Shown here: one piece after another, positions 1-64,000 of the stretch
Position numbering within the stretch: position 1 is the stretch's first letter
Layout of the letters: each line of letters begins with the position of its first letter
From: Actinomycetota bacterium
GTDB lineage: Bacteria; Actinomycetota; Acidimicrobiia; IMCC26256; JAENVU01
Length of the DNA: 64,000 nucleotides
Assembly: GCA_016870395.1 (NCBI GenBank)
Contig: VGBT01000001.1
Coordinates: forward strand, 68,376-132,375
Direction: 5' to 3'
Translations under genes and position numbers: made by a program
The notes under the pieces: model-generated
Database searches by the model: none
Told to the model about the DNA's origin: nothing
Seen by the model: only the letters and a program-made list of their open reading frames with translations

Positions 1-1
1 C

Positions 2-253
2 TACGAGGGCGATGACGGCGCCCGTTACGACCACGTGCCGTACCACCAGTCGGTGGTCCACAAGGTGCGTCCCGTCTACGAGACCCTGCCGGGCTGGGGC
101 CACGACATCGAGCGCGCCGAGCGGCTCGACGACCTGCCCGCGGAGGCGCAGCAGTACGTGCGCTTCATCGAGGAGGTCGCCGGGGTCGCGGTCACCTTCG
201 TCGGGGTCGGCCCCGGTCGCGAGCAGACCGTTGTGCTGCCGCGGGCCGCGTAA
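2..253 (+). CDS. purA: Adenylosuccinate synthetase, C-terminal end (partial)
   Basis: The window opens inside this gene. About 83 residues remain, ending at TAA. They contain the PurA tail pattern VVHKVRPVYETLPGWGHDI followed by an RFIEEVAGV-type helix and a closing GVGPGREQ segment, which in the family lies in the nucleotide and IMP-binding end of the protein. PurA joins aspartate to IMP using GTP, the first step from IMP to AMP. The next gene, purD, starts 9 nt after the stop. Most of the protein lies outside the window, so the start and N-terminal GTP-binding region cannot be checked. Confidence 0.93.
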   Translation, partial: YEGDDGARYDHVPYHQSVVHKVRPVYETLPGWGHDIERAERLDDLPAEAQQYVRFIEEVAGVAVTFVGVGPGREQTVVLPRAA

Positions 254-262
254 CCTGAGCGT
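251..262 (+). promoter_or_regulatory. Leaderless -10 hexamer before purD
   Basis: TAACCT at 251-256 overlaps the purA stop codon and ends 6 nt before the purD GTG. There is no Shine-Dalgarno motif in this gap. The same arrangement recurs through the window. Confidence 0.45.
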
Positions 263-1513
263 GTGAACGTCCTCGTCGTCGGGTCGGGTGCACGGGAGCA
301 CGCGCTCGCATGGGCGTTCGCCCGGTCGCCGGTGGTCGACGTCGTGATCACCGCACCTGGGAACCCGGGGGTCGCGCGCCACGTCGGTCCCTGCATGGAC
401 CTCGAGCGGGCGATCGAGAACCTCGACACGTTCGATCTCGTGGTCATCGGTCCCGAGGCGCCGCTCGTCGACGGGCTCTCCGACGACCTGCGAGCGGCCG
501 GCGCCCGGGTGTTCGGTCCGTCCTCGGCCGCGGCTCGGCTCGAGGGCTCGAAGGTCTGGATGAAGGCGGTGCTCGCCGCGGCCGGCGTGCCCACGGCCCG
601 CCATGCAGCGTTCGACCACTCACGCGAAGACGAGGCCCTCGCGTTCCTCGAGACCCTGCCGGGGCTGTACGTGGTCAAGACCAACGGCCTCGCAGGAGGC
701 AAGGGCGTCGTCGTCACCGAGTCGCTCGCGGACGCGCGCGAGGTGGTGCGCGCCTACTTGTCGGGGGATGCTTTCGGTGACGCGGGCCGGACGATCGTGA
801 TCGAGGAGGGCCTCACCGGTCCGGAGCTCTCGCTGCTGGTCCTGTGCGACGGCACGCTCGAGGGCATGCCGCTGGCGCCGGCACAGGACTTCAAGCGCAT
901 CGGCGACGGGGACACCGGGCCCAACACCGGGGGCATGGGTGCCTTCTCGCCGGTGCCGATGGCCGGCCCGGCCGTGGTCGAGGAGGCGATGGAGCGGGCG
1001 GTGGCCCCGACGCTGGCCGAGCTGAAGCGACGAGGGATCGAGTACCGCGGCGTCCTGTACGCGGGCCTGATGCTGACGCCGGACGGTCCGAAGGTCATCG
1101 AGTACAACGTGCGCTTCGGCGACCCTGAGTGCGAGGTGGTCATCCCCAGACTCGCGAGCGATCTCGCGATCCACTGCTCGGAGGTTGCGACCGGTCGTCT
1201 GCGCACGCCCGTCCAGTTCCGCGCCGACGCATGCGTCACGGTCGTGTTGGCATCCGAGGGCTACCCCGCGTCACCGCGTACCGGCGACGTGATCGAGGGG
1301 ATCGACGAGGCCGAGGCGCTCGACGACGTGGTGGTCTTCCACGCAGGTACCCGCCTCGATGACGAGCGGGTCGTGACGGCCGGCGGCCGGGTCCTGGCGG
1401 TGACCGCGCTCGGCGCCGACGTGGCCTCCACCCGGGCCCGCGCGTACGAGGCGGTCGAGAAGATCTCGTGGCCCGGCATGCAGTACCGGACCGACATCGC
1501 CGCCGTCGCTTGA
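263..1513 (+). CDS. purD: Phosphoribosylamine-glycine ligase (GAR synthetase)
   Basis: PurD joins glycine to phosphoribosylamine with ATP, the second step of purine synthesis in the cytoplasm. The 416-residue length is normal. Visible family features are the N-terminal VVGSGAREHALAW nucleotide-like loop, the ATP-grasp stretch VKTNGLAGGKGV near residue 140, and the metal-binding signature YNVRFGDPECE near residue 285. GTG is chosen as start because it gives the conserved VLVVGSGAREHA N-terminus and follows a -10-like hexamer at leaderless spacing. It is followed 16 nt later by purB, which suggests a shared transcript. Confidence 0.97.
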   Translation: MNVLVVGSGAREHALAWAFARSPVVDVVITAPGNPGVARHVGPCMDLERAIENLDTFDLVVIGPEAPLVDGLSDDLRAAGARVFGPSSAAARLEGSKVWMKAVLAAAGVPTARHAAFDHSREDEALAFLETLPGLYVVKTNGLAGGKGVVVTESLADAREVVRAYLSGDAFGDAGRTIVIEEGLTGPELSLLVLCDGTLEGMPLAPAQDFKRIGDGDTGPNTGGMGAFSPVPMAGPAVVEEAMERAVAPTLAELKRRGIEYRGVLYAGLMLTPDGPKVIEYNVRFGDPECEVVIPRLASDLAIHCSEVATGRLRTPVQFRADACVTVVLASEGYPASPRTGDVIEGIDEAEALDDVVVFHAGTRLDDERVVTAGGRVLAVTALGADVASTRARAYEAVEKISWPGMQYRTDIAAVA

Positions 1514-1529
1514 TCGAGATGGAGCCTTC

Positions 1530-2828
1530 GTGATCCCGCGCTACTCGCTGCCCGAGATGTCCTCGCTGTTCACCGACGAAGCCCGCTTCGGTGCCTGGCT
1601 CGAGGTGGAGGTGCTCGCGACCGAGGCCTGGGCCGATCTCGGCGTCGTCCCCCGGGCCGCCGCTGCCGCGGTGCGGGATCGGGCCGGGTTCGACGCTGCC
1701 GCGATCGACGAGCGCGAGCAGGTGACCGAGCACGACGTCGCTGCGTTCGTCGACGTGGTCCAGGAGCGGGTCGGTCAGCCGGAAGGCGCCTGGGTCCACT
1801 ACGGACTCACCTCGAGCGACGTGGTCGACACCGCGCTCGCGTTGCAGCTGACGCGCGCCGCTGACCTCCTGATCGAGGCGGCCGAGGCGCTCGAGCGGGC
1901 GATCACCGCGCGTGCCCACGAGTTCCGCGACACGCCGATGGTGGGTCGGACGCACGGCATCCACGCAGAGCCGACCACCTTCGGGGTCAAGCTGGCGCTC
2001 TGGGCCTTGCAGGTTCGCCGCGACGTGGAGCGCCTGCGCCGTGCTCGGGTGGCGGTGGCGGTCGGGAAGCTCTCGGGCGCGGTCGGCACCTACTCGAACG
2101 TCGACCCGCTGGTCGAGGCGCAGGTGTGCGAGGCCCTCGGTCTGCAGCCGGTGCCCTCGACCCAAGTGCTCGCGCGCGATCGTCATGCCGAGCTGCTGTA
2201 CGCGTGTGCGTCGGTCGGCGCGACGGTCGAGCAGTGCGCGCTCGAGGTCCGTCACCTGCAGCGGACCGAGGTGCGTGAAGCCGAGGAGCCGTTCCGAGCC
2301 GGGAAGCAGAAGGGCTCCTCGGCGATGCCTCACAAGCGCAACCCGGTGAAGTGCGAGCAGCTTTGCGGCCTCGCCCGGGTGCTCCGGGCCGACCTGATGG
2401 CCGGCCTCGAGAACGTGGCGTTGTGGCACGAGCGCGACATCTCCCACTCCTCGGTCGAGCGGATCATCCTGCCCGACGCGTGCCTGCTCGCGTACTACAT
2501 GCTCGTCAAGATGCGCGGCATCGTTGAGGGGCTCGTGGTCTATCCCGAGCGGATGCTGGAGAACCTCGACGCCAGTTACGGGCTCGTGTTCAGCCAACCC
2601 GTGCTGCTCGCCCTCGTGGAGGCGGGCGCGACGCGCGACGACGCGTATCGCATCGTGCAACGCAACGCGATGAAGACTTGGGACGAACGCCGCCTCTTCG
2701 TCGACGTGCTGCGCGAGGATTCCGACGTGACCGCGGCGCTCTCCGACGAGCAGCTCGCGGGTTGCTTCGATCTGAAACGTGCGATCGCCAACGTCGGGCG
2801 AGCCTTCGAGGTGCTCGACAGGTCGTGA
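1530..2828 (+). CDS. purB: Adenylosuccinate lyase
   Basis: PurB cleaves fumarate from SAICAR and from adenylosuccinate, acting in both the main purine route and the AMP branch. The protein has 432 residues. The fumarase/ASL-superfamily signature GSSAMPHKRNP is intact near residue 265 and includes the flexible catalytic loop serines. The GRTHGIHAEPTTFG segment holding a catalytic histidine lies near residue 135. The GTG start has GGAGCC a few bases upstream. It sits tightly between purD and purC. Confidence 0.97.
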   Translation: MIPRYSLPEMSSLFTDEARFGAWLEVEVLATEAWADLGVVPRAAAAAVRDRAGFDAAAIDEREQVTEHDVAAFVDVVQERVGQPEGAWVHYGLTSSDVVDTALALQLTRAADLLIEAAEALERAITARAHEFRDTPMVGRTHGIHAEPTTFGVKLALWALQVRRDVERLRRARVAVAVGKLSGAVGTYSNVDPLVEAQVCEALGLQPVPSTQVLARDRHAELLYACASVGATVEQCALEVRHLQRTEVREAEEPFRAGKQKGSSAMPHKRNPVKCEQLCGLARVLRADLMAGLENVALWHERDISHSSVERIILPDACLLAYYMLVKMRGIVEGLVVYPERMLENLDASYGLVFSQPVLLALVEAGATRDDAYRIVQRNAMKTWDERRLFVDVLREDSDVTAALSDEQLAGCFDLKRAIANVGRAFEVLDRS

Positions 2829-2835
2829 GGGCTCG

Positions 2836-3714
2836 ATGACCATCACTCTCCCGCATCTGTACCGGGGCAAGGTCCGCGACCTCTACGAGGCCGGAGACGA
2901 CCGCCTCCTGATGGTCGCGTCCGACCGGGTCTCGGTCTTCGACGTCGTGCTGCCCGACCCGATCCCTGACAAGGGTCGCGTCCTCACCGCGATCTCGGCG
3001 TTCTGGTTCGAGCGCACCGCGGCGGTGTTCCCCAACCACGTGATCTCCTTCGACCCGGCCGACTTCCCGGTCGGTGCCCGACCCGACGCGGACCGACGGG
3101 CGACGCTCGTCCGCCGGACCGACCCGATGCGGATGGAGTGCATCGCGCGTGGCTACCTGTTCGGTGGCGCGTGGACCGAGTACCGCCAGCACGGCACGGT
3201 CCAGGGCCGGCGCATGCCGGGAGGGATGCAGGAGGCCGAGCCGCTGCCCGAGCCCCTGTTCACTCCGACGACGAAGGCCGAGTCCGGCCACGACGTCCCG
3301 CTCGGCGACGACGAGGCGATCGCGCTCGTCGGTGAGGAGACGTTCACCCGGGTGCGCGACGCAACGCTTGCGGTGTACGCGGTCGGGGCCGCGCACGCCC
3401 AGGAGCGAGGGATCATCCTCGCCGACACCAAGCTCGAGTTCGGCCTCGACCGCGAGGGGACGTTCCTGCTCATCGACGAGGTGCTCACGCCCGACTCCTC
3501 CCGCTACTGGCCGGCCGAGGACTACGCGCCGGGAGGGTCCCCGCCGAGCTTCGACAAGCAGTACGTACGCGACTACTACCTGACGGTCGACTGGGATCGC
3601 ACGCCGCCCGCGCCGCCGGTACCACCCGAGGTCGTCGCGGGGACGCGCGCGCGCTACGTCGAGGCCTACGAGCGGCTCACCGGGCTCGACTTCGCCGACT
3701 GGTACCGCGGGTAA
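2836..3714 (+). CDS. purC: SAICAR synthetase
   Basis: PurC condenses CAIR with aspartate using ATP. The N-terminus reads LYRGKVRDLYE, the family's ATP-binding signature, and the middle carries the conserved IARGYLFGGAWTEY and PTTKAESGHD segments. The ATG at 2836 is preferred to an in-frame start 57 bp earlier because that one would overlap purB and add residues out of character for the family. The protein has 292 residues. The gene begins 7 bp after the purB stop. Confidence 0.96.
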   Translation: MTITLPHLYRGKVRDLYEAGDDRLLMVASDRVSVFDVVLPDPIPDKGRVLTAISAFWFERTAAVFPNHVISFDPADFPVGARPDADRRATLVRRTDPMRMECIARGYLFGGAWTEYRQHGTVQGRRMPGGMQEAEPLPEPLFTPTTKAESGHDVPLGDDEAIALVGEETFTRVRDATLAVYAVGAAHAQERGIILADTKLEFGLDREGTFLLIDEVLTPDSSRYWPAEDYAPGGSPPSFDKQYVRDYYLTVDWDRTPPAPPVPPEVVAGTRARYVEAYERLTGLDFADWYRG

Positions 3715-3724
3715 GATCCCCACA
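3712..3724 (+). promoter_or_regulatory. Leaderless -10 hexamer before purS
   Basis: TAAGAT at 3712-3717 includes the purC stop codon and ends 7 nt before the purS GTG. This could be an internal promoter that starts a leaderless purS-purQ-pyrE transcript. Confidence 0.4.
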
Positions 3725-3988
3725 GTGTCCACCTATGCCGTCACCGTCGACGTCACCCACCTGCCCGGGATCCTCGACCCGCAGGGCGCAACCATCGAAC
3801 GGGCGCTGCCGGCCCTCGGGTACACCAACGTGTCCGAAGTGCACGTCGGCAAGACGATCCGGCTCACGATCGAGGCCGCCGACGAGCCGGCCGCACTCGC
3901 ACAGGTCGACGAGATGTGTCACCGTCTGCTCGCGAACCCGGTGATCGAGGCCTTCGAGATCGCGATCGAGGAGCCGGCCCGCGCGTGA
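3725..3988 (+). CDS. purS: FGAM synthase subunit PurS
   Basis: PurS is the small structural subunit that bridges PurL and PurQ in the three-part FGAM synthase of Gram-positive bacteria. The 87-residue protein has the family pattern: a ferredoxin-like opening strand, DPQGATIERALPALGY, and the VHVGKTIRLTIEA strand pair. Its last codon overlaps the purQ start (GTGA), indicating translational coupling. The GTG start at 3725 follows a close -10-like hexamer. Confidence 0.95.
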   Translation: MSTYAVTVDVTHLPGILDPQGATIERALPALGYTNVSEVHVGKTIRLTIEAADEPAALAQVDEMCHRLLANPVIEAFEIAIEEPARA

Positions 3989-4671
3989 GCACGCGGGTAG
4001 GCGTGGTGCAGTTCCCGGGGACGAACTGCGAGCTCGATGTGGTGCACGTGGTCGAGCAGCTCGGGGGCGAGGGTGAGATCCTCTTTCACGCCGAGCGCAC
4101 GCTGCGCGGGGTCGACGCGGTCGTCGTTCCCGGCGGCTTCGCGCATGGCGACTACCTGCGCACCGGAGCCATCGCCCGGTTCTCGCCGGTGATGGACGCG
4201 GTATCCGAGTTTGCGGCGGCCGGCGGTCCGGTGGTCGGGATCTGCAACGGCTTCCAGGTGCTCTGCGAGGCCGGGCTCCTGCCGGGCGCGCTGCAGAAGA
4301 ACGCGGGTCTCAAGTTCCTGTGCCAGGACACCGTGATCCGGGTGGAGACCACTGATTCGGTCCTCACGAGCGAGGCCGCGGTCGCCCAACACCTCCGGGT
4401 GCCGATCAACCACTTCGAGGGCAACTACGTCTGTGACGACCCTACGCTCGCCGTGCTGCGGGCGGAGCAGCGCATCGTGTTGCGCTACGTGGAGAACCCC
4501 AACGGGAGCCTCGACGACATCGCCGGCATCTGCAACGAGGGCCGCAACGTCGTCGGGCTCATGCCCCACCCGGAGCGGGCTTCCGACCCGCTCCTCGGCT
4601 CCGCCGACGGCCTCTCGCTGCTGCGCTCGCTGCTCGCCGCGGCCGACCGGGCCGCGGCGTCGGCGGCATGA
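3985..4671 (+). CDS. purQ: FGAM synthase glutaminase subunit PurQ
   Basis: PurQ is the class I glutamine amidotransferase that hands ammonia to PurL. The protein has 228 residues when started at the GTG overlapping the purS stop. VVPGGFAHGDYLR and the nucleophile elbow GICNGFQVL with the catalytic cysteine near residue 86 are present, and a histidine in the GLMPHPERA motif near residue 195 completes the triad. The start is fixed by the FPGTNCELD N-terminus. The stop overlaps the pyrE ATG. Confidence 0.97.
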   Translation: MSTRVGVVQFPGTNCELDVVHVVEQLGGEGEILFHAERTLRGVDAVVVPGGFAHGDYLRTGAIARFSPVMDAVSEFAAAGGPVVGICNGFQVLCEAGLLPGALQKNAGLKFLCQDTVIRVETTDSVLTSEAAVAQHLRVPINHFEGNYVCDDPTLAVLRAEQRIVLRYVENPNGSLDDIAGICNEGRNVVGLMPHPERASDPLLGSADGLSLLRSLLAAADRAAASAA

Positions 4672-5216
4672 GACCCGCGCAGACCGCACTCGCGGCGGCG
4701 CTGCGCGAGCACGCGATCGAGGAAGGCGAGTTCACGCTCGCTTCCGGCCGCGCCTCGACCTGGTACCTCGACGGCCGTCGGGTCACGTTTCGCGGTGACT
4801 GCATCGAGATCGTCGGTGAGGCGATCGTCGACGCGTCCGCGGTGGCGGGCATCGGCGACTTCGACGCGGTTGGCGGCCTGGCGGTAGGGGCCGTGCCGGT
4901 AGCGTTGGCGGTCGCGCTGGTCACGGGCAAGCGGGGCTTCGCGGTGCGCAAAGAGGCGAAGGGCCACGGCGTGGGTGGTCGGATCGCGGGCCCACTCGAG
5001 CCGTCGGACCGGGTTCTCGTGGTGGAGGACACCGCAACCACAGGAGCGTCGCTGCTCCAGGCGGTCGACGCGATCGCCGAGCTCGGCTGCACCGTCGTGG
5101 GCGCGTCGTTGCTCCTTGATCGTGGCGGTGAGCTGGCGCCGACGCTCGCCACGCGCGGCATCCCGTACGCCCCGGTCCTCACCGCCCCCGACCTCGGCTA
5201 CGCGTTCGGCAGCTGA
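4668..5216 (+). CDS. pyrE: Orotate phosphoribosyltransferase
   Basis: PyrE makes OMP from orotate and PRPP in pyrimidine synthesis. The protein has 182 residues. The PRPP loop VLVVEDTATTGASLLQAV is intact near residues 110-127, and FAVRKEAKGHG just before it matches the family's catalytic lysine region. Coupling by ATGA overlap to purQ places a pyrimidine gene within the purine operon, so both PRPP-using routes may be expressed together. It is followed by a convergent small gene. Confidence 0.93.
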   Translation: MRPAQTALAAALREHAIEEGEFTLASGRASTWYLDGRRVTFRGDCIEIVGEAIVDASAVAGIGDFDAVGGLAVGAVPVALAVALVTGKRGFAVRKEAKGHGVGGRIAGPLEPSDRVLVVEDTATTGASLLQAVDAIAELGCTVVGASLLLDRGGELAPTLATRGIPYAPVLTAPDLGYAFGS

Positions 5217-5222
5217 CGCCCC

Positions 5223-5633
5223 TCAGGTGCCGCGGGTGATCCCGGCTCGCTTCAGCACGTCGGCGGGAACACCCGCCTCGCGCCAGGTGGCATAGGAGAT
5301 CCCCTTGCGCTGCGCGTATCCCTTGGCGGCCTTCACGAAGCCCTTCTCGACCACCGAGAGGTCGACCTTCGCGTCCATGCCCTCGAGCTCGGCCGCCAGG
5401 TCGCGCCGCTCCTGGAGCAGCTCGACTCGCTTGATGCCACCGGCAGCACCCAGCTCGGCCTCTACCGTGGCCAGGCGCTTGCTCACCGAGTCCGGGGTGC
5501 GCTTGCGCCCGCGCTTGGGCCGCCTGGCCTCGAGCGCCTCGAGGTAGTCGCGCACGGCGCGGCCCTGGGCGCGACCTTTCGCCAGCGCGGCCTTGTGCTC
5601 GTCGGTAATCTTGGTCTTGGGACGTGCTGCCAT
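5223..5633 (-). CDS. Conserved small basic protein, possible nucleoid-associated protein
   Basis: The product has 136 residues and is rich in lysine, arginine and alanine. It contains a basic RRPKRGRKRT patch near residues 38-47 that resembles an AT-hook, a predicted coiled-coil middle, and a C-terminal helix pair KGYAQRKGISYATWREAGVPADVLKRAGI that could bind DNA. I recall similar uncharacterised proteins in actinobacteria, but no function is established. GAGGG lies about 9 nt before the ATG. It is convergent with pyrE and divergent from the decayed genes at 5.8 kb. A nucleoid role is only inferred from composition. Confidence 0.75.
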   Translation of the reverse strand: MAARPKTKITDEHKAALAKGRAQGRAVRDYLEALEARRPKRGRKRTPDSVSKRLATVEAELGAAGGIKRVELLQERRDLAAELEGMDAKVDLSVVEKGFVKAAKGYAQRKGISYATWREAGVPADVLKRAGITRGT

Positions 5634-5822
5634 TGTGGAAATCCCTCGGTCGGCGATATGAAGGAAATCACCCCGCCCAGAGCGCCATTCATATCACATA
5701 GAAGCGGGCCCGAGGGCGGTCGCACCGGCGCGAATCGTGACCTACGTCCCTGCCGATCCGGGGCCGGATCGCGCGAGACCCCCGGCGCCTCGACGCACAC
5801 ACGTCGCCCGTCAGGAGACGCC
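5634..5822. promoter_or_regulatory. AT-richer upstream region with an 8-bp inverted repeat
   Basis: The region in front of the small basic protein is less GC-rich than its surroundings. GATATGAA near 5656 and TTCATATC near 5688 form an inverted repeat. It may hold the promoter of the minus-strand gene. Nothing else is recognised up to the pseudogene. Confidence 0.3.
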
Positions 5823-6540
5823 ATGGTCGTCACCGAGCCCTAGGTCACGCTGAGTCGCGAGTCCGCAAAGCTGCTCCAGCAGGTCCACCGCTTCGCGGTA
5901 GAGGTCATGCGGCCGACGGGCACCGCGCTCGACAACCTGGCGGATCCGGCCGAGGTGATAGCGCCGGGCTCGGTGCTCTGGGACGCGTACGACCGCCGGC
6001 GCCAGCTCGGCCTCGACGAGCTCGACGATGCCGAGCTGCCACCCGGCGAGAAGGTCGCGCTTTAGGGTGCGATCAACGAAGAGTTCTGCTGGGGTGACAG
6101 CGGCCTGGCGATCAGCTTCGGGGTCGCGGGTGTCCATCGGGTCTTCGCGCTCCCGACCGGCCGCCCCGAGCTGATGGAGCGGTTCTGCGCGCCGGGGAGC
6201 ACCGAGATCGGCTGTTGGGCGATCACCCAGCCCGATCACAACAGCGACGCCCTTACCTTCACCGAGGGCCACTGGAGCGATCCCGGCCTGCGCCCGAACT
6301 GCGTCGCGGTCCCCGACGGCGACCACTACGTGATTCGGGGTCAGAAGTCGTCGCGGGTCTCCAACGGCACGATGGCGACGGTCGCCACCCTGTTCTGCAC
6401 GATCAAGGGGGACGAGGGCTTCTCGGGCGGGGGCGTGCGCCTCGTTCCGCTCGACCTGCCGGGGGTCAGCCGGGGCAAGCCGCTCGACAAGCTCGGGCAG
6501 CGGGCGCTCAACCAGGGCGAGATCTTCTTCGACGAGGTGC
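5823..6540 (+). pseudogene. Acyl-CoA dehydrogenase remnant
   Basis: In one frame this reads as the N-terminal and middle parts of an acyl-CoA dehydrogenase. These include a helical start, INEEFCWGDSGLAIS, the flavin-contact segment CWAITQPDHNSD, and DGDHYVIRGQKSSRVSNGT. In-frame TAG codons at 5841-5843 and 6063-6065 break it. The frame ends at the FDEVR strand, where the sequence joins a thiolase fragment. Roughly the last third, which would hold the catalytic base, is missing. It is not functional as read, unless a sequencing error explains both stops, which is unlikely given the adjoining breaks. Confidence 0.8.
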
Positions 6541-6702
6541 GGCGCCACCGGCATCGCGCAGCTCGTCGAGCTCACCCAACAGCTCCAGGGCCGCCGCGGC
6601 GCCCGGCAGGTCGACACTGCGAGCGCTGGGCTCGCCCACAACGGCGGCGGCACGACCGGCGCCGACGTCGCGGCCCTGTGCGTCACGATCCTCGCCCGGT
6701 GA
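6541..6702 (+). pseudogene. Thiolase C-terminal fragment
   Basis: Read in a different frame from the dehydrogenase remnant, this starts exactly at GATGIAQLVELTQQL and runs to LAHNGGGTTGADVAALCVTIL and a stop. These are the C-terminal motifs of thiolases and acetyl-CoA acetyltransferases, including the region just before the active-site cysteine of the last loop. Only about 53 of a usual 390 residues remain. The sharp junction with the dehydrogenase suggests a deletion that removed the genes between. Confidence 0.75.
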
Positions 6703-7300
6703 GCGCGCCCGAGCTCACACCCGGACCGTCGGGCACGCGGTCGTCGACGCGCGTGACACACGAGGCGACCGCACCTACCTCATGTTCGGCGACGACGAGT
6801 ACACCTACGCCGATGTCGAGGAGGACTCGGCCCGCGTCGCGAACGGACTGCGTTCGCTCGGTGTCACCAAGGGCTGCCACGTCGCGCTGATCCTGCACAA
6901 CAGTCCCGAGTATTTGTGGGCATGGTTCGGCGCGGCGCGCGTCGGTGCGCCGGTCGTGCCGGTGAACACCGCGCTCGAAAGCGACGGGCTCGTCCACATC
7001 GTCGAGAACTCCGACGCGCAGACCCTCCGTGCACCGCGACTTCCTCGACCGGTTCGCGCAGGTTCGCGACCGCCTGCCGAAGCTCGAGCGGGTCGTGGTG
7101 GTCGGCGGCGACGACGTCGCCTGGACGACGTCGCCTGGACGACGCCCCGGCCGACGGTGCCGACGACGCGTCGATCCAGCCGACCGACCTCATGCTCGTG
7201 ATGTACACCGCGGGTACTACCGGCCTGCCCAAGGGGGTGGTGATCCCGCAGAGACAGATCATAAGCGGCGCGCTGCTGCTTTCGCTCGAAGGCGGGTCTG
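6699..7300 (+). pseudogene. Acyl-CoA synthetase (AMP-binding) N-terminal remnant with several frameshifts
   Basis: Segments of an AMP-forming acyl-CoA ligase appear in three frames in order. They are RTYLMFGDDEYTYADVEE through VALILHNSPEYLWAWFGAARVGAPVVP, then FLDRFAQVRDRLPKLERVVVVGGDD, then the AMP-binding loop MYTAGTTGLPKGVV. A 14-bp tandem duplication at 7113-7140 is one frameshift cause. The remnant stops shortly after the AMP-binding loop and lacks the C-terminal half. Together with the two preceding remnants it is what is left of a fatty-acid or steroid side-chain degradation cluster. Confidence 0.8.
7113..7140. repeat. 14-bp tandem duplication
   Basis: GACGTCGCCTGGAC occurs twice head to tail (7113-7126 and 7127-7140) within the ligase remnant. 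Fourteen bases shift the reading frame. Confidence 0.9.
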
Positions 7301-7363
7301 CGAGCAAAAGGCGCCGCGGCCGACGCCTGGGACCGCGACGCGGCCGACTACGAGCCGCGCCGT

Positions 7364-7376
7364 TAGTCTCGCCGCC
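7364..7376 (+). promoter_or_regulatory. Leaderless -10 hexamer before purL
   Basis: TAGTCT at 7364-7369 ends 7 nt before the purL ATG. No ribosome binding site is visible. Because the pur genes upstream are separated by decayed DNA, purL needs its own promoter, and this is the best candidate. Confidence 0.5.
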
Positions 7377-9674
7377 ATGACCGGGGACGTCGCCGAGGAG
7401 CCGTTGCACCGCCAGCTCGGCATGACCGACGACGAGCTCGCGGCGGTCGTCGGCGAGCTCGGTCGCGCACCCACCACCCTCGAGCTCGCGATGTACGCGG
7501 TGATGTGGTCCGAGCACTGCTCGTACAAGTCGTCGCGGGTTCACCTCAAGCGGTTTCCGACCGAGGCGCCGTGGGTGCTCGTCGGCCCTGGCGAGGGCGC
7601 GGGCGTGATCGACGTCGGCGACGGCATGGCGGTCGCGGTGCGGATCGAGAGCCACAACCACCCATCCGCGGTCGAGCCCTATCAGGGCGCGGCCACAGGG
7701 GTCGGTGGGATCATCCGCGACATCTTCTCGATGGGTGCCCGGCCCATCGCGCTCATGGACCCGCTGCGCTTCGGGCCGCTCGACGACCCGCGCACCCGCT
7801 ACCTGTTCGAGGGTGTGGTCAGTGGCATCAGCGGGTACGGCAACGCGGTCGGAGTTCCGACCGTCGGCGGCGAGGTGGTGTTCGACGAGTGCTACCGCGA
7901 CAACCCGCTGGTCAACGTGTTCTGCCTCGGGATCCTGCCCCAGGATCGCCTGGTGCTCGCGCGGGCGGAGGGGGTCGGCAACCTCGCGGTGCTCCTGGGT
8001 GCATCGACGGGCCGTGACGGCATCGGGGGCGCGAGCGTCCTCGCGTCGGCGGGGTTCGGGGAGGGCAGTGAGGCGAAGCGCCCGAGCGTGCAGGTCGGCG
8101 ACCCGTTCGAGGAGAAGAAGCTGATCGAGGCGTGCCTCGCGCTGCTCGACGCCGGGCTGGCCGTGGGCGTGCAGGACCTCGGCGCCGCCGGCCTCTCGTG
8201 CGCGGCGAGCGAGACCGCGGCGAAGACCGGCGCCGGCATGGACGTCGACGTCGCGCGCGTCGCGAAGCGGGAGCCGGGCATGACGCCCGTCGAGGTGCTC
8301 ACCTCCGAGAGCCAGGAGCGAATGCTGGCGATCGTCACGCCGCAGAACCTCGGCGAGGTGCTCGCCTTGTGCGAACGCTGGGAGATCCGCGCGGCGGTCG
8401 TAGGCCGGGTCACCGACACTGCGCGCTTTCGCGTCTACAACGGATGGTTCGACGCTCTGAATGTTCCCGGCGAGAACCCGGCGCCGCCGATCGGCGACGC
8501 CGCCCCCGAGGTGTCATCGGACCGGGCTCCGATCGCCGACGTGCCGATCGGCAGCCTCGGCGACGGCCCGTTGTACCACCGTCCGTTCGCGCCGCCGGCC
8601 GACCTGGTCGCGCGGCGCTCGGCGGACCCCGCGGTCGTGCTCGTGCGCGACTTCCCGCCCGGCACGGACTGCTCGTCGGAGCTGCTCGCGCTCCTGGGCT
8701 CGCCGAACGTCGCCGACAAGGCGTGGGTGTCGCGCCAGTACGACCACCAGCTGTTCCTCAACACCGTCGTCGGTCCCGGTGGCGACGCGAGCGTGCTGCG
8801 ACTCAAGGAGACCAGAGGCCGCGCGCTGGCGCTCTCGGTCGACGGCAAGGCGCGGTTCTGCGCGCTGGAGCCGCGCACGGGCGGCCGTCTCGTCGTGCTC
8901 GAAGCAGCGCGCAACGTCGCCTGCAGCGGGGCGCGCCCCGTCGCGCTCGTCAACTGCTTGAACTTCGGAAACCCCGAGCATTCCGAGGTGATGTGGCAGT
9001 TCTCCGAGGTCGTCGACGGGCTGAGCGAGGCCTGCGCCGCGCTCGGCATTCCCGTGATCGGCGGCAACGTCAGCTTCTACAACGAGAGCCGAGGCGCCGA
9101 TATCGACCCCACCCCGGTGGTGGGCGTCATCGGATTGATCGACCGGCTCGACACGAGCCCACCCGGCCTGGGACTGCGCGCCGGTGACCGGATCGTGCTG
9201 CTCGGCGAGACCCGCCCCGAGCTCGGCGGTTCGGAGTGGGCGACACGGCAGGGCTACCGCGGCGGGGTGCCACCGGTCGCCGACCTCGAGGCGGCCCGGA
9301 GGCTGCACGAGCTCGTGGCGGCGCTTGTCGCCGAGCGCGTGCCCGCGGGCTTGCACGACTGCGCGGACGGTGGGTTGGCGGTCACGCTCGCCGAGATGGC
9401 GATCGCGGGGGAGACGGGCTTCCAGGTTTCGATCGGCGGTCCGGTGGAGTGCTTCTCGGAGTCGGCGTCGCGGGTCGTCTGCTCGGTCGCACCCGACCGG
9501 GTTTCCGAGGTGCTCGGTCGTGCGGGGGCCGCGGGCGTGCCGGCGGCGGTGCTGGGAGACGCGGGCGGTGCTCGGCTCCAGGCCGAGCGCGCGTTCGACG
9601 TGCACCTCGACGACGCGACGCACGCCTGGCGCGATGCCCTCCCGACGATCATGAGCGCGGTCGTCGAGCACTGA
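7377..9674 (+). CDS. purL: FGAM synthase large subunit PurL
   Basis: PurL uses ATP and ammonia from PurQ to turn FGAR into FGAM. At 765 residues this is the small type that needs PurS and PurQ, both present upstream. ESHNHPSAVEPYQGAATGVGG near residue 85 is the conserved substrate and nucleotide segment. Two tandem AIR-synthase-like halves follow, with GGNVSFYNES near residue 560. The ATG at 7377 gives the usual short N-terminus; an open frame extends upstream into the ligase remnant, but that extension is not PurL-like. purF follows after 56 bp. Confidence 0.97.
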   Translation: MTGDVAEEPLHRQLGMTDDELAAVVGELGRAPTTLELAMYAVMWSEHCSYKSSRVHLKRFPTEAPWVLVGPGEGAGVIDVGDGMAVAVRIESHNHPSAVEPYQGAATGVGGIIRDIFSMGARPIALMDPLRFGPLDDPRTRYLFEGVVSGISGYGNAVGVPTVGGEVVFDECYRDNPLVNVFCLGILPQDRLVLARAEGVGNLAVLLGASTGRDGIGGASVLASAGFGEGSEAKRPSVQVGDPFEEKKLIEACLALLDAGLAVGVQDLGAAGLSCAASETAAKTGAGMDVDVARVAKREPGMTPVEVLTSESQERMLAIVTPQNLGEVLALCERWEIRAAVVGRVTDTARFRVYNGWFDALNVPGENPAPPIGDAAPEVSSDRAPIADVPIGSLGDGPLYHRPFAPPADLVARRSADPAVVLVRDFPPGTDCSSELLALLGSPNVADKAWVSRQYDHQLFLNTVVGPGGDASVLRLKETRGRALALSVDGKARFCALEPRTGGRLVVLEAARNVACSGARPVALVNCLNFGNPEHSEVMWQFSEVVDGLSEACAALGIPVIGGNVSFYNESRGADIDPTPVVGVIGLIDRLDTSPPGLGLRAGDRIVLLGETRPELGGSEWATRQGYRGGVPPVADLEAARRLHELVAALVAERVPAGLHDCADGGLAVTLAEMAIAGETGFQVSIGGPVECFSESASRVVCSVAPDRVSEVLGRAGAAGVPAAVLGDAGGARLQAERAFDVHLDDATHAWRDALPTIMSAVVEH

Positions 9675-9716
9675 CACCTCGACGGCCCGGGGTGCCCCAC
9701 CGGTCTCCGGCTCTGC

Positions 9717-9730
9717 GATACTGGACGGCG
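9717..9730 (+). promoter_or_regulatory. Leaderless -10 hexamer before purF
   Basis: GATACT at 9717-9722 ends 8 nt before the purF ATG, in a 56-bp gap without a ribosome binding site. Confidence 0.4.
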
Positions 9731-11248
9731 ATGCTTGCGAATCGGCCCCTCGAGTCGCGCCCGCCCTCCGACCGCCAGATCGGTCATGCCTGCGGGGTGT
9801 TCGGTGTCTACTCCCCCGGCCAGCCGGTCGCTCAGCTCGCCTATCTCGGCCTGTTCGCCCTGCAGCATCGCGGCCAGGAGTCGGCCGGGATCGCGGTGAG
9901 CGACGGCGAGACCATCACCGTGGTCAAGGACATGGGTCTCGTCACCCAGGTGTTCGACGAGCGCCGCCTCGCTCCGCTGTACGGGCATCTCGCGATCGGT
10001 CACAACCGCTACTCCACCACCGGCTCGTCGTCGTGGCAGAACGCCCAGCCCGTGTACCGCTCGGTGGGTGACGCCGGCTTCGCGCTCGGACACAACGGCA
10101 ACCTCACCAACACCGCGGAGCTCGCGGAGGGCCTCGGCATGCTGCCGGGGATGACCGCGGCGGAGACCGAGGTCGACTCCACTACCGACTCCGCGCTCGT
10201 GGGCGAGCTGGTGGCTCGGGAGTGGCCCATGGAGCCGCGCAGTGACGGCCGCGACCTCGAGCTCGCGCTCGAGAAGGTGCTGCCCCGTCTCCGAGGCGGG
10301 TTCTCGTTCGTGCTCATGGACGACTCCCGGCTCATCGGCGTGCGTGATCCGCACGGCTTCTGGCCGCTCGTGCTCGGGCGCCTCGACGGCGGAGGGTGGG
10401 TGCTCGCCAGCGAGTCGGCCGCGCTCGACATCGTCGGCGCGCACTACGTGCGCGACGTGCAGCCGGGCGAGATGGTGGTGATCGACGCGTCCGGCCTGCG
10501 TCGGGAGCACCGCTTCGCCGAGCCGGACCCGAAGCTGTGCCTGTTCGAGTTCGTGTACTTCGCGCGACCCGACACGGTGCTGTACGGCCAGAGCGTGCAC
10601 GCTGCCCGCCAGCGGATGGGTGTCGAGCTGGCCAGGCAGGCTCCCGTCACTGCCGACATGGTGATGCCTGTTCCCGAGTCGGGGATCCCGGCCGCCCAGG
10701 GGTTCGCGCGCGAGTCCGGTATCCCCTACGGCGACGGCCTGGTGAAGAACCGCTACGTCGGGCGTACGTTCATCCAGCCGAGCCAGCAGGCACGCGGGCT
10801 GGGCGTGCGCCTGAAGCTCAACCCGCTGCCGGAGAACATCCGCGGCAAACGGCTCGTGGTGGTCGACGACTCGATCGTCCGGGGCACGACGACCCGTCAG
10901 GTCGTAGCGATGCTGCGCGAGGCCGGTGCGTCCGAGGTGCACTTCCGAGTGTCCTCGCCGCCGTATCGCTGGCCCTGCTTCTACGGGATGGACACCGGTC
11001 GATGGGGTGAGCTGCTGGCGGCCGACCTGTCGGTCGGCGAGATCCGTGAGTACCTCGGGGTCGACTCCCTCGCCTACCTCGACCTCGACCGGCTCACCGC
11101 GGCCACCCAGGCGTCGCCCGAGTCGTTCTGCACCGCGTGCCTGTCCAATGAGTACCCGGTGCCGGTCACCCTCACGGACACCGACGCCAAGCTGGTGCTC
11201 GAGGAGCCGGTCCTGGACCTCGGCGCCCCGACCATCGCATCGCCGTGA
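9731..11248 (+). CDS. purF: Amidophosphoribosyltransferase
   Basis: PurF makes phosphoribosylamine from PRPP and glutamine, the committed and feedback-regulated step of purine synthesis. The protein has 505 residues. A 20-residue propeptide precedes CGVFGVY, so Cys21 should become the N-terminal nucleophile after processing. The PRPP signature VVVDDSIVRGTT is present near residue 378. Cysteines in KLCLFEF, WPCFYG and FCTACLSN match the [4Fe-4S] type seen in Bacillus. The stop overlaps the purM GTG. Confidence 0.97.
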   Translation: MLANRPLESRPPSDRQIGHACGVFGVYSPGQPVAQLAYLGLFALQHRGQESAGIAVSDGETITVVKDMGLVTQVFDERRLAPLYGHLAIGHNRYSTTGSSSWQNAQPVYRSVGDAGFALGHNGNLTNTAELAEGLGMLPGMTAAETEVDSTTDSALVGELVAREWPMEPRSDGRDLELALEKVLPRLRGGFSFVLMDDSRLIGVRDPHGFWPLVLGRLDGGGWVLASESAALDIVGAHYVRDVQPGEMVVIDASGLRREHRFAEPDPKLCLFEFVYFARPDTVLYGQSVHAARQRMGVELARQAPVTADMVMPVPESGIPAAQGFARESGIPYGDGLVKNRYVGRTFIQPSQQARGLGVRLKLNPLPENIRGKRLVVVDDSIVRGTTTRQVVAMLREAGASEVHFRVSSPPYRWPCFYGMDTGRWGELLAADLSVGEIREYLGVDSLAYLDLDRLTAATQASPESFCTACLSNEYPVPVTLTDTDAKLVLEEPVLDLGAPTIASP

Positions 11249-12309
11249 CCGGCAACGAAGGTCGAGATGTCGACGCGCCTCCGCTCACGTACGCGGCGGC
11301 CGGGGTCGACATCGCGGCCGGTGAGAAGGCCGTCGAGCTGATCAAGGCGCACGTACGCAGCACGTTCCGACCGGAGGTGGTCGGTGATTTCGGCGGGTTC
11401 GGTGGCCTGTTCTCGCTCGGCAAGCTGACCCATCGAAATCCGCTGCTCGTCGCGTCCACCGACGGCGTGGGCACGAAGTCGCTGATCGCCCGGCTGACGC
11501 ACCGCTACGACACGATCGGCATCGACCTGGTCGGCACCGCGGATGACATCGCGGCCCAGGGCGCGGAGCCGCTCTTCTTCCTCGACTACATCTCCGTGGG
11601 CAAGCTCGTGCCCGAGATGATCGACGACCTGGTCAGCGGCATGGCGGAGGGTTGTCGGCGCGCCGGCTTTGCGCTCATCGGAGGCGAGATGTCCGAGCAC
11701 CCCGACGCGATGGTACCCGACGACTTCGATCTCGTGGGCTTTGCGGTCGGCGTGGTCGAACGCGACAAGGTGCTCCCGCGTGGTGTGCGCGCCGGTGACC
11801 GGATCGTGGGCATCGAGAGTCCCGGGCTCCGGTGCAACGGCTATTCGCTCGCTCGCCGCGCGCTGCTCGACCGAGCGGGCCGATCGCTGGACGAGCCGGC
11901 CTGGAAGGGCGCGGCGTCGACGCTGGGCGACGAGCTGCTCCGTCCGAGCGTGATCTACGCACCTGCACTCGGTGCCGTGCGGCGGCACGCGGAGGTCCAC
12001 GCGTTCGTGCACGTCACGGGGGGCGGGATCCCAGGGAACCTGGTCCGGGTGCTGCCCCACGGCTGCGACGGGGTGATCCATCGGGGACGATGGGAGGAGC
12101 CACGTATCTTCGCCGAGGTGCAGGCCGCGGGCGACGTCGCCGACGACGAGATGACCCAGGTCTTCAACCTGGGCCTCGGCATGCTCGCGGTGGTGGCCGC
12201 CCAGGACTCCGAGCGCGCGATCGACGCCGCTCGCGCCGCCGGTCACGACGCCTGGCTGGTCGGCGAGGTCACCCCGGGCCGCGGCGAGGTCCACCTCACC
12301 CGGGCGTAG
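11245..12309 (+). CDS. purM: AIR synthetase (FGAM cyclo-ligase)
   Basis: PurM closes the imidazole ring of AIR with ATP. The protein has 354 residues. Its N-terminal Y-A-GVDI-AGE motif, the STDGVGTKSLIA loop near residue 72 and the GFALIGGEMSEHP glycine-rich segment near residue 140 are all typical. The GTGA overlap with purF implies coupled translation. It is the last gene of this pur block and is followed by convergent genes. Confidence 0.97.
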   Translation: MTGNEGRDVDAPPLTYAAAGVDIAAGEKAVELIKAHVRSTFRPEVVGDFGGFGGLFSLGKLTHRNPLLVASTDGVGTKSLIARLTHRYDTIGIDLVGTADDIAAQGAEPLFFLDYISVGKLVPEMIDDLVSGMAEGCRRAGFALIGGEMSEHPDAMVPDDFDLVGFAVGVVERDKVLPRGVRAGDRIVGIESPGLRCNGYSLARRALLDRAGRSLDEPAWKGAASTLGDELLRPSVIYAPALGAVRRHAEVHAFVHVTGGGIPGNLVRVLPHGCDGVIHRGRWEEPRIFAEVQAAGDVADDEMTQVFNLGLGMLAVVAAQDSERAIDAARAAGHDAWLVGEVTPGRGEVHLTRA

Positions 12310-12397
12310 CCGAGCGGCTTCGCCGGCGTTCGTCAGTTGCCCGCGCCTACCGGTGCTCCGTCTCGATCGGCCCCGAGTCCGGGCCGCTCGGGATGTG

Positions 12398-12625
12398 TCA
12401 GCCGAGCCAGTGGGCGGCGACCCAGGTTCGCCGGTCGCAGGCGGGACAGCGAAGGTACCGCGAGTGCCGGCGCCAGGGCACCCATGCGGTGATGGGGAGC
12501 ATCCGGCGGGTCAGCTCGAGGTATGAGACACGCGTCTTGCGGCCGCACTGCTCGCACTCGACGACGAGTGTGCCCGGTCGACGCCGTGCGGCGGAGAACA
12601 ACGCTTGCCTCCCGTCCCCGCTCAC
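12398..12625 (-). CDS. Small zinc-ribbon protein
   Basis: The product has 75 residues with two CxxC pairs, CEQCGRKT and CPACDRRT, separated by about 30 residues. This is a clear zinc-ribbon layout. Basic residues between the pairs could contact nucleic acid. The GTG start overlaps the stop of the ParA-like gene upstream (GTGA), so the two are co-translated. No function can be assigned beyond metal binding. Confidence 0.7.
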   Translation of the reverse strand: MSGDGRQALFSAARRRPGTLVVECEQCGRKTRVSYLELTRRMLPITAWVPWRRHSRYLRCPACDRRTWVAAHWLG

Positions 12626-13389
12626 GGGGCCTCCCTCACCAGGTCCAGCCGCTGCGCGACCGTGTGCGCGAGCTCGCGGTAGGCGGTCGCGCCGGCCGAC
12701 GCCGGTGCGTGCTCGAGCACCGACCGCCCGACCGCGGGAGCTTCGGCGAAGCGCACCGAACGGGGCACGACCGGCTCGAGCACGGGAAGTCCGTAGCGAT
12801 TGCCGATGTCGGCGACGACCTCGCGCGTGTGGCGGGTGCGGCCGTCGTACATCGTGGCGACCACCCCGAGCACCCGCAGGTCGGGCTGGGTATAGGCGCG
12901 CACGTCGGCCACGGTCTCGAGCAGCTGGCCCACGCCGCGGTGGCTGAGGGTCTCGCACTGCAGCGGGATCACGAGGTGGTCGGCCGCGGTGAGGCCGTTG
13001 ATGGTGAGGATGCCCAGCGACGGCGGGCAGTCGAGGAGGACCACCTCGTAGCGCTCGGCCACCGGTCGCAGCGCCCGGGAGAGCGCGTGCTCGCGACCGA
13101 CCTTGGTGGCGAGGTGCAGCTCGGAGGCGGCCAGGTCGATCGAAGCGGGCACGACGCTGATGCCGGTCGTGTGCACGAGCGCGTCCTCGGCCTTGTTCCG
13201 CCCGATCAGCACGTCGTGCAGCGACACGGGGAGCCGCTCGGGGTCGAGGCCGACCGAGTAGGTGAGGCAGGCCTGCGGGTCGAGGTCGACGAGCAGCACC
13301 CGGTGCCCCCGCTCGGCCAGTGCCGTCCCGAGGGTGTGGGTGGTGGTGGTCTTGCCGACGCCGCCCTTCTGGTTGGCGATGGCGAGCAT
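12622..13389 (-). CDS. ParA/Soj-family ATPase, no ParB partner nearby
   Basis: This is a MinD/ParA-type P-loop ATPase of 255 residues. The deviant Walker A ANQKGGVGKTTT lies at residues 6-17, Walker A' VLLVDLDPQACLT near residue 33, and Walker B VVLLDCPPSLG near residue 115. Such proteins position chromosomes, plasmids or protein clusters by ATP-driven DNA binding. GAGGTGG lies 5 nt before the ATG, which settles the start. It is linked to a zinc ribbon and faces away from bldC. The lack of parB suggests cargo positioning or an orphan role rather than the chromosomal system. Confidence 0.88.
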   Translation of the reverse strand: MLAIANQKGGVGKTTTTHTLGTALAERGHRVLLVDLDPQACLTYSVGLDPERLPVSLHDVLIGRNKAEDALVHTTGISVVPASIDLAASELHLATKVGREHALSRALRPVAERYEVVLLDCPPSLGILTINGLTAADHLVIPLQCETLSHRGVGQLLETVADVRAYTQPDLRVLGVVATMYDGRTRHTREVVADIGNRYGLPVLEPVVPRSVRFAEAPAVGRSVLEHAPASAGATAYRELAHTVAQRLDLVREAP

Positions 13390-13576
13390 GTGGACCACCT
13401 CGGGAGTGTACCGATGGGGGTTTCCGGCGTCGCCAGGAGCACGACACAGCACGCGCGATGGACTAGCTCGATGCGTGACCAGACTGCTACGATCGGGGCA
13501 CTCGCCCGGATCACGACGAACCGTCGCTCCGGGGCGAAATCGGACAGGTTCCTGGTCCCGCCGAGCGGAGGAATCG

Positions 13577-13780
13577 ATGGTGACGCCCCAGAGGAACGAC
13601 GACGAGCTCCTCACGCCGTCGGAGGTGGCGGCGATGTTCCGGGTCAACCCCAAAACCGTCACCCGGTGGGCCCGCGCGGGCAAGATCTCGGCGATCCGGA
13701 CCCTCGGCGGGCACCGACGCTTCCGGGCCTCGGAGATCCGTTGCCTCCTGGAGCAGGTCGAGGAGCACGACGAGGTCTGA
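13577..13780 (+). CDS. bldC: BldC-like MerR-type DNA-binding protein
   Basis: The product has 67 residues and is almost entirely one winged helix-turn-helix: LLTPSEVAAMFRVNPKTVTRWARAGKISAIRTLGGHRRFRASEI. BldC in Streptomyces binds DNA as head-to-tail oligomers and controls the timing of development; in other actinobacteria its role is mostly unknown. GGAGG lies 6 nt before the ATG. It diverges from the parA-like gene across a 187-bp gap and is followed by a cluster of minus-strand tRNAs. Confidence 0.9.
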   Translation: MVTPQRNDDELLTPSEVAAMFRVNPKTVTRWARAGKISAIRTLGGHRRFRASEIRCLLEQVEEHDEV

Positions 13781-13871
13781 GCGCTCCGAACGCCGACGGA
13801 TCTCGAAGGGGCAGAGGACCCGGACGAAGGCCGGGTCCGGTCGTGTGGGGCTCCTGGGAGCCGGAGGGGTG

Positions 13872-13944
13872 TGGCCGGGACCGGCGTCGATCCGGTGACC
13901 TCGCGCTTTTCAGGCGCGCGCTCTGCCAACTGAGCTACCCGGCC
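13872..13944 (-). tRNA. tRNA-Phe (GAA)
   Basis: The 73-nt cloverleaf has acceptor arms GGCCGGG and CCCGGCC with discriminator A, a D-arm GCTCAGTTGGCAGAGC, and an anticodon loop CTGAAAA giving GAA. The 3' CCA is not encoded. Confidence 0.96.
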
Positions 13945-13975
13945 GGGTGGGTGGATCCGGAGGGATCACACCCGG

Positions 13976-14050
13976 CGGTCCTGACGGGATTTGAACCCGC
14001 GGCCTCCGCCTTGACAGGGCGGCGTGCACTCCAAACTGCACCACAGGACC
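13976..14050 (-). tRNA. tRNA-Asp (GTC)
   Basis: The 75-nt cloverleaf has acceptor arms GGTCCTG and CAGGACC with discriminator G. The anticodon stem CCGCC/GGCGG frames the loop CTGTCAA, giving GTC. The T-arm reads GCGGGTTCAAATCCCGT. Confidence 0.96.
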
Positions 14051-14082
14051 GTGCCGGTCGCCGACGGTGTCGGCTCCCGCGG

Positions 14083-14155
14083 TGCCCCCAGGGGAGTTCG
14101 AATCCCCGTTACCGCCTTGAAAGGGCGGCGTCCTGGGCCACTAGACGATGGGGGC
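14083..14155 (-). tRNA. tRNA-Glu (TTC)
   Basis: The 73-nt cloverleaf has acceptor arms GCCCCCA and TGGGGGC with discriminator A, and anticodon loop CTTTCAA giving TTC. With the Phe and Asp genes it forms a minus-strand tRNA cluster, probably one transcript. Confidence 0.95.
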
Positions 14156-14326
14156 TCGAACCTCGCTGGGAGGCGTCGCATCGTAGCAGTGCGCGCCCCC
14201 GGACCCGCCAGCCGCGGGACCGGTCGGCTCCCTCGCTAGCGTTCGCCCGTCCGAACCGGCCCTTCGACCACCCGGAGCGAGTGATGACCCAGGACGGCCC
14301 GGCCCCGATCGCCGGTCGCTACGAGC

Positions 14327-14461
14327 CCGGACGCCGAACCCGGCGACGGCCAGCGCGACCCAGCCCCGCTTGGCGCCGAGCAGACGTCCACCGAGGAAGG
14401 TGACGAGCACGATGGTCGGCAGGCCGAACACGACCCAGCCGGCTGCGGTGAGGATGCCCAT
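14327..14461 (-). pseudogene. Truncated membrane-protein gene start
   Basis: A frame starting ATG at 14461, overlapping the stop of the chimeric gene upstream (ATGA), gives about 45 sensible residues: MGILTAAGWVVFGLP, then IVLVTFLGGRLLG and a second hydrophobic stretch ending near VAGFGV. After that the frame turns into arginine- and serine-rich, out-of-frame-looking sequence and runs over the tRNA-Glu gene. It appears to be the 5' end of a lost membrane-protein gene. The family is not certain. Confidence 0.45.
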
Positions 14462-15207
14462 CAGATGGCCTCGCGCCGCTGGAGGGCCCGGAGCGCGAGC
14501 CAGCCCGGCAGGATCGGGAGCCAGAACGTGGCGAGCCGGAACAGGAACACCGACGGGAGTCCGACCTCGTTCGGGAGGCCCAGCACGGAGAGGCCGGCGA
14601 GGAGCGCGGCCTCCGTGGCGCCGAGTCCGCCCGGTGTCGGCGCCGCCACGGCGACCGCGCCGGTGTCCGCGATCGCACGCCGCAGATCCCGGTCGACCCC
14701 CGCGATGACGTACTGGACCTGGATCGCGGTGGCGGTGCGGTGCCGGTAGGCCACGAGGAGCGCCAGGGTGATCGCGCCGACGATGACCGCGAGGTTCGGG
14801 GTCAGTGGCTGCACCTCGCCCGAGATCGGATCGGTCCGCAATGAGAGGAGGGCGAGGGCCGACAGCCCGATGCCGACCACGAAGGCCGCGATCGTGCACT
14901 GGGTGATGGGATCGGCCATGAACCGACGGATCAGACGCGGCCCCATCTGCCCGACGGCGGTCTGCAGCACGAGCATGGTCACCGAGAAGACGACGGCGAG
15001 CACCGTGGCCTCGGCCCCGAGGATGGCCCCGAGGACGACCCGCCAGTCGGCGGTCGACAGGCTCGGCAGGAGCGCGAGGTCGGCGTCGGCCAGGTCGAGC
15101 AGATCGACCGCGACGAACAGCAGGAGGCCGGCGGTGATCGCGACCGCGGGAGCGAACCATAGGCTCGTCCGCAAGGGGATGCTCCGGCGGCGCGGACCCC
15201 TGGTCAC
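14461..15207 (-). CDS. Chimeric membrane protein: DUF2254-like N-part joined to a lysyl-PG synthase-type TM C-part
   Basis: The intact 248-residue frame combines two families. Residues 1 to about 190 look like a DUF2254 membrane protein: two early helices, the LAVVFSVTMLVLQTAVGQMGPRLI segment, TQCTIAAFVVG, and IQVQYVIAGVDRDLRRAI. From about residue 193 it reads as the C-terminal end of a YbhN/UPF0104 (LPG_synthase_TM) protein: APTPGGLGATEAAL, FLFRLATFWLPILPGWLA. Each parent would normally be over 300 residues. The join looks like an in-frame deletion fusion. Whether the product folds is unknown. Confidence 0.6.
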   Translation of the reverse strand: MTRGPRRRSIPLRTSLWFAPAVAITAGLLLFVAVDLLDLADADLALLPSLSTADWRVVLGAILGAEATVLAVVFSVTMLVLQTAVGQMGPRLIRRFMADPITQCTIAAFVVGIGLSALALLSLRTDPISGEVQPLTPNLAVIVGAITLALLVAYRHRTATAIQVQYVIAGVDRDLRRAIADTGAVAVAAPTPGGLGATEAALLAGLSVLGLPNEVGLPSVFLFRLATFWLPILPGWLALRALQRREAI

Positions 15208-15335
15208 GACGTCATCGTCCTGGCCGCGCGCAGCGCTCGATCCCTGTGGGCATGGCGGGGGACGTTGCCCGGGTACCCGGCCGGTCGATCCCGTCCCGAC
15301 GGTCCGATGGGGGGTCGCCCGCTACCGTGGCGTGC

Positions 15336-15408
15336 GGGTCGCTAGCTCAACTGGCAGAGCACCGGGCTTTTAACCCGTTGGTTCAGGGTTCGAGTCCCTG
15401 GCGACCCA
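15336..15408 (+). tRNA. tRNA-Lys (TTT)
   Basis: The 73-nt cloverleaf has acceptor arms GGGTCGC and GCGACCC with discriminator A, D-arm TAGCTCAACTGGCAGAGCA, and anticodon loop CTTTTAA giving TTT. A small hairpin (CGTTGT/ACAACG) follows directly at 15411-15429. Confidence 0.95.
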
Positions 15409-15497
15409 CCCGTTGTCGAAGACACAACGCGGGGGTCACGGTTCGGTTCGCGTTCTCGGGCGAGGCGGCCATGCTCGGGTGTCACGGGCAAGGACAG

Positions 15498-16041
15498 ACT
15501 GGTGGGGTGACCTTGGAGTTCTGGCGTGCGATGACGCCGGCGGAGATCGCGGCTGCGTAGCAGCTCCGGCACTCGGTGTACGTGGAAGAGCTTGGAAGGT
15601 ATCGGGCTGCAGTGGCCAGTGACCGTGCGCGACGCGCAACATCAACAGTCCCGAAGCCGGCTATCTCGTTCCGCTGGCGAACTTCGTGCCTGATGTCGAT
15701 GCCTTGCGCGGCATCGGGAACGACGCGCAGCCCGGTGACCTGGCGCCCTGTATCGAGCGCGTGCTCGCGCAGAAGGGGAGCATCCGTAGCCAGTGGCTGA
15801 GCCAACCCGACACCTGCTGGGACGAGATCCGGGACACGCTGGAGACCCTCCATGCGCAACGGGTCTCGGCGTCTGACGGATTCACCGACGACGAAGCGAA
15901 GCGCTGCATCGCCCGGAGCAACATCATCGAATGCGCGGCCACATGATGGCGGCCATGGAGGAGCTCGGCTACCAGCAGGCCGAGCGCGACGACGTGCTGA
16001 GCATCGCGTTCTCCCTCAAGGACGGAATCATCCGCGTCTGA
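15498..16041 (+). pseudogene. Decayed gene, possible GNAT-like N-terminus
   Basis: Three frames must be stitched together. GTG at 15498 starts TLEFWRAMTPAEIAAA, then an in-frame TAG at 15558, then QLRHSVYVEELGRY, which resembles the opening helix of GNAT or acyl-homoserine-lactone-synthase-like proteins. A frameshift leads to SPEAGYLVPLANFVPDVDALRG and on to FTDDEAKRCIARSNIIE. Another shift gives MAAMEELGYQQAERDDVLSIAFSLKDG and a stop. The open pieces read smoothly into one another, so this is one broken gene or two fused remnants. The function of the intact ancestor is not clear. Confidence 0.5.
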
Positions 16042-16043
16042 GC

Positions 16044-17232
16044 TCAGCCGGCCGTCTCGAGGCCGCGGAGCGCGAGGCCGGCGTACGTGGCAACGCCCGC
16101 GGCCATCGCGTTCTCGTCGATGACCATGCGGTTCGAGTGGCACGCGTGGGCAAGGGCGGGCGACGTCTCCGGCGGGCAGACCCCGAGGAACGCGAGCGCG
16201 CCGGGCCGTAGGCGAAGTCCTCGGCCCCATCATCGGCGACGGCAGCTCGACCCACCGGTCCTCGCCGAGCACCTCGCGTGCAACCGCCTTCATCGTGTGG
16301 ACCGGCTCGGCGTGGTTGACCGTCGGCAGGTAGCCCTCGGTGACGGTCACCTCGGCCCGCATCTCGTGGGCCGCCGCGATGCCCGTGGCCAGCCGCTCGA
16401 TGCCGGCCAGGGCGCGACGGCGCGTCCGCTCGGACAGGCTCCGCACCGTCCCGACCATGTCGACGTGCTCGGGGATCACGTTGTTGGTGGTTCCCGCGGT
16501 GATCTTGGTGATCGTGACGACGGCCGGGTCGAACGCGTCGAGCCTGCGGGTGGTGAAGACCTGGAGCGCCTGGACGATCTCGGCGGCGACCGGCATCGGG
16601 TCGTTGGTCAGGTGGGGTTTCGACGCGTGCCCGCCTTCGCCGACCACCCGCACCTCGACGACGTCGGCCGAGGCCAGGATGGGGCCGAACCGGCTGCCGA
16701 GCATCCCGGCGGGCAGGTTTGGGGTCACGTGCAGCGCGAAGGCGAGGTCCACGGGAGGGGGGTCGAGCACGCCCTCCTCGATCATCACGCGCGCGCCGTG
16801 ATGGCCCTTGTCGCCGGGCTAGAACATGCAGCGGACCGTGCCGCGGAGCTCGTCGTAGCGCTCGATCAGGACGCGGGCGGTGCCGACGAGCATCGCGGTG
16901 TGCGCGTCGTGCCCGCAGGCGTGCATCGCACCCGGGTGCTCGCTCGCGCAGGGCTGCCCCGTGTCCTCGGTCATCGCCAGCGCGTCCACTTCGGCGCGCA
17001 GGAGCACGACGGGTCCGTAGCCGCCGCGCGGATCGCCGACGACGGAGCCGATCGTGGCACCGGGCCGGGTGTCGAGTGGCAGGCCCGCGAGCGCTTCGAT
17101 CACGGTGGCCTGGGTGCGCGGAAGGTCGAGTCCCAGCTCCGGGTGGCGGTGCAGCTCGCGTCGCAGCGCGCCGACGTCGGGGAGCAGCGACCGTGCGTGC
17201 TCGAGCAGGTCGGGGGCGGGTGTGGTCGGCAC
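16044..17232 (-). pseudogene. M20-family amidohydrolase (hippurate/IAA-amino-acid hydrolase type), inactivated
   Basis: The frame from GTG at 17232 carries RRELHRHPELGLDLPRT, an ALAMTEDTG segment, and the metal-binding MHACGHDAHTAMLVG. It ends at an amber codon at 16819-16821, where homologues have Gln in F-Q-PGEEG; a single C-to-T change would produce it. The frame continues with GHHGARVMIEEG and HVTPNLPAGMLGSRFGPILAS and includes GTTNNVIPEHVDMVGTVRSLS. It then suffers two frameshifts around GAEDFAY and the final LAHACHSNRMVIDENAM segment. About 395 residues would be encoded if repaired. It faces away from the LuxR-type regulator. Confidence 0.85.
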
Positions 17233-17358
17233 GGGCGAGACCTCCTGGGCACACGCGGCGTAGGTCGCGACGCCTCCTGCCGATGCCGGTGGGGCGGGTC
17301 GGGATCCGGTTCCCGTCGGCACGCCGGGACGAGGCACCGGCATCGAACCGCAGGTCGA

Positions 17359-17371
17359 TACCATCCCGCGT
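17359..17371 (+). promoter_or_regulatory. Leaderless -10 hexamer before the LuxR-type regulator
   Basis: TACCAT at 17359-17364 ends 7 nt before the ATG and there is no Shine-Dalgarno motif. This supports the ATG at 17372 as the start. Confidence 0.45.
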
Positions 17372-18037
17372 ATGGTCACGCAGGCGGGCCCTTCGGTCGT
17401 CGTGGCCGACGTCGTCCCGCTGGTCCGGGCAGGCCTCGCCGCGGTCCTCTCCACCGCGGGCTTCCGGGTGGTCGGTGATGCTTCGTGCGCGGCCGATCTG
17501 CCAGACCTCGTGGGGCAGCTGCGCCCGGGTGTCGTCGTCCTCGGGGCCGTCGCCGATCTCGGCCCGGCCGACGCGGTGCGCCGCCTGCGGGCCGACGCGT
17601 CGCCGACGTGCATCGTGCTTCTGCTCAACCGGGCGTCGCGGGCGTCGCTGGCCGAGCTCCTGAGCCTCGACGTCGAGGGTCTGCTCGCCCGCTCGACCCA
17701 ACCCGACGCACTCGTGGCCGCGCTGGGCAAGGCGTGGCGAGGCGAGCGGATCGTCGACCCGGCTCTGCTCGCCGACGACCGGCCGGACGACGACAGTGAG
17801 GCGACGGCCCTCACCGGCCGGGAGCGCGAGGTGCTCGAGCTGCTCTCCGGTGGGCAGTCGAACCGCGAGATCGCGGCGGTGCTCTACATCTCGCTACCGA
17901 CGGTGAAGACGCACCTCGCACACATCTACGCCAAGCTGGGCGCGAAGAACCGCAACGAGGCGCTCGGGCGCGCGATGGCGCTGGGGCTGCTCGGCAAGCT
18001 CCCGCGGTCGGTCCCGCGGCCACCGTATGCTGAGTGA
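17372..18037 (+). CDS. LuxR/NarL-type regulator with degenerate receiver
   Basis: The product has 221 residues. The C-terminal GerE-type helix-turn-helix is complete: LTGREREVLELLSGGQSNREIAAVLYISLPTVKTHLAHIYAKLGAKNRNEAL, residues about 150-203. The N-terminal part is shaped like a response-regulator receiver, but the acidic pocket reads ADVVPLVRAG instead of ADDHPLVR, and the phospho-acceptor position reads VVVLGAV with glycine for aspartate. It probably does not take phosphate from a kinase and may bind a small molecule or act constitutively. No histidine kinase is adjacent. csrA follows after 33 bp. Confidence 0.85.
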   Translation: MVTQAGPSVVVADVVPLVRAGLAAVLSTAGFRVVGDASCAADLPDLVGQLRPGVVVLGAVADLGPADAVRRLRADASPTCIVLLLNRASRASLAELLSLDVEGLLARSTQPDALVAALGKAWRGERIVDPALLADDRPDDDSEATALTGREREVLELLSGGQSNREIAAVLYISLPTVKTHLAHIYAKLGAKNRNEALGRAMALGLLGKLPRSVPRPPYAE

Positions 18038-18070
18038 TCGGGCGGGCGGACCACGGAAGGGAGATCCGGC

Positions 18071-18262
18071 GTGCTCGTGCTCACTCGTCGGACGGATGAG
18101 AGCATCATGATCGGGTCCGACGTGGTCGTCACGGTCGTCGAGATCCGCGGCGACCAGGTGCGACTCGGAATCACGGCGCCCCGCGACGTGACCGTGCACC
18201 GCGAAGAGGTCTTCCGCGCGATCGAGGAGGGTGGCGCGCAAAGGCCTCGAGAGAGGGAGTGA
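18071..18262 (+). CDS. csrA: Carbon storage regulator CsrA
   Basis: CsrA is a small dimeric RNA-binding protein that blocks or stabilises mRNAs at GGA motifs. The product has 63 residues. Family RNA contacts are present: LVLTRR at residues 2-7 and VHREEV with Arg44. [23 protein letters not shown] gives the swapped beta strands. The GTG start has GGGAGA about 7 nt upstream. CsrA is uncommon in actinobacteria and usually accompanies flagellar genes and fliW, neither of which is seen here. Confidence 0.93.
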
Positions 18263-18269
18263 GGTAGGG

Positions 18270-19724
18270 GTGGCGAGCAGGAAGAAGCCGACCTCCACGT
18301 CGAACTTCGGCGTCTCCCGACGGGAGAACCACGACGCGACGGAGTTCTATGCTCGCTTCACCTCGCCGGAGCTGTCGGACGACGCGCTGATCGATCCGCG
18401 AAAGGACATCGACGAGATCTTTTTCGGGAGCGCGGTGTCGATGGCCGAGGTGCCCGATCGTTCGGTGGCCCTGGTTGTCACCTCGCCGCCGTACTTCGCC
18501 GGCAAGGAGTACGAGGAGGCGCTCGGTGAGGGCCATGTCCCGTCGACCTACCTCGACTACCTCGGCATGCTCGAAGAGGTCTTCGCCGAGTGCGTCCGCA
18601 AGCTCGAGCCCGGCGGTCGGATCGCGGTCAACGTCGCCAACCTCGGCCGCAAGCCCTACCGCTCGCTGTCCGCCGACGTCACGACGATCCTCCAGGACAA
18701 GCTGCGGTTGCTGCTGCGCGGCGAGGTGCTGTGGCAGAAGGGCAAGGGCGCAACCGGCTCGTGCGCCTGGGGATCGTTCCAGCGCCCCGCGAACCCGGTG
18801 CTGCGCGACCTGACGGAGCGCGTCGTGATCGCGAGCAAGGGCCGTTTCGACCGGGCGATCCCGGCCGCCCAGCGGCACGCTCAGGGCTTGCCGTCAACGT
18901 CCTCGTTGTCTCGGGACGAGTTCATGGAGGCGACGACCGACCTCTGGGAGATCCCGCCTGAGAGCGCGACCCGGGTCGGGCATCCCGCACCGTTCCCGGT
19001 TGAGCTTCCCGAGCGGCTCATCCACCTCTACACCTATTACGACGACCTCGTGCTCGATCCGTTCATGGGATCGGGGACCACGGCGATCGCTGCGCTCAGG
19101 ACCCGTCGTCACTACGCCGGATACGAGACCGATCCGGAGTACTGCGAGCGCGCGCGTGCGCGCCTGGAGGCCGAGATCGAACGGCTCGCGAAGTTGCGGT
19201 CAACCGGCGACGAGCCACTCGCGTTCGTGCTCCCTGCGGTTCCTCTGCCTGATGATGACGACGAGGACCTCCAGGCGCAGGCGGTGCGCGAAGGAAAGGC
19301 GGCCAAGGATGTCGCGCGCGCGCTGCTCGACGGTTGCGGTTTCCGTGACATCGAGCCGGACGTGCGCTTCGCCCAGGGCGTCGAGGTCAATTTTCGCGCT
19401 TACGACCAGACTGGTCAGCCCTGGTTCTTCGACGTCTCTGGTGGCTTCACGAGCAGCCGGGCGGGTCTGCGGCGTACCGACACGCTCTGGAAGTCGATAG
19501 GCAAGGCAGCGGTCCTTCAAGAGATCGAACGGAAGGTGCCTCTCGTGTTGCTCACGACAGACGCGCCCGTTCGCAATAGCGCCGGGGACCGAGCGCTGCG
19601 GGTGATGTCGGGCAAAGGTCAGCCCATCTTCGCCGTCGTGCAGATGCAGCAGCCCGAAGATCAACGCCGACTGCGCGCCTTTGGAGAGCGGGGATTCCGC
19701 TGCGCTTCGAGGTCGACCGATTGA
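18270..19724 (+). CDS. Class beta DNA methyltransferase with an extra C-terminal domain
   Basis: The product has 484 residues. Motif IV TSPPYF lies at residues 71-76 and motif I DPFMGSGTTAIAA near 263, so the order is the beta class; SPPY favours N4-cytosine (adenine N6 remains possible). Residues about 330-484 form an added domain: AAKDVARALLDGCGF, EVNFRAYDQTGQPWFFDVSGGF, RTDTLWKSIGKAAVL, VPLVLLTTDAP. This looks like an alpha/beta nuclease-type fold with acidic and lysine residues, but a PD-(D/E)XK assignment is only inferred. GTG with AGGTAGG upstream is taken as start, 7 bp after csrA. No separate restriction gene lies nearby. Confidence 0.85.
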   Translation: MASRKKPTSTSNFGVSRRENHDATEFYARFTSPELSDDALIDPRKDIDEIFFGSAVSMAEVPDRSVALVVTSPPYFAGKEYEEALGEGHVPSTYLDYLGMLEEVFAECVRKLEPGGRIAVNVANLGRKPYRSLSADVTTILQDKLRLLLRGEVLWQKGKGATGSCAWGSFQRPANPVLRDLTERVVIASKGRFDRAIPAAQRHAQGLPSTSSLSRDEFMEATTDLWEIPPESATRVGHPAPFPVELPERLIHLYTYYDDLVLDPFMGSGTTAIAALRTRRHYAGYETDPEYCERARARLEAEIERLAKLRSTGDEPLAFVLPAVPLPDDDDEDLQAQAVREGKAAKDVARALLDGCGFRDIEPDVRFAQGVEVNFRAYDQTGQPWFFDVSGGFTSSRAGLRRTDTLWKSIGKAAVLQEIERKVPLVLLTTDAPVRNSAGDRALRVMSGKGQPIFAVVQMQQPEDQRRLRAFGERGFRCASRSTD

Positions 19725-19736
19725 ACACCCGCGCGC

Positions 19737-20876
19737 CTACGCCGCGAGCGCCTCGTGCAGGGGTGTCGCCGGGCGTCCGAGTGCCTCCGCGACAGTCGGA
19801 TGCGTCACCGCGCCGCCGGCCACGTTGACCCCGTGGGCGAGGGCGGGGTCGGCCACGGTCGCCGCCTCCACGCCGCGGCTGGCGAGCGCCAGCGCGTAGG
19901 GAAGCGTCGCGTTCGTCAGCGCGTAGGTGGAGGTGGAGGGAACCGCACCCGGCATGTTGCCGACGGCGTAGTGGATGACACCGTGGCGCTCGTAGACCGG
20001 GTCCGCGTGGGTCGTCTCGTGGGTGGTCTCGACGCAGCCACCCTGGTCCACCGCGACGTCGACGATCACGGCCCCCGGCTTCATCGATCGCACCATGTCC
20101 TCGGTCACGACGACGGGCGCGCGCCCCGCGGGAACGAGCACCGCACCGATCACCAGGTCCGCGTCCGCGACCGAGCGGGTCACCGCGCCGCGGTTGCTGG
20201 CGAGCGTGACGATGCGGCCCTGGTGGATCTGGTCGACCCAGCGCAGACGGTCGAGGCTCTTGTCGAGCAGCAGGACCTCGGCTTCCATGCCCTGGGCGAT
20301 CCAGGCCGCGTTCCAGCCGACGTTGCCGGCGCCGAGTACCACGACCCGAGCCGGCCGTACGCCGGGCACGCCCCCGAGCAGCACCCCGCGCCCACCGAGC
20401 TCGCGCTCGAGGAACCGCGCGCCGACCTGGGTGGCCATGCGTCCGGCGACCTCGCTCATCGGCGCCAGCAGAGGCAGCCCGCCGTCGATCTGCACCGTCT
20501 CGTACGCGATGCCGGTGACGCCGTGCGCGAGCAGGGTGTCGGCGACCACCGGGTACGCAGCGAGGTGCAGGTAGGTGAACATCACGAGCCCGGGGCGGAG
20601 GAAGCGGAACTCGTCCGCCTGGGGCTCCTTCACCTTCAGGACCATGCCTGCCCGCTCCCACACCTCCTGGGCTCCGGCGACGACCTCGGCGCCGGCCGCG
20701 GCGTACTCGTCGTCGGCGATGACCGAGCCCGCGCCTGCGCCCTGCTCGATGACGACTTGGACGTCGTGTGCGACGAGCTCGTGGACGCCGTCGGGTGTGA
20801 TCGCCACGCGGTGCTCGCCTTCCTTGACCTCGAGCGGGACGCCGACGACGAGCGGGTGCGCAGGCCGGGAGCTCAT
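19737..20876 (-). CDS. ald: Alanine dehydrogenase
   Basis: Ald interconverts alanine with pyruvate and ammonia using NAD. The product has 379 residues. The N-terminal VPLEVKEGEHRVAITPDGV, substrate contacts in VLKVKEPQADEF and TYLHLAAYP, and the Rossmann loop VVVLGAGNVGWNAA near residue 172 are all present. The C-terminal NMPGAVPSTSTYALTNAT motif is also intact. The ATG overlaps the stop of the aminotransferase upstream (ATGA). In this operon it could regenerate pyruvate from the alanine made by a pyruvate-dependent aminotransferase and release ammonia. Confidence 0.95.
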   Translation of the reverse strand: MSSRPAHPLVVGVPLEVKEGEHRVAITPDGVHELVAHDVQVVIEQGAGAGSVIADDEYAAAGAEVVAGAQEVWERAGMVLKVKEPQADEFRFLRPGLVMFTYLHLAAYPVVADTLLAHGVTGIAYETVQIDGGLPLLAPMSEVAGRMATQVGARFLERELGGRGVLLGGVPGVRPARVVVLGAGNVGWNAAWIAQGMEAEVLLLDKSLDRLRWVDQIHQGRIVTLASNRGAVTRSVADADLVIGAVLVPAGRAPVVVTEDMVRSMKPGAVIVDVAVDQGGCVETTHETTHADPVYERHGVIHYAVGNMPGAVPSTSTYALTNATLPYALALASRGVEAATVADPALAHGVNVAGGAVTHPTVAEALGRPATPLHEALAA

Positions 20877-22261
20877 CCCTGCAGCCTCTTCCATGCCTCC
20901 GTGAGCACGGTGCGCAGGATCGTCTCGATGGTCTCGAACTCCTCCGAGCCCGCGATCAGCGGAGGCGACAGCTGCACCACCGGGTCGCCGCGGTCGTCGG
21001 TGCGGCAGACGAGACCGGCTTCGTACAGCCGCGGCGAGAGGAACCCGCGTAGGAGGTCCTCGCCTTGCTCATGGGTGAAGTGGGCCTTGGTCTCGGGGTC
21101 CGCGACCAGCTCGAGCGCGAGGAAGTAGCCGTCGCCGCGCACGTCGCCGACGATCGGCACGTCGCGCAGGCTCTCGATCCGCGTCCGGAGCTCGGCCGCG
21201 TTGGCCTGCACGTGCTCCAGCACGTGCTCGGCCTCGAAGAGCTCGAGGTTGCGCAGACCCACGGCGCAGCTCACCGGGTGGCCGCCGAAGGTGATGCCGT
21301 GCAGGAAGCTCGACTTGCCTTCGAGGAAGGGCTCCGCGAGGAAGTCGCGACAGATCACCGCGCCGAGAGGCGAGTACCCGCTCGTCAGTCCCTTCGCGGT
21401 GGTGATCATGTCGGGCAGGTAGTCGTAGCGCTCAGCACCGAACATCGTGCCGAGTCGTCCGAAGGCGCAGATCACCTCGTCGGACACGAGGAGCACGCCG
21501 TAGCGATCGCAGATCTCGCGCACGCGCTGGAAGTAGCCGGCGGGCGGGGTGAAGCACCCACCCGCGTTCTGGACAGGCTCGAGGAACACGGCGGCCACGG
21601 TCTCTGGTCCCTCGAACAGGATCCGCTGCTCGATCGAGTCGGCGACCGACTCCGCAAAGGCCTGCTCGTCGTCGGCGAGGGGGTGCCGGTACCGGTTGGT
21701 GTTCGCCACATGCGACGCTCCGGGCGTGAGCGGCTCGAACGGCGTCCGCAGCGCGGGGACGCCGGTGATCGCCAACGCCCCGAGCGTCGTGCCGTGATAA
21801 GCGGTCTCGCGGGCGATCACCTTGTAGCGCTGGCTCTGCCCGATGGAGCGGAAGTACTGCCGGGCGAGCTTCCAGGCCGACTCGACGGCCTCGGAGCCGC
21901 CGGTGGTGAAGAAGACCCGGTTGAGGTCTCCGGGCGCGAGCTCCGCGAGCTTCGCGGCGAGCTCGATCGCCGGTGGGTGCGCGTAGTTCCAGATCGGGAA
22001 GTACTCGAGCGTCTCGGCTTGCTTCTTCGCGGCCTTCGCGAGCTCCTTGCGACCGTGGCCGAGCTGGACGGTGAACAGGCCGGACAGCGCGTCGAGGTAC
22101 TTCCGGCCGTGTGCGTCCCAGAGATAGCAGCCCTCGCCGTAGGCCATGATCGGGACCTCGCCGTCGCCGAAGGCGCCGAGTCGGGCCATGTGCATCCACA
22201 AGTGCCGGCGGGCGAGGCGATCGAGACGATCGACGTCGTAGGTCGGATGTTCGTGGCTCAT
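20873..22261 (-). CDS. Class III omega-aminotransferase
   Basis: The product has 462 residues and belongs to the fold-type I PLP aminotransferases. Present are YLDALSGLFTVQLGHGR, the GGSEAVESAWKLAR phosphate-binding turn near residue 120, LLVSDEVICAFGR near 255, and the PLP lysine in TTAKGLTSGYSPLGAV near 285. The closest family by pattern is beta-alanine/putrescine-pyruvate transaminase. It is translationally coupled to Lrp before it and ald after it, which supports pyruvate as amino acceptor. The exact amine cannot be read from sequence. Confidence 0.9.
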   Translation of the reverse strand: MSHEHPTYDVDRLDRLARRHLWMHMARLGAFGDGEVPIMAYGEGCYLWDAHGRKYLDALSGLFTVQLGHGRKELAKAAKKQAETLEYFPIWNYAHPPAIELAAKLAELAPGDLNRVFFTTGGSEAVESAWKLARQYFRSIGQSQRYKVIARETAYHGTTLGALAITGVPALRTPFEPLTPGASHVANTNRYRHPLADDEQAFAESVADSIEQRILFEGPETVAAVFLEPVQNAGGCFTPPAGYFQRVREICDRYGVLLVSDEVICAFGRLGTMFGAERYDYLPDMITTAKGLTSGYSPLGAVICRDFLAEPFLEGKSSFLHGITFGGHPVSCAVGLRNLELFEAEHVLEHVQANAAELRTRIESLRDVPIVGDVRGDGYFLALELVADPETKAHFTHEQGEDLLRGFLSPRLYEAGLVCRTDDRGDPVVQLSPPLIAGSEEFETIETILRTVLTEAWKRLQG

Positions 22262-22737
22262 CGAGTACCCCAGGCGAAGGTCTGCTTGTAGAGGCGGAGA
22301 TAGGTGAAGGTCTCGGTGCTGCGGACCTCCGGGATCGCGCGCACCTTGTCGTTGAGCAGGGCGAGGAGATGGTCGTCGTCCTCGCAGACGACCTCCATGA
22401 GGAGGTCGAAGCTGCCGCTCGTCACGACGACGTAGGAGACCTCCGGGATCGAGACGATCGCGTCGGCGACCACGCGCAGGTCGCCCTCGACCTTGAGGCC
22501 GATCATCGCCATGCGACGGAAGCCGAGCGTCAGCGGGTCGGTCACCGCGACGATCTGGACGACGCCCGACTCGACCAGCCGCTGTACCCGCTGGCGCACC
22601 GCGGCCTCGGACAGGCCCACCGCGGTCGCGAGGCGGGTGTAAGGCAGGCGGCCGTCGTGCTGGAGGGCCTCGACGATCGCCTTGTCGGTGTCGTCGATGA
22701 CGACGGGGTCGGTGCCGCCGCGTCTCGTCGCCGCCAT
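22258..22737 (-). CDS. Lrp/AsnC-family regulator
   Basis: The product has 159 residues. An N-terminal helix-turn-helix (IVEALQHDGRLPYTRLATAVGLSEAAVRQRVQRL) is followed by a RAM-type ligand domain (VKVEGDLRV, SYVVVTSGSFDLLMEVVC, EVRSTETFTYLRL). Lrp proteins form octamers that wrap DNA and sense amino acids. It is the first gene of an operon with the aminotransferase and ald. A two-part sequence motif upstream also occurs in the gap at 28.9 kb, so it may control both amine loci. The start beyond the first ATG cannot be refined. Confidence 0.92.
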   Translation of the reverse strand: MAATRRGGTDPVVIDDTDKAIVEALQHDGRLPYTRLATAVGLSEAAVRQRVQRLVESGVVQIVAVTDPLTLGFRRMAMIGLKVEGDLRVVADAIVSIPEVSYVVVTSGSFDLLMEVVCEDDDHLLALLNDKVRAIPEVRSTETFTYLRLYKQTFAWGTR

Positions 22738-22795
22738 TCTGGTCCCGTCTGTGAGCTGTCCGGCCGATCAAGTGTGCCCGGGAATTGGCCAGCGA

Positions 22796-22869
22796 GCAAG
22801 GGAATCCGTCGCCAAGTCGCAGGAAGAATGCGAAATCCTGGGCAGAATTCCGCTCAGACAACGGAAATC
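22796..22869. promoter_or_regulatory. Candidate Lrp operator array upstream of lrp
   Basis: GCAAGGGAATCCGTCG starts at 22796 and CGAAATCC at 22831, a 35-bp phase. Related half-sites follow: GCAGAATTCCG near 22843 and CGGAAATCTGG near 22860. The region is AT-richer than its flanks. The same two boxes with the same 35-bp phase occur at 28946. Autoregulation by Lrp is the simplest reading. Confidence 0.5.
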
Positions 22870-22892
22870 TGGGGTCGGGATCGGTTTCCGGG

Positions 22893-23525
22893 TCAGGTGC
22901 GGGAGCGGGTCTCGGCCAGCGCGTCGGCCAGACCGCCGGGCTCCGCGTACACGTGGAACCCCGCGTCCTCGAGCCAGGTCCGATTCCGACGATGGAGGTC
23001 GTCGGCCGGGTCGAACCGGTTGAGGGCCACCGCGACCTCGAAGCCCCGGAGCACCTCGGTGCAGCATCGCACCGCGTTGATGGTGCCGAGCCCGGCGTCG
23101 GCGACGACGATCACGAGGTCGACGCCGAGGACACGGGCGAGGTCGACCGTGTCGCCGTCGGAAGCGAGCGGGGAGCGCGGGCCGCCCGCGCCCTCGACGA
23201 GCACGAAGGCCGCGCCGGGTGCCGGCGCGAGCTCGGCGGCGAGCTCGGCGATGTTGAAGGCCGACCGACCGAGGACCTCCGCGGCCATGGGCGGAGCCAT
23301 GGCCAACGGGTACGACCGGTGCCGCGGGCACACGACGCGTGGATCCTCGCCGGTCGCGGTGGCGAGCACGTCGGAATCGTGGGGATGGTCGTCGCCGGGG
23401 TCGAAGGATTGCGCCGGCTTGCGGGCCGCGACCTCCCACCCCTGGTCTCGTAGTCGGCGCGCGATCCCCGCAACCCACCACGTCTTGCCCACCTCCGTGC
23501 CCGTGCCCGTGACGACCACGATCAC
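22893..23525 (-). CDS. bioD: Dethiobiotin synthetase
   Basis: BioD closes the ureido ring of dethiobiotin from DAPA, CO2 and ATP. The product has 210 residues. The P-loop VTGTGTEVGKTWW lies near residue 5, KPAQSF carries the conserved lysine near 36, and VLVEGAGGPRSPL near 107 matches the second substrate loop. The GTG start overlaps the bioF stop. It is the last gene of a bioA-bioF-bioD operon; bioB is not in the window. Confidence 0.9.
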   Translation of the reverse strand: MIVVVTGTGTEVGKTWWVAGIARRLRDQGWEVAARKPAQSFDPGDDHPHDSDVLATATGEDPRVVCPRHRSYPLAMAPPMAAEVLGRSAFNIAELAAELAPAPGAAFVLVEGAGGPRSPLASDGDTVDLARVLGVDLVIVVADAGLGTINAVRCCTEVLRGFEVAVALNRFDPADDLHRRNRTWLEDAGFHVYAEPGGLADALAETRSRT

Positions 23526-24670
23526 GGCGAGATCCCAGGGCCCGCGTGCTCGGCCGGTTCGATCGGGAAGCCGATCTCGATGAGCGCGTCGCACAGCGCT
23601 CGCACCTGGTCGGGGGTGTGCGCGGCCGAGAGCGTGACCCGCAGGCGGGAGGTGCCGGGCTCGACCGTCGGCGGCCTGATCGCGGGGACGAGGATCCCTC
23701 GCTCGAGCAGGGCGGCGGCTGCCTCCAGGGCCCGCCGCTCCTCGCCGCAGACCACGGGCACGATGGGTGACGGGTGACCCGGTGCCAGCAGTTCGATGTT
23801 GGCGCGCAGGAGTGCCTTCAGGATCTCACCTTCCGACGACTGCACCACCCGCAAGGCGGCGAGGGCGGCGGCGGTGTCAGCGGGGGTGGGTGCCGTGGTG
23901 AAGATGTACGAGCGGGCCCGGTTCACTACGAGGTCGGTGAACCGGCGCGGTCCCGCGACGAACCCGCCGAGCGCCCCGAGCGTCTTCGACAGGGTGCCCA
24001 CTCGGATCACTCCGTCGTCTTCGATCTCCGGCCCGAGCACTGCGTGGGCCTCGTCGACGAGGAGCAGAGCGTCGTGCTTCGCGCAGCACTCGACCAGCGC
24101 GTCGACATCGGCGAGGTCACCGTCCATCGAGAACACCGTGTCGGTCACTACGAGGGCGCGTCGTCCGCGGCCACGATCGGCAAGGAGGCGGTCGAGCGCG
24201 TGGAGGTCGCGGTGCGGGTAGATCGCGACCTCGGCCCGCGAGAGTCGGGTGCCGTCGATGATCGACGCGTGGTTGAGCTCGTCGGAGCAGACGAGCGTCC
24301 CGGGTCCGGCCAGCACGGTGAGCGCACCCAGGTTCGCGGCGAACCCGGTGGGGAACAGGACCGCGGCCTCCGTACGCTTCCAGGTTGCAAGCTCGGCCTC
24401 GAGCTCGGTGTGCAGCGGGCGGGAGCCCACGACCAGACGGGCCGCGCCGGAACCGGCGCCCCAGCGGTCGAGCGCGGCGTGCGCCGCGGCGACCACGGCA
24501 GGGTGCTGGGTGAGCCCGAGGTAGTCGTTCGACGCGAACTGGACGACTGCGCGCCCATCAGGAGCGAGCTTGCCTTCCGGCCCCGCGCCATCGAGGTCGC
24601 GCGGCGCGCGCCACTGGCCGGCGCCGCGGATGCGCTCGGACTCGCGCCGCACCCACTCGGCCCAGCTCAT
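23522..24670 (-). CDS. bioF: 8-amino-7-oxononanoate synthase
   Basis: BioF condenses pimeloyl-CoA or pimeloyl-ACP with alanine. The product has 382 residues. FASNDYLGLTQHP near residue 47, VLFPTGFAANLGAL, the DEAHAVLG loop, and the PLP lysine in VGTLSKTLGALGGFV near residue 232 are typical. The start overlaps the bioA stop (ATGA). The biotin operon sits between two amine-catabolism operons that also run on the minus strand. Confidence 0.95.
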   Translation of the reverse strand: MSWAEWVRRESERIRGAGQWRAPRDLDGAGPEGKLAPDGRAVVQFASNDYLGLTQHPAVVAAAHAALDRWGAGSGAARLVVGSRPLHTELEAELATWKRTEAAVLFPTGFAANLGALTVLAGPGTLVCSDELNHASIIDGTRLSRAEVAIYPHRDLHALDRLLADRGRGRRALVVTDTVFSMDGDLADVDALVECCAKHDALLLVDEAHAVLGPEIEDDGVIRVGTLSKTLGALGGFVAGPRRFTDLVVNRARSYIFTTAPTPADTAAALAALRVVQSSEGEILKALLRANIELLAPGHPSPIVPVVCGEERRALEAAAALLERGILVPAIRPPTVEPGTSRLRVTLSAAHTPDQVRALCDALIEIGFPIEPAEHAGPGISP

Positions 24671-25959
24671 GCCGTGACCTCGGCGATCGCCTCGGTGAGC
24701 ACGTGCACGATCCGGTTGATCTCTTCGGCCGTGACGGTCAGCGGCGGCATCACGACCACCACGTCACCGAGCGGCCGGAGCAGCACGCCGCGTTCCACGG
24801 CGGCCGCGCACACCCGTCGACCCCAGCGCAGCCCGTCGGCGGGCGGCGCGAGCTCGACGCCGCCCATCAGGCCGCACAGGCGAACCTCGTGGACCGCCGC
24901 GAGCGGCGTGACCCGGTCGTCGAGCAGCGCGCGTAGCTGCTCGGAGCGCTCGCGGACGTTGGCGAGCACGTCCCACGCTTCGAGCAGCTCGAGGTGACGC
25001 AGCGCGACTGCGGCTGCGAGCGCGTTCCCGCTGTAGGAGTGCCCGTGGTACAGCGTCTTCTCCGACAGGTCGGGCCCGAGGAAGGAGTCGAACACTGGCC
25101 CGGCCACCGCGGTGGCCGACATCGCGAGGTAGCCCGCGGTGAGCCCCTTGCCCAGGCACAGCAGGTCCGGACGGATGTCGGCGGCCTCGCTCGCGAACAG
25201 CGAGCCGGTACGGCCGAATCCCGTCGCGACCTCGTCGCAGATGAGCAGCACGTCGTGTGCGCGACAGGCGCGCGCGAGCGCGGCGAGGCCCTCCGGATCG
25301 GCGAGTTGCATTCCGGCGGCTCCCTGCACGAGCGGCTCCACGATGACCGCGGCGAGCTTGGACGCGTGCTCGGCCACGATGCCGCACGCGACGTCGAAGC
25401 ACCCGGGATTGTCGAAGCCGGGGGCGCGCAGCACGGGGAAGCGCAGCGGGTCGAAGAGGTCGGTCCCGAACCCGCCCGCGCCGACGCTCAGCGCGCCGAT
25501 CGTGTCGCCGTGGTACGCACCACCGAAGGCGAGGAAGGTGTCGCGGCCCTTCACGCCGCGGTTCACCCAGTGCTGGAACGCGATCTTGAGCGCCTGCTCG
25601 ACGGCGCACGCACCGTCGGACGCGTAGATGAAGTGGGGCGCGTCGACGGGGACGACCCGCGCCAACGCCTCCGAGAGCTCGACGACCACGCGGTTGCCGT
25701 TGCCGAGCATCGTGGTGTGCGCGCCGCGATCGATCTGGGCTCGCAGCGCGTCGTCGAGCTCGGGGACGCGGTGACCGAGGGTCGTGACCCACAGCGAGGA
25801 GATCGCGTCGAGGTAGCGGCGGCCGTCGACGTCGACGACCTCGTGGCCTTCTGCGTGGTCGACGACGACCGGTGCGTTGTCGGCGTATGCGCCCATCTGG
25901 GTGAACCCGTGCCACACCACCGCCGCGTCGCGCGCCACCCACTTGTCGTGTCCGGACAC
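24667..25959 (-). CDS. bioA: Adenosylmethionine-8-amino-7-oxononanoate aminotransferase
   Basis: BioA makes DAPA using S-adenosylmethionine as amino donor. The product has 430 residues from the GTG. VVWHGFTQMGAY near residue 13 is the BioA-specific substrate motif. YLDAISSLWVTTLGHR, CDEVATGFGRTGSLFA and the PLP lysine in CLGKGLTAGYLAMSA follow. The frame stays open far upstream, but that extension is antisense to the next gene; the GTG gives the expected N-terminus and has TACGAT at leaderless spacing before it. Confidence 0.95.
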   Translation of the reverse strand: MSGHDKWVARDAAVVWHGFTQMGAYADNAPVVVDHAEGHEVVDVDGRRYLDAISSLWVTTLGHRVPELDDALRAQIDRGAHTTMLGNGNRVVVELSEALARVVPVDAPHFIYASDGACAVEQALKIAFQHWVNRGVKGRDTFLAFGGAYHGDTIGALSVGAGGFGTDLFDPLRFPVLRAPGFDNPGCFDVACGIVAEHASKLAAVIVEPLVQGAAGMQLADPEGLAALARACRAHDVLLICDEVATGFGRTGSLFASEAADIRPDLLCLGKGLTAGYLAMSATAVAGPVFDSFLGPDLSEKTLYHGHSYSGNALAAAVALRHLELLEAWDVLANVRERSEQLRALLDDRVTPLAAVHEVRLCGLMGGVELAPPADGLRWGRRVCAAAVERGVLLRPLGDVVVVMPPLTVTAEEINRIVHVLTEAIAEVTA

Positions 25960-25972
25960 GCCGGCGATCGTA
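25960..25972 (-). promoter_or_regulatory. Leaderless -10 hexamer before bioA
   Basis: On the minus strand TACGAT (25972-25967) ends 7 nt before the bioA GTG. This sets the start and gives the biotin operon its own promoter. Confidence 0.5.
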
Positions 25973-26054
25973 GGACCCCCTCGAGCTCCCGGCCGAAGTC
26001 GTCGCGGGAACGAGACCTCCAGCCGGAACGTCAGGGGTCGTGTTTGGGGTGGAG

Positions 26055-27410
<1,356 letters not shown>

Positions 27411-27429
27411 CGGTCTCACACCCCTTCGG

Positions 27430-28851
27430 CTAGTGCTTGATCATCACGTGCTTGAGCTCGGTGTAGTGCTCGAGAGCGTAGATCGACATGTCCTTGCCGT
27501 AGCCGGACTGCTTGAAGCCGCCGTGCGGCATCTCGCTCACGATCGGGATGTGGTCGTTGACCCAGACGCAACCGAACTGCAGCGCCGCCGTCATCCGCAT
27601 GGCGCGGCCCACGTCGCTGGTCCACACGCTGGCCGAGAGGCCGTAGTCGACGTCGTTCGCCCAGGCGACGGCTTGCGACTCGTCGGTGAACCGCTGGACG
27701 GTCACCACCGGTCCGAAGAGCTCACGCTGCACGATCTCCGCGTCTTGGGCCGGGGCCGCGATCACCGAGGGCTCGTAGAAGAAGCCGGGCCGGTCGATGG
27801 CGTTGCCCCCGACCGTGACCTCGGCTCCGGCCTCGACGGCTCGCGCCACCATCCCGCTCACCCGATCGCGCTGCTCCGCGGAGATCAAGGGCCCCATCGC
27901 GGTCTCCGCTTCGAACGGGTCGCCGGTCACGATCGTCCCGACCGACTCGGTGAGTCCGCTCAGGAAGTCGTCGTACACACCCGGACCCGCGATGATCCGG
28001 GCCGGCTGGGTGCAGTCCTGGCCGGAGTTGTAATACGACATCTCGGTGATGCAGGCGATCGCGGCTTCGACGTCGGCGTCGTCGAAGATCACCACTGGGG
28101 CCTTCCCGCCGAGCTCGAGATGCACGCGCTTGAGGGTCTCGGCTGCGGTACGGGCGATGACACGGCCGGTCTCGACGCTGCCGGTGAGCGAGACCATCGC
28201 GACCTTGGGGTGGCGTACGAGCGCGTCGCCAGCGATCTCACCCTGGCCGCACACCACGTTGAACACGCCGTGCGGGAGGATGTCGGCGGTGATCTCGGCG
28301 AGGCGCAGCACCGAGAGGGGGGTGAGCTCGCTGGGCTTGAGCACGACCGTGTTCCCGGCGGCGAGCGCGGGGCCGAGCTTCCAGGTCGCCATGTTGAGCG
28401 GGTAGTTCCACGGCGCGATCGAGCCCACGACGCCGAGCGGGTCGCGTCGGAGGTACGACGTGTGCTCTTCCAGGTACTCGCCCGCGGCGCGACCCTCCAG
28501 GAACCGCGCGCCACCGGCGAAGAAACGCCAGTTGTCGACGGTCAGGTCCATCTCGAACTCGATCATCGAGAGTGGCTTGCCGCAGTTCTGCATCTCGATG
28601 CGTTGGATCTCTGGTAGGTCGGCGGCGATGGCGTCCGCGACCCTGGCCAGGAGCTCGCTGCGGGCGCGGGGGGTTGTGGCGCGCCACGTCTCGAACGCCT
28701 CGGCCGCCGCCGCGACGGCTGCGTCGACGTCGGCCGCGTCGCTCGACGGGACCTCGGCGATCACCCCGTCCGAGGCCGGGGCGAGCACCTCGTCGGTCTT
28801 CCCGGTTCTCGCCGGGACCCAGGCTCCTGCGATGTAGTTGGCGTGCGGCAT
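27430..28851 (-). CDS. Aldehyde dehydrogenase, gamma-aminobutyraldehyde type
   Basis: The product has 473 residues of the NAD-dependent aldehyde dehydrogenase superfamily. [22 protein letters not shown] binds cofactor, [12 protein letters not shown] holds the general-base glutamate near residue 250, and [12 protein letters not shown] the catalytic cysteine near 285. The pattern is closest to aminobutyraldehyde dehydrogenases (YdcW/PatD). GGGAGAG precedes the ATG. It opens an operon with the aminotransferase and faces the Pot transporter across a shared control region, consistent with oxidising 4-aminobutanal from putrescine. Confidence 0.9.
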
Positions 28852-28945
28852 CGGCTGCTCTCCCGTGATGGGTGGTGGATGCGGGGCCTGGTTCGTGACC
28901 TTGGACCGCCGTAGCAACGATGTTGCGTCTCGCGAGGGGACTCGC

Positions 28946-28993
28946 GCAAGGGATTCCGTCGAGAATCGGGGTCAGAGTTACGAAATCCCTTGC
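28946..28993. promoter_or_regulatory. Candidate Lrp operator between the aldehyde dehydrogenase and Pot operons
   Basis: GCAAGGGATTCCGTCG starts at 28946 and CGAAATCCC at 28981, the same two boxes and 35-bp phase as upstream of lrp. Here GCAAGGGATT (28946-28955) and AATCCCTTGC (28984-28993) form a perfect 10-bp inverted repeat. The site lies about 95 bp from one start and 75 bp from the other. Confidence 0.55.
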
Positions 28994-29066
28994 CGTTGCC
29001 TTGCATCCTGGCATCGAACGTGCGAAGGTGCCCCGCAGTCGCGGGATCAGGGGGCGCACTGCCGAG

Positions 29067-30281
29067 GTGAGCGAGATCCAGCCGGAAGGGGGCCGTCCGC
29101 TGCCGCCGCTCGAGGGCGCGCGGCCGGAGGCCGATGCGGTCATCTCGATCGACCATGTCACGAAGCGCTTCGGCGCGTTCGTCGCCGTCGACGACGCCCA
29201 CTTCGACATCGCTCGGGGCGAGTTCTTCTCGATGCTCGGCCCGTCGGGCTGTGGCAAGACCACGACCCTGCGGATGATCGCAGGGTTCGAGCAGCCGAGC
29301 ACGGGTGAGATCCGCCTCGACGGCAAGGACATGTCGCGAGTCCCTCCGTACAAGCGCCAGGTCAACACCGTCTTCCAGCAGTACGCGCTCTTCCCGCACA
29401 TGAACGTGTGGGACAACGTCGCGTTCGGGTTGCGCGCCACAAAGGTCCCCAAGCCCGAGATCTCGAAGCGGGTGAACGACCTGCTCGGCGTCGTGCGGCT
29501 GGCCGGCTTTGCCGAGCGCCGGCCGGGCCAGCTCTCCGGCGGACAGCAGCAGCGCGTCGCGCTCGCCCGGGCGCTCGTGAACTACCCGAGAGCGTTGCTG
29601 CTCGACGAGCCGCTCGGCGCGCTCGACCTCAAGCTGCGCCAGGCGATGCAGCTCGAGCTCAAGCGCATCCAGCGCGAGTTGGACATTACGTTCATCTTCG
29701 TCACCCACGACCAGGAAGAGGCGCTCACGATGAGCGACCGGATCGCGGTGATGAACGAAGGTCGAGTCGAGCAGATCGGAACTCCCGAGCAGATCTACCA
29801 CGAGCCCGCGAGCGTGTTCGTCGCCGGGTTCATCGGGATGGCGAACCTGCTCCCCGCTCGCGTCGACGGCCGCGATGGCGAGCTCGCGATCGCCCGAGTT
29901 GCGGGCGACCATTTCGTTCGGGTCGAGGCCGCGCCCGGGGTCGCCGACGGCGCCGAGGCCACGCTGATGGTCAGACCCGAGCGCGCCCACCTCCGGGTCG
30001 ACGAGCCGCCGGCCGGGCTGATCGGGATCCCGACCGACGTGGTCGACCTCGTGTTCCAGGGCCCGGTCGTACGCTTCGAGCTGCGCATCGCCGACGGCAC
30101 CACCCTCGTCGCGCACGTGGGGCCGGAGGACGACTTGCCGCTGCTTCGCCCCGGCGATCGCGTATGGATGTGCTGGGAGCCGGGAGCGGGGCGGCTGCTG
30201 GCGCCTTCGGGCCACTCGGCACCCATGCCCGGAGTCGACAACACCAAAGAGCTGAGCACGATCGTGAGGAGCCACCAATGA
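29067..30281 (+). CDS. potA: Polyamine-type ABC transporter ATPase
   Basis: The product has 404 residues. Walker [13 protein letters not shown] lies near residue 58, the Q-loop in [11 protein letters not shown], signature [15 protein letters not shown] near 153, Walker [12 protein letters not shown], and the H-loop [12 protein letters not shown]-terminal TOBE/OB region (about 290-390) is typical of PotA and related ATPases. GTG is chosen because the frame upstream runs into the control region. Its stop overlaps the start of the binding-protein gene. Confidence 0.95.
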
Positions 30282-31483
30282 CCGACCGTCAGGAACACAT
30301 CCGGAAGGAGGCCCTGCGCCTGGCGCGCCTGGCGGGGGCACCGCGGCTGAACCGTCGCCAGTTCCTCGGCCGCGCCGGAGCGCTGCTCGGCGTGGCGGCG
30401 GTGGGCCCCACGTTGCTCGCGGCGTGTGGTGGAGACGACGACTCGTCCGGTGGCGGTGACGGGGGCGGTGGCGGTGGCAAGTCGGTCGCCATCTCCAACT
30501 GGGTCGACTACATGGCGCCGGAGTCCAAGCAGGCGTTCACGAAGGCGACCGGGATCTCGCTCGACTACAAGGAAGACATCAACGACAACAACGAGTACTT
30601 CGCGAAGGTTCGTCCGAACCTCTCAAAGGACCAGAGCATCGGGAGCGACGCGTTCGTCCTCACCGACTGGATGGCGAACCGAATGATCAACGAGGTCAAG
30701 TGGGTCCAGCCGCTCGACGAAGCGAAGTTCCCGAACAAGGTCAACCTGCGGCCCTCGCTGCAGTCGCCCGCGTTCGACCCGACCCGCAAGTACAGCGCAC
30801 CCTGGCAGTCAGGGATCACGGGTATCGCCTACAACCTGATCGAGACCGGCCAGGAGATCAAGACGATCGACGACTTCCTTGCCGTCGAGGGCAGCACCAC
30901 CGTGCTGTCCGAGATGCGGGACACCGTCGGCTTGTTCATGCTCGCGACCGGTGCCGACCCCACGAAGGCGACGTATGCCTCGGCACAACCGGCGTTCGAG
31001 AAGCTGGCGAAGGCGTTCGACGACGGGTCCATCGACGGGACGAACGGCAACGAGTACGTGAACGACCTCGCGTCCGGGAACCTCGCCGCGGCGATGGCAT
31101 GGTCGGGTGACGTCGCCCAGATCGCCCGCGACAACCCGGACGTCCGCTTCGCAGTTCCCGAGGCCGGCGGGATGCTGTGGTCCGACAACTTCATGATCGT
31201 CTACACGAGCGACAAGCCCGACCTGGCGTCCGAGTTCATCGACTTCTTCTACGACCCGGCCAATGCCGCGGTGCTCACCAACTACATCCAGTACATCGCG
31301 CCCGTCGACGGCGTCGATGCCGAGCTCGTCAAGATGGGCGGGGACGCGGCCAAGCTCGTCGACGACCCGCTCGTGGTGCCGACGCCCGAATTATTGGAGA
31401 ACGTTTCGATCTTCGGGCCCCTCGACGAGAACGAGGAGGAGCAGTTCGACGAGCGCTTCGCCGAGATCACCGGCTCGGGCTGA
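30278..31483 (+). CDS. potD: Polyamine-type substrate-binding lipoprotein, Tat-exported
   Basis: The product has 401 residues. [16 protein letters not shown] near residue 25 is a twin-arginine signal and LLAACGG a lipobox, so it is probably folded before export and lipid-anchored. A glycine linker follows, then a spermidine/putrescine-binding type domain opening [21 protein letters not shown], with [12 protein letters not shown], a [11 protein letters not shown] segment and a late SDNFMIVY. The start overlaps potA. Polyamine specificity is by family and neighbours; related proteins bind other cationic ligands. Confidence 0.92.
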
Positions 31484-31507
31484 GGCCGCCGGAGCGGGAA
31501 GCCGGGG

Positions 31508-32386
31508 GTGGCCGACGTGAACGAGCGAGACGACCAGGGGCGCAAGCAGGCGCGCGCCTCGCCGTGGCTCCTGCTCGCGCCAGGCGTCGTGTTCCTGTTC
31601 CTCTTCTTCTTCTTCCCCCTCTTCACGCTCTTCCAGATGTCGCTCTCGTACCGGCCCAGCCGGTTCGAGGACCCGGTCTTCGGCTGGGAGTGGTCGAACT
31701 ACTCCGAGGCGTTCTCCCAATACGGCGAGCAGTTCTCGCGATCGTTCGTGTACGCGGGTCTCGCCACGCTCGCGGCACTCGCGATCGCGTACCCGCTCGC
31801 CTACGTCATCGCGTTCCGAGGTGGCCGCTACAAGAACGTGCTGCTCGGGCTCGTGGTGGTGCCGTTCTTCACCAACTTCCTGATCCGCACCCTCGCGTGG
31901 AAGACGATCGTCGGAGACCAGGGCTGGGTGGTCGACACGCTGCGCTGGATCGGGATCCTCGGAGAGAACGAGTCGTTGCTGCGACGACCGATAGCGGTCG
32001 TCGGCGGCCTCACCTACAACTTCTTGCCGTTCATGGTGCTGCCGATCTACGTGGCGCTGGAGAAGATCGATCCGCGTCTGGTCGACGCAGCCCGTGACCT
32101 CTACTCGAACACCTGGCGCGCGTTCCGCAAGATCGTCTTCCCGCTCTCGCTGCCCGGCGTGTTCGCCGGGAGCCTCCTGGTCTTCATCCCCGCCGCGGGC
32201 GACTTCGTGAACGCGTACTACCTGGGCAGCGCGAAGACCACGATGATCGGCAACGTCGTGCAGAACCAGTTCCTGGTGCAGGTCGACTACCCGGTCGCGG
32301 CGGCGCTCTCGTTCGTCTTCATGGCAATCGTCATGATGATCGTGGTCGTGTACTCGAAGATCCTCGGCACCGAGGACATCGCATGA
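31508..32386 (+). CDS. potB: Polyamine-type ABC transporter permease PotB-like
   Basis: The product has 292 residues and about six membrane helices, the first in PWLLLAPGVVFLFLFFFFPLF. The permease-ATPase contact loop is AARDLYSNTWRAFRKIVFPLSLPGVFAGS near residue 195 (EAA motif). It belongs to the PotB/HisM-like permeases. GTG follows a GGGG-type site. It overlaps potC by ATGA. Confidence 0.93.
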   Translation: MADVNERDDQGRKQARASPWLLLAPGVVFLFLFFFFPLFTLFQMSLSYRPSRFEDPVFGWEWSNYSEAFSQYGEQFSRSFVYAGLATLAALAIAYPLAYVIAFRGGRYKNVLLGLVVVPFFTNFLIRTLAWKTIVGDQGWVVDTLRWIGILGENESLLRRPIAVVGGLTYNFLPFMVLPIYVALEKIDPRLVDAARDLYSNTWRAFRKIVFPLSLPGVFAGSLLVFIPAAGDFVNAYYLGSAKTTMIGNVVQNQFLVQVDYPVAAALSFVFMAIVMMIVVVYSKILGTEDIA

Positions 32387-33270
32387 CCGCCCTCGCGCCC
32401 ACGACCGCGCCGCGCCGCGAGGCGATGACCGGGACGGTCACGTCACCTTCGGGGCGTGTGGGCAAGGCGCTCGTGAACGTGATGGCCGTGCTCGCCCTCG
32501 GCTACCTGTTCCTGCCGATCTTCGTGATCGTGCTGTTCAGCTTCAACGAGCCGAAGGGCAAGTTCAACGCGGTCTGGCAGCAGTTCACGCTCGAGAACTG
32601 GTTGCACCCGTTCTCCGACACTGCGCTCACCGACGCCCTGATCCTCAGCATCGAGATCGCCGTGCTCGCGAGCCTGGTCGCGACTGTCCTCGGGACCTTC
32701 CTGGCCATCGCGCTCGTGCGCTACCGGTTTCGTGGCGGATCCGGCGTCAATTTCTTCCTCGTGCTGCCGTTGACCACACCGGAGATCGTCCTCGGGGCGT
32801 CGTTGCTGACGCTGTTCCTCGAGCCGCACCTCGTGCTGGCCAACCAGCAGTTTACGCTCGGCTTCACCACGATCCTGCTCGCGCACATCATGTTTTGCGT
32901 GAGCTACGTGGCGATGACGGTCAAAGCACGGATCCGAGGCTTCGACTGGACGCTCGAGGATGCCGCGATGGACCTCGGTGCTTCGCCGTCACGCACCTTC
33001 TTCAAGGTCACGCTCCCACTGATCATGCCCGGGATCCTCGCCGCGTTCCTGTTGAGCTTCGCGCTGTCGGTCGACGACTTCATCATCACGTATTTCGTCT
33101 CGGGTCCGAGCACCACGACGTTCCCGGTGCGGATCTTCGGGCAGTCGCGCACCGCCACCCCGCCTCAGATCAACGTGCTCGCCACGATGATCCTCGTGGT
33201 GAGCGTGTCGGTCATGTTCGTCGCGACCTGGTTCGGCCAGCGCCGGCAGAGGCGCATGGGCATCTCCTGA
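32383..33270 (+). CDS. potC: Polyamine-type ABC transporter permease PotC-like
   Basis: The product has 295 residues with helices at YLFLPIFVIVLFSF, LASLVATVLGTFLAIALV, VNFFLVLPLTTPEIVLGASL and later segments. The EAA loop is DAAMDLGASPSRTFFKVTLPLIMPGILAA near residue 190. SVDDFIITYFVSGP near the end is typical of PotC. With potA, potD and potB it completes an importer. Confidence 0.93.
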   Translation: MTALAPTTAPRREAMTGTVTSPSGRVGKALVNVMAVLALGYLFLPIFVIVLFSFNEPKGKFNAVWQQFTLENWLHPFSDTALTDALILSIEIAVLASLVATVLGTFLAIALVRYRFRGGSGVNFFLVLPLTTPEIVLGASLLTLFLEPHLVLANQQFTLGFTTILLAHIMFCVSYVAMTVKARIRGFDWTLEDAAMDLGASPSRTFFKVTLPLIMPGILAAFLLSFALSVDDFIITYFVSGPSTTTFPVRIFGQSRTATPPQINVLATMILVVSVSVMFVATWFGQRRQRRMGIS

Positions 33271-33293
33271 CCAATCCGGAAGGCACTCGAGTG

Positions 33294-34787
33294 ATGCGTA
33301 CCATCTCGCACTGGATCGACGGCAAGGGATGGGACGCGCCGGCCGAGCGGACCGCCGACGTGTTCGACCCGTCGAGCGGTGCCGTCGTGGCACGCGTAGC
33401 GCTCGCCGGGCTCGCGGAGATCGATGCGGCCGTCGCCGGGGCGAAGCGCGCCTTCGCCGAGTGGCGCGAGGTCTCGCTGTCCCGCCGCGCCCGGGCCCTC
33501 TTCGCGTTCCGCGAGGGCCTGGAGCGACGCAAGCTCGATCTCGCGCGGGCGATCAGCGCCGAGCACGGCAAGGTGTGCTCCGACGCGCTCGGTGAGGTGG
33601 CACGAGGCCAGGAGGTCGTGGAGTTCGCATGCGGGATCCCGCATCTGCTCAAGGGCGGGTACTCGGAGTCGGTGTCCAGCGAGACCGATGTCCACTCGAT
33701 CCGTCAACCGCTCGGCGTGGTCGCGGGCATCACCCCGTTCAACTTCCCCGCGATGGTCCCGATGTGGATGTTCCCCGTGGCGATCGCATGCGGGAACACG
33801 TTCGTGTGCAAGCCGAGCGAGCGCGACCCGTCGGCGTCGCTGTTGATGGCGGAGCTCTGGGCCGAGGCCGGGTTGCCCGACGGGGTGTTCACGGTGCTGC
33901 AGGGTGACAAGGAGGCGGTGGACGGCCTGCTCACCCATCCCGACGTGCGAGCGGTCAGCTTCGTCGGCTCCACGCCCATCGCGCGCTACGTCTACGAGAC
34001 CGCGGCGGCGAACGGAAAGCGGGTTCAAGCGCTGGGCGGCGCCAAGAACCACATGGTCGTGCTCCCCGACGCGGACCTCGAGGCCGCCGCCGACGCGGCG
34101 GTCAGCGCCGGCTTCGGCAGCGCGGGCGAGCGGTGCATGGCGATCTCGGTGGTCGTCGCGGTCGGCCGCATCGGCGACGAGCTCGTCGACGCGATCGCCG
34201 CCCGGACCCGATCGGTGCGGGTGGGGCCGAGCCTCGACGACGCTTCGGAGATGGGACCGCTCGTCACCGCGATCCACCGCGACCGGGTTCGGGGCTACGT
34301 CGACGCGGGTGTCGCGGAAGGGGCCGACCTCGTCGTGGACGGGCGAGGCCTGCAAGTCGCCGGCCACGAAGGCGGGTTCTTCTTCGGCCCGTGCCTGTTC
34401 GACTGCGTCGCGCCGTCGATGTCGATCTACCGCGACGAGATCTTCGGCCCGGTGCTGTGCGTGGTGCGCGTCGAGACCTACGAGGAGGCGACGCGCCTGC
34501 TCTCGGACAACCCGTACGCGAACGGCGTCGCACTGTTCACGCGCGACGGCGGGGTCGCGCGGCGCTTCGAGCACGAGGTGGACGCCGGCATGGTGGGGAT
34601 CAACGTGCCGATCCCCGTGCCGATGGCGTACTACTCGTTCGGTGGCTGGAAGCAGAGCCTGTTCGGCGACACGCACGTGCACGGTCCCGAGGGCGTGCAC
34701 TTCTACACACGGGGCAAGGTGGTCACGAGTCGTTGGGCCGATCCCGCCCGGCGCGGGCCCGACCTCGGCTTCCCCACCACCCACTGA
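33294..34787 (+). CDS. mmsA: CoA-acylating methylmalonate-semialdehyde/malonate-semialdehyde dehydrogenase
   Basis: The product has 497 residues. GITPFNFPAMVPMWMFPVAIACGNTF near residue 145 is characteristic of MmsA, as is GGAKNHMVVLPDAD, where homologues lack the usual catalytic glutamate. The catalytic cysteine is in GSAGERCMAIS near residue 280, and IPVPMAYYSFGGWKQSLFGD lies near the end. The family turns malonate or methylmalonate semialdehyde into acetyl- or propionyl-CoA. GGAAGG serves either ATG or a GTG 3 bp earlier. Beside Pot genes it could finish breakdown of a beta-alanine unit from spermidine. Confidence 0.92.
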   Translation: MRTISHWIDGKGWDAPAERTADVFDPSSGAVVARVALAGLAEIDAAVAGAKRAFAEWREVSLSRRARALFAFREGLERRKLDLARAISAEHGKVCSDALGEVARGQEVVEFACGIPHLLKGGYSESVSSETDVHSIRQPLGVVAGITPFNFPAMVPMWMFPVAIACGNTFVCKPSERDPSASLLMAELWAEAGLPDGVFTVLQGDKEAVDGLLTHPDVRAVSFVGSTPIARYVYETAAANGKRVQALGGAKNHMVVLPDADLEAAADAAVSAGFGSAGERCMAISVVVAVGRIGDELVDAIAARTRSVRVGPSLDDASEMGPLVTAIHRDRVRGYVDAGVAEGADLVVDGRGLQVAGHEGGFFFGPCLFDCVAPSMSIYRDEIFGPVLCVVRVETYEEATRLLSDNPYANGVALFTRDGGVARRFEHEVDAGMVGINVPIPVPMAYYSFGGWKQSLFGDTHVHGPEGVHFYTRGKVVTSRWADPARRGPDLGFPTTH

Positions 34788-34917
34788 GCCGGTCCCCCGC
34801 CCGCCAACCCCCGCCCCCCGCTCCACCACCCCGCCGATCCGCCACTCTCCCCGGGTCTGTGCAGAAAAGCGTGCATACCGCTCCTCGACGCACGATCTCG
34901 GGTGGGGACGCGCCGCG
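34788..34917. repeat. C-rich tract plus TCCCCGGGTYTGTGC element, copy 1
   Basis: Directly after mmsA lies a pyrimidine-rich stretch (about 34796-34846) followed by CTCCCCGGGTCTGTGC at 34847-34862. A weaker inverted counterpart (GCACGATCTCGGGTGGGG) lies near 34890. The core matches copy 2 at 49651-49665, which also follows a plus-strand stop and a C-rich tract. Part of it may act as a terminator between mmsA and the convergent gene. Confidence 0.5.
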
Positions 34918-35835
34918 TCAGGCGGTGCGGACGGTCGGGGCGACCTCGGCCATGAACTGCGCGACGGTCTCGGGCCGACCGAAGTCGCTGCACTGCACGA
35001 CGAACCCCTCGACGCCGCTCGCCGCCTCCGCGCCCAGCGCGTCCGCGACCTCTGTCGCGGTCCCGCCCACGAGCCCGCCCCACGCGCCGAAGCGCCGTTG
35101 GGCCGCCGCGAGTACGTCGTCACGCGCCGCCGCGTCGGGTGCGAGCGCGACCGGGTGCTGGACCGAGACCCGCGCGTCTCCCGCCAGCGGCCGCAGCTCC
35201 TCGAGGCGGTCGATCGCGTAGCTCGGACAGTTCCACCAGTCGGCGTGGTCGGCCACGATCGGCATGGTGAGCACCGGCCCCGCGCCGCCCACGTGGAGCG
35301 GCGGGCGCGGGCACTGCACGGGCATCGGACGGCCGATCGCGCCATGCAGCGTGAGGTGCGCGCCTTCGTAGTCGAACGGCTCGCCGGCGAACATGAGATT
35401 CAGCACCTCGATCGACTCGCGCATCCGCGCGGCGCGCTCGCGCCTGTTGCCCCCGTCGATCCCGAAGGCGGCCAGCTCGGCGTCGACCGAACCCCAACCC
35501 AGTCCCAGCTCCAGACGCCCACCCGAGCACACGTCGACGGTCGCGGCCATCTTCGCGAGCACGGCGGGGTGGCGGAACGGGTCGGCGGTCACGAGGTGGC
35601 CGATGCGGATCGTGGTGGTGCGGACCGCGAGCGCCGCGGCGAGGGTCCAGCCCTCGAACGTGTCCTGGTCGGGCGCGGCCGGTGCCGCCAGGTGGTCCAT
35701 GAGCCAGACCGAGTCGAACCCGGCGGCCTCGGCGGCCAGCGTCCGCTCGAGGATCGTGTCGAAGCTCATGCGCAGCTGAGGCAGGAACAGCCCGAACCAG
35801 GGGCCGGTCCGGTCGCCGCCCGGCGGCGCGCTCAC
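34918..35835 (-). CDS. LLM-class (luciferase-like) oxidoreductase, probably F420-dependent
   Basis: The product has 305 residues with a TIM-barrel luciferase-like pattern: FGLFLPQLRMSFDTILERTLAAEAAGFDSVWLMDHL at the N-terminus, RIGHLVTADPFRHPAVLAKMAATVDVCSGGRLELGLGWG near residue 80, and LHVGGAGPV near 180. The last two are typical of actinobacterial F420-dependent enzymes, though FMN use is not excluded. Its start overlaps the stop of the SDR upstream. The substrate is unknown. Confidence 0.88.
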   Translation of the reverse strand: MSAPPGGDRTGPWFGLFLPQLRMSFDTILERTLAAEAAGFDSVWLMDHLAAPAAPDQDTFEGWTLAAALAVRTTTIRIGHLVTADPFRHPAVLAKMAATVDVCSGGRLELGLGWGSVDAELAAFGIDGGNRRERAARMRESIEVLNLMFAGEPFDYEGAHLTLHGAIGRPMPVQCPRPPLHVGGAGPVLTMPIVADHADWWNCPSYAIDRLEELRPLAGDARVSVQHPVALAPDAAARDDVLAAAQRRFGAWGGLVGGTATEVADALGAEAASGVEGFVVQCSDFGRPETVAQFMAEVAPTVRTA

Positions 35836-36602
35836 TGCGCCGTGCTGCCGCCGTCGACGGCCAGCGTCTGACCGGTCACGTGGCGGGAGTCGTCGGAGAG
35901 GAGGAACGCGACGGCCGTCGCGAGCTCCGACGGGTCGGCCACGTTGCCGATGGGTATGAGCCGCTTCATGCGTGCGCGGGCCGCCTCTCCGTCCCAGGCT
36001 CCGGCCGCCATCGGCGTGGCGACCGCACCCGGGCAGATGCAGTTCGCGCGTACGCCGCGCGGTCCGTACTGCACCGCGACGAGCCTGGTGAAGGCCTCGA
36101 CGCCTCCCTTGCTCGCGGTGTAGCCGGCGCCGAAACCGTGACCTCGGAGCGCTGCGGTCGAGGCGATGGTGACCACGCTCGACCGCTCGGGGCCGTCGTC
36201 GCGCACCAGGTGCGCCAGCGCGTGCTTGATCGCCAGGAAGGTCCCGACGAGGTTGACCGCGAGCACCTGTTGGAACGTCTCGAGCGACACGTCGGCGATC
36301 GGCTGGAGGTCGGGGCCGTGGACGATCCCGGCGGAGGTCACCACGCCGTCGAGCCGGCCGAGGTCACGCACGGCCGCCGCGACGGCGTCGGCGACCGCGG
36401 GCTCGTCGCTCACGTCGAGTGCGTGGTACACGGTGCGCCCGCCCGCCTCGGCGACCAGCGCCGCGGTCTCTTCCAGGCCGTCGGCCGCGCGGTCGAGGCA
36501 TGCCACAACCGCACCGCGCCGTGCGACCTCGAGCGCGGTCGCACGGCCGATACCGCTCGCCGCTCCGGTGACCAGGACCGCCCGACCGTCGAGTGTCTGC
36601 AT
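35832..36602 (-). CDS. SDR-family oxidoreductase
   Basis: The product has 256 residues of the classical short-chain dehydrogenase family. The cofactor loop VTGAASGIGRA lies near residue 12, VTSAGI takes the place of NNAG, and the catalytic pair is serine in IASTAALRG and Y-T-ASK near residue 155. The C-terminus has HVTGQTLAVDGG. Hydrophobic-acid NAD preference (CLDRAADG after the second strand) is likely. A TACCGT hexamer 7 nt before the ATG and an adjacent palindrome suggest controlled, leaderless transcription with the LLM oxidoreductase. Confidence 0.9.
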   Translation of the reverse strand: MQTLDGRAVLVTGAASGIGRATALEVARRGAVVACLDRAADGLEETAALVAEAGGRTVYHALDVSDEPAVADAVAAAVRDLGRLDGVVTSAGIVHGPDLQPIADVSLETFQQVLAVNLVGTFLAIKHALAHLVRDDGPERSSVVTIASTAALRGHGFGAGYTASKGGVEAFTRLVAVQYGPRGVRANCICPGAVATPMAAGAWDGEAARARMKRLIPIGNVADPSELATAVAFLLSDDSRHVTGQTLAVDGGSTAQ

Positions 36603-36609
36603 GGCCGTG

Positions 36610-36634
36610 ACGGTAGCCTGACGCCGACGTCAGG
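36610..36634. promoter_or_regulatory. -10 hexamer and TetR-like palindrome between divergent SDR genes
   Basis: Minus-strand TACCGT (36615-36610) ends 7 nt before the SDR ATG. CCTGACG (36617-36623) and CGTCAGG (36628-36634) form a perfect 7-bp inverted repeat with a 4-bp centre. A repressor bound there would cover the promoter. Similar palindromes bind TetR-family regulators of lipid genes in actinobacteria; no such regulator is in the window. Confidence 0.5.
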
Positions 36635-36736
36635 TAGGCAAGAGGCGCAGGCGCCAGTGACCTCGCGCCCGCCATGGCGGGCGCCGGAGCCGACCCAGTG
36701 AGCGAGGAGCGCGAGGGTGAACGCGAGGGAGAGGTC

Positions 36737-37516
36737 GTGATCGACCCGATGGCAGCCGCGATGCACGCGGTGGACGGCAAGGTGGTGATCGTCACCGGCT
36801 CGGGCCGGGGCGTGGGCCGGGGTATGGCGCTGCACCTGGCCAAGGGTGGCGCCCGCGTGGTCGTTGCCGAATGGAAGCCGGACCTGATGGCGAGCACGGT
36901 CGCAGTGTTGGAGGCGCTCGGTGCCGAGACGCTCGGGGTGCAGTGCAACATCATGGAGCAGTCCGAGATCGACGCCCTCGTGGCCACGACCGTCGAGCGC
37001 TTTGGCCGCGTCGATGGGCTGATCAACAACGCGCAGACGTTCCGGCCGATGGCGCCGCTGGCCGAGGTCACCGAGGAAGACGTCGACGTCTTCTACCGGT
37101 CGGGGGTGAAGGGCACGCTGTGGGCGATGCAGGCGGTGCGCCCGCACATGGCCGCGCAGGGTTGGGGTCGCATCGTGAACTTCGCCTCGTCGATGGGTAT
37201 CACGGGGGGCCGCGACTTCGGCGCCTACAACGCGTCGAAGGAGGCGATCCGCGCGCTCACCCGCACGGCGGCCCGCGAGTGGGCGGCTGACGGCATCGTC
37301 GTCAATTGCATCGCCCCCGCGGCGGCCGACCACCACGGCGAAGCGGGAACACAGAGCGAGGGGTACCGGATCTTCGTCGAGAACTGCCCGATGCACCGCC
37401 AGGGCGACCCGGAGCTCGACATGGGGCCGCTCGCGTGGTTCCTCTGCTCCGACGCGTGCCGGTACCTCACCGGGCACACGTTCATGGCCGACGGCGGCGC
37501 GTTCATGTGGGCGTGA
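36737..37516 (+). CDS. SDR-family oxidoreductase
   Basis: The product has 259 residues. VTGSGRGVGRGMALHLA is the cofactor loop, LINNAQTFRPM the NNAG region, FASSMGITGG the catalytic serine, and YNASK the catalytic tyrosine and lysine. HTFMADGGAFMW closes the sequence. GTG at 36737 is favoured because AGGGAG lies about 5 nt upstream; an in-frame ATG at 36674 lacks a site. It points away from the other SDR and is followed by a terminator. The substrate is unknown. Confidence 0.87.
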   Translation: MIDPMAAAMHAVDGKVVIVTGSGRGVGRGMALHLAKGGARVVVAEWKPDLMASTVAVLEALGAETLGVQCNIMEQSEIDALVATTVERFGRVDGLINNAQTFRPMAPLAEVTEEDVDVFYRSGVKGTLWAMQAVRPHMAAQGWGRIVNFASSMGITGGRDFGAYNASKEAIRALTRTAAREWAADGIVVNCIAPAAADHHGEAGTQSEGYRIFVENCPMHRQGDPELDMGPLAWFLCSDACRYLTGHTFMADGGAFMWA

Positions 37517-37646
37517 GCGACTGCGCGATCCCCGAGACCGTGTAGCAGGCCGGCGCGGCCGCGAGCCGCGACGTACCGCTCGCGTGGCTGCGCCTGGAGC
37601 CGCTCACCGACGGCCGGGCTCCACGGCGGCCCCGTGACCTGGCTCT

Positions 37647-37668
37647 CCCGAGCCTCTCTCGGGGTTTT
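37647..37668 (+). terminator. Hairpin plus short T-run after the SDR gene
   Basis: CCCGAG (37647-37652) and CTCGGG (37658-37663) flank a 5-nt loop and are followed by GTTTT. This is a plausible Rho-independent terminator on the plus strand. Confidence 0.55.
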
Positions 37669-37708
37669 GGCGTCACGAGACCGCGATTATCGCGGTCTCG
37701 TGACGCCA
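37668..37708. terminator. Perfect 19-bp hairpin holding the stop codon of a minus-strand gene in its loop
   Basis: Arms at 37668-37686 and 37690-37708 are exact complements, beginning TGGCGTCACGAGACC. The 3-nt loop TTA is the TAA stop of the isomerase-like gene read on the minus strand, so its last codons (RSGVTRPR) lie in the stem. No T-run follows on either strand. It sits between convergent genes and may stop transcription both ways or protect mRNA ends. Confidence 0.6.
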
Positions 37709-38535
37709 GAACGCTGGGTGACGGCGAGTCCGGCGTCGAGGGAGTCGAGCAGCTCGGTGAGGCGGTCGACGCTGCGGTGGACGGCGGCTGCGTAGCCCTC
37801 GGCCTCGATCGCCGGTCCGATCAGCTCCAGGTCGAAGCACCCGACGTATCCGGCTGCGAGCACCCGGCCCAGAATCCCTTCGAGCGGGATGTCGCCGTCG
37901 CCGGGAACGAGCCGGTTCGGCGTGGACAGCGTGCCCACCCGGAAGTCGCTCACCTGCACCAGACGGAGCGTGTCGACCCCGGCGTCGATTGTCGCCGCGA
38001 GCCCCCGTTCGGCCCAACACGCGTTGACCTCCATGCAGACCCCGGTGCACAGCCGGCGCGCCAAATCGACGTCGTCGGCGAGCGTGTGCACGAACCCCAC
38101 GTCGACGCGCAGCGAGTTCGTGTGCTCGATCGCAAAGGGCACGCCCCGAGCCTCTGCCTCTCTGAGCACCGGGGCCAACGCCTCCTTTAGCGCGTCGGCC
38201 GCCTCCTCCCACGAGAGCGGACCCGCTGGCCCCGTCGTGAACACGAGGCACTCGGCGCCGACCGCGACCGCGGTGTCGAGCGCGCGGACGAGGCGCTCGC
38301 GCTGGCGCTCCCACCTCTCGGGCGTCGCGAGGTGGAACGGGCCGAGGCCGATCAGGTTCGTGACGCGCAGGCCGGCGTCGACGACCCGCGCGGTGCCGTC
38401 GTCCCATCCGTGGCGCTCGAGCTTGGCCACGGAGATCCCGACGTTCGTGATTCCGGACCCGGCGTAGAAGGAGAGGTCTTGTTCGAGCGGCCAGTCGAAC
38501 GTACTGATCGCGCTGACCGAGATCCGGTCGTGCAT
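37687..38535 (-). CDS. Sugar phosphate isomerase/epimerase-like TIM-barrel protein
   Basis: The product has 282 residues of the xylose-isomerase-like TIM-barrel family (AP endonuclease 2 type). Expected metal ligands are visible: Glu in AIEHTNSLR near residue 147, a Cys-Met-Glu-Val-Asn run on the next strand, and the late FDLELIGP glutamate. Members isomerise or epimerise sugars and inositols. Its ATG overlaps the stop of the next SDR, and the pair may act on the same substrate. Confidence 0.8.
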   Translation of the reverse strand: MHDRISVSAISTFDWPLEQDLSFYAGSGITNVGISVAKLERHGWDDGTARVVDAGLRVTNLIGLGPFHLATPERWERQRERLVRALDTAVAVGAECLVFTTGPAGPLSWEEAADALKEALAPVLREAEARGVPFAIEHTNSLRVDVGFVHTLADDVDLARRLCTGVCMEVNACWAERGLAATIDAGVDTLRLVQVSDFRVGTLSTPNRLVPGDGDIPLEGILGRVLAAGYVGCFDLELIGPAIEAEGYAAAVHRSVDRLTELLDSLDAGLAVTQRSGVTRPR

Positions 38536-39308
38536 CAGCCGAGGACCAACCCGCGTGCAGCGCTGCTCCCGCCGTCGAGCGGGAGGTTGATCCCGGTCAG
38601 GAACTCGCTCTCGCGCGACGCAAGGTACACCGCCGCGTACGCGACGTCGTCGGCCGCGCCGAGCCGGGTGAGGTGCATGCTTTCAAGCCGCGCCTGACGG
38701 GCCGGGAGCATGTCGGCGTCGCGGCGCTCGTTGAGCACGTAGCCCGGACTGATCGTGTTGCAGCGGACGCCATGACGCGCGTAGTCGACGGCGATCGCGC
38801 GCGTGAGCCCGTTCAACCCGGACTTGCTGGCGATGTACGCGGTGAACCCGGGCGCGGCGCGCTCGGCCTGTCGGCTCGATACGTTGATGATCGAGCCGTG
38901 CCCCGCGCGCAGCATGTGGGGGATTGCGCTGCGACAGCACCACATCGGCGCGCTCAGGTTCACGCGCAGGGTCTGCTCCCACGTGTCGGTGGGCATCTCG
39001 GTTACCGCTGCATCTGACGTGTCGACCGACCCGGCGACGGCGCTGTTGACGAGCACCGTGAGCCCGCCGAGTGCCGCGGCGGCACGCTCGACGAGCTCGA
39101 CGCACGCCGGCTCGGATCCGAGGTCGGCGAGGAGCAGCTCGGCGCGCCCGCCCGCGCCGCGGATCCCTTTCACCACCGTGCTCCCGCGGCGCTCGTCGCG
39201 GCCGGTGACGACGACGGCCGCGCCCTCGGCGGCGAACCGCTCGGCGATCGCGCGGCCGATGCCCGACGTCGAGCCGGTGACGAGCGCGAACTCACCCGCG
39301 AGGCGCAT
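38535..39308 (-). CDS. SDR-family oxidoreductase
   Basis: The product has 257 residues. VTGSTSGIGRAIAERFA is the cofactor loop, LVNSAVAG replaces the usual NNAG, INVSSRQ gives the catalytic serine, and YIASK the tyrosine and lysine. GINLPLDGG ends the fold. A minus-strand TAACCT (39320-39315) lies 6 nt before the ATG, so transcription is probably leaderless. It leads a two-gene operon with the isomerase-like gene. Confidence 0.88.
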   Translation of the reverse strand: MRLAGEFALVTGSTSGIGRAIAERFAAEGAAVVVTGRDERRGSTVVKGIRGAGGRAELLLADLGSEPACVELVERAAAALGGLTVLVNSAVAGSVDTSDAAVTEMPTDTWEQTLRVNLSAPMWCCRSAIPHMLRAGHGSIINVSSRQAERAAPGFTAYIASKSGLNGLTRAIAVDYARHGVRCNTISPGYVLNERRDADMLPARQARLESMHLTRLGAADDVAYAAVYLASRESEFLTGINLPLDGGSSAARGLVLG

Positions 39309-39320
39309 CCCCGGAGGTTA
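39309..39320 (-). promoter_or_regulatory. Leaderless -10 hexamer before the SDR/isomerase operon
   Basis: TAACCT on the minus strand (39320-39315) ends 6 nt before the ATG at 39308. The intervening CCGGGG is not a usable ribosome binding site at that distance. Confidence 0.45.
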
Positions 39321-39335
39321 TCGGGGACGGTGCGG

Positions 39336-40193
39336 TCAGTGGCCCGGGCCGTCGAGCAGTCCGGCTACCACACCGCGTCGGACACCGGTGACCGCGGTGG
39401 TCGCGAGGAAGATCGCGCAGGCCACGAGCACGATGGCCCCTCCGGGTGCCAGTCCCCACGCTCGGGCCGCGGCGAGTCCGAGCACGGCGCTCACCACCCC
39501 GACCGCGGACGCGCCGAGCAAGGTCGCGCGAAACGAGCGCGCGACGAGGCGGCTCGACGCGACCGGCAGCACCATGAGCGCGGCGATGAGCAGCACTCCG
39601 ACCACGTTCATCGCGGCCACCACCGTGACCGCGGTCAGCACCGCGAGCAGCCCATTGAGACCGTCGACGGGGAGGCCGGCCACGCGCGCCGACTCCTCGT
39701 CGAGCACGACCGCGAGGAGTGCGCGGCCGCTGAGCGCGAGCAGGACGAGGATGGCGATGCCGATCCCGGCGATGACCCACACGTCGGCGCTTCGCACGGT
39801 CAGGATCGAGCCGAACAGGTAGGGCAGCACGTTGACGCTCGCCCCCTCGGCGGCCGCGCGGCTCGCCAGCACCGCGCCGGCAGCGATGCCGCCGTAGAAG
39901 AAGAGCGCGAGCGCCAGATCGCCGCTGGTCCTCCCCCGGGAGCGGAGCCACTCCACGGCGAGCGCTCCGAGCACCGCGACGGCCATCGCGGTCCACAGCG
40001 GGGCGAGCGCGAGCAGCAGGCCGGCGGCGACGCCTGCGAAGGCGAGATGTCCGAGGCCGTCGCCCAGCAGCGAGAGCTGCTTCTGGACGAGGAACGCGCC
40101 GACGAGCGGGGCGCAGAGGCCGATCAATAGCCCGACAACGAGCGCGAGTTGCATGTAGTCGCGGTCGAACGGCCATGGGAGTGGCAGACCCAT
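39336..40193 (-). CDS. znuB: Zinc/manganese ABC transporter permease
   Basis: The product has 285 residues with about eight hydrophobic helices of the ABC-3 metal permease family. LVGAFLVQKQLSLLGDGLGHLAFAGVAAG near residue 30 is the conserved loop, followed by LALALFFYGGIAAG and VVGVLLIAALMVLPVASS. It is the third component with znuC, whose stop overlaps this ATG, and with the divergent znuA. Confidence 0.93.
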   Translation of the reverse strand: MGLPLPWPFDRDYMQLALVVGLLIGLCAPLVGAFLVQKQLSLLGDGLGHLAFAGVAAGLLLALAPLWTAMAVAVLGALAVEWLRSRGRTSGDLALALFFYGGIAAGAVLASRAAAEGASVNVLPYLFGSILTVRSADVWVIAGIGIAILVLLALSGRALLAVVLDEESARVAGLPVDGLNGLLAVLTAVTVVAAMNVVGVLLIAALMVLPVASSRLVARSFRATLLGASAVGVVSAVLGLAAARAWGLAPGGAIVLVACAIFLATTAVTGVRRGVVAGLLDGPGH

Positions 40194-40941
40194 CAGCCGA
40201 GCCCTTCGAGCCAGAGCGGAAGGTCCTGGGCGTGGATGCCGAGGCTGACGCCGGTCGCCGCGAGATCCTCCGGCGCACCGTCGAAGAGGACGCGGCGCTT
40301 CAACACGATCACCCGGTCGAGGTCGTCGGCCACCGCGCCGAGCTCGTGCGACACGAGCAGCACCGCCGCCGCGTGCTCGCGCACGAGGTGAACGTCGAGT
40401 CGCGGAACAGGTGCTGGGACTCGACGTCCACCCCGGCGATCGGCTCGTCGAGGATCAGCAGCTCCGGGTCGCTCGCGAGCGCTTTCGCGATCAGCACTCG
40501 TTGCTGCTGGCCACCCGAGAGCTCCGTGACGGGACGGCCGCGCAGTTGGGTGAGCGCCACCGCCTCCAGGGCGTGGCCGACGGCGGCCCGGTCGGTCGAT
40601 CGAGGGCGGCGCCACCAACCGCGGCGGGCGAGCCGCCCGGTCGCGACGACCTCCTCCACGGTGGCGGGCAGCTCGGGCCGGAGGCGGGCCCGCTGCGGCA
40701 CGTAGCCGATCCGCCCACGCTCGGGGAGGTGGCGCGGGTCGGTGCCGAAGCAGCGCACGCTGCCCGACGCCGGTCGGGACAGCCCGAGGAGCACCCGCAG
40801 GAGCGTCGACTTGCCCGAGCCGTTGGGGCCGACGAGAGCGACGAACTCACCGGCCCGCACCGTGAGCGAGACCGCGTCGAGCACCGGTTCGCGCCCGTAG
40901 GCGAACGAGATCGCGTCGGCCTCGAGGAGGGCGGCGGTCAT
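40193..40941 (-). pseudogene. znuC: Zinc ABC transporter ATPase, frameshifted
   Basis: Walker A LVGPNGSGKSTLLR, VPQRARLRPELP, signature [15 protein letters not shown] and Walker B LLILDEPIAGVD are in one frame from the ATG at 40941. Just after SQHLFRD the frame is lost. HLVREHAAAVLLVSHELGAVADD, with the switch histidine, continues in another frame to the end. The span is 749 nt, not a multiple of three, consistent with one missing base near 40395. No slippery sequence is seen. It is a sequencing error or a recent mutation; if real, the transporter lacks its normal ATPase C-terminus. Confidence 0.8.
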
Positions 40942-40947
40942 CCCGTC

Positions 40948-40993
40948 ATCGTAGTTGAGAGTGATTCCCAATTCATCATAGGATTGATTCTCA
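40948..40993. promoter_or_regulatory. Divergent znuC/znuA promoters with Zur-like boxes
   Basis: Plus-strand TAGGAT (40979-40984) is 8 nt from the znuA ATG; minus-strand TACGAT (40953-40948) is 6 nt from the znuC ATG. Between and over them lie TGAGAGTGATTCCCA (40956-40970) and TAGGATTGATTCTCA (40979-40993), both resembling actinobacterial Zur boxes of the TGAAAATGATTTTCA kind. The stretch is sharply AT-rich. A Zur-type regulator is encoded at 47.3 kb. Confidence 0.6.
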
Positions 40994-41886
40994 TGAAGCG
41001 ACTCGGAGCCGTGACGCTGGTGTTCGCGCTCCTGGGCGGTGTCCTGGTCGGCTGTGGCGGTGGCGAGGGGGACGGCGGCGAGGCGGACGGTCGACTCCCG
41101 GTCGTCGCGGCCTTCTACCCGCTCGCCGAGGCGGCCTCGCGCGTCGGCGAGAACCGGGTCGCGGTGACGAACCTCACGCCGGCGGGCACCGAGCCCCACG
41201 AGCTCGAGCTCACCCCCGACCAGGTCGACCGCATCCAGGACGCGGCGGTGGTGCTGGTGATGGGCGACGGGTTCCAGCCCGCGGTCGAGGCCGCGGCCGC
41301 GGCGCGCGACGGCCAGACCGTCGAGCTGCTCGCGGAGGTGGCGCCCCCCGGCGGTGCGGCCGATCCCCACGTCTGGCTCGACCCGGTGGTCTACGCGCGC
41401 GTCGTGGACGCCGTCGCCGAGGCCCTCTCCACGGCCGACCCGGACGGCGCGGAAGAGTACGCGGCCCGCGCGCGCCGCCTCGCAGACGAGATCGCCACGG
41501 TCGACCGGGAGTACGCCGCCGGCCTTGCCCGCTGCGATCGCCGGACGATCGTGACCGCGCACGAGGCGTTCGGGTGGCTGGCCCGCCGGTACGACCTGAC
41601 CCAGGAGGGCATCGCGGGCCTCGCGCCCGACCAGGAGCCCACACCCAAGCGCCTGGCGGAGCTGGCCGACCTCGCCGACCGCGAGGGCGTCACCACCGTG
41701 TTCACCGAGGAGCTGGTCTCGCCGCGAGTCGCCGAGACGCTCGCGCGCGAGGCCGGTGGTCTGCAGACCGCGGTCCTGCACACGCTCGAGGGGCTCTCCG
41801 ACGAGGAGCTCGCCCGCGGGGACGACTGGGCGTCGGTGATGCGGTCGAACCTGCGCGCGCTGCGGCACGCGCTCGGGTGCTCGTGA
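40993..41886 (+). CDS. znuA: Zinc-binding lipoprotein of an ABC importer
   Basis: The product has 297 residues. MKRLGAVTLVFALLGGVLVGCGG is a lipoprotein signal with a cleavage cysteine at 21. The metal ligands of the cluster A-I family are present: PHEL near residue 65, DPHVWLDPV near 130, and TAHEAFGWLARRY near 190, with a late FTEELVSP acidic ligand. There is no long His-rich loop. The ATG has no ribosome binding site but follows a -10 hexamer at 8 nt, so the mRNA is probably leaderless. Confidence 0.93.
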   Translation: MKRLGAVTLVFALLGGVLVGCGGGEGDGGEADGRLPVVAAFYPLAEAASRVGENRVAVTNLTPAGTEPHELELTPDQVDRIQDAAVVLVMGDGFQPAVEAAAAARDGQTVELLAEVAPPGGAADPHVWLDPVVYARVVDAVAEALSTADPDGAEEYAARARRLADEIATVDREYAAGLARCDRRTIVTAHEAFGWLARRYDLTQEGIAGLAPDQEPTPKRLAELADLADREGVTTVFTEELVSPRVAETLAREAGGLQTAVLHTLEGLSDEELARGDDWASVMRSNLRALRHALGCS

Positions 41887-41903
41887 CGACGGAGGACGTC
41901 GAG

Positions 41904-42326
41904 CTATTCGGCGACGCCCGCCGCGCCGCGCGCTCGTAGCGCGTCTCGCAGCCGGACGGCCGCGTCGTCGAGCGCGGCCGAGTCGGGGTCGCGCTCGGCG
42001 TTGCCGAAGTCGAGGTCGTGGACGCCGTCGATCGGCACGACGTGCAGGTGGACGTGCGGGACCTCGAGCCCGGCGATCATCAGACCGATCCGCATCGGCG
42101 AGAACGCCTCCTGCTGCGCCGCGCCGATCTCCTGAGCGACGCGCATGAGGTGCGCGTTCGCTCCCGGGTCGAGGTCGATCCAGTGGTCCACCTCGGCGCG
42201 GGGCACGACGAGCGTGTGCCCCGGCTTCAGGGGGTTGATCGACAGGAACCCCACGCACACCTCGTCGCGCCAGACGAAGCGGCCGGGCAAGTCGCCGTCG
42301 ATGATGCGGGTAAAGATCGTCGCCAC
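41904..42326 (-). CDS. HIT-family hydrolase
   Basis: The product has 140 residues. The histidine triad HVHLHVVP lies near residue 96, with an N-terminal IFTRIIDGDLPGRFVWRDE and HTLVVPRAEVDHW. HIT proteins cleave nucleoside phosphoramidates and related nucleotides. GTG at 42326 is set by the conserved N-terminus and by TAGCCT (42339-42334) ending 7 nt upstream. It converges with znuA. Confidence 0.9.
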   Translation of the reverse strand: MATIFTRIIDGDLPGRFVWRDEVCVGFLSINPLKPGHTLVVPRAEVDHWIDLDPGANAHLMRVAQEIGAAQQEAFSPMRIGLMIAGLEVPHVHLHVVPIDGVHDLDFGNAERDPDSAALDDAAVRLRDALRARGAAGVAE

Positions 42327-42336
42327 GTCGCAAAGG

Positions 42337-43062
42337 CTACGCGGTCTTGCGCTTTCGCAGCAGAGCCCAGATCGCCACGATCCAGCCGACCACCGCGGCC
42401 ACGATCGCGACGATCGTGATCGCGTCGGAGTCCTCGGAGTCGTGATCGTCGCTCTCGGCGCCGGTGGCCTGGTCGGCGGCATCCGCACCGGCGGACTCCT
42501 CGGCGTGCTCGTCGGTCGCGGCCGCCTCGTCGCCGTGCTCGTCCTCGCTCGGCGCGACCACCATGAGGGTGGGTGCCGGGCTCTCGGGTTCGGCACCGCC
42601 CTCGGGCGTCGACTCGATCCAGCGGGTGACGTCGCCGTTCGCGAAGTACTGCAGCGTGGGGAACTCGAGCGTGACGTCCTCGTCGGGCAGCGGGCCGAGC
42701 GACATCGGGAGCTGCGCCTCCCCGTCGGGCTCGATCGTCCCTTCCCACGTGACCGAGGCGACGGCCTCGGTGTACTCCTGGCCGCCGACCGTCAGCGGCT
42801 CGGCCAGCGCCCGCTTCTGCACGGTCACGGTCCATCCTGGGATCGGGAGGTAGCTCACCAGCGGGATCGCGTGCTCCTCGGGGAACGTGATCTCGACCTT
42901 GCTGGTCGTCGTGTCGGCGGGGTGGCTCGGTACGGTGAAGATCACCGACGCGTACCCGCCGTGGTGGGCCTCCGCGGGCTCCACTTCGACGTGCGCGCCC
43001 GCCGGCGTGGCCAGCACGAAGCACACAGCTGCAACGACGATCCCCACGGCGATTCGCCGCAT
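42337..43062 (-). CDS. YcnI-like (DUF1775) copper-binding membrane-anchored protein
   Basis: The product has about 241 residues. An N-terminal signal ends at GAHVEVEP, leaving histidine as the first mature residue, the feature YcnI proteins use to bind copper. PSHPADTTTSKVEITFPEE and a GWTV-type tryptophan follow. A long acidic, histidine-containing linker (residues about 165-205) leads to a C-terminal membrane helix and basic tail. GGAGG lies 5 nt before the ATG at 43062, favoured over the ATG 3 bp earlier. It is downstream of the copper and sigma genes. Confidence 0.85.
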   Translation of the reverse strand: MRRIAVGIVVAAVCFVLATPAGAHVEVEPAEAHHGGYASVIFTVPSHPADTTTSKVEITFPEEHAIPLVSYLPIPGWTVTVQKRALAEPLTVGGQEYTEAVASVTWEGTIEPDGEAQLPMSLGPLPDEDVTLEFPTLQYFANGDVTRWIESTPEGGAEPESPAPTLMVVAPSEDEHGDEAAATDEHAEESAGADAADQATGAESDDHDSEDSDAITIVAIVAAVVGWIVAIWALLRKRKTA

Positions 43063-43131
43063 CATGACCTCCCCCGAGTCGGTGTCGAACGAGGGGTAGT
43101 CGTCGCGCGGAGCCGATGAGTTCCCCGCGCT

Positions 43132-44229
43132 TCAGATCTTCGGTGCCCGAGCGGGGGTGCCGACGGTGGTCGGTGTGGGATCGACCGGCGCCTCGTTGTC
43201 CGGCGGTGCTGAGCGCAGCCGAAGGGCCGCACCGACCGCCAAGCCGGTGCCGAGCCCGAGCGCCGCGGTGACGGTGAGGCGGGCGAGCCCAGGAGCCAAC
43301 GTCGTGGGCAGCTGGGATCGCGAGAGCACGGCGAGATCGGACACGCCCCCTGCGATCGCCATGAACAGGCCGGCGATGAGCACCGCGGGCGCCGCGACCC
43401 AGGCGTCGCTGCGCCGCACCCAGATCAAGGCCGCCACCGCCAGGAGCACCGCGGTGACGGAGTACGCGTTCTCCCCGAGCCGGTTCCCGATCGTCGCGTC
43501 GGATCCGACCCACGTCCCGAGCACGTGGAGCGACTCGGTCACGACGAGCACGGCAAGGGCCGCGGCCGCGATCGTCGACCACGCTCGAGTGCGGCTGCCG
43601 ACGATCACGGCACCGGCCAGGAGCGTCGCGCTGGCGAGCCACGGCCAGGCCGACGGGCCCGGCACCCATCGGGCGTCGCCTGCGATGTCGAGGTCCCGAC
43701 CGTTCCAGCGCACTGGGATCCGCCAGTCCTCGATGATCGTGTGGGCGCGGTCCCGGTCGGAGCGCACCTCAGGTGGCAGCGCGTCGGCCATCCAGTGCGT
43801 CCGATGGTCGTGCCAGCGCGCGACGTTGCCCTCGGAGATGCGCTCCCACACGGGCGGTGCGCTCGCGTCGTAGCGGCGTGGGGCCTCGGTGGTCGGGGTG
43901 CGTGTGCGGTTCAGGAACACCGCCGGCGATCGGCGGTTCTGCCAGACGCCGTCCGACTCGACGCGCAGGTACGGCTCGCCCTCGTATCCGAGCACCACCG
44001 CGGCGTGCCCGGTCTCGTTGCGCAGCTCGATGCGCTGGTCCGAGGTGACGCCGGCGGTGAGGCCGTGGACGTCGGGCACCACCCCGCGCACGATCGTCTC
44101 GAAGTTGGTGGGTTGCGCACCCCCCACCCCATGGGCCGACGCGGGTCCGGCACTGGCGACGACGCCTGCGAGCGAGACCGACGCGACGAGCGCCAGCCGC
44201 ACGAGCGCGCCGCGCGGAGGCCGGGTCAT
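43132..44229 (-). CDS. Secreted-domain plus five-helix membrane protein, copper-cluster associated
   Basis: The product has 365 residues. A signal peptide ends at ASAHGVGG, again leaving His near the mature N-terminus. The extracytoplasmic part has RIELRNETGHAAVVLGYEGEPYLRV and WHDHRTHWM, a possible metal-binding cluster. About five helices follow from residue 205 onward. I recall similar uncharacterised actinobacterial proteins near copC-like genes. The ATG overlaps the stop of the ECF sigma gene (ATGA), so the two are co-expressed. A role in copper handling is inferred. Confidence 0.75.
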   Translation of the reverse strand: MTRPPRGALVRLALVASVSLAGVVASAGPASAHGVGGAQPTNFETIVRGVVPDVHGLTAGVTSDQRIELRNETGHAAVVLGYEGEPYLRVESDGVWQNRRSPAVFLNRTRTPTTEAPRRYDASAPPVWERISEGNVARWHDHRTHWMADALPPEVRSDRDRAHTIIEDWRIPVRWNGRDLDIAGDARWVPGPSAWPWLASATLLAGAVIVGSRTRAWSTIAAAALAVLVVTESLHVLGTWVGSDATIGNRLGENAYSVTAVLLAVAALIWVRRSDAWVAAPAVLIAGLFMAIAGGVSDLAVLSRSQLPTTLAPGLARLTVTAALGLGTGLAVGAALRLRSAPPDNEAPVDPTPTTVGTPARAPKI

Positions 44230-44747
44230 GCGGTGTCGGCGGCGCGCACCTGCTCCACGAGCTCCGCGCGCGCCCGCGCGACGCGCGAGCGGATCGTACC
44301 CACCGGGACCCCGCAGACCTCGGCGGCCTCGGCGTAGGAGCAACCGACGACCTGTGTGAGCACGAACGCCTCGCGACGCTCCGGGTCGAGGCGGGTCACG
44401 AGGTCGGTGATGCCGGAGCGATCCGCGGACGACGGCGTCGCGACGGCGGCCTCGGCTTCGGCGCGAGCCGAGATGCGCCGCCGTCGCCGCGCGCTGCGAA
44501 TCGCGTCGGCCGCGGCGCGCCGGGCGATGGAGAGGAGCCAGGTGCGGGCGCTGGCCTCGGCGCGAAATGCGGGGAGGGCCCGATAGGCGCGCAGGAACGT
44601 CTCCTGGGTGACGTCGTCGGCATCCTGGCGACCGACCAGATGGGCGACGAGGCGCCACACATCCGGCTGGGCCTTGCGGATCGCCGCCGCCAGCGCACCG
44701 TCGTCGCCGTCACGGGCCGCCACGAGCAGCCGGGTGAGGTCGTCCAC
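44226..44747 (-). CDS. ECF-family RNA polymerase sigma factor
   Basis: The product has 173 residues. Region 2 includes VWRLVAHLVGRQDADDVTQETFLRAYRALPAF and ARTWLLSIARRAAADAIR; region 4 is LDPERREAFVLTQVVGCSYAEAAEVCGVPVGTIRSRVARARAEL. GTG at 44747 is chosen because TAGCGT (44761-44756) ends 8 nt before it; a TTG at 44756 would lie inside that hexamer. It pairs with the divergent zinc-finger anti-sigma gene and leads a membrane-protein gene. Confidence 0.92.
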   Translation of the reverse strand: MDDLTRLLVAARDGDDGALAAAIRKAQPDVWRLVAHLVGRQDADDVTQETFLRAYRALPAFRAEASARTWLLSIARRAAADAIRSARRRRRISARAEAEAAVATPSSADRSGITDLVTRLDPERREAFVLTQVVGCSYAEAAEVCGVPVGTIRSRVARARAELVEQVRAADTA

Positions 44748-44755
44748 GACCGGCA

Positions 44756-44761
44756 ACGCTA
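44756..44761 (-). promoter_or_regulatory. -10 hexamer deciding the sigma-factor start
   Basis: Minus-strand TAGCGT ends 8 nt before GTG 44747 and overlaps the alternative TTG start, which argues against the longer protein. Confidence 0.4.
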
Positions 44762-44832
44762 CCCAGCGACCCGGCGTGCAGCCGAGCCGGGATCATGGGA
44801 ACCATTCGCGCCGCCGCGACGACTACCACCGC

Positions 44833-45468
44833 ATGGACTGTGACGTCGTTCGCTCCGCGATCTCGGCGGCGCTCGACGGCGAGGACACCGGCATGCTCCC
44901 CCCCTCGGTCGACGCGCACCTCTCCGCGTGTCACGCCTGCCGCTCCTTTGCCGTCGACGCCGCCGACCTTCACCGCGCGCTGCGCGTCAGCGCCGCGGAA
45001 CCCGTACCCGACCTGACGGCCGCGATCCTCTCCTCGATCGAGTCGGCTCGTCCGCGCGCGCGTGTCGAGCGCTCCCCTTCAGAGCAGCGCGTCCGAGTGC
45101 TGCGCGTCTGCCTCGCGCTGGTGGGAACGCTCCAGCTCGCGCTCGCACTCCCGGTTCTCGTGCTCGGGGCCGACGCCGGCCTTCCGGTGCACTCGGCCCG
45201 CCACATCGGCTCGTTCACCGTCGCCCTCGCCGTCGGTTTGCTCGTGGTCGCGTGGCAGCCCGCGCGCGCCGTCGGGCTCCTGCCGGTCATCGCCGTGCTC
45301 GTCGCGTGCCTCGTCGGCTCCGCCGTCCTCGACGCCGTCGCGGGGCGCGCGGTGGCGGGTGCCGAGCTTGGTCACGCGCCCGAGGTCACGGGCCTCGTCG
45401 CGGTGTGGCTCCTCGCTCGAGCCGAGGGGCTGACGCACGGGAGGCGTTCGGTCCCCGTCCTAGGCTGA
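44833..45468 (+). CDS. Zinc-finger anti-sigma factor with membrane domain
   Basis: The product has 211 residues. The N-terminus has AISAALDGEDTGML, then HLSACHACRSF, the HxxxCxxC zinc-associated anti-sigma motif near residues 35-45. Four to five hydrophobic helices fill residues about 95-195, so the sensor is anchored in the membrane. It faces away from the ECF sigma and ends 4 bp before the copper-transport gene, which suggests that the pair responds to a metal or envelope signal. Confidence 0.88.
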   Translation: MDCDVVRSAISAALDGEDTGMLPPSVDAHLSACHACRSFAVDAADLHRALRVSAAEPVPDLTAAILSSIESARPRARVERSPSEQRVRVLRVCLALVGTLQLALALPVLVLGADAGLPVHSARHIGSFTVALAVGLLVVAWQPARAVGLLPVIAVLVACLVGSAVLDAVAGRAVAGAELGHAPEVTGLVAVWLLARAEGLTHGRRSVPVLG

Positions 45469-45472
45469 CCGC
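45461..45472 (+). promoter_or_regulatory. Leaderless -10 hexamer before the CopC-CopD gene
   Basis: TAGGCT at 45461-45466 overlaps the anti-sigma stop region and ends 6 nt before the GTG. The fused gene may have its own start site as well as read-through. Confidence 0.4.
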
Positions 45473-47242
45473 GTGAGAGGGATCCGCAGCGGTCTGGGCG
45501 CGCTCGCGCTCGGGTTGCTGCTCGCCGGACTCTGGGTGGCGCCGGCCGGAGCCCACGCGTCGCTGGTGAGCACCGACCCTGCCGCGGGGGCGACGGTCAC
45601 GACGTCGCCCGCGGCGGTGACCCTGTCGTTCTCGGAGCCCGTCGAGTCCGCGCTCGGTGGTGTGCGGCTGTTCGACGCGCGGGGCCGAAGGGTCGACGGG
45701 GTGGGCACGCCCCACCGTCCGGCCGGCGCGAGCGACGTGCTCACCGCGAGCCTGCCCGATCTCGACGACGGGACCTACGCGCTCACATGGCGCGCCACGT
45801 CGGCCGACTCGCATCCGGTCAGCGGCTCGTTCACCTTCTCGGTCGGGGCGCCGAGCACGTCGGCGGCCGCGGCGGAGTCGCTGGCCACCCGTTTGCTCAC
45901 CGAGGGCGGTGGGAGCTCGACGGTGGGCGTGCTCGCCGCGTTGGCACGCGCAGGTACCTTCGTGGGGGTCACCGTGCTGCTCGGCGCGGCCGCGTTCCTC
46001 GTCTACGCCTGGCCCGCCGGACGGGCCGACCGCCGCGCCCGGCGGGTCGTCTGGACGGTCTGGTGGGTCGCGTTCGTCGGCACCGCGGCCGCGTTCCTGC
46101 TCCAGGGTCCGTACGTCGCGGGTCTCGGGCTCGGCAGCATCTTCGACACCGAGCTGTGGTCGGGGGTGCGCGAGACGCGCTTCGGGCAGGTCGCGCTGGT
46201 CCGCCTCGTGCTCCTGCTCCTCGCGGTGCCGCTCCTCAGGGTGCTGCTCGTCCGGCGGGGCCCGGCGGTCGAGCATCCGCTGCCCCAATGGTGGTTGGCG
46301 CCGGCGCTGCTCGTCGGCCTCGGCCTGGCGGCCACGCCGGGCCTCGCCGGTCACGCGGCAACCGGGTCGGCGATCCCGCTCGCCCTCACGCTCGACACGC
46401 TCCACGTCGCGGCGGTCGGTTGCTGGCTGGGTGGCCTCGTGCTGCTCCTGGTGCCGCTTGCCGGGCGTGACGAGCCGACGTTGCGCGCGGTGGTCCCCCG
46501 TTACTCGCAGCTCGCGCTGGTCTCGATGCTGGCGATCGTGCTGACCGGCGTTGCCCAAGCCGTGCGTCAGGTCGACGCGCTCTCGGATCTCGTCGACACC
46601 GACTACGGACGCCTGCTCAGCGCGAAGGTGCTCGTGGTGTGCGTGCTGCTCCTGGTCGCGACGGTCAGCCGCGACGTGGTCAACCGGCGTTGGCGGGTCC
46701 CAGAGCCGGTGCTCGCGGCGGAGCTCGTGCCGGCCGGCAGCGGTCCGCCGCTCCCGGCCGACGAGGCCGACGAGTACCCCGAGGGCTACGTGCTCGACGA
46801 GCCCACCGCCGAGCGACGGCTCCGGCGATCCGTGTGGGCCGAGCTCGCGATCGTCGCCGTGGTCGTCGCGCTCACCGCGCTGCTGGTCAACGCGCCCCCG
46901 CCCCGGCAGGAGTCGGCGAAGCCCTTCCTCGCGACGCTGCCGGCCGAGACGATCGAGATCGAGACGTCGCTCACTCCCGCGGCGCCCGGAGCGAACGAGC
47001 TCCACCTCACCGCGCTCACGGAGACGGGTGCCGTCACCGACGTGATCGACATGACCGCGCAGCTCGCGCTCCCCGAGAAGGGGATCGCCCCGATCGACGT
47101 GGAGCTGCTGCGCGCCGGGATCGGTCACTACATCTCTCGCGACCTCACGGTCCCGTTCGCGGGCGACTGGGAGCTCACGGTCACCGCGCTCGTCACCGAT
47201 GTCGATTCCCAGAAGGCCTCGGTGACGGTGCCGATCCGGTAG
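45473..47242 (+). CDS. CopC-CopD fusion copper protein
   Basis: The product has 589 residues. A signal ends at AGAHASLVSTDPAAGA, giving the His1 of a CopC copper site. The CopC beta-barrel runs to about residue 120, with SADSHPVSGSFTFSV holding further histidines. A CopD domain of about eight helices follows (residues about 145-480), with a GHAATGSAIPLALTLDTLHVAAVGCWLGGL segment typical of CopD. A C-terminal extracytoplasmic domain (about 490-589) ends the protein. CopCD brings copper to or across the membrane. It fits the YcnI-like neighbour. Confidence 0.92.
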   Translation: MRGIRSGLGALALGLLLAGLWVAPAGAHASLVSTDPAAGATVTTSPAAVTLSFSEPVESALGGVRLFDARGRRVDGVGTPHRPAGASDVLTASLPDLDDGTYALTWRATSADSHPVSGSFTFSVGAPSTSAAAAESLATRLLTEGGGSSTVGVLAALARAGTFVGVTVLLGAAAFLVYAWPAGRADRRARRVVWTVWWVAFVGTAAAFLLQGPYVAGLGLGSIFDTELWSGVRETRFGQVALVRLVLLLLAVPLLRVLLVRRGPAVEHPLPQWWLAPALLVGLGLAATPGLAGHAATGSAIPLALTLDTLHVAAVGCWLGGLVLLLVPLAGRDEPTLRAVVPRYSQLALVSMLAIVLTGVAQAVRQVDALSDLVDTDYGRLLSAKVLVVCVLLLVATVSRDVVNRRWRVPEPVLAAELVPAGSGPPLPADEADEYPEGYVLDEPTAERRLRRSVWAELAIVAVVVALTALLVNAPPPRQESAKPFLATLPAETIEIETSLTPAAPGANELHLTALTETGAVTDVIDMTAQLALPEKGIAPIDVELLRAGIGHYISRDLTVPFAGDWELTVTALVTDVDSQKASVTVPIR

Positions 47243-47265
47243 ACGCCGAGCGCCGAGCTCGTCGG

Positions 47266-47715
47266 TCAGGCGCAGCGCCGGCAGAGGCCGAGGAGGTCGA
47301 CGCGGTGGTGCTGGGTGTGGAACCCGGTGTCGCGCGCGATGGCGTCGGCCGCGGCGCGAACGGACCGTTCGAGCCCGGGCGCGGCGGGCACGTCCTCGAC
47401 GGTGCCGCACGACCGGCAGATCAGGTGGTGGTGGTGCTCGGTGAGGTCCTCGGCCAGCTCGTAGCGCGCGAAGTCGTCGTTGGTCACGATGCGGTGCACC
47501 AGGCCGGCTTGCTCGAGGGCCTGGAGGTTCCGGTACGCGGAGCTCTGGGCGAGGGTGCCGGCCGCCTCGATGATCTCGGGGATGGTCAGCGGCCGGCCGG
47601 CCGCGGCGAGCACGGCGACGAGCGTCTCCCGGTTGGCGGTGACCCGCTGGCCGGCCCGGTGGAGCCGTTCGGTCATCAACGCCCGCAGCTCGGCGCCCAG
47701 CGCTGGTCCGGCCAT
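47266..47715 (-). CDS. zur: Fur-family regulator, probably Zur
   Basis: The product has 149 residues. The winged helix is in RVTANRETLVAVLAAAGRPLTIPEIIEAA and SSAYRNLQALEQAGLV. Metal sites include TEHHHHLICRSCGTVEDV and a final GLCRRC pair, the structural zinc cysteines. A histidine-rich TEHHHH segment and the Zur-like boxes at the znu locus favour zinc sensing over iron. TACACT (47728-47723) lies 7 nt before the ATG. Confidence 0.88.
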   Translation of the reverse strand: MAGPALGAELRALMTERLHRAGQRVTANRETLVAVLAAAGRPLTIPEIIEAAGTLAQSSAYRNLQALEQAGLVHRIVTNDDFARYELAEDLTEHHHHLICRSCGTVEDVPAAPGLERSVRAAADAIARDTGFHTQHHRVDLLGLCRRCA

Positions 47716-47722
47716 CGGGCGA

Positions 47723-47744
47723 AGTGTACCGACGCAGGTACCGT
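47723..47744. promoter_or_regulatory. Two back-to-back leaderless -10 hexamers between zur and the SirB1-like gene
   Basis: The gap is only 36 bp. Minus-strand TACACT (47728-47723) is 7 nt from the zur ATG and plus-strand TACCGT (47739-47744) is 7 nt from the GTG at 47752. The two polymerase sites would overlap, so they may compete. Confidence 0.5.
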
Positions 47745-47751
47745 CATCACC

Positions 47752-48543
47752 GTGGATCCGAACCCGGCTACCGAGCGCTTCGCCGCGTGGTTGCGCACCC
47801 CAGAGGGGGAGGCGCATCTCGACGAGGGCGCGCTGCTCGTCGCCGCCCACGCGCGTCCGGGGCTCGACGTCGCCGTGTGGCTGGCCCGGCTCGACGAGCT
47901 CGCGCACTCGGTGGCGAACGCCACGTCCGCGCCGGCGCTCGCGCACGCGCTGTTCGTGGAGCACGGCTTCGCCGGCAACACCGACGACTACGACGACCCG
48001 CGCAACTCGATGCTGCCCGACGTGCTCGACCGTCGCTTGGGCATCCCGATCACGCTGAGCGTGCTCATGATCGAGATCGGGCGCCGTCGCGGTCTCGCAC
48101 TGCACGGCGTGGGGATGCCAGGGCACTTCCTCGTCGGCACCCGCGACCGCGACGTCTTCGTCGACCCGTTCCACGCCGGCGCGGTTCTCGACGCAGCCGG
48201 GTGCCGAGACCGCTTGGCGGCCCTCCACGGGCACTCGGCGGGTTGGGACCCGCGCTACCTGGAGCCGGTGGGGTCCCGGGCGATCCTGTTGCGAATGCTC
48301 AACAACCTCGAGCGTGCCTATGGCGGTCGCCGGGACGCGAACGGGGTGTGGGTCGCGCGGCTGCGCCTGCTGTTCCCGGAGCTGCCGTCGGCCGAACGCC
48401 GGAGGACCGCCAACGTGCTGGGCGCGCTCGGCGCGTTCGCCGAGGGCGCCGCGGCGCTGGAGGCGATGGTCGGCGTGCTCGAGGGAGACGCGGCGGTGGA
48501 GGTGGCCGCGGAGGCGACGGCGTTGCGGGCGCGGGCCAACTGA
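47752..48543 (+). CDS. SirB1/transglutaminase-like protein
   Basis: The product has 263 residues. Its core has DPRNSMLPDVLDRRLGIPITLSVLMIEIGRRRGLALHGVGMPGHFLVG, then a DPFHAG motif, the pattern of the transglutaminase-like SirB1/YchA family. The usual active cysteine of true transglutaminases is not evident. A C-terminal helical, TPR-like part follows. The function of the family is poorly known. The GTG start follows a leaderless-type -10 hexamer. Confidence 0.85.
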   Translation: MDPNPATERFAAWLRTPEGEAHLDEGALLVAAHARPGLDVAVWLARLDELAHSVANATSAPALAHALFVEHGFAGNTDDYDDPRNSMLPDVLDRRLGIPITLSVLMIEIGRRRGLALHGVGMPGHFLVGTRDRDVFVDPFHAGAVLDAAGCRDRLAALHGHSAGWDPRYLEPVGSRAILLRMLNNLERAYGGRRDANGVWVARLRLLFPELPSAERRRTANVLGALGAFAEGAAALEAMVGVLEGDAAVEVAAEATALRARAN

Positions 48544-48545
48544 TC

Positions 48546-49166
48546 GTGGAGGGCACCGGCGAGCTCCCGATGTTCCCGCTCGGCACCGTGCTCGTGCCGA
48601 CCGGGGTCCTGCCGCTGCACGTCTTCGAACCGCGGTACCGGGCCCTCGTGGAGCGGTGCCTGGCCGGCGAGCCGGAGTTCGGCGTCGTGCTGATCGAGCG
48701 CGGCTCGGAGGTCGGCGGCGGCGACGTGCGCTTCGAGGTCGGCACCGTGGCGCGCATCGTGGAGGCCGCGCGCTACGACGACGGTCGGTTCGCGTTGGTC
48801 ACCGTCGGCGCGCAACGGGTCCGCGTCGAGCGGTGGCTCGACGACGACCCGTATCCGCGCGCGGTCGTGACCCCGGTGCCCGACGCACCTGCGGGGCCGG
48901 GCGACGTGCGCCGGCGCGACGCGGTCGAGGCCAGTCTGCGTCGTGTGCTCGCGCTCGCATCCGAGCTCGGCGCTGCGATGCCGGCGGGGTTGGACCTTCC
49001 GGCCGATCCCGTGGCGGCGGGGTGGCGCGCCGCCGCGCTCGCGCCGCTCGGGCCGCTCGACGCGCTCGCGCTGTTGCAGGTCGACGAGCCCGCGGCGCGG
49101 CTCGACCGGCTCGTCGCGATGCTCGACGACCTCGCCGAGCTGCTCACCCTGCGGCTCGAGTCGTGA
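48546..49166 (+). CDS. Lon N-terminal (LON substrate-binding) domain protein
   Basis: The product has 206 residues. LPMFPLGTVLVPTGVLPLHVFEPRYRALVERCLAGEPEFGVVLIERG is the LON domain signature, and FEVGTVARIVEAARYDDGRFALVTVGAQRVRV continues it. No ATPase or protease domain is attached, so this is the stand-alone type common in actinobacteria. It starts 2 bp after the previous stop (GTG) and is probably co-transcribed. Its role is unknown beyond likely peptide binding. Confidence 0.87.
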   Translation: MEGTGELPMFPLGTVLVPTGVLPLHVFEPRYRALVERCLAGEPEFGVVLIERGSEVGGGDVRFEVGTVARIVEAARYDDGRFALVTVGAQRVRVERWLDDDPYPRAVVTPVPDAPAGPGDVRRRDAVEASLRRVLALASELGAAMPAGLDLPADPVAAGWRAAALAPLGPLDALALLQVDEPAARLDRLVAMLDDLAELLTLRLES

Positions 49167-49241
49167 GCGGCGCGAGGACGGCGGTGGGTGAAGGGTCCTT
49201 GGACCGTAGTCCGGGCGCGCGCCGCTCGGTAGCCTGAGGGC

Positions 49242-49586
49242 ATGGAGAACGAAGAGGCCCGCCGCCGGCTCGAGGAAGAGCGTGCGCGCGTCAGCGGGTT
49301 GATCCGCGACGTGCGTCACGAGCTCGACGACGAGATCGCGAGCGAGTCCTCGGAGCTCGCCCACGTCGACCAGCACCCGGCCGACGACGCGACCGACACG
49401 TTCGAGCGTGAGAAGGACCTGTCGATCCTCGACGGGCTCGAGGCCGAGCTGGCCGAGATCGAGGCGGCGATCGCCCGCATCGACGCGGGGACCTATGGCG
49501 TCGACGAGGTGACCGGCGAGCCGATCGACCCCGAGCGGCTCGAGGCGCGCCCCGAGGCGCGCACCAACGTCACCCGCAACCCCTGA
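49242..49586 (+). CDS. TraR/DksA-like protein without the zinc-finger cysteines
   Basis: The product has 114 residues. It has a coiled-coil start (ARRRLEEERARVSGLIRDVRHELDDE), then HPADDATDTFEREKDLSI and LAEIEAAIARIDAGTYGVDEVTGEPIDPERLEARPEA. That last part aligns with the DksA/TraR zinc finger, but every cysteine is missing; for example YGVDEVTGEPI stands where YGxCxxCGxxI would be. It may still bind RNA polymerase's secondary channel through its acidic coiled-coil tip. TAGCCT (49230-49235) is 6 nt before the ATG. Confidence 0.85.
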   Translation: MENEEARRRLEEERARVSGLIRDVRHELDDEIASESSELAHVDQHPADDATDTFEREKDLSILDGLEAELAEIEAAIARIDAGTYGVDEVTGEPIDPERLEARPEARTNVTRNP

Positions 49587-49712
49587 CCCACCCCCGACCC
49601 ACTCCACCCGACCCACCCTTCGCGACCCCCACCCAACGCGACCCCCACCTTCCCCGGGTTTGTGCTCTGAGGAGCGCTGGGCGCTCCTTTCGCAACAGAC
49701 CGGGAAGGGGAG
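49587..49712. repeat. C-rich tract plus palindromic REP-like element, copy 2
   Basis: A pyrimidine-rich run with repeated CGACCC units (about 49586-49650) leads into CCTTCCCCGGGTTTGTGC (49648-49665). An inner perfect hairpin AGGAGCGC/GCGCTCCT (49670-49677, 49681-49688) with a 3-nt loop follows. An inverted outer arm (CAACAGACCGGGAAGGGG, 49693-49710) closes the dyad. The core TCCCCGGGTYTGTGC is shared with copy 1 near 34848. It follows a plus-strand stop codon and precedes the MaoC-like gene. Confidence 0.6.
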
Positions 49713-49766
49713 CCGGTAAGGCGCGGCCGCTAGCATCCGCGCTCCGGAGATCGAGAGGAGCACGTC

Positions 49767-50618
49767 ATGGAATTCGCGGTCGAGAAGCTGGGGGAGTGGA
49801 CGGAGGGCCCCGAGTTCGCGGTCGAAGCAGAGCGCACGAAGGCCTACGCCGCGGCCACGAACGACCCGACCCCCGCGCACCGCGACGGCGAGATCGCGCC
49901 GCCGGTCTTCGCGGTGGTGCCGATCTGGGACACGATGGCCGGGGCGATGGCCGGCGTCACGCCGCCGGAGGTGCTCCTCCTCGTCGTGCACGGCGAGCAG
50001 GACATGCGCTTCCACAAGCCGATCACCCCGGGGATGGTGCTCAAGTCGTCGGCGGCGCCGCTCGGCATCCACGTGAAGCCGAACGGCACCACCGTGGTCG
50101 TGAAGGTCGAGTCCCGTGACCAGACGGGCGACCTCGTCGTCGAGCAGTACATGACCTCCTTCTTCCGCGGCGTCAACGAGGGCGACAGCGGCGGCGAGGA
50201 GGCTCCGGCGCACAAGCTCGACGCCGCGACGAAGTCGTCCGACCCGGTCGCGACCGTGCACCAGAAGCTCGACACCGACCAGACCTACCGCTACGCGGAG
50301 GCGTCCGGCGACAACATGCCGATCCATCTCGACGAGGAGGTCGCGAAGCAGGTCGGCCTGCCCGGGATCATCATTCACGGTCTCTGCACGATGGCGTTCA
50401 CGTCGTGGGCCGCCGTGGGCGAGCTCTGCGGCGGCGACTCCACCCGCTTGCGGCGGCTCGCGGTGCGGTTCTCGCGTCCGGTGCTCCCCGGCCAGGAGAT
50501 CACCACGACGTTCTGGAAGGCGGGTACCGAGGACGGCGCGACCGTCTACGGCTTCGAGACGCGCAACGACGACGGCGACGTGGTCATCAAGGACGGCCTC
50601 GCGACCGTCGCGGGCTAG
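49767..50618 (+). CDS. MaoC-family double-hotdog enoyl-CoA hydratase
   Basis: The product has 283 residues. The C-terminal hotdog has YRYAEASGDNMPIHLDEEVAKQVGLPGIIIHGLCTMAF near residues 175-215, the hydratase-2 motif with catalytic Asp and His. The N-terminal hotdog (residues about 10-135) lacks it and is probably structural, as in eukaryote-type hydratase-2 proteins. It would hydrate trans-2-enoyl-CoA. GAGAGGAGCACGTC before the ATG gives a ribosome site. A MoaD-like gene follows. Confidence 0.9.
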   Translation: MEFAVEKLGEWTEGPEFAVEAERTKAYAAATNDPTPAHRDGEIAPPVFAVVPIWDTMAGAMAGVTPPEVLLLVVHGEQDMRFHKPITPGMVLKSSAAPLGIHVKPNGTTVVVKVESRDQTGDLVVEQYMTSFFRGVNEGDSGGEEAPAHKLDAATKSSDPVATVHQKLDTDQTYRYAEASGDNMPIHLDEEVAKQVGLPGIIIHGLCTMAFTSWAAVGELCGGDSTRLRRLAVRFSRPVLPGQEITTTFWKAGTEDGATVYGFETRNDDGDVVIKDGLATVAG

Positions 50619-50622
50619 TCCC

Positions 50623-50871
50623 GTGTCCTCGGTCCGGCTGCGCTGCTTCGCGGCGGCGCGGGAGGCCGCGGGCACGACCGAGGTTATTTTCGACGCGGCG
50701 ACGCTGGGCGAGCTCCTCGGCCAAGCGCGCGCTCGGTATGGCGAGCACTTCGCGGCCGTGCTCGCGGGGGCGCGGGTCTGGGTGAACGGCGACGAACCGG
50801 CAAACGGCGACGAAACCGCGTTGGCCGAGGGCGATGAGGTCGCGGTCCTCCCGCCGGTGTCGGGGGGCTGA
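50623..50871 (+). CDS. MoaD/ThiS-family sulfur carrier
   Basis: The product has 82 residues with a beta-grasp pattern ending LAEGDEVAVLPPVSGG. The terminal Gly-Gly is the site of adenylation and thiocarboxylation, as in MoaD of molybdopterin synthase or other carriers. The GTG lies 4 bp after the previous stop. No partner moaE or activating E1-like gene is near, so its pathway is not certain. Confidence 0.87.
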   Translation: MSSVRLRCFAAAREAAGTTEVIFDAATLGELLGQARARYGEHFAAVLAGARVWVNGDEPANGDETALAEGDEVAVLPPVSGG

Positions 50872-50928
50872 CCCCCGCACACCTGGGAGTCCAGCGAACC
50901 CCGGGGGTGGATGTAGCCTGCTTGCACC

Positions 50929-51441
50929 ATGGCGCAGCAGCGGCGGCTCGACCGCGTCCTCGAATCCGGCTACCTCGACGGCCTCGACGCCCGCTCGGTC
51001 GAGGCGCTGCGCGAGATGCGCCAAGAGTGCGGGGAGGTGGAGACGGAGGTCTCCTACGTGCGCCGCCTCGCCCACGCGCGGATCGAGATCCTCGAGGCCG
51101 AGACCGAGCGCCGCGCGAACGGCGGGTCGCTCGGCGATCTCATCGAAGCCCTCCCGCGGATCCTCGCCGACTCCGGGGAGCGCACCGCGCCGGCGCGGAC
51201 GCGCCTGCCCGGACCGCTCGCCCCGTCGATGAGCATCGAGTGGAACCGCGGGCTGGAGCGGTTGATCTCCGACGCGACCCTGGCCAACCTGCCGTCGATC
51301 TCCGACGCCGAGCTGGCGAGCACGATCGAGCAGCTGCGTGACCTCGACCGTGAGGTGTCGGCCACGCGCAAGTCGGTGCACGCGGTGATCGACGCGGTCG
51401 ATCGCGCGCTCGCGGCGCGGCTCGCCGTCGGCTCGTCCTGA
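50929..51441 (+). CDS. RsiG-like c-di-GMP-binding anti-sigma family protein
   Basis: The product has 170 residues. RsiG of Streptomyces holds WhiG in a c-di-GMP-dependent complex through two helices carrying E(x3)S(x2)R(x3)Q(x3)D. Here helix one has E38, S42, R45, H49, E53 and helix two D140, S144, R147, H151, D155, so the spacing is exact at both sites but glutamine is histidine in each. The LDRVLESGYLDGLDARSVEALREMR N-terminus also fits the family. TAGCCT (50914-50919) is 9 nt before the ATG. An XRE-type gene follows by 1 bp. No WhiG-like sigma is in the window. Confidence 0.72.
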   Translation: MAQQRRLDRVLESGYLDGLDARSVEALREMRQECGEVETEVSYVRRLAHARIEILEAETERRANGGSLGDLIEALPRILADSGERTAPARTRLPGPLAPSMSIEWNRGLERLISDATLANLPSISDAELASTIEQLRDLDREVSATRKSVHAVIDAVDRALAARLAVGSS

Positions 51442-51442
51442 C

Positions 51443-51826
51443 GTGGCGCCGACGCCGGCGGACGCGGTCGAGGCGCGCCTGCGCGAGCTCGGCGAGTTCA
51501 TCCGTGACCAGCGTCACCGCGATCGTCTCTCGTTGCGGAAGCTGAGCGAGCTCGCCGGGATCTCCAACCCGTACCTGAGCCAGATCGAGCGCGGACTGCG
51601 CAAGCCCAGCGCGGAGATCCTCCAGGCCATCGCGAAGGGGCTGCGGATCTCGGCGGAGAGCCTCTACGTGCGGGCGGGAATCCTCGACGAGCGCGACGGT
51701 GAGGCCGACCTGGTCGACCGCATCATGCGTGACCCGTCGATCACGGAGCGCCAGAAGCAGACCCTGGTCGAGGTGTACCGGTCCTTCCAGCGGGAGCGGG
51801 AACGGGAAACCGAGTCGGCCTCGTGA
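51443..51826 (+). CDS. XRE-family DNA-binding protein
   Basis: The product has 127 residues. A HTH_3 domain fills the N-terminus: LGEFIRDQRHRDRLSLRKLSELAGISNPYLSQIERGLRKPSAEILQAIAKGL. The rest is helical and charged (DLVDRIMRDPSITERQKQTLVEVYRSFQRERE) with no known ligand domain. It is 1 bp after the RsiG-like gene and probably co-translated with it. It might regulate the same developmental or c-di-GMP-linked process. Confidence 0.88.
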   Translation: MAPTPADAVEARLRELGEFIRDQRHRDRLSLRKLSELAGISNPYLSQIERGLRKPSAEILQAIAKGLRISAESLYVRAGILDERDGEADLVDRIMRDPSITERQKQTLVEVYRSFQRERERETESAS

Positions 51827-51891
51827 GGTCGCTTCCCGGTGCGGCTGGTCCGGAATGGATCGGGATGCCCTCCGGTTAGGATCGCTTCGCG

Positions 51892-53127
51892 ATGTCGCTG
51901 CGCAGGCTGGCCGTTCTAAGCGTCCACACGTCGCCGCTCGCCCAGCCCGGTGCGGGCGACGGCGGCGGGATGAACGTGTACGTGCGCGCGCTCGCGAGCG
52001 GCTTGGCCCGCGCCGGCGTGGAGTGCGACGTCCTCACCCGCCGCGACCATCCGGGGGAGCCCGACGTGGTGGAGGTGGAGCCCGGGTTCCGGGTGGTGCA
52101 CCTCGACGCGGGCCCGGCCGAGGCGGTGCCCAAGCACGACCTCGTCGACCTCGTCGACCCCATGGCGGAGGCGGTGCTCGCGCGCCTCGCCGAGGGCGAT
52201 CTCCCCTACGACGCGCTGCACGCGAACTACTGGATCTCGGGTGTTGTCGGGCACAGGCTCAAGCACGAGCTCGACCTGCCGCTCGCGGCCACCTTCCACA
52301 CGCTCGCGCGGGTGAAGGCCGAGGCCGGGATGGACGACGACCCCGATCGACGGGCCCGGGTCGAGCAGGAGATCATCAGCTGCGCCGACCTGATGCTCGC
52401 CTCCACCGACGAGGAGCGCGACCAGCTCCGCTCGCTCTACAGCGCGAAGTGCGACCGCATCGAAGTGGTCCCCCCGGGTGTCGACCACGAGGTGTTTCGC
52501 GCGGGCACCGCAGCGGAGCGCGCGGCGGACCGCACCGCGCTCGACCTCGACGGTCGCCACGCCCTGCTCTTCGCCGGGAGGATCCAGCCGCTCAAGGGCG
52601 CCGACCTCGCAGTGCGCACGCTGGCCGCGCTCGACGACCCCGATGCCGTCCTGCTCGTCGTCGGCGGGCCGAGTGGCGGCGCGGGCGCAGCCGAGCTCGA
52701 GTACCTGCACGAGCTCGTTTCCGATCTCGGGCTCCGGTCCCGGGTTCGCTTCGTGCCGCCCCAGCCCCACGAGCGCCTTGCTCGCTTCTACCGCGCCGTC
52801 GACGTGTGCCTGGTGCCGAGCCGTACCGAGTCGTTCGGGCTCGTCGCGCTCGAAGCCGCCGCGTGCGGTACGCCGGTGGTCGCGGCCGCGGTCGGCGGGC
52901 TGTGCTCGCTCGTGCACGACGGCGTGACCGGGTTCCTGGTGGAGGAGCGCGACCCGATCGACTTCGCGGGCCCGGTGTCGACGCTGCTGCGTGACCCGCT
53001 GCTCGCGTCCGAGATGGGCGCGGCCGCGGAGGCCGCGTCGCGCCGGTACGGCTGGAGCATGACCGCGGGCAAGCTGCGGCGGCTCTACAGCGACCTGCTC
53101 GCGCGCGAGCCGGTCTCGTGTCGATGA
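51892..53127 (+). CDS. mshA: Glycosyltransferase MshA (mycothiol synthesis)
   Basis: MshA joins GlcNAc from UDP-GlcNAc to inositol-3-phosphate, the first step of mycothiol synthesis. The product has 411 residues, GT-B fold. LSVHTSPLAQPGAGDGGGMNVYVRALASGLA matches the UDP-sugar loop, NYWISGVVGHRL and TFHTLARVKA the acceptor side, and PSRTESFGLVALEAAACGTPVVAA the retaining-GT E(x7)E motif. TAGGAT (51877-51882) ends 9 nt before the ATG. Its presence supports an actinobacterial origin. Confidence 0.9.
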   Translation: MSLRRLAVLSVHTSPLAQPGAGDGGGMNVYVRALASGLARAGVECDVLTRRDHPGEPDVVEVEPGFRVVHLDAGPAEAVPKHDLVDLVDPMAEAVLARLAEGDLPYDALHANYWISGVVGHRLKHELDLPLAATFHTLARVKAEAGMDDDPDRRARVEQEIISCADLMLASTDEERDQLRSLYSAKCDRIEVVPPGVDHEVFRAGTAAERAADRTALDLDGRHALLFAGRIQPLKGADLAVRTLAALDDPDAVLLVVGGPSGGAGAAELEYLHELVSDLGLRSRVRFVPPQPHERLARFYRAVDVCLVPSRTESFGLVALEAAACGTPVVAAAVGGLCSLVHDGVTGFLVEERDPIDFAGPVSTLLRDPLLASEMGAAAEAASRRYGWSMTAGKLRRLYSDLLAREPVSCR

Positions 53128-53588
53128 CCCCCGACGCGGCCGACCTCGAGGCCGCGCGCGCGTTGATCGGCGCGCATTTTACCGGCCCGGTGCGCGCGCA
53201 GCCGGCGATCCAGCACGTCGAGTACGACCCGGAGCTGTCGCGCTGGTACGTGCGCTTCGGCTGCGACGGACGCGACGCGGCGACGATCTACTTCGACCTG
53301 CACCAGCGCACGCTGCGCTACGAGCTGTACTTCCTGCCCGCGCCCGACGACCCGGAGCGCCGCGCCGAGCTCGACGCCTGGCTGCTGCGCCGCAACCACG
53401 ACCTGTACGGAGCACGGTTCTCCACCGGCCCCGACGGCGACGTGTACCTCACGGGCCGTCTCGCGCTGGAGCATCTCTCGGAGGCGGAGCTCGACCGGGT
53501 GATCGGCGTGCTCTTCGAGCTCACCGAGCGTTGGTTCCAGGCGGCGGTGCGGATCGCGTTCCGGCCCCGCGCCCAGCACGCCTCCTAG
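53124..53588 (+). CDS. YbjN-domain protein
   Basis: The product has 154 residues. A mixed alpha-beta fold with QHVEYDPELSRWYVRFGCDGRDAATIYFDLHQRTLRYELYFLPAP and WLLRRNHDLYGARFSTGPDGDVYLTGRL matches the YbjN/type III chaperone-like family seen in actinobacteria near mshA. ATG at 53124 overlaps the mshA stop (ATGA), favoured over a GTG 6 bp earlier. Function is unknown; it may stabilise a partner protein. Confidence 0.8.
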   Translation: MTPDAADLEAARALIGAHFTGPVRAQPAIQHVEYDPELSRWYVRFGCDGRDAATIYFDLHQRTLRYELYFLPAPDDPERRAELDAWLLRRNHDLYGARFSTGPDGDVYLTGRLALEHLSEAELDRVIGVLFELTERWFQAAVRIAFRPRAQHAS

Positions 53589-53942
53589 GCTCCCGAACCC
53601 TGCGGTTCCATCGAGTTCCATCCATTTGCCCACGCAGCATCGGGCGGGCTACGTTGCTGCGCATCGCTCCCCTCGGGGGCGGCGCGGAGGCCCGAGGTGC
53701 AGGAGGCCGCTTCGTTCGGGGAAGTGCGAAGCGGACCAAGCGTTCCTCGGGCCTCGCCGCGTCTGGGGGCAGAATCGGCGCACTGAGGATCTGGCGAGGG
53801 GCTACCAGCGCGACCGGGAAGCAATCCGACCGCCGCAAGCGGCGACCGTGCTCCACGGATCGATGGAACGGCAATACTGAGCTCGAGCGTGACTCCTGAT
53901 TGCCGCGCTGGGTGACCTCGGGGCCAATACCCTCGTCGCGTC
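53589..53942. other. 354-bp gap without a recognised gene, with possible stem structures
   Basis: No frame here reads like a protein. Hairpins include GCTTCG/CGAAGC around 53710-53735, CGCCG/CGGCG near 53830, and GGCCCGAGG/CCTCGGGCC arms near 53687 and 53744. The composition is less biased than the flanking codons. TACCCT (53928-53933) lies 9 nt before the proC ATG. A structured RNA is possible but no known class is recognised. Confidence 0.4.
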
Positions 53943-54743
53943 ATGCGTGTGGCGCTGCTCGGTGGTGGACGGATGGGCGAGGCCCTGCTCGCGGGGCTCG
54001 TCGACGGTGGCTTCGACGCGGAGGACCTCGCGGTCGCGGAGGTCGACGCCGACCGACGCCACTCCCTCGAGGGGCGGCTCCCCGGCGTGCGGGTCGCGCC
54101 CAACCCGGCGTGGGTCGTGGGTGATGCCGACGTCGTGATCGTCGCGGTCAAGCCGCCCGACGTGGCGAGCGTGCTCGAGGTCGCCGGCCCCACCCTGCCC
54201 GAGGGCGCGCTCGTACTCTCCATCGCCGCGGGGGTCACCATCGCGGAGCTCGAGGAGCTCGCTCCCGGCCGGCCCGTGGTGCGCGCGATGCCCAACACTC
54301 CGGCGCTCGTGCGCAAGGGCGCGGCCGCGATCGCACCCGGTACTCGGGCCACCGACGTCGACCTCGACACGGCCGAGCGTCTCCTCGGAGCCGTCGGCAT
54401 CGTGGTGCGCGTGCCCGAGAAGCTGCTCGACTCGGTCACCGGCTGCTCGGGCTCCGGTCCTGCCTACGTGTTCCTGCTGGCCGAGGCGATGATCGAGGGC
54501 GGCGTGCTCAACGGCCTGCCGCGCGAGACCGCGACCGCTCTCGTGCACCAGACGGTTCTCGGCTCCGGGATGCTGCTCGTCGACGGCGACGAAAGCGCGG
54601 AGGCGTTGCGCGCCGCGGTCACCTCGCCCGGCGGCACCACCGCCGCCGGGCTGCGCGCGCTCGAGGCGCACGGCGTGCGCGCCGCGGTGCTCGAAGCCGT
54701 CACCGCGGCCACCGAACGCTCGCGAGAGCTCGGGCGCGCGTGA
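53943..54743 (+). CDS. proC: Pyrroline-5-carboxylate reductase
   Basis: ProC reduces P5C to proline with NAD(P)H. The product has 266 residues. VALLGGGRMGEALLAGL is the Rossmann loop, VVIVAVKPPDV the second strand, and VRAMPNTPALV near 120 is typical. The C-terminal signature GSGPAYVFLLAEAMIEGGVLNGL and TSPGGTTAAGLRALE are intact. It is followed 10 bp later by a conserved gene and then a BldC-like gene, an order I recall around proC in other actinobacteria. Confidence 0.96.
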   Translation: MRVALLGGGRMGEALLAGLVDGGFDAEDLAVAEVDADRRHSLEGRLPGVRVAPNPAWVVGDADVVIVAVKPPDVASVLEVAGPTLPEGALVLSIAAGVTIAELEELAPGRPVVRAMPNTPALVRKGAAAIAPGTRATDVDLDTAERLLGAVGIVVRVPEKLLDSVTGCSGSGPAYVFLLAEAMIEGGVLNGLPRETATALVHQTVLGSGMLLVDGDESAEALRAAVTSPGGTTAAGLRALEAHGVRAAVLEAVTAATERSRELGRA

Positions 54744-54753
54744 GAGGACGCGG

Positions 54754-55581
54754 ATGAGCAGGCGAGCCGCCCGGCGACCCCCGAAGCTCGACGACGTCCG
54801 CGCCGTCGCCGCGCCGCGCTCCCGGCGAACACCGACGTCGCGCTCCCAGCTCGTGCGTGCCCACGTGTTCGGTCGTCACGACCGCCTCGGCGGTGCCGAG
54901 GTGCAGTCGGTCATGCGCCGGGTCGTGGCCGGCGATCCGAGCGCGCTGCTCGGCATGGAGCGCATTCCGGGCCTGAGCATCGACGACCTCGCGGAGGTCG
55001 CCCGCAGCATCTGGGGCTGGGATCTCGGCGACCCCGGCGGCTCCATCGACCCCGACCTCGGCCTCGCCGCCTTCTCCCGCGCCCGCGCCCGCGTGCTCGA
55101 CGTCGCCCGTCGCGGCGGCCGCATCGCGCTCGGGACCACGCGGCCCGCGTCGCTGCTCGGCCTCCACCTCGGCTTCGCGCGGCTTGCCCGGACCGAGGGT
55201 GCCGACGTGCTCGAGGTGCCCCAGGCCGGACCGTTCGCCACCGCCCGCCGACCACGCGTCCGCTGCTGGTGGATCGACGGCGTGGCGGTGGTCACCGACG
55301 GCGAGGCGCTCCTCGCCGACCCCGCGCCCGAGGCGGCCCGGGAGATGCTCTTCGACCTGCCGCCGCCCGACCTCGTGGTGGGTGACCGCGGCATCGCTGG
55401 CGGCGCCGCGGCCGCCGGCATCGAGGTCGTCGCGCTGGCCGACCTCGACGCGATCGCGCTCGGGCTCGGCGCTGCGCGCGGTCTGCCGGTGACGGTCGTC
55501 CCCCTCCAAGATCACCGACCGCCCTCGGCGTACGCGCCGCTCGTCCGGATGCTCTCCCTCGAGGCCTCCCCAACCTCCTGA
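54754..55581 (+). CDS. Conserved actinobacterial protein, sometimes called a phosphatase
   Basis: The product has 275 residues. GRIALGTTRPASLLGLHLGFARLARTEGADVLEVPQAGPF and RCWWIDGVAVVTDGEALLADPAPEAAREMLFDLPPPDLVVGDRGIAGGAAAAGIEVVALADLDAIALGLG are distinctive and suggest an alpha/beta fold. Homologues in databases are, as far as I recall, labelled phosphatase without experimental proof; no classic HAD motif is clear. GAGAGGA serves the ATG. It lies between proC and a BldC-like gene. Confidence 0.65.
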   Translation: MSRRAARRPPKLDDVRAVAAPRSRRTPTSRSQLVRAHVFGRHDRLGGAEVQSVMRRVVAGDPSALLGMERIPGLSIDDLAEVARSIWGWDLGDPGGSIDPDLGLAAFSRARARVLDVARRGGRIALGTTRPASLLGLHLGFARLARTEGADVLEVPQAGPFATARRPRVRCWWIDGVAVVTDGEALLADPAPEAAREMLFDLPPPDLVVGDRGIAGGAAAAGIEVVALADLDAIALGLGAARGLPVTVVPLQDHRPPSAYAPLVRMLSLEASPTS

Positions 55582-55659
55582 GGACACTCGGGTCACATTC
55601 GACATCATCCCTTTCGCGGCCTACGCTCTCCTCCAACGGAGTAGGGGGAGAGCTGCCGC

Positions 55660-55848
55660 GTGGCCCAGTCGTTCTCGAACTCGCGCTTCCTGACCGTCCA
55701 GGAGGTCGCCGACCTGGTGCGCGTGTCGACCATGACCGTCTACCGCCTCATCAAGGCCGGCGACCTGCCCGCGGTGCGGGTCGGACGCTCCTTCCGAGTG
55801 CGCGAGCAAGACGTCGACGTCTACCTCGCAGGCCGTTACACCAGCTGA
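55660..55848 (+). CDS. Second BldC/excisionase-type DNA-binding protein
   Basis: The product has 62 residues, mostly a winged helix: FLTVQEVADLVRVSTMTVYRLIKAGDLPAVRVGRSFRVREQDVDVYLAG. It resembles the small HTH protein encoded near proC in mycobacteria and differs from the BldC-like protein at 13.6 kb. GTG at 55660 follows AGTAGGGGGAGA. Excisionases share this fold, but no integrase or phage gene is nearby, so a regulatory role is more likely. Confidence 0.88.
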   Translation: MAQSFSNSRFLTVQEVADLVRVSTMTVYRLIKAGDLPAVRVGRSFRVREQDVDVYLAGRYTS

Positions 55849-55891
55849 GCCCGGCTCCGTCGCCGCTCCCCCGAGCGGATACCGTCGCCCC

Positions 55892-56725
55892 GTGGCTCCC
55901 CGTGTCGTCTCGTTCCTCTCCGACTACGGCCTGACCGACGAGTTCGTCGGCGTCTGCAAGGGTGTGATGCTCGGCCTCGCGCCCGACCTCACGATCGTCG
56001 ACGTCACCCACGACGTCCCGGCCCACGACGTGCGCGCCGGCGGGCTCGCCCTCGTGCGGGCCGTGCAGTACCTGCCCGAGGGCATCGTGCTAGCGGTCGT
56101 CGATCCGGGAGTGGGCACCGGCCGTCGGGCGATCGCGGTGGAGACCACCTCGGGAATCCTGGTCGGGCCCGACAACGGCCTGCTCGCGCCCGCGGTCGCG
56201 ATGATCGGCGGCGCGCATCGAGCCGTCTCGCTCACCAACGAGGAGTACCAGCTCCCCGCGCCCGGCCCCACCTTCGCGGGGCGCGACGTGCTCGCGCCCG
56301 CCGCGGGCTACCTCGCCGCGGGCGTGGCGCTCGCCGACCTCGGAGACGAGATCGACCCGACGAGTCTCGCCCCCGGCCTGGTGTCGCTCCCCCAGGACGA
56401 ACCGGGTGGGATCGCGGGCGAGGTCTGGTGGGTCGACCGGTTCGGCAATTGCCAGCTCAACATCGACCCCACCGCGCTGGCGGCGCACGGCGTCGGCCCC
56501 GGTGCGTCGCTCGAGCTGCGGATGGGCGAGCATGCCCGCATGGCCCGATGGGTGCACACCTACGCCGACGCGAAGCCCTCTGAGCTCGCGCTGCTCGTCG
56601 ATGCCTACGGGCTCATGGCGATCGTGCTCGACCGCCGCTCCGCCGCGGCCGAGCTGGGCCTGCGCGCGGGTGGAGCAGTCACGGTGTCGTTCGCCCCGCC
56701 GGGCGCAGCGGGAGGCGCGGGATGA
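55892..56725 (+). CDS. SAM hydroxide adenosyltransferase (DUF62 family)
   Basis: The product has 277 residues. The family splits S-adenosylmethionine to adenosine and methionine using hydroxide. FLSDYGLTDEFVGVCKGVMLGLAPD holds the first SAM contacts, DVTHDVPAHDVRAGGLAL follows, VVDPGVGTGRRAIA near 70 is the diagnostic motif, and GPDNGLLAPA lies near 93. The fluorinase-specific loop is not seen. TACCGT lies 6 nt before the GTG. A tiny membrane-protein gene overlaps its stop. Confidence 0.9.
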   Translation: MAPRVVSFLSDYGLTDEFVGVCKGVMLGLAPDLTIVDVTHDVPAHDVRAGGLALVRAVQYLPEGIVLAVVDPGVGTGRRAIAVETTSGILVGPDNGLLAPAVAMIGGAHRAVSLTNEEYQLPAPGPTFAGRDVLAPAAGYLAAGVALADLGDEIDPTSLAPGLVSLPQDEPGGIAGEVWWVDRFGNCQLNIDPTALAAHGVGPGASLELRMGEHARMARWVHTYADAKPSELALLVDAYGLMAIVLDRRSAAAELGLRAGGAVTVSFAPPGAAGGAG

Positions 56726-56814
56726 GACCGGGAACCACGATCGCGATCACGGTGCTGCTGGTGCTGATCCTCGGCAGCGCCCTGCTCCAGTTCGTCTTCC
56801 GCATCGGCCCCTGA
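56722..56814 (+). CDS. 30-residue single-pass membrane peptide
   Basis: ATG overlaps the stop of the SAM hydrolase-type gene (ATGA). The product is MRPGTTIAITVLLVLILG followed by SALLQFVFRIGP, one predicted membrane helix (residues about 5-25) with positive residues at both ends. The overlap, hydrophobic uniformity and a terminator-like hairpin right after the stop argue for a real gene. It could be a small regulator of a membrane partner. No family is recognised. Confidence 0.55.
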   Translation: MRPGTTIAITVLLVLILGSALLQFVFRIGP

Positions 56815-56824
56815 CGTTTCCGAT

Positions 56825-56867
56825 CTCGGCACGACTCGGGCCCTCTAAGGGCCCCGAGCGTGCCGAG
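56825..56867. terminator. Long GC hairpin between convergent genes
   Basis: CTCGGCACGACTCGGGCCC and GGGCCCCGAGCGTGCCGAG pair with one bulge around a TCTAA loop. It lies between convergent stops at 56814 and 56890, so it may end transcription both ways, although no T-run follows. Confidence 0.55.
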
Positions 56868-56889
56868 AACGGGCGGCTGCGGGGCGCCC

Positions 56890-57489
56890 CTACACGAAGC
56901 GGTAGCTGCGGAAGGTGTAGGTACGCGGTGGAGGCGCCGGGACTACGGCCGGCGCAACCTGGGGTGCAGGTGTCGCCGGCCGCGTCCGCGGCTGCGAGGT
57001 CGGGGTCCCGGCAGTGGCCGAGGGCATTGGGGCGGGCTGGGAGGCTGTTTCCATGAACACCTCGGAGACGTACAACGTCCCGTTGGCGCTCACGACGCCC
57101 ACGCCCACGTACCGGAACCCCGGATCTGTGAGATTTGCCAAGTGACTCGGAGAGGCGACGAGGGCCTGGTGGATGGCGTCCACCGTCGGCCCGCGGCCCA
57201 CGTTCTCGCCGAGGCGCTGCCACTCCTGGGGCGCGCCGTCGGGCAGGTTCGAATGGCTGATGCCGCCCACGTCGGCCATGTGCTGGGCCCAGCCGCGGGC
57301 CTTGGCCACGAGGGCACCGTGTACCGCGACCGGTGGCAGGCCGCGGCTCGCTCGGAGGGCGTTGGTCTGCGACACGAACGCGGCTTCCGCGCCGGCGTCG
57401 ACGTCGGCGCCGGCCGGTGCCGCGACCAGGCCGATGGCGGCGAGGGCGCACGCGACGAGCAGCGCCATGCTGCTGCTGCGACTGCGCAC
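56890..57489 (-). CDS. Secreted CAP/SCP-domain protein
   Basis: The product has 199 residues. The signal is VRSRSSSMALLVACALAAIGLVAAPAGA. A CAP domain follows: FVSQTNALRASRGLPPVAVHGALVAKARGWAQHMADVGGISHSNL, LGENVGRGPT, and VASPSHLANLTDPGFRYVGVGVV with the typical GEN and H residues. A proline- and alanine-rich tail precedes a basic aromatic C-terminus. GTG at 57489 is chosen because GGGAGGGAG stands just upstream. CAP proteins in bacteria are often cell-wall associated; its target is unknown. Confidence 0.87.
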   Translation of the reverse strand: MRSRSSSMALLVACALAAIGLVAAPAGADVDAGAEAAFVSQTNALRASRGLPPVAVHGALVAKARGWAQHMADVGGISHSNLPDGAPQEWQRLGENVGRGPTVDAIHQALVASPSHLANLTDPGFRYVGVGVVSANGTLYVSEVFMETASQPAPMPSATAGTPTSQPRTRPATPAPQVAPAVVPAPPPRTYTFRSYRFV

Positions 57490-57628
57490 GACTCCCTCCC
57501 CATGGTCCCGTCCCCTTCTCCGCCGGACAGGTGTGGTTTCGGCCCCGGGGGGTGGCAACTTGAGGGAGAAATCTCACGTAGCGTGAACGCTTGGTGGGGG
57601 GCACTCCGGGGCAGCAGACTCGAGCCCG

Positions 57629-58960
57629 ATGGCGACCCCGAGCGACCCGGCAGCGGTGACGATCCCGGTCCGTGAGGCCCCGGTGCTGGCCCACGCCGAC
57701 GTGGTCGTCGCCGGCGGAGGGCCCGCCGGGCTGGGTGCGGCGCTGGCCGCGGCCCGGCTCGGAGCCCGGGTGGTCCTCTGCGAGCGGTACGGGTTCCTCG
57801 GCGGCAACTTCACCGTCGCGTCGGTCGGGACGATCTGCGGCCTGTACCGCAACGACGGGGGTGGTGTCTTCACGTCCGTGGTCGGCGGCATCGCCGGCGA
57901 GCTCACGGCGATGCTCGAGCGCGACGGCGCCGGTATGGGTCCGGTGCCGTTCAAGCAGACCGCGGTGTTTGTGTACGTGCCCTGGGCCGCGAAGCGCGCG
58001 GCCGACCACCTGGTGACGAGCGAGGAGCGCGTCGACCTGCTGCTCCACGCGCTGGTCGCCGACGCGCTCGTCGCCGACGGGCGGCTGCGCGCGCTCGTGC
58101 TGGCGACGAAGCACGGCCCGCGCGCGGTCACCGGCTCGGTGTTCGTCGACTGCACCGGCGACGCCGACGTCGCGACCTACGCGGGAGTGCCGACCGTGCT
58201 CGGACCGCCCGGCGCGCGCCAGCACGCGTCCATGCAGTTCTGGCTGCAGCACGCCGACGGCGAGCGTGCGATGGCCGCGATGGGCTCGCTCGGCGATGCG
58301 ATCGCGGCGAACGGTGCCTACCTGTCGCGTGACGGCGGCGTCCTGATCCCGACGCTGCGACCGGGGGAGTTCCTCGGTGCGATGACCCGCGTGCGCAACC
58401 CCGACGGATCGCCGATCGACGCGACCGACCTGCGCCAGGCCACCTGGGGCGAGCTCGAAGGCCGACGGCTCGCCGAGGAGGCCGCCGCGTTCGTGCGCGA
58501 GCACGTCGACGGCTTCGCCGACTCGTTCCTCGCCGACACGGCGACCGCGCTCGGCGTGCGCGAGTCGCGACGGATCGAGGGGGTGACCACGTTGACCGGT
58601 GCCGACGTGCAACGCGGCGCGCAGTTCGCCGACGCGGTCGCCGAGGGCGCGTGGCCGCAGGAGTACCACGTGCACGACCGGAGCACCGAGTACCGCTTCC
58701 TCCCCGACGGCACCAGCTACCAGATCCCCTTCGGCGCGCTACGCGCCCGTGAGGTCGCCAACCTCCTCGTGGCCGGCCGCTGCATCTCGGCCGACCACGA
58801 CGCGCTCGCGTCGACCCGGGTGATGGCCCCCAGCCTCGCCCTCGGTCAGGCCGCCGGAACCGCCGCCGCGCTCGCGGTGCGCGACGGTGTGACCCCCGAC
58901 GCGGTCGACGTGGTCGAGCTCCAGGCCACGCTCCGGAATGCGGGAGCGCTCATCTCCTAG
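57629..58960 (+). CDS. FAD-dependent oxidoreductase
   Basis: The product has 443 residues. The FAD loop VVVAGGGPAGLGAALAAARLGARVVLCER begins near residue 25, and GSVFVDCTGDADVATYAG near 170 matches the FAD_oxidored (PF12831) type. The late AREVANLLVAGRCISADHDALASTRVMAPSLALGQAAGTAAAL gives the second cofactor contact. The substrate is unknown. CAGACT lies 8 nt before the ATG. It is followed by an acyl-CoA ligase gene 36 bp on. Confidence 0.88.
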   Translation: MATPSDPAAVTIPVREAPVLAHADVVVAGGGPAGLGAALAAARLGARVVLCERYGFLGGNFTVASVGTICGLYRNDGGGVFTSVVGGIAGELTAMLERDGAGMGPVPFKQTAVFVYVPWAAKRAADHLVTSEERVDLLLHALVADALVADGRLRALVLATKHGPRAVTGSVFVDCTGDADVATYAGVPTVLGPPGARQHASMQFWLQHADGERAMAAMGSLGDAIAANGAYLSRDGGVLIPTLRPGEFLGAMTRVRNPDGSPIDATDLRQATWGELEGRRLAEEAAAFVREHVDGFADSFLADTATALGVRESRRIEGVTTLTGADVQRGAQFADAVAEGAWPQEYHVHDRSTEYRFLPDGTSYQIPFGALRAREVANLLVAGRCISADHDALASTRVMAPSLALGQAAGTAAALAVRDGVTPDAVDVVELQATLRNAGALIS

Positions 58961-58996
58961 TCGCCCCATGGCGTCGGCTCTGCGAGACTCCCGGCC

Positions 58997-60457
58997 GTGA
59001 ACCTGGTGTCGCTCCTCCTCTCGTCGGCAGAAGAGCGTCCCGACGCGCCGGCGATCGTGGTCGGCGACACCACCCTCACGTTCGGCGACCTCGAGGCCCT
59101 CGCCGCGACGACGGCGGGCAGCCTCGCCCGCCTGGGCGTGACGCCCGGCGACCGGGTCGCGATCGTGAGCCCCAACGACGTCGACTTCGTCGGCGCCTAC
59201 CTCGGCACGCTGTGGGCAGGCGGCGTCGCGGTGCCGCTGAACCCCAGCGCGCCCCAGGCCGCGCTGGAGGCGGAGGTCGCACGCGTCGGCGCGAAGCTCG
59301 TCGTGCTCGGACCGGCAGCCCATCACCTGAGCGGCATGCCGGGTGCGCACCCCTTCGAGGAGCTGCCGCCGGGGCCGGCGATGGCCGCGGAGGTCGAGCT
59401 GGACGACGGCGAGCTCGCGGTGCTCCTGTACACATCTGGCACCGCGGGCGCGCCGCGTGCCGCGATGCTCACTCACGGCAACCTCGCGGCCAACATCAGC
59501 CAGGTGCAGGGCCACACCGGGCTGCGGATGCGCTCGGACGACGTCGGACTCGCCGCGCTGCCCTTCTTCCACGTGTTCGGTCTCAACGTCGCGCTCGGCG
59601 TCGGCCTCGCCGCGGGGATGCGCACGGTCCTGCTCGAGCAGTTCGACGCGGCACGCGCGGTCGAGCTCGTGCGCGAGCACCAGGTCTCGATCCTTGCCGG
59701 TGTGCCCACGATGTTCGCCGCGATGCTCGCCTTGCCCGAGGAACAGGCGCCGCGTGACGCCCTCGTGTCCGTGCGCCTCGCCGTCTCGGGTGCGGCCGAG
59801 CTGCCGCGCGAGCGCGCCGAGCAGTTCCGCGACCGCTTCGGCGTCACGATCTTCGAGGGCTATGGCCTCACCGAAGCCGCGCCCATCGTGAGCACGACCG
59901 CGGTCGAGAGCGCCCCGCACTGGGGTTCGATCGGTCCGCCGCTCCCCGGCGTCGAGGTGCGCCTCGTGGCCGACGACGGGAGCGACGCGCTCGTCGGCGA
60001 CCCCGGTGAGATCTGGGTGCGCGGGCCCAACGTCTTCGCCGGCTACTGGGACGATCCGGAGACGACGGCCCGGGTGCTCGACGGCGGGTGGCTGCACACT
60101 GGCGACGTCGCGGTTGCCGACGACGGGGGCTACCTCCATCTCGTCGACCGGATGAAGGATCTCGTGATCGTGTCGGGGTTCAACGTGTACCCGGCCGAGG
60201 TGGAGGACGTGCTGTTGGAGCACCCCGACATCGTCGATGCCGCGGTCACCGGCGTTCCGAGCGCGCGTACGGGCGAGGCGGTCGCGGCCTGGGTCGTCGT
60301 CCGGTCGGGCGCCGCGCTCGGCCCCGACGGCGTGCGCGACCACGCCGCCGCTCAGCTCGCGCGCTACAAGGTGCCGATTACGGTCGAGCTCGTCGACGCG
60401 CTGCCGCGCAACGAGGCGGGCAAGCTCCTCCGCCGCGAGCTGAGGCTCACGAGCTGA
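58997..60457 (+). CDS. AMP-forming acyl-CoA synthetase
   Basis: The product has 486 residues. The AMP-binding loop YTSGTAGAPRAAMLTHGN lies near 140, the A5-type GYGLTEAAPIVS near 290, GWLHTGDVAVADDGGYLHLVDRMKDLVIVSGFNVYPAEVE near 365-400, and the final lysine in LPRNEAGKLLRRELR near 478. It activates a carboxylic acid, probably a fatty acid, to its CoA ester. The stop codon lies within a 14-bp tandem duplication; without the second copy the frame would run on. Confidence 0.93.
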   Translation: MNLVSLLLSSAEERPDAPAIVVGDTTLTFGDLEALAATTAGSLARLGVTPGDRVAIVSPNDVDFVGAYLGTLWAGGVAVPLNPSAPQAALEAEVARVGAKLVVLGPAAHHLSGMPGAHPFEELPPGPAMAAEVELDDGELAVLLYTSGTAGAPRAAMLTHGNLAANISQVQGHTGLRMRSDDVGLAALPFFHVFGLNVALGVGLAAGMRTVLLEQFDAARAVELVREHQVSILAGVPTMFAAMLALPEEQAPRDALVSVRLAVSGAAELPRERAEQFRDRFGVTIFEGYGLTEAAPIVSTTAVESAPHWGSIGPPLPGVEVRLVADDGSDALVGDPGEIWVRGPNVFAGYWDDPETTARVLDGGWLHTGDVAVADDGGYLHLVDRMKDLVIVSGFNVYPAEVEDVLLEHPDIVDAAVTGVPSARTGEAVAAWVVVRSGAALGPDGVRDHAAAQLARYKVPITVELVDALPRNEAGKLLRRELRLTS

Positions 60458-60464
60458 GGCTCAC
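60437..60464. repeat. 14-bp tandem duplication at the end of the acyl-CoA ligase gene
   Basis: GAGCTGAGGCTCAC occurs at 60437-60450 and again at 60451-60464, followed by a partial third copy (GAGCT). The TGA stop at 60455-60457 is created by the second copy. Confidence 0.9.
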
Positions 60465-60519
60465 GAGCTCAGCGAAGTGTCCTGAGCGACGGCGACGACG
60501 TTCGCCGCTCGGTCACCGC

Positions 60520-61233
60520 TCACCGGTGCTCGGTCTCGAGTGCCAAGCGGTCCGGGCCGCTCAGCGAAGTGCTCGCGATCAGAAAGCCGGCGTAGATCAC
60601 GCTGATCCCCACGGCGAGCGAGAGGACGAACGTCTCGTCCTTGCCGGCGACGCCCTGGAGCAGCCCGCCGCTGGAGAGCACGATCGTTCCCACCGCGATC
60701 AGCAGGTTGGCGATCGCGCGCCGGGCGTTGCCCGGAACGGCGCGGGCCCGGGCCAGCCGCCATGCCGACCAGATCGCGCCGCCGAAGATCACGAGCGCGC
60801 CCACGCCACTGCCGACCGCGGCGAGCACTCGGGGGAAGACCCCGAACACCTCGCTACCCACCGGGATCGCCTCGCCGGAGATCGTTCCGTGGATCGGTGC
60901 GGCTACCACCACGCCCGCGGCGAAGCCGGAGAACAGCACCACGCCCCACTCGCAGCGGCGCCCCATGGCGGCGCCTGCCAGCAGGTACACGGTGCCCAAC
61001 GCGAGCCAAGGGACGTCGACCACGGCACCGAGCAGGTAGAAGACCCGGAACGTGCCGTTGTCCCAGCCCGTCGAGACGCCCACCGCGCAGGCGGCGGTGG
61101 CCAGGGCGAAGCAGGTCAGCGCGATCGTCCAGGCCCGGTCCTGGGGCCGGCGGTCCCGCGTGTAGCGGACGAGGGTCGCCTGGGCGAAGAGCGTGGCCAC
61201 GGCGGTGGCGCAGAAGGCGAGGGCGACGACCAC
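60520..61233 (-). CDS. Seven-helix membrane protein divergent from rex
   Basis: The product has 237 residues with about seven hydrophobic segments, starting VVVALAFCATAVATLFAQATLV and including GTFRVFYLLGAVVDVPWLALGTVYLLAG and GVVLFSGFAAGVVVAAPIHG. No cofactor motif is clear. GTG at 61233 is selected because TACGAT (61246-61241) lies 7 nt upstream and the longer frame would cross the rex control region. The Rex operator lies 11 bp beyond that hexamer, so Rex may repress it when NADH is low. Confidence 0.75.
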   Translation of the reverse strand: MVVALAFCATAVATLFAQATLVRYTRDRRPQDRAWTIALTCFALATAACAVGVSTGWDNGTFRVFYLLGAVVDVPWLALGTVYLLAGAAMGRRCEWGVVLFSGFAAGVVVAAPIHGTISGEAIPVGSEVFGVFPRVLAAVGSGVGALVIFGGAIWSAWRLARARAVPGNARRAIANLLIAVGTIVLSSGGLLQGVAGKDETFVLSLAVGISVIYAGFLIASTSLSGPDRLALETEHR

Positions 61234-61240
61234 GGCCCGG

Positions 61241-61274
61241 ATCGTACCGGTGGACTTTGTGAACAAGTGCACAA
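61241..61274. promoter_or_regulatory. Rex operator with adjacent minus-strand -10 hexamer
   Basis: TTGTGAACAAGTGCACAA at 61257-61274 matches the Rex consensus TTGTGAAN4TTCACAA at all but one base. The minus-strand -10 TACGAT is at 61246-61241. The site is in the gap between rex and the membrane-protein gene and can control both. Confidence 0.85.
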
Positions 61275-61339
61275 GTCGGTGTAGCCTCGTCGTCTCGGCC
61301 CGCGTGCCCCCGTGGGCCAGTCGTGAGAGGTGAGCGCAC

Positions 61340-62053
61340 GTGGCCGACCGTCCCGCAGGACGCCGGATCCCGGAGGCCACGGTCACGCGCCTGCCCCTCT
61401 ACTACCGGGCCTTGCTCGAGTGCGCTGACCGAGGGACGGAGACGGTCTCCTCGGAGCGCCTCGCCGAGCTCGCGGGGATGAACGCGGCGAAGGTCCGAAA
61501 GGACCTCTCCTACCTCGGCTCCTACGGGACCCGGGGCGTGGGCTACGAGGTCGAGTTCCTCCTGGGCCGGATCTCCGGTGAGCTGGGGCTCACCCAGGAC
61601 TGGCCGGTCGTGATCGTGGGCGTCGGCAACCTGGGCCAGGCGCTGGCCAACTACCACGGCTTCGGCGCGCGGGGCTTCCGGGTCGAGGCCCTGGTCGACG
61701 CCGACCCGGCCAAGGTGGGCGAGCAGGTTGGCGAGCTCGCGGTCGAGTCCCTCGACGACCTTGCCGAGGTGGTGGCCGAGCGCGGCATCCGGATCGCGAT
61801 CATCGCGACGCCGGCGCCGGCCGCCCAGGAGGTGGCCGGCCTGCTCGTGGCCGCCGGGGTCGCGTCGATCCTCAACTTCGCGCCGACCGTCGTCTCGGTG
61901 CCGGACGGGGTGTCGTTGCGCAAGGTCGACCTGGCCACCGAGCTGCAGATCCTGTCCTTCTACCAGGCCGAGCAGGGCAACTGGAGCGGCCGGAAGGGAT
62001 CGAAGCGCGCGCCCGGCTCCTCGAGCCCGGTGATCCCGGAGGTCGCGTCGTGA
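61340..62053 (+). CDS. rex: Redox-sensing repressor Rex
   Basis: Rex binds DNA when NAD+ is high and lets go when NADH rises, controlling respiration and fermentation genes. The product has 237 residues. The winged helix includes RLPLYYRALLECADRGTETVSSERLAELAGMNAAKVRKDLSYLGSYGTRGVGY, and the NADH fold VVIVGVGNLGQALANY follows near 95. A C-terminal swap helix (LQILSFYQAEQ) is present. GTG follows GAGAGGTGAG. It is translationally coupled to the siroheme-type gene by ATGA-like overlap, the classic actinobacterial rex-hem order. Confidence 0.96.
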   Translation: MADRPAGRRIPEATVTRLPLYYRALLECADRGTETVSSERLAELAGMNAAKVRKDLSYLGSYGTRGVGYEVEFLLGRISGELGLTQDWPVVIVGVGNLGQALANYHGFGARGFRVEALVDADPAKVGEQVGELAVESLDDLAEVVAERGIRIAIIATPAPAAQEVAGLLVAAGVASILNFAPTVVSVPDGVSLRKVDLATELQILSFYQAEQGNWSGRKGSKRAPGSSSPVIPEVAS

Positions 62054-62697
62054 CGGGAGCCGGACCACCGCGGTCGGCGCTCTCCGGCTACCCCGCCAAC
62101 CTGGTCGTGGCGGGCCGCGCCTGCCTGGTGGTCGGTGGCGGACGGATCGCGGCCCGCAAGGTAGCGGGCCTGCTCGACCAGGGGGCGCTGGTCACGGTGG
62201 TCGCGCCCGAGGCGGGCGACGCCGTGCGCACGCTGGCCGACGAGGGGCGCCTCGACTGGGTGGCCCGCCCCTTCGAGCTGGCCGACCTCGACGGGATGTG
62301 GCTGGCCGTGACCGCCACCGACGACCCCGCGGTCAACCGGGCGGTGTTCGAGGCCGGGGAAGCCCGCCGGGTCTGGGTCAACAGCGCCGACGATCCCTGC
62401 AACTGCTCGCTCACCCTCATGTCGGTGGTCCGGCGCGGGGATATCGTGGTCGCCATCGGCACGAACGGACGCAGCCCCGCGCTGAGCGCGTACCTGGCCG
62501 AGCGCGTGCGAGACGATGTCGGACCGGAGTACGAGTCTCTTCTGGAGCTCCTCGCCGAGGCCCGAGGCGAGCTGCAGTCGGCCGGGCGCGCTACCGAGGG
62601 CGCCGATTGGCGAGCGGCCCTGGATTCCGGCATCCTCGACCTGATCCGTGCCGGCCGCGTGTCCGAGGCGAGGGAGCTGCTGCGCTCGTGTCTGTGA
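62050..62697 (+). CDS. Precorrin-2 dehydrogenase/sirohydrochlorin ferrochelatase domain protein
   Basis: The product has 215 residues, matching the N-terminal (CysG-B, Met8p-like) part of siroheme synthase. The Rossmann loop CLVVGGGRIAARKVAGLLDQGALVTVVAP lies near residue 25, VNSADDPCNCSLTLMSVVRRGDIVVAIGTNGRSPALSAYLAERV near 112 holds the substrate loop. The methyltransferase half is absent here. It lies between rex and hemA and may compete for uroporphyrinogen-derived intermediates. Confidence 0.9.
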   Translation: MTGAGPPRSALSGYPANLVVAGRACLVVGGGRIAARKVAGLLDQGALVTVVAPEAGDAVRTLADEGRLDWVARPFELADLDGMWLAVTATDDPAVNRAVFEAGEARRVWVNSADDPCNCSLTLMSVVRRGDIVVAIGTNGRSPALSAYLAERVRDDVGPEYESLLELLAEARGELQSAGRATEGADWRAALDSGILDLIRAGRVSEARELLRSCL

Positions 62698-63974
62698 TCG
62701 TCGTAGGCATCAACCACCGGACCGCGCCCGTGCAGATGCGCGAGCGCGTCGCCGTGCCCGCGTCGCGGATGACCAAGGCCGTCCACGACCTCGCCGGCCG
62801 CGAGCACCTTGCCGAGGTGGTGCTGCTGTCCACCTGCAACCGAACCGAGGTCTACGCGCGCTGCACCAAGTTCCACGCTGCGGTATCCGATGTGCTCGAC
62901 TTCCTGGCCGAGCAGGCCTCCGCGACGCCAGACGACTTCGCGGAGCACTTCTACACGTACTACGACGACGGCGCCGTGGCCCACCTGTTCGGCGTTGCCG
63001 CCGGCCTCGACTCGATGATCGTGGGCGAGGGGGAGATTCTCGGCCAGGTGAAGGACGCGTGGCGGCTCGCCGAGCGCGAGTCCGCGTCGGGTCAGGCTCT
63101 CGCGCGGGTGTTCCGCCATGCGGTCGAGGTCGGCAAGCGTGCCCGGACCGAGACGGCGATCGGCCGTCGGGCGCTCTCGGTGTCTTCTGCAGCCGTGGCG
63201 CTCGCGGAGCAGACGATGTTCAGCTTGCGGGGCCGATCGGTCTTGATCCTCGGTGCGGGCGAGGTGGCCGAGGGGATGGCCCGAGCGCTGCGCAGCGCGG
63301 GTGTCGGTGAGATCGTGGTCGCCAACCGCACCCACGCTCGCGCCGTCCAGCTCGCGAGCCAGGTCGACGGCCGCGCGGCCGCACTCGGCGAGCTGCACGA
63401 GGTGCTCGGCACGATCGACGTGTTGCTCACCGCCACCGACTCGACCGAGGTGCACGTGGAGCGGGGTGACATCGAGGCCGTCATGGCGCGTCGCGACGGG
63501 GCGCCCCTGCTCGTCGTCGACGTCGCGGTTCCTCGCGACGTCGACCCGGGCGCAGACGACGTGCCGGGCGTGACGTTGCTCGACATGGACGATCTGATGG
63601 CGTTCACCGAGTCGTCGCTGCACGAGCGCCGCCGCGAAGTGAGCAAGGTCCAGAGCATCATCATCGACGAGCTGGAGCGCTTTCAGCTCGAGCGCACCGC
63701 GCGGGAGGTCGCGCCACTCGTCGCATCGTTGCGCGCGCGTGGCGAGGAGATCCGAGCCAGTGAGCTCGCAAGGTTCCGTGCCAAGCTCGACACGCTCGGT
63801 CCGGAGGCCCGCAAGACTGTCGACGCACTTACTGCCGGCATCGTCAACAAGCTGCTGCACGATCCAACGGTCCGGATCAAGGAGACCGCGGGCACCGCGC
63901 GGGGCGAGCTCTACGCCGACGCGCTGGCCGCGCTGTTCGATATCGACGACGGCAGCGAGCCGGCTGACGAATGA
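62688..63974 (+). CDS. hemA: Glutamyl-tRNA reductase
   Basis: HemA makes glutamate-1-semialdehyde from glutamyl-tRNA with NADPH, the first committed step of haem synthesis by the C5 route. The product has 428 residues. VVGINHRTAPVQMRERVA opens the protein, and LLSTCNRTEVYA with the catalytic cysteine lies near 48. GLDSMIVGEGEILGQVKDAW near 100 and the NADPH loop VLILGAGEVAEGMARAL near 183 are intact. A dimerisation helix ends the protein. It overlaps the preceding gene by 10 bp and hemC by 4 bp. Confidence 0.97.
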   Translation: MSVIVVGINHRTAPVQMRERVAVPASRMTKAVHDLAGREHLAEVVLLSTCNRTEVYARCTKFHAAVSDVLDFLAEQASATPDDFAEHFYTYYDDGAVAHLFGVAAGLDSMIVGEGEILGQVKDAWRLAERESASGQALARVFRHAVEVGKRARTETAIGRRALSVSSAAVALAEQTMFSLRGRSVLILGAGEVAEGMARALRSAGVGEIVVANRTHARAVQLASQVDGRAAALGELHEVLGTIDVLLTATDSTEVHVERGDIEAVMARRDGAPLLVVDVAVPRDVDPGADDVPGVTLLDMDDLMAFTESSLHERRREVSKVQSIIIDELERFQLERTAREVAPLVASLRARGEEIRASELARFRAKLDTLGPEARKTVDALTAGIVNKLLHDPTVRIKETAGTARGELYADALAALFDIDDGSEPADE

Positions 63975-64000
63975 CCGACACCCTGCGGGTCGCGACGCGC
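63971..64000 (+). CDS. hemC: Porphobilinogen deaminase, start only (partial)
   Basis: ATG overlaps the hemA stop and encodes MTDTLRVATR before the window ends. LRVATR is the usual HemC beginning (LRIATRGS), and hemC follows hemA in this order in actinobacteria. Only ten residues are visible. Confidence 0.7.
   Translation, partial: MTDTLRVATR

Follow-up and report, generated by a model that had tools for sequence, protein, structure and literature searches.

Restriction enzymes of the PD-(D/E)XK fold commonly act as dimers, and in the single-chain type IIG and IIC restriction-modification enzymes a domain of this fold and a methyltransferase are found in one polypeptide. In the heteromeric enzymes BbvCI and R.BspD6I, the nuclease units are not known to be fused to a methyltransferase. 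Methyltransferases in which a TSPPY motif precedes DPFMGSGTT have the beta order of motifs, and an SPPY motif is associated with cytosine N4 as the modified base. Orphan methyltransferases that occur throughout a class are already known and, in the available part of Blow et al. 2016 (PMC4752239), a methyltransferase is classed as conserved when more than 50% of the species in a group have an orthologue.

The gene described here was found in a 64,000-nucleotide stretch of an actinobacterial contig (GenBank accession number VGBT01000001.1), referred to below as the window. It is highly likely to encode a methyltransferase that is solitary and carries a catalytically dead tail of the PD-(D/E)XK fold, related to R1, a small protein encoded near the methyltransferase gene in several relatives. 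Features of the window and of related loci (L numbers) are listed in Table 1.

Table 1. Positions of features in the window and, where a locus number is given, in related loci
Feature	Position	Strand	Basis
csrA, probably outside the system	18071..18262	+	Pfam CsrA, E 1.1e-25
Methyltransferase with fused tail (very probably a pseudo-nuclease), 484 aa	18270..19724	+	Open reading frame and translation; single copy in genome
Methyltransferase domain N6_N4_Mtase, residues 66-295	18465..19154	+	Pfam, E 4.6e-37
TSPPY of methyltransferase	residue 71, 18480	+	
DPFMGSGTT of methyltransferase	residue 263, 19056	+	
Probable pseudo-nuclease domain, PD-(D/E)XK fold, about residues 334-474	19269..19691	+	AlphaFold2 model, structural matches, homology to R1
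E372-V-N374, counterpart of E-x-D in R1	19383..19391	+	Alignment with R1
D388-V-S390, counterpart of E-x-K in R1, catalytic Lys lost	19431..19439	+	Alignment with R1
R2, example	L115:1608-2606		
S, example (16 other loci also)	L031:1907-2254		
R1-like proteins of the third type	L064:9132-9842, L073:9152-10051, L208:2155-3054, L209:2372-3082		

The methyltransferase gene and its surroundings

The initial annotation had proposed a beta-class methyltransferase with an uncharacterised C-terminal domain, and this description was borne out, as the open reading frame is real, its product matches N6_N4_Mtase and the tail falls in none of the families searched. The frame starts with GTG, and an alternative in-frame GTG at position 18231 would extend the product to 497 aa. 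The match to N6_N4_Mtase (PF01555) scored 128.5 bits, above the gathering cut-off of 26.7, and the PADLOC family MTase_II (PDLC03350) matched residues 3-305 (E 1.9e-84). Motif IV (TSPPY) lies ahead of motif I (DPFMGSGTT), as in other beta-class enzymes, and the motif HPAPFP starts at residue 238. Going by the SPPY motif, the enzyme would probably modify cytosine N4. Approximately 180 residues stand C-terminal to the Pfam match, and this part includes motifs starting at residues 372 (EVNF), 385 (WFFDVSGG) and 401 (RRTDTLWKS).

The csrA gene that had been noted beside the methyltransferase gene was confirmed; it has the same orientation and ends 7 nt before the methyltransferase gene. At 112 other loci, no csrA gene was found close to the methyltransferase gene, hence this arrangement is peculiar to the window genome. 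A gene for a LuxR-type regulator and csrA (17372-18262) stand in line upstream of the methyltransferase gene, separated by 33 and 7 nt, and the three genes may be transcribed together, an arrangement that is peculiar to this genome. On the opposite (-) strand, an M20-type amidohydrolase-like gene, recognised by eye, appears to be split over two open reading frames (15661-17232), as either a pseudogene or the product of an assembly error.

Fold and catalytic site of the tail

The tail was modelled using AlphaFold2 with an input of 73 sequences, which were those of the window and 72 of 80 loci after removal of near-duplicates. The model (pLDDT 86.2, pTM 0.82) has the elements H25-46, E50-57, E63-69, E75-81, H93-110 and E116-120, which form the alpha-beta-beta-beta-alpha-beta core of the PD-(D/E)XK superfamily. 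Foldseek returned nothing below E 0.001 with this model, and its first rows were EndoMS (E 0.0099, probability 0.98), SfsA and a Pyrococcus repair endonuclease. With VIA-align, 41 chains scored Z ≥8, the highest being BsoBI (Z 10.5, rmsd 3.6, 147 residues aligned), an XisH-family protein (Z 10.5, rmsd 2.8, 115 aligned) and PspGI (Z 10.4, rmsd 3.5, 150 aligned), with Cdn1, Can2, Card1, BstEII, PfoI, BbvCI and SgrAI among the further matches, and the nearest solved structures were mostly restriction endonucleases. As most of the top VIA-align rows are, judging by their names, presumably PD-(D/E)XK proteins, the fold is clear despite the moderate single scores. The PD-(D/E)XK core that had been guessed from the sequence is therefore found in the structural comparisons, and the tail is also homologous to R1.

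Searches with the tail alone gave nothing up to E 1 in Pfam, NCBIfam and PADLOC, weak matches in PHROGs (best E 0.031), and no match in phages (tblastn) or, using the tail alignment, in viral contigs. When the whole protein was used, plasmid matches reached only residue 292, within the methyltransferase part (among 40 matches listed of 122 records), and four distant matches in viral contigs covered residues 238-300. The tail is kept in frame in many genomes, and its presence is thus not due to chance.

The catalytic site was examined in 113 fused copies, which include a few genomes counted twice. The Lys of the E-x-K motif was present in 9 of 9 stand-alone R1 copies and in none of the fused copies, where the position is occupied by S (91 copies), A (11), T (6), G (4) or I (1). 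The position ahead of it holds D in 109 copies, E in 3 and L in 1, and is thus acidic in 112 of the 113. In the first motif, Asp is retained in 11 copies and replaced in 102 (N in 73, S in 16, another residue in 13). The window tail keeps acidic residues at E372 and D388. Because the Lys is absent from all fused copies and the first-motif Asp has become Asn in 73 of them, the tail is very probably a pseudo-nuclease. The same two changes speak against the single-chain modification and restriction protein put forward in the initial annotation, since the residues predicted to be needed for cleavage have been lost; its alternative, an epigenetic regulator, fits better.

R1 and unfused forms

In several relatives, R1 has its own gene (~140 codons), located one or two genes 3' of the methyltransferase gene. 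Its alignment with the tail spans the length of R1 (hhalign probability 99.6, E 2.9e-24). The site E-x-D...E-x-K is intact in all nine stand-alone copies and in all 11 copies of a wider set, which predicts an active PD-(D/E)XK nuclease, and a nuclease-family gene adjoins a methyltransferase gene in these loci, as in type II restriction-modification systems. R1 had no convincing match in PDB, Pfam, PADLOC or NCBIfam. Two R1 relatives on viral contigs gave sub-threshold matches to Mrr_cat (E 0.091) and UPF0102 (E 0.053).

Forms in which the two proteins are not fused were found repeatedly. A tailless methyltransferase gene is followed by an overlapping R1 gene in L184, and R1 adjoins tailless methyltransferases with 54-56% identity to that of the window in L199 and in L201, where the two genes are convergent. 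On the viral contig L214, a gene for an SPPY methyltransferase overlaps an R1-type gene. Synechococcus phage Sf-FR1 carries a D12-class methyltransferase gene and, just upstream and separated from it by one small gene, an R1-like gene (31.7% identity, 78% of the query covered). In L200, the pseudo-nuclease is in its own reading frame or a sequencing frameshift has occurred. Methyltransferase and R1 are therefore a recurrent pair and, as unfused pairs exist, the tail is most plausibly a lineage of an R1-type companion nuclease that became fused and lost its activity. In a tree of the domain, built by a quick method with some long branches such that the placing of single rows is unsure, 73 fused tails and one unfused copy were split from R1, the viral R1 relatives and a third type by a branch with SH-aLRT 95.8.

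Two further observations were made at these loci. The methyltransferase of L214 (3587-5612) has a long N-terminal extension that by eye resembles ParB/HTH proteins. The third, rarer R1-like type is devoid of the Lys and is encoded on the opposite strand, adjoining a tailed methyltransferase gene (Table 1).

R2, S and other linked genes

The commonest conserved neighbour of the methyltransferase gene encodes R2 (~332 aa), which was present in 22 loci and, in 17 of them, immediately 3' of the methyltransferase gene and in the same orientation. S (~110 aa) is encoded directly downstream of a tailed methyltransferase in each of the 17 loci that have it, and matched no known family. In the R2 family, SCK is invariant and RWSHGRF is conserved, and the conserved VSCK and EW motifs suggest that R2 may be a nuclease. 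Apart from marginal matches in PADLOC to Cas2 (E 0.0057) and REase_II (E 0.006-0.007 over 22-23 residues), R2 matched no family or PDB sequence, and it was not found in viral contigs; neither R1 nor R2 matched plasmids. An AlphaFold2 model of R2 (pLDDT 83) had no credible match in Foldseek or VIA-align (best Z 3.2), and an assignment of R2 to a known nuclease was rejected.

Among 340 genomes of the class, R2 was found in 59, an intact stand-alone R1 in six plus a partial seventh (judged from frame length), and a tail or R1 in 142. By hand count, 53 of the 59 genomes with R2 are within the 142 (Fisher p 4e-17, kinship ignored). For a comparison of tailed and tailless forms, 40 class loci were picked by frame length, 20 of each, and L179, a tailed pick that is cut short, was excluded. 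R1, R2 or S was linked downstream in 9 of the 19 tailed loci versus none of the 20 tailless loci (p 0.0004), and, where a tailed locus has ≥1500 nt of downstream sequence, R1 or R2 is linked in 34 of 105 distinct loci.

The association is not strict. R2 is encoded upstream of a tailless methyltransferase in L161 and adjoins tailless methyltransferases in genomes G267, G282 and G326 and, as R1 lies beside the tailless forms in L184, L199 and L201, the tail is required for neither. A rule that R1 or R2 occurs only with the tail is thus ruled out. A hand comparison further identified seven genomes in which R2 is unlinked to the methyltransferase (G018, G200, G247, G251, G298, G319 and G321).

Other neighbours were also recorded. 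In 14 loci (e.g. L069:2242-2466), the methyltransferase gene is immediately preceded by a small gene (~74 codons) whose product by eye resembles ribbon-helix-helix proteins. A neighbour of 196 residues with a DLKEK motif, possibly nuclease-like, is encoded in L065 (6356-6946) and also near L064, L073, L132 and L138. In 11 loci, a neighbour that we take to be ligA indicates partly conserved synteny.

Distribution, history and constraint

The methyltransferase domain was detected (E ≤1e-60) in 272 of 345 genomes of the class and in 145 of 167 genera, nearly always once, which places it above the 50% used to define conserved orphan methyltransferases. The titles of related loci, for the best 80 of 271 relatives, name Acidimicrobiia, Acidimicrobiales, Acidimicrobiaceae, Actinomycetota and, once, Acidobacteria. 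A search of the phylum found the domain in 36 of 246 genomes, of which 15 belong to the class and 21 to three families outside it, and confinement of the family to one class is thereby ruled out. Two other genomes of the window genus (80 and 86% complete) gave no match to the methyltransferase. In the window genome (G000, completeness 98.9%), a search covering these two families found neither R2 nor a stand-alone R1; a restriction enzyme from another family that shares the specificity but is encoded elsewhere in the genome would escape such a search.

When 143 methyltransferase domains were placed in a tree, the 20 tailless rows that had been picked grouped on the same side of the midpoint, with weak support. 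Three changes are needed on this tree for the tail state, and at least 20 for the presence of a linked R1 or R2. The rows nearest to the window by path include L027, which has R1 and S, and L079 and L065, which have S, suggesting that S and R1 were lost in the line leading to the window.

In the 48 close pairs listed, out of 62 compared, dN/dS for the tail was mostly 0.13-0.4 (extremes 0 and 0.62) and for the methyltransferase domain 0.04-0.19, as estimated by the Nei-Gojobori method, which is rough at high dS. Hence, at the sequence level, the tail is constrained, though less strongly than the catalytic domain. Low values for the tail were also obtained in pairs where neither row has a linked nuclease, which suggests that it does something even where R1 and R2 are absent. 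As the tail persists in many genomes that have neither, the constrained role cannot be solely that of holding R1. Linked nuclease genes come and go, and the tail persists, apparently under purifying selection, where they are absent.

Possible roles of the tail

It is probable that the window gene encodes a solitary methyltransferase that arose from a restriction-modification ancestor, with a tail that is an inactivated member of the nuclease family of R1. The methyltransferase of the ancestral system would have been kept, and a nuclease-family domain would have been fused to it and inactivated. Where R1 is present, the tail would pair with it and bring it to the sites of the methyltransferase; pairing is proposed because restriction enzymes of this fold are commonly dimers and R1 is little more than a nuclease core. 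Docking of R1 in the relatives is a tentative proposal. The fuller scheme, in which a dead fused copy recruits a tiny live R1, marking and cutting share a single recognition domain, and loss of R1 leaves a lineage-wide epigenetic enzyme, is rather unlikely as a whole. In the window genome, methylation of specific sites without restriction would be all that is left, and the tail would serve DNA binding or oligomerisation.

The tail may instead simply bind DNA or mediate dimerisation in an epigenetic methyltransferase, with its descent from a nuclease now of no consequence. This possibility, itself tentative, is nearly as likely as docking: the gene is class-wide and mostly single-copy, the constraint extends to pairs with no linked nuclease, and only a minority of tailed loci have R1 or R2 linked. 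Against it stands the strong enrichment of R2 genomes among the tailed ones (53 of 59, kinship ignored).

That the dead tail acts as an antidote or decoy, pairing with R1-type subunits and restraining them, and so guarding the cell during periods when sites are unmethylated or against incoming R1 systems, is improbable. It would explain why a tail that is paralogous to R1 is kept, and constrained, where R1 or any linked nuclease is missing, but few genomes of the class (6 of 340) have an intact stand-alone R1 and protection would seldom be needed. It is slightly less probable again that the tail is a decaying relic without function. The tail does evolve faster in protein sequence than the methyltransferase domain, and two tails look broken (L048 is frame-shifted and L179 is cut short), but the dN/dS values well below 1, including those from pairs without a linked nuclease, the fold motifs kept across families and the three changes of tail state on the tree argue against it.

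A single-chain modification and restriction enzyme that cuts via an unusual site, such as the Lys of the RTDTLWK helix, is very improbable, as the fold, E372, D388 and the nearly universal acidic residue of the second motif are outweighed by the loss of the Lys from every fused copy and of the first-motif Asp from most, and the helix Lys is also found in R1, which has an E-x-K of its own. The window protein is most likely a solitary and probably epigenetic methyltransferase rather than a single-chain restriction enzyme.

Comparison with known systems

Titles and the beginnings of abstracts in the literature, with subscription papers and REBASE outside this scope, included no description of a methyltransferase fused to a dead copy of its companion nuclease, and no methylome linked to the window gene for its poorly cultured actinobacterial group. 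For a single Acidimicrobiia draft genome, the available part of PMC6329791 gives 0 methylated motifs and 0 methyltransferases. The tail, R1, R2 and S indicate undescribed families in this group. Three states are found side by side in living lineages, namely a methyltransferase with a separate nuclease, a dead-tailed methyltransferase with a live nuclease, and a tailed methyltransferase alone, hence the passage from a defence system to a lineage-wide DNA-marking enzyme is testable.

Beta-class methyltransferases of PF01555, such as the putative methylase 2zie and M.PvuII (1boo), share the domain and motif order of the window protein and likewise have no active nuclease in the chain. However, they are without the pseudo-nuclease tail, and the main PDB matches reach only residue 304 of the query. 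The one-chain layout is common to the window protein and the type IIG and IIC enzymes, but in the window protein the nuclease site has been lost and the nuclease-like part is C-terminal. In BbvCI and R.BspD6I, which are heteromeric with paralogous subunits and both occur among the VIA-align matches of the tail, PD-(D/E)XK units are possibly paired, as the tail and R1 might be by analogy. Like the conserved orphan methyltransferases described in the available part of PMC4752239, the enzyme is present in more than half of the genomes of the class, mostly without a linked R1 or R2. It differs from them in carrying a tail that is very probably a dead nuclease, and in having relatives that keep linked nuclease-like genes.

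What the first reader, a model, noticed from the sequence alone, without database searches (positions are those of the whole stretch)
50929..51826. RsiG-like protein whose two c-di-GMP motifs both have histidine for glutamine, linked to an XRE regulator
The E(x3)S(x2)R(x3)Q(x3)D motif of RsiG appears twice with exact spacing (E38/S42/R45/H49/E53 and D140/S144/R147/H151/D155), but Gln is His at both sites and one Asp is Glu. Parallel change in both helices suggests altered ligand preference or affinity rather than decay. No WhiG-like sigma is near; instead an XRE protein follows by 1 bp, which may be the partner.
Basis: partly seen in the sequence, partly recalled or inferred. Interest (0 to 1): 0.62.

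Follow-up and report, generated by a model that had tools for sequence, protein, structure and literature searches.

The report
Ordinary RsiG anti-sigma with common histidines
This is an ordinary Acidimicrobiia copy of RsiG, a protein that uses the signal molecule c-di-GMP to hold back the sigma factor WhiG; the two histidines are common, already studied substitutions, and the gene next door is an old neighbour rather than a demonstrated partner.

Summary
Window 50929-51441 encodes a 170-aa twin-motif RsiG (E38/S42/R45/H49/E53 and D140/S144/R147/H151/D155), and an XRE gene starts 1 bp later. Pfam RsiG gives E=7e-22, and an AlphaFold model (pLDDT 88) matches only the solved RsiG-WhiG-c-di-GMP complexes.

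The interpretation mostly fails. His is not a parallel change. In the order, motif-2 His is the rule (50/50) and motif-1 Gln is the norm (46/50), so only Q49H and E140D mark this genus. The Gln position is labile: at least 11 state changes in motif 1 and 13 in motif 2, with His/His arising repeatedly. The literature already reports His at motif 1. The His-bearing Conexibacter RsiG, a homodimer and so His/His, binds c-di-GMP and not c-di-AMP.

A WhiG orthologue is present elsewhere in the genome (280 bits) with the c-di-GMP-contact residues K/G/R kept, alongside 11 GGDEF matches. The XRE gene lies downstream of RsiG on the same strand across the phylum, usually with other genes between, and persists without RsiG in probable mycobacteria. 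The adjacency is therefore an old neighbourhood made compact here.

Verdict: a new member of a known kind, with minor extras (tight RsiG-XRE pair in this order; relaxed guanine-reading acids).

The parts
50929..51441 (+). [quoted passage not shown]
   Evidence: PF22802 E=7e-22; phmmer 6pfj_T 2.7e-9; AlphaFold pLDDT 88.2, pTM 0.80; Foldseek top 4 hits all S. venezuelae RsiG chains, next hit E=2
50998..51117 (+). codons of the first long helix (residues 24-63), coiled-coil arm 1
   Evidence: DSSP on the AlphaFold model
51040..51087 (+). motif 1: E38 S42 R45 H49 E53
   Evidence: sequence; Q49 in 46/50 order members, H in 4/50; residue 53 E in 27, D in 21, G in 2
51304..51432 (+). codons of the second long helix (residues 126-168), coiled-coil arm 2
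   Evidence: DSSP on the AlphaFold model
51346..51393 (+). motif 2: D140 S144 R147 H151 D155
   Evidence: sequence; H151 in 50/50 order members; D140 only in this genus, 3/50
51443..51826 (+). xre: 127-aa HTH_3 regulator, orthologue of an actinobacterial XRE family linked to HbhA-like and DUF2516 genes (Rv0474-like by inference)
   Evidence: HTH_3 E=3.7e-12; adjacent to rsiG in 45/49 relatives that have both on one locus; downstream on the same strand across the phylum; neighbours in L170/L172
50623..50871 (+). upstream ThiS/MoaD-type sulfur carrier gene, 57 bp before rsiG; context only
   Evidence: PF02597 9.4e-13, TIGR01687 above cut-off
51892..53127 (+). downstream MshA-like glycosyltransferase, 65 bp after xre; context only
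   Evidence: TIGR03449 408.8 bits, below the 462.5 cut-off

Best explanation
The gene is the RsiG orthologue of an acidimicrobial bacterium. Its two long helices form a monomeric antiparallel coiled-coil. When c-di-GMP is high the coiled-coil binds a c-di-GMP dimer through the two motifs, and the loaded RsiG sequesters the genome's single WhiG-type sigma (contig C6), so WhiG target genes stay off; when c-di-GMP falls, WhiG is released. Shown here: family, fold, motif residues, presence of WhiG with its c-di-GMP-contact residues, and presence of diguanylate cyclase domains. Inferred: actual binding, anti-sigma activity and the regulon. H49 and H151 are expected to stack on the guanines as Gln does, and the acids at 53 and 155 with R45 and R147 to read guanine. 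The downstream XRE gene is probably co-transcribed but most likely independent in function.
For: PF22802 and 6pfj matches. AlphaFold and Foldseek give only RsiG chains. S42, R45, S144 and R147 are invariant in 99 twin-motif sequences. WhiG in the own genome is 280 bits, over the FliA_WhiG cut-off of 189.6; its best solved relative is S. venezuelae WhiG, 3.5e-93, with K57/G61/R62 conserved; KGR in 26 and KSR in 2 of 28 WhiG orthologues read. 11 GGDEF matches in the genome. RsiG found in 54 of 61 relatives. Published: Gln stacks on guanine while Asp and Arg give specificity; Conexibacter RsiG with His binds c-di-GMP at 25 uM alone and 1.7 uM with WhiG, not c-di-AMP.
Against: No binding or interaction measured. 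rsiG and whiG are unlinked, though they are unlinked in Streptomyces too (own knowledge). No convincing WhiG promoter set was found in this genome: 18 two-mismatch sites against 5 in the reversed control, none perfect, and the one placed before a diguanylate cyclase gene is not conserved in congeners. The two congeners have G53, so motif 1 may bind more weakly in this genus.
Confidence: 0.85

Rival explanations
1. The His/His pocket changes ligand preference or affinity, for example towards c-di-AMP or another dinucleotide, or makes binding pH-sensitive.
For: Q49H and E140D are fixed in the genus on one stem branch, and residue 53 has drifted to E or G. A lower c-di-GMP affinity is possible: His-bearing RsiG of C. 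woesei 25 uM against Gln-bearing 12 and 6.5 uM.
Against: The residues that read guanine (R45, R147, D155, acidic 53) are kept. His/His arose in at least four places of the tree. The published His/His homodimer does not bind c-di-AMP. The position tolerates L, F, I and M in motif 2 of other clades.
Confidence: 0.07
2. RsiG here acts with the adjacent XRE protein: a c-di-GMP-dependent complex of RsiG with XRE controls DNA binding by XRE, in addition to or instead of WhiG.
For: The two genes are adjacent on one strand in 45 of 49 relatives, often with overlapping or touching ends. The order RsiG then XRE is kept across the phylum on one strand in 44 of 46 same-contig cases.
Against: In other clades genes lie between them: 0.4-3 kb in most, 4-25 kb in genomes that look like Streptomyces. 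XRE exists without a listed RsiG match in family f54 (probably mycobacteria) and in family f25 of the same class. WhiG is present and canonical. XRE has no known c-di-GMP domain.
Confidence: 0.06
3. Motif 1 is degenerating in this genus, so that RsiG binds the c-di-GMP dimer asymmetrically through motif 2 or responds only to higher c-di-GMP.
For: Residue 53 is E in the window and G in both congeners (L004, L005); nine of 50 order members lack an acid at 53 or 155, but never at both.
Against: E at 53 occurs in 27/50 of the order, so it is a stable variant. S42 and R45 are invariant.
Confidence: 0.12

Closest known systems
RsiG of Streptomyces venezuelae (PDB 6PFJ, 6PFV), twin-motif monomer
   Same: Length, twin motifs with exact spacing, antiparallel helix pair, Foldseek top hit at 28% identity, canonical WhiG in the genome, and the same downstream XRE neighbour in genomes that look like Streptomyces.
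   Different: H49 and H151 for Q, E53 for D, D140 for E; probably a non-sporulating acidimicrobial host, so sporulation is unlikely to be the output (inference).
RsiG of Conexibacter woesei (single-motif homodimer with His; PMC8325347)
   Same: His at the stacking position of both helices of the assembled pocket.
   Different: Single motif, small protein acting as a homodimer; motif otherwise E-S-R-H-D.
Rv0474 / MSMEG_0918 XRE family (for the neighbour gene)
   Same: XRE orthologue at 53-59% identity in family f54 genomes, followed in the one examined by an HbhA-like gene and DUF2516. The naming as mycobacterial Rv0474 and HbhA is inferred from gene order and recalled sequence.
   Different: Next to rsiG and an mshA-like gene in the window; the copper response reported for Rv0474 is untested here and its copper motif is absent even in MSMEG_0918.

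Membership tests
RsiG (PF22802) | Sequence match above the curated cut-off | tested here: met
   77.3 bits, cut-off 27, two stretches
RsiG (PF22802) | Antiparallel coiled-coil fold of the RsiG-WhiG complex | tested here: met
   AlphaFold pLDDT 88.2, pTM 0.80; Foldseek hits 6pfv/6pfj probability 1.00, nothing else significant
RsiG (PF22802) | Twin E(x3)S(x2)R(x3)[Q/H](x3)D motif | tested here: met
   Spacing exact in both; acid swaps at 53 (E) and 140 (D) are conservative. The published motif is already also written with [Q/H]
RsiG (PF22802) | Cognate WhiG sigma in the same genome with c-di-GMP-contact residues K, G, R | tested here: met
   G000:C6:81517-82188, 280 bits over a 189.6 cut-off; KFVAGR aligned to K57/G61/R62
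RsiG (PF22802) | Binds c-di-GMP | not testable with these tools
   Needs protein; 11 GGDEF matches suggest that the signal can be made
RsiG (PF22802) | Sequesters WhiG only with c-di-GMP | not testable with these tools
   Needs pull-down or two-hybrid
Rv0474-like XRE regulators (neighbour gene) | Orthology by sequence and gene order | tested here: inconclusive
Rv0474-like XRE regulators (neighbour gene) | Copper-responsive autorepression | not testable with these tools
   Reported for Rv0474 only

The most novel reading that the evidence does not exclude
In this order the RsiG-XRE gene pair is a functional unit: c-di-GMP-loaded RsiG also binds or tunes the XRE repressor, so one c-di-GMP receptor controls both a sigma factor and a DNA-binding regulator.
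Probability: 0.06. Interest if true: 0.55.

Novelty: new member of a known kind. Interest (0 to 1): 0.2.

Why it matters
It closes the suggestion of a new ligand specificity: the His/His state is common, repeatedly evolved and already represented among biochemically tested proteins. It extends the published RsiG survey (3 of 4 Acidimicrobiales genomes) to 54 of 61 relatives of this genome and to 248 of 396 genomes of the phylum. It also shows that the stacking position of motif 2 is variable (Q, H, L, F, I, M), whereas the published logo named motif 1 as the only exception. And it documents an old rsiG-xre chromosomal neighbourhood, which helps to find RsiG in genomes by gene order.

Tried and rejected
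WhiG regulon: the flagellar consensus TAAA-N14..16-GCCGATAA has no exact match in this genome, and across 61 genomes it is no commoner than the reversed control. With two mismatches and N15 there are 18 sites against 5 control. One lies 42 bp before the ATG of a GGDEF gene (C25:12655-12681) and another near a second GGDEF gene, as in Rubrobacter, but the first is not found upstream of the orthologues in the two congeners even with three mismatches, so I do not claim it. BldD relationship of the XRE: its Pfam scan gave only HTH families, so rejected. The NCBIfam search gave no RsiG model. The genome-contig scan with one protein found only two close relatives, so the genome search was used instead. 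The 304-aa and 870-aa ORFs antisense to the locus are taken as ordinary high-GC open frames.

Full report
What is there. Window 50929-51441 (+) encodes a 170-aa protein and 51443-51826 (+) a 127-aa protein, one base apart. Pfam PF22802 (RsiG) matches at 77.3 bits against a cut-off of 27, E=7e-22, in two stretches. phmmer against solved structures finds S. venezuelae RsiG (6pfj_T, listed as AmfC) first at 2.7e-9 over almost the whole length, then the Rubrobacter RsiG chains. An AlphaFold model from an 82-sequence alignment has mean pLDDT 88.2 and pTM 0.80, with two long helices, residues 24-63 and 126-168. Foldseek gives four significant hits, all RsiG chains of 6PFV/6PFJ, TM about 0.65; the next hit has E=2.

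Where it comes from. The genome (2.98 Mb, 97 contigs) belongs to the class Acidimicrobiia. The related locus L003, from a record titled 'Acidimicrobiia bacterium isolate FR_2', has the same coordinates as G023, which is in the same order as the window. RsiG is found in 54 of 61 genomes searched, the window's own included.

Is the double histidine special? No. In 50 twin-motif RsiGs of the order (window included), motif 2 has His in all 50 and motif 1 has Gln in 46 and His in 4. So the window differs from most relatives by Q49H, and with its two congeners by E140D. Residue 53 is E in 27, D in 21 and G in 2; the G cases are the two congeners. Elsewhere in the phylum (42 sequences) motif 1 is Q in 30 and H in 12, and motif 2 is Q in 19, L in 10, H in 5, F in 4, I in 3 and M in 1. 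On a maximum-likelihood tree built without five of the motif columns (the Gln/His position of both motifs among them), the fewest state changes are 11 for motif 1 and 13 for motif 2. His/His appears in at least four separate places (this genus; L084; L131-L133; L093; L155 too, on a long and uncertain branch). Many inner branches of that tree are weak, so the counts are approximate. The serines and arginines of both motifs are invariant in all 99 sequences.

What the literature says. Schumacher et al. 2021 (PMC8325347) state that the motif-1 Gln is frequently His, that His can make the same stacking contact with guanine, and that guanine specificity comes from the Asp and Arg. They measured RsiG of Conexibacter woesei, which has His. 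Because that protein is a single-motif type, shown to act as a homodimer, its assembled pocket is His/His (inference from their text). It binds c-di-GMP at 25 uM alone and 1.7 uM with WhiG, and neither it nor its complex binds c-di-AMP. They also list RsiG in 3 of 4 Acidimicrobiales. Their statement that motif 1 is the only exception to the conserved motif does not hold in the wider sample here.

The sigma partner. The own genome has three FliA_WhiG matches, and the best, G000:C6:81517-82188, is 280 bits against a cut-off of 189.6. It lies next to a XerC-type recombinase reading frame (recognised by sequence). Its best solved relative is S. venezuelae WhiG (3.5e-93), and the residues that touch c-di-GMP there (K57, G61, R62) are present as K, G and R. 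In 28 WhiG orthologues that could be read (this genome and its relatives), the trio is KGR in 26 and KSR in 2. The genome has 11 GGDEF matches. The absence of WhiG next to rsiG is therefore no argument for another partner.

The XRE neighbour. In 49 relatives with both genes on one locus, XRE is on the same strand, and in 45 it starts within about 130 bp of the RsiG end, often touching or overlapping (two of the computed gaps are negative beyond 200 bp, apparently from a misplaced frame, and the raw coordinates show that those pairs are adjacent). Across the phylum sample, of 49 genomes with both matches listed 46 have them on one contig; 44 of the 46 are on the same strand with XRE downstream, mostly 0.3-3 kb away (4-25 kb in the large complete genomes of family f49, probably Streptomyces). 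An asparaginase-like gene follows rsiG in L146 and in the f49 locus L171 (recognised by sequence, not scanned). In family f54, probably mycobacteria, XRE is present and no RsiG match was listed. In the f54 locus L170 it is followed by an HbhA-like gene and a DUF2516 gene; a DUF2516 gene also follows, with one gene between, in the f49 locus L172. So XRE is an old neighbour, probably an Rv0474-type regulator, brought next to rsiG in this class. Rv0474 is reported as copper-responsive and its M. smegmatis homologue lacks the copper motif; nothing here tests that. Co-transcription is likely from the spacing; a joint function is possible but unproven.

Mechanism. The most likely mechanism is the known one: c-di-GMP dimer bound by the two helices, loaded RsiG holding WhiG inactive, release when c-di-GMP falls. 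Steps shown are family, fold, residues, partner gene and signal-making domains. Steps inferred are binding, sequestration and output. I looked for the output through the flagellar promoter consensus and found no conserved evidence.

What is left that is mildly new. Nine of 50 order members lack the guanine-reading acid in one of the two motifs (G53, or H, A or G at 155), never in both, which suggests tolerance for asymmetric reading of the c-di-GMP dimer. The motif-2 stacking position is freely variable. The tight rsiG-xre gene pair is a feature of the order. None of these makes it a new kind of system.

Noticed in passing
L002 (CAMBEL010000004.1): A record titled 'Bifidobacterium breve' MAG has the coordinates of G002, a congener of this acidimicrobial genome (RsiG 67-68% identical, same rsiG-xre pair): the public label looks wrong.
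   Followed up: partly
G009:C55, G014:C5, G015:C81, G026:C217, G032:C38, G040:C100, G042:C1, G048:C1: In several relatives a second FliA/WhiG-type sigma, other than the main WhiG, lies about 20-32 kb from rsiG on the same contig; it may be a flagellar sigma and a second possible RsiG client. None at that strength in the window's genome.
   Followed up: no
L019, L024, L026 (H155); L029, L032 (A155); L030, L085 (G155); L004, L005 (G53): Loss of the guanine-reading acid in one motif only, never both, in nine of 50 RsiGs of the order.
   Followed up: partly
G000:C25:12655-12681 and 9042-9068: Two-mismatch WhiG-like promoter sites near two GGDEF genes, as reported for Rubrobacter; the site at 12655 is not conserved in congeners.
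   Followed up: yes
window 49242-49586: A DksA/TraR/YteA-like protein (TIGR02890 100.7 bits, below cut-off) lies a few genes upstream of rsiG.
   Followed up: no
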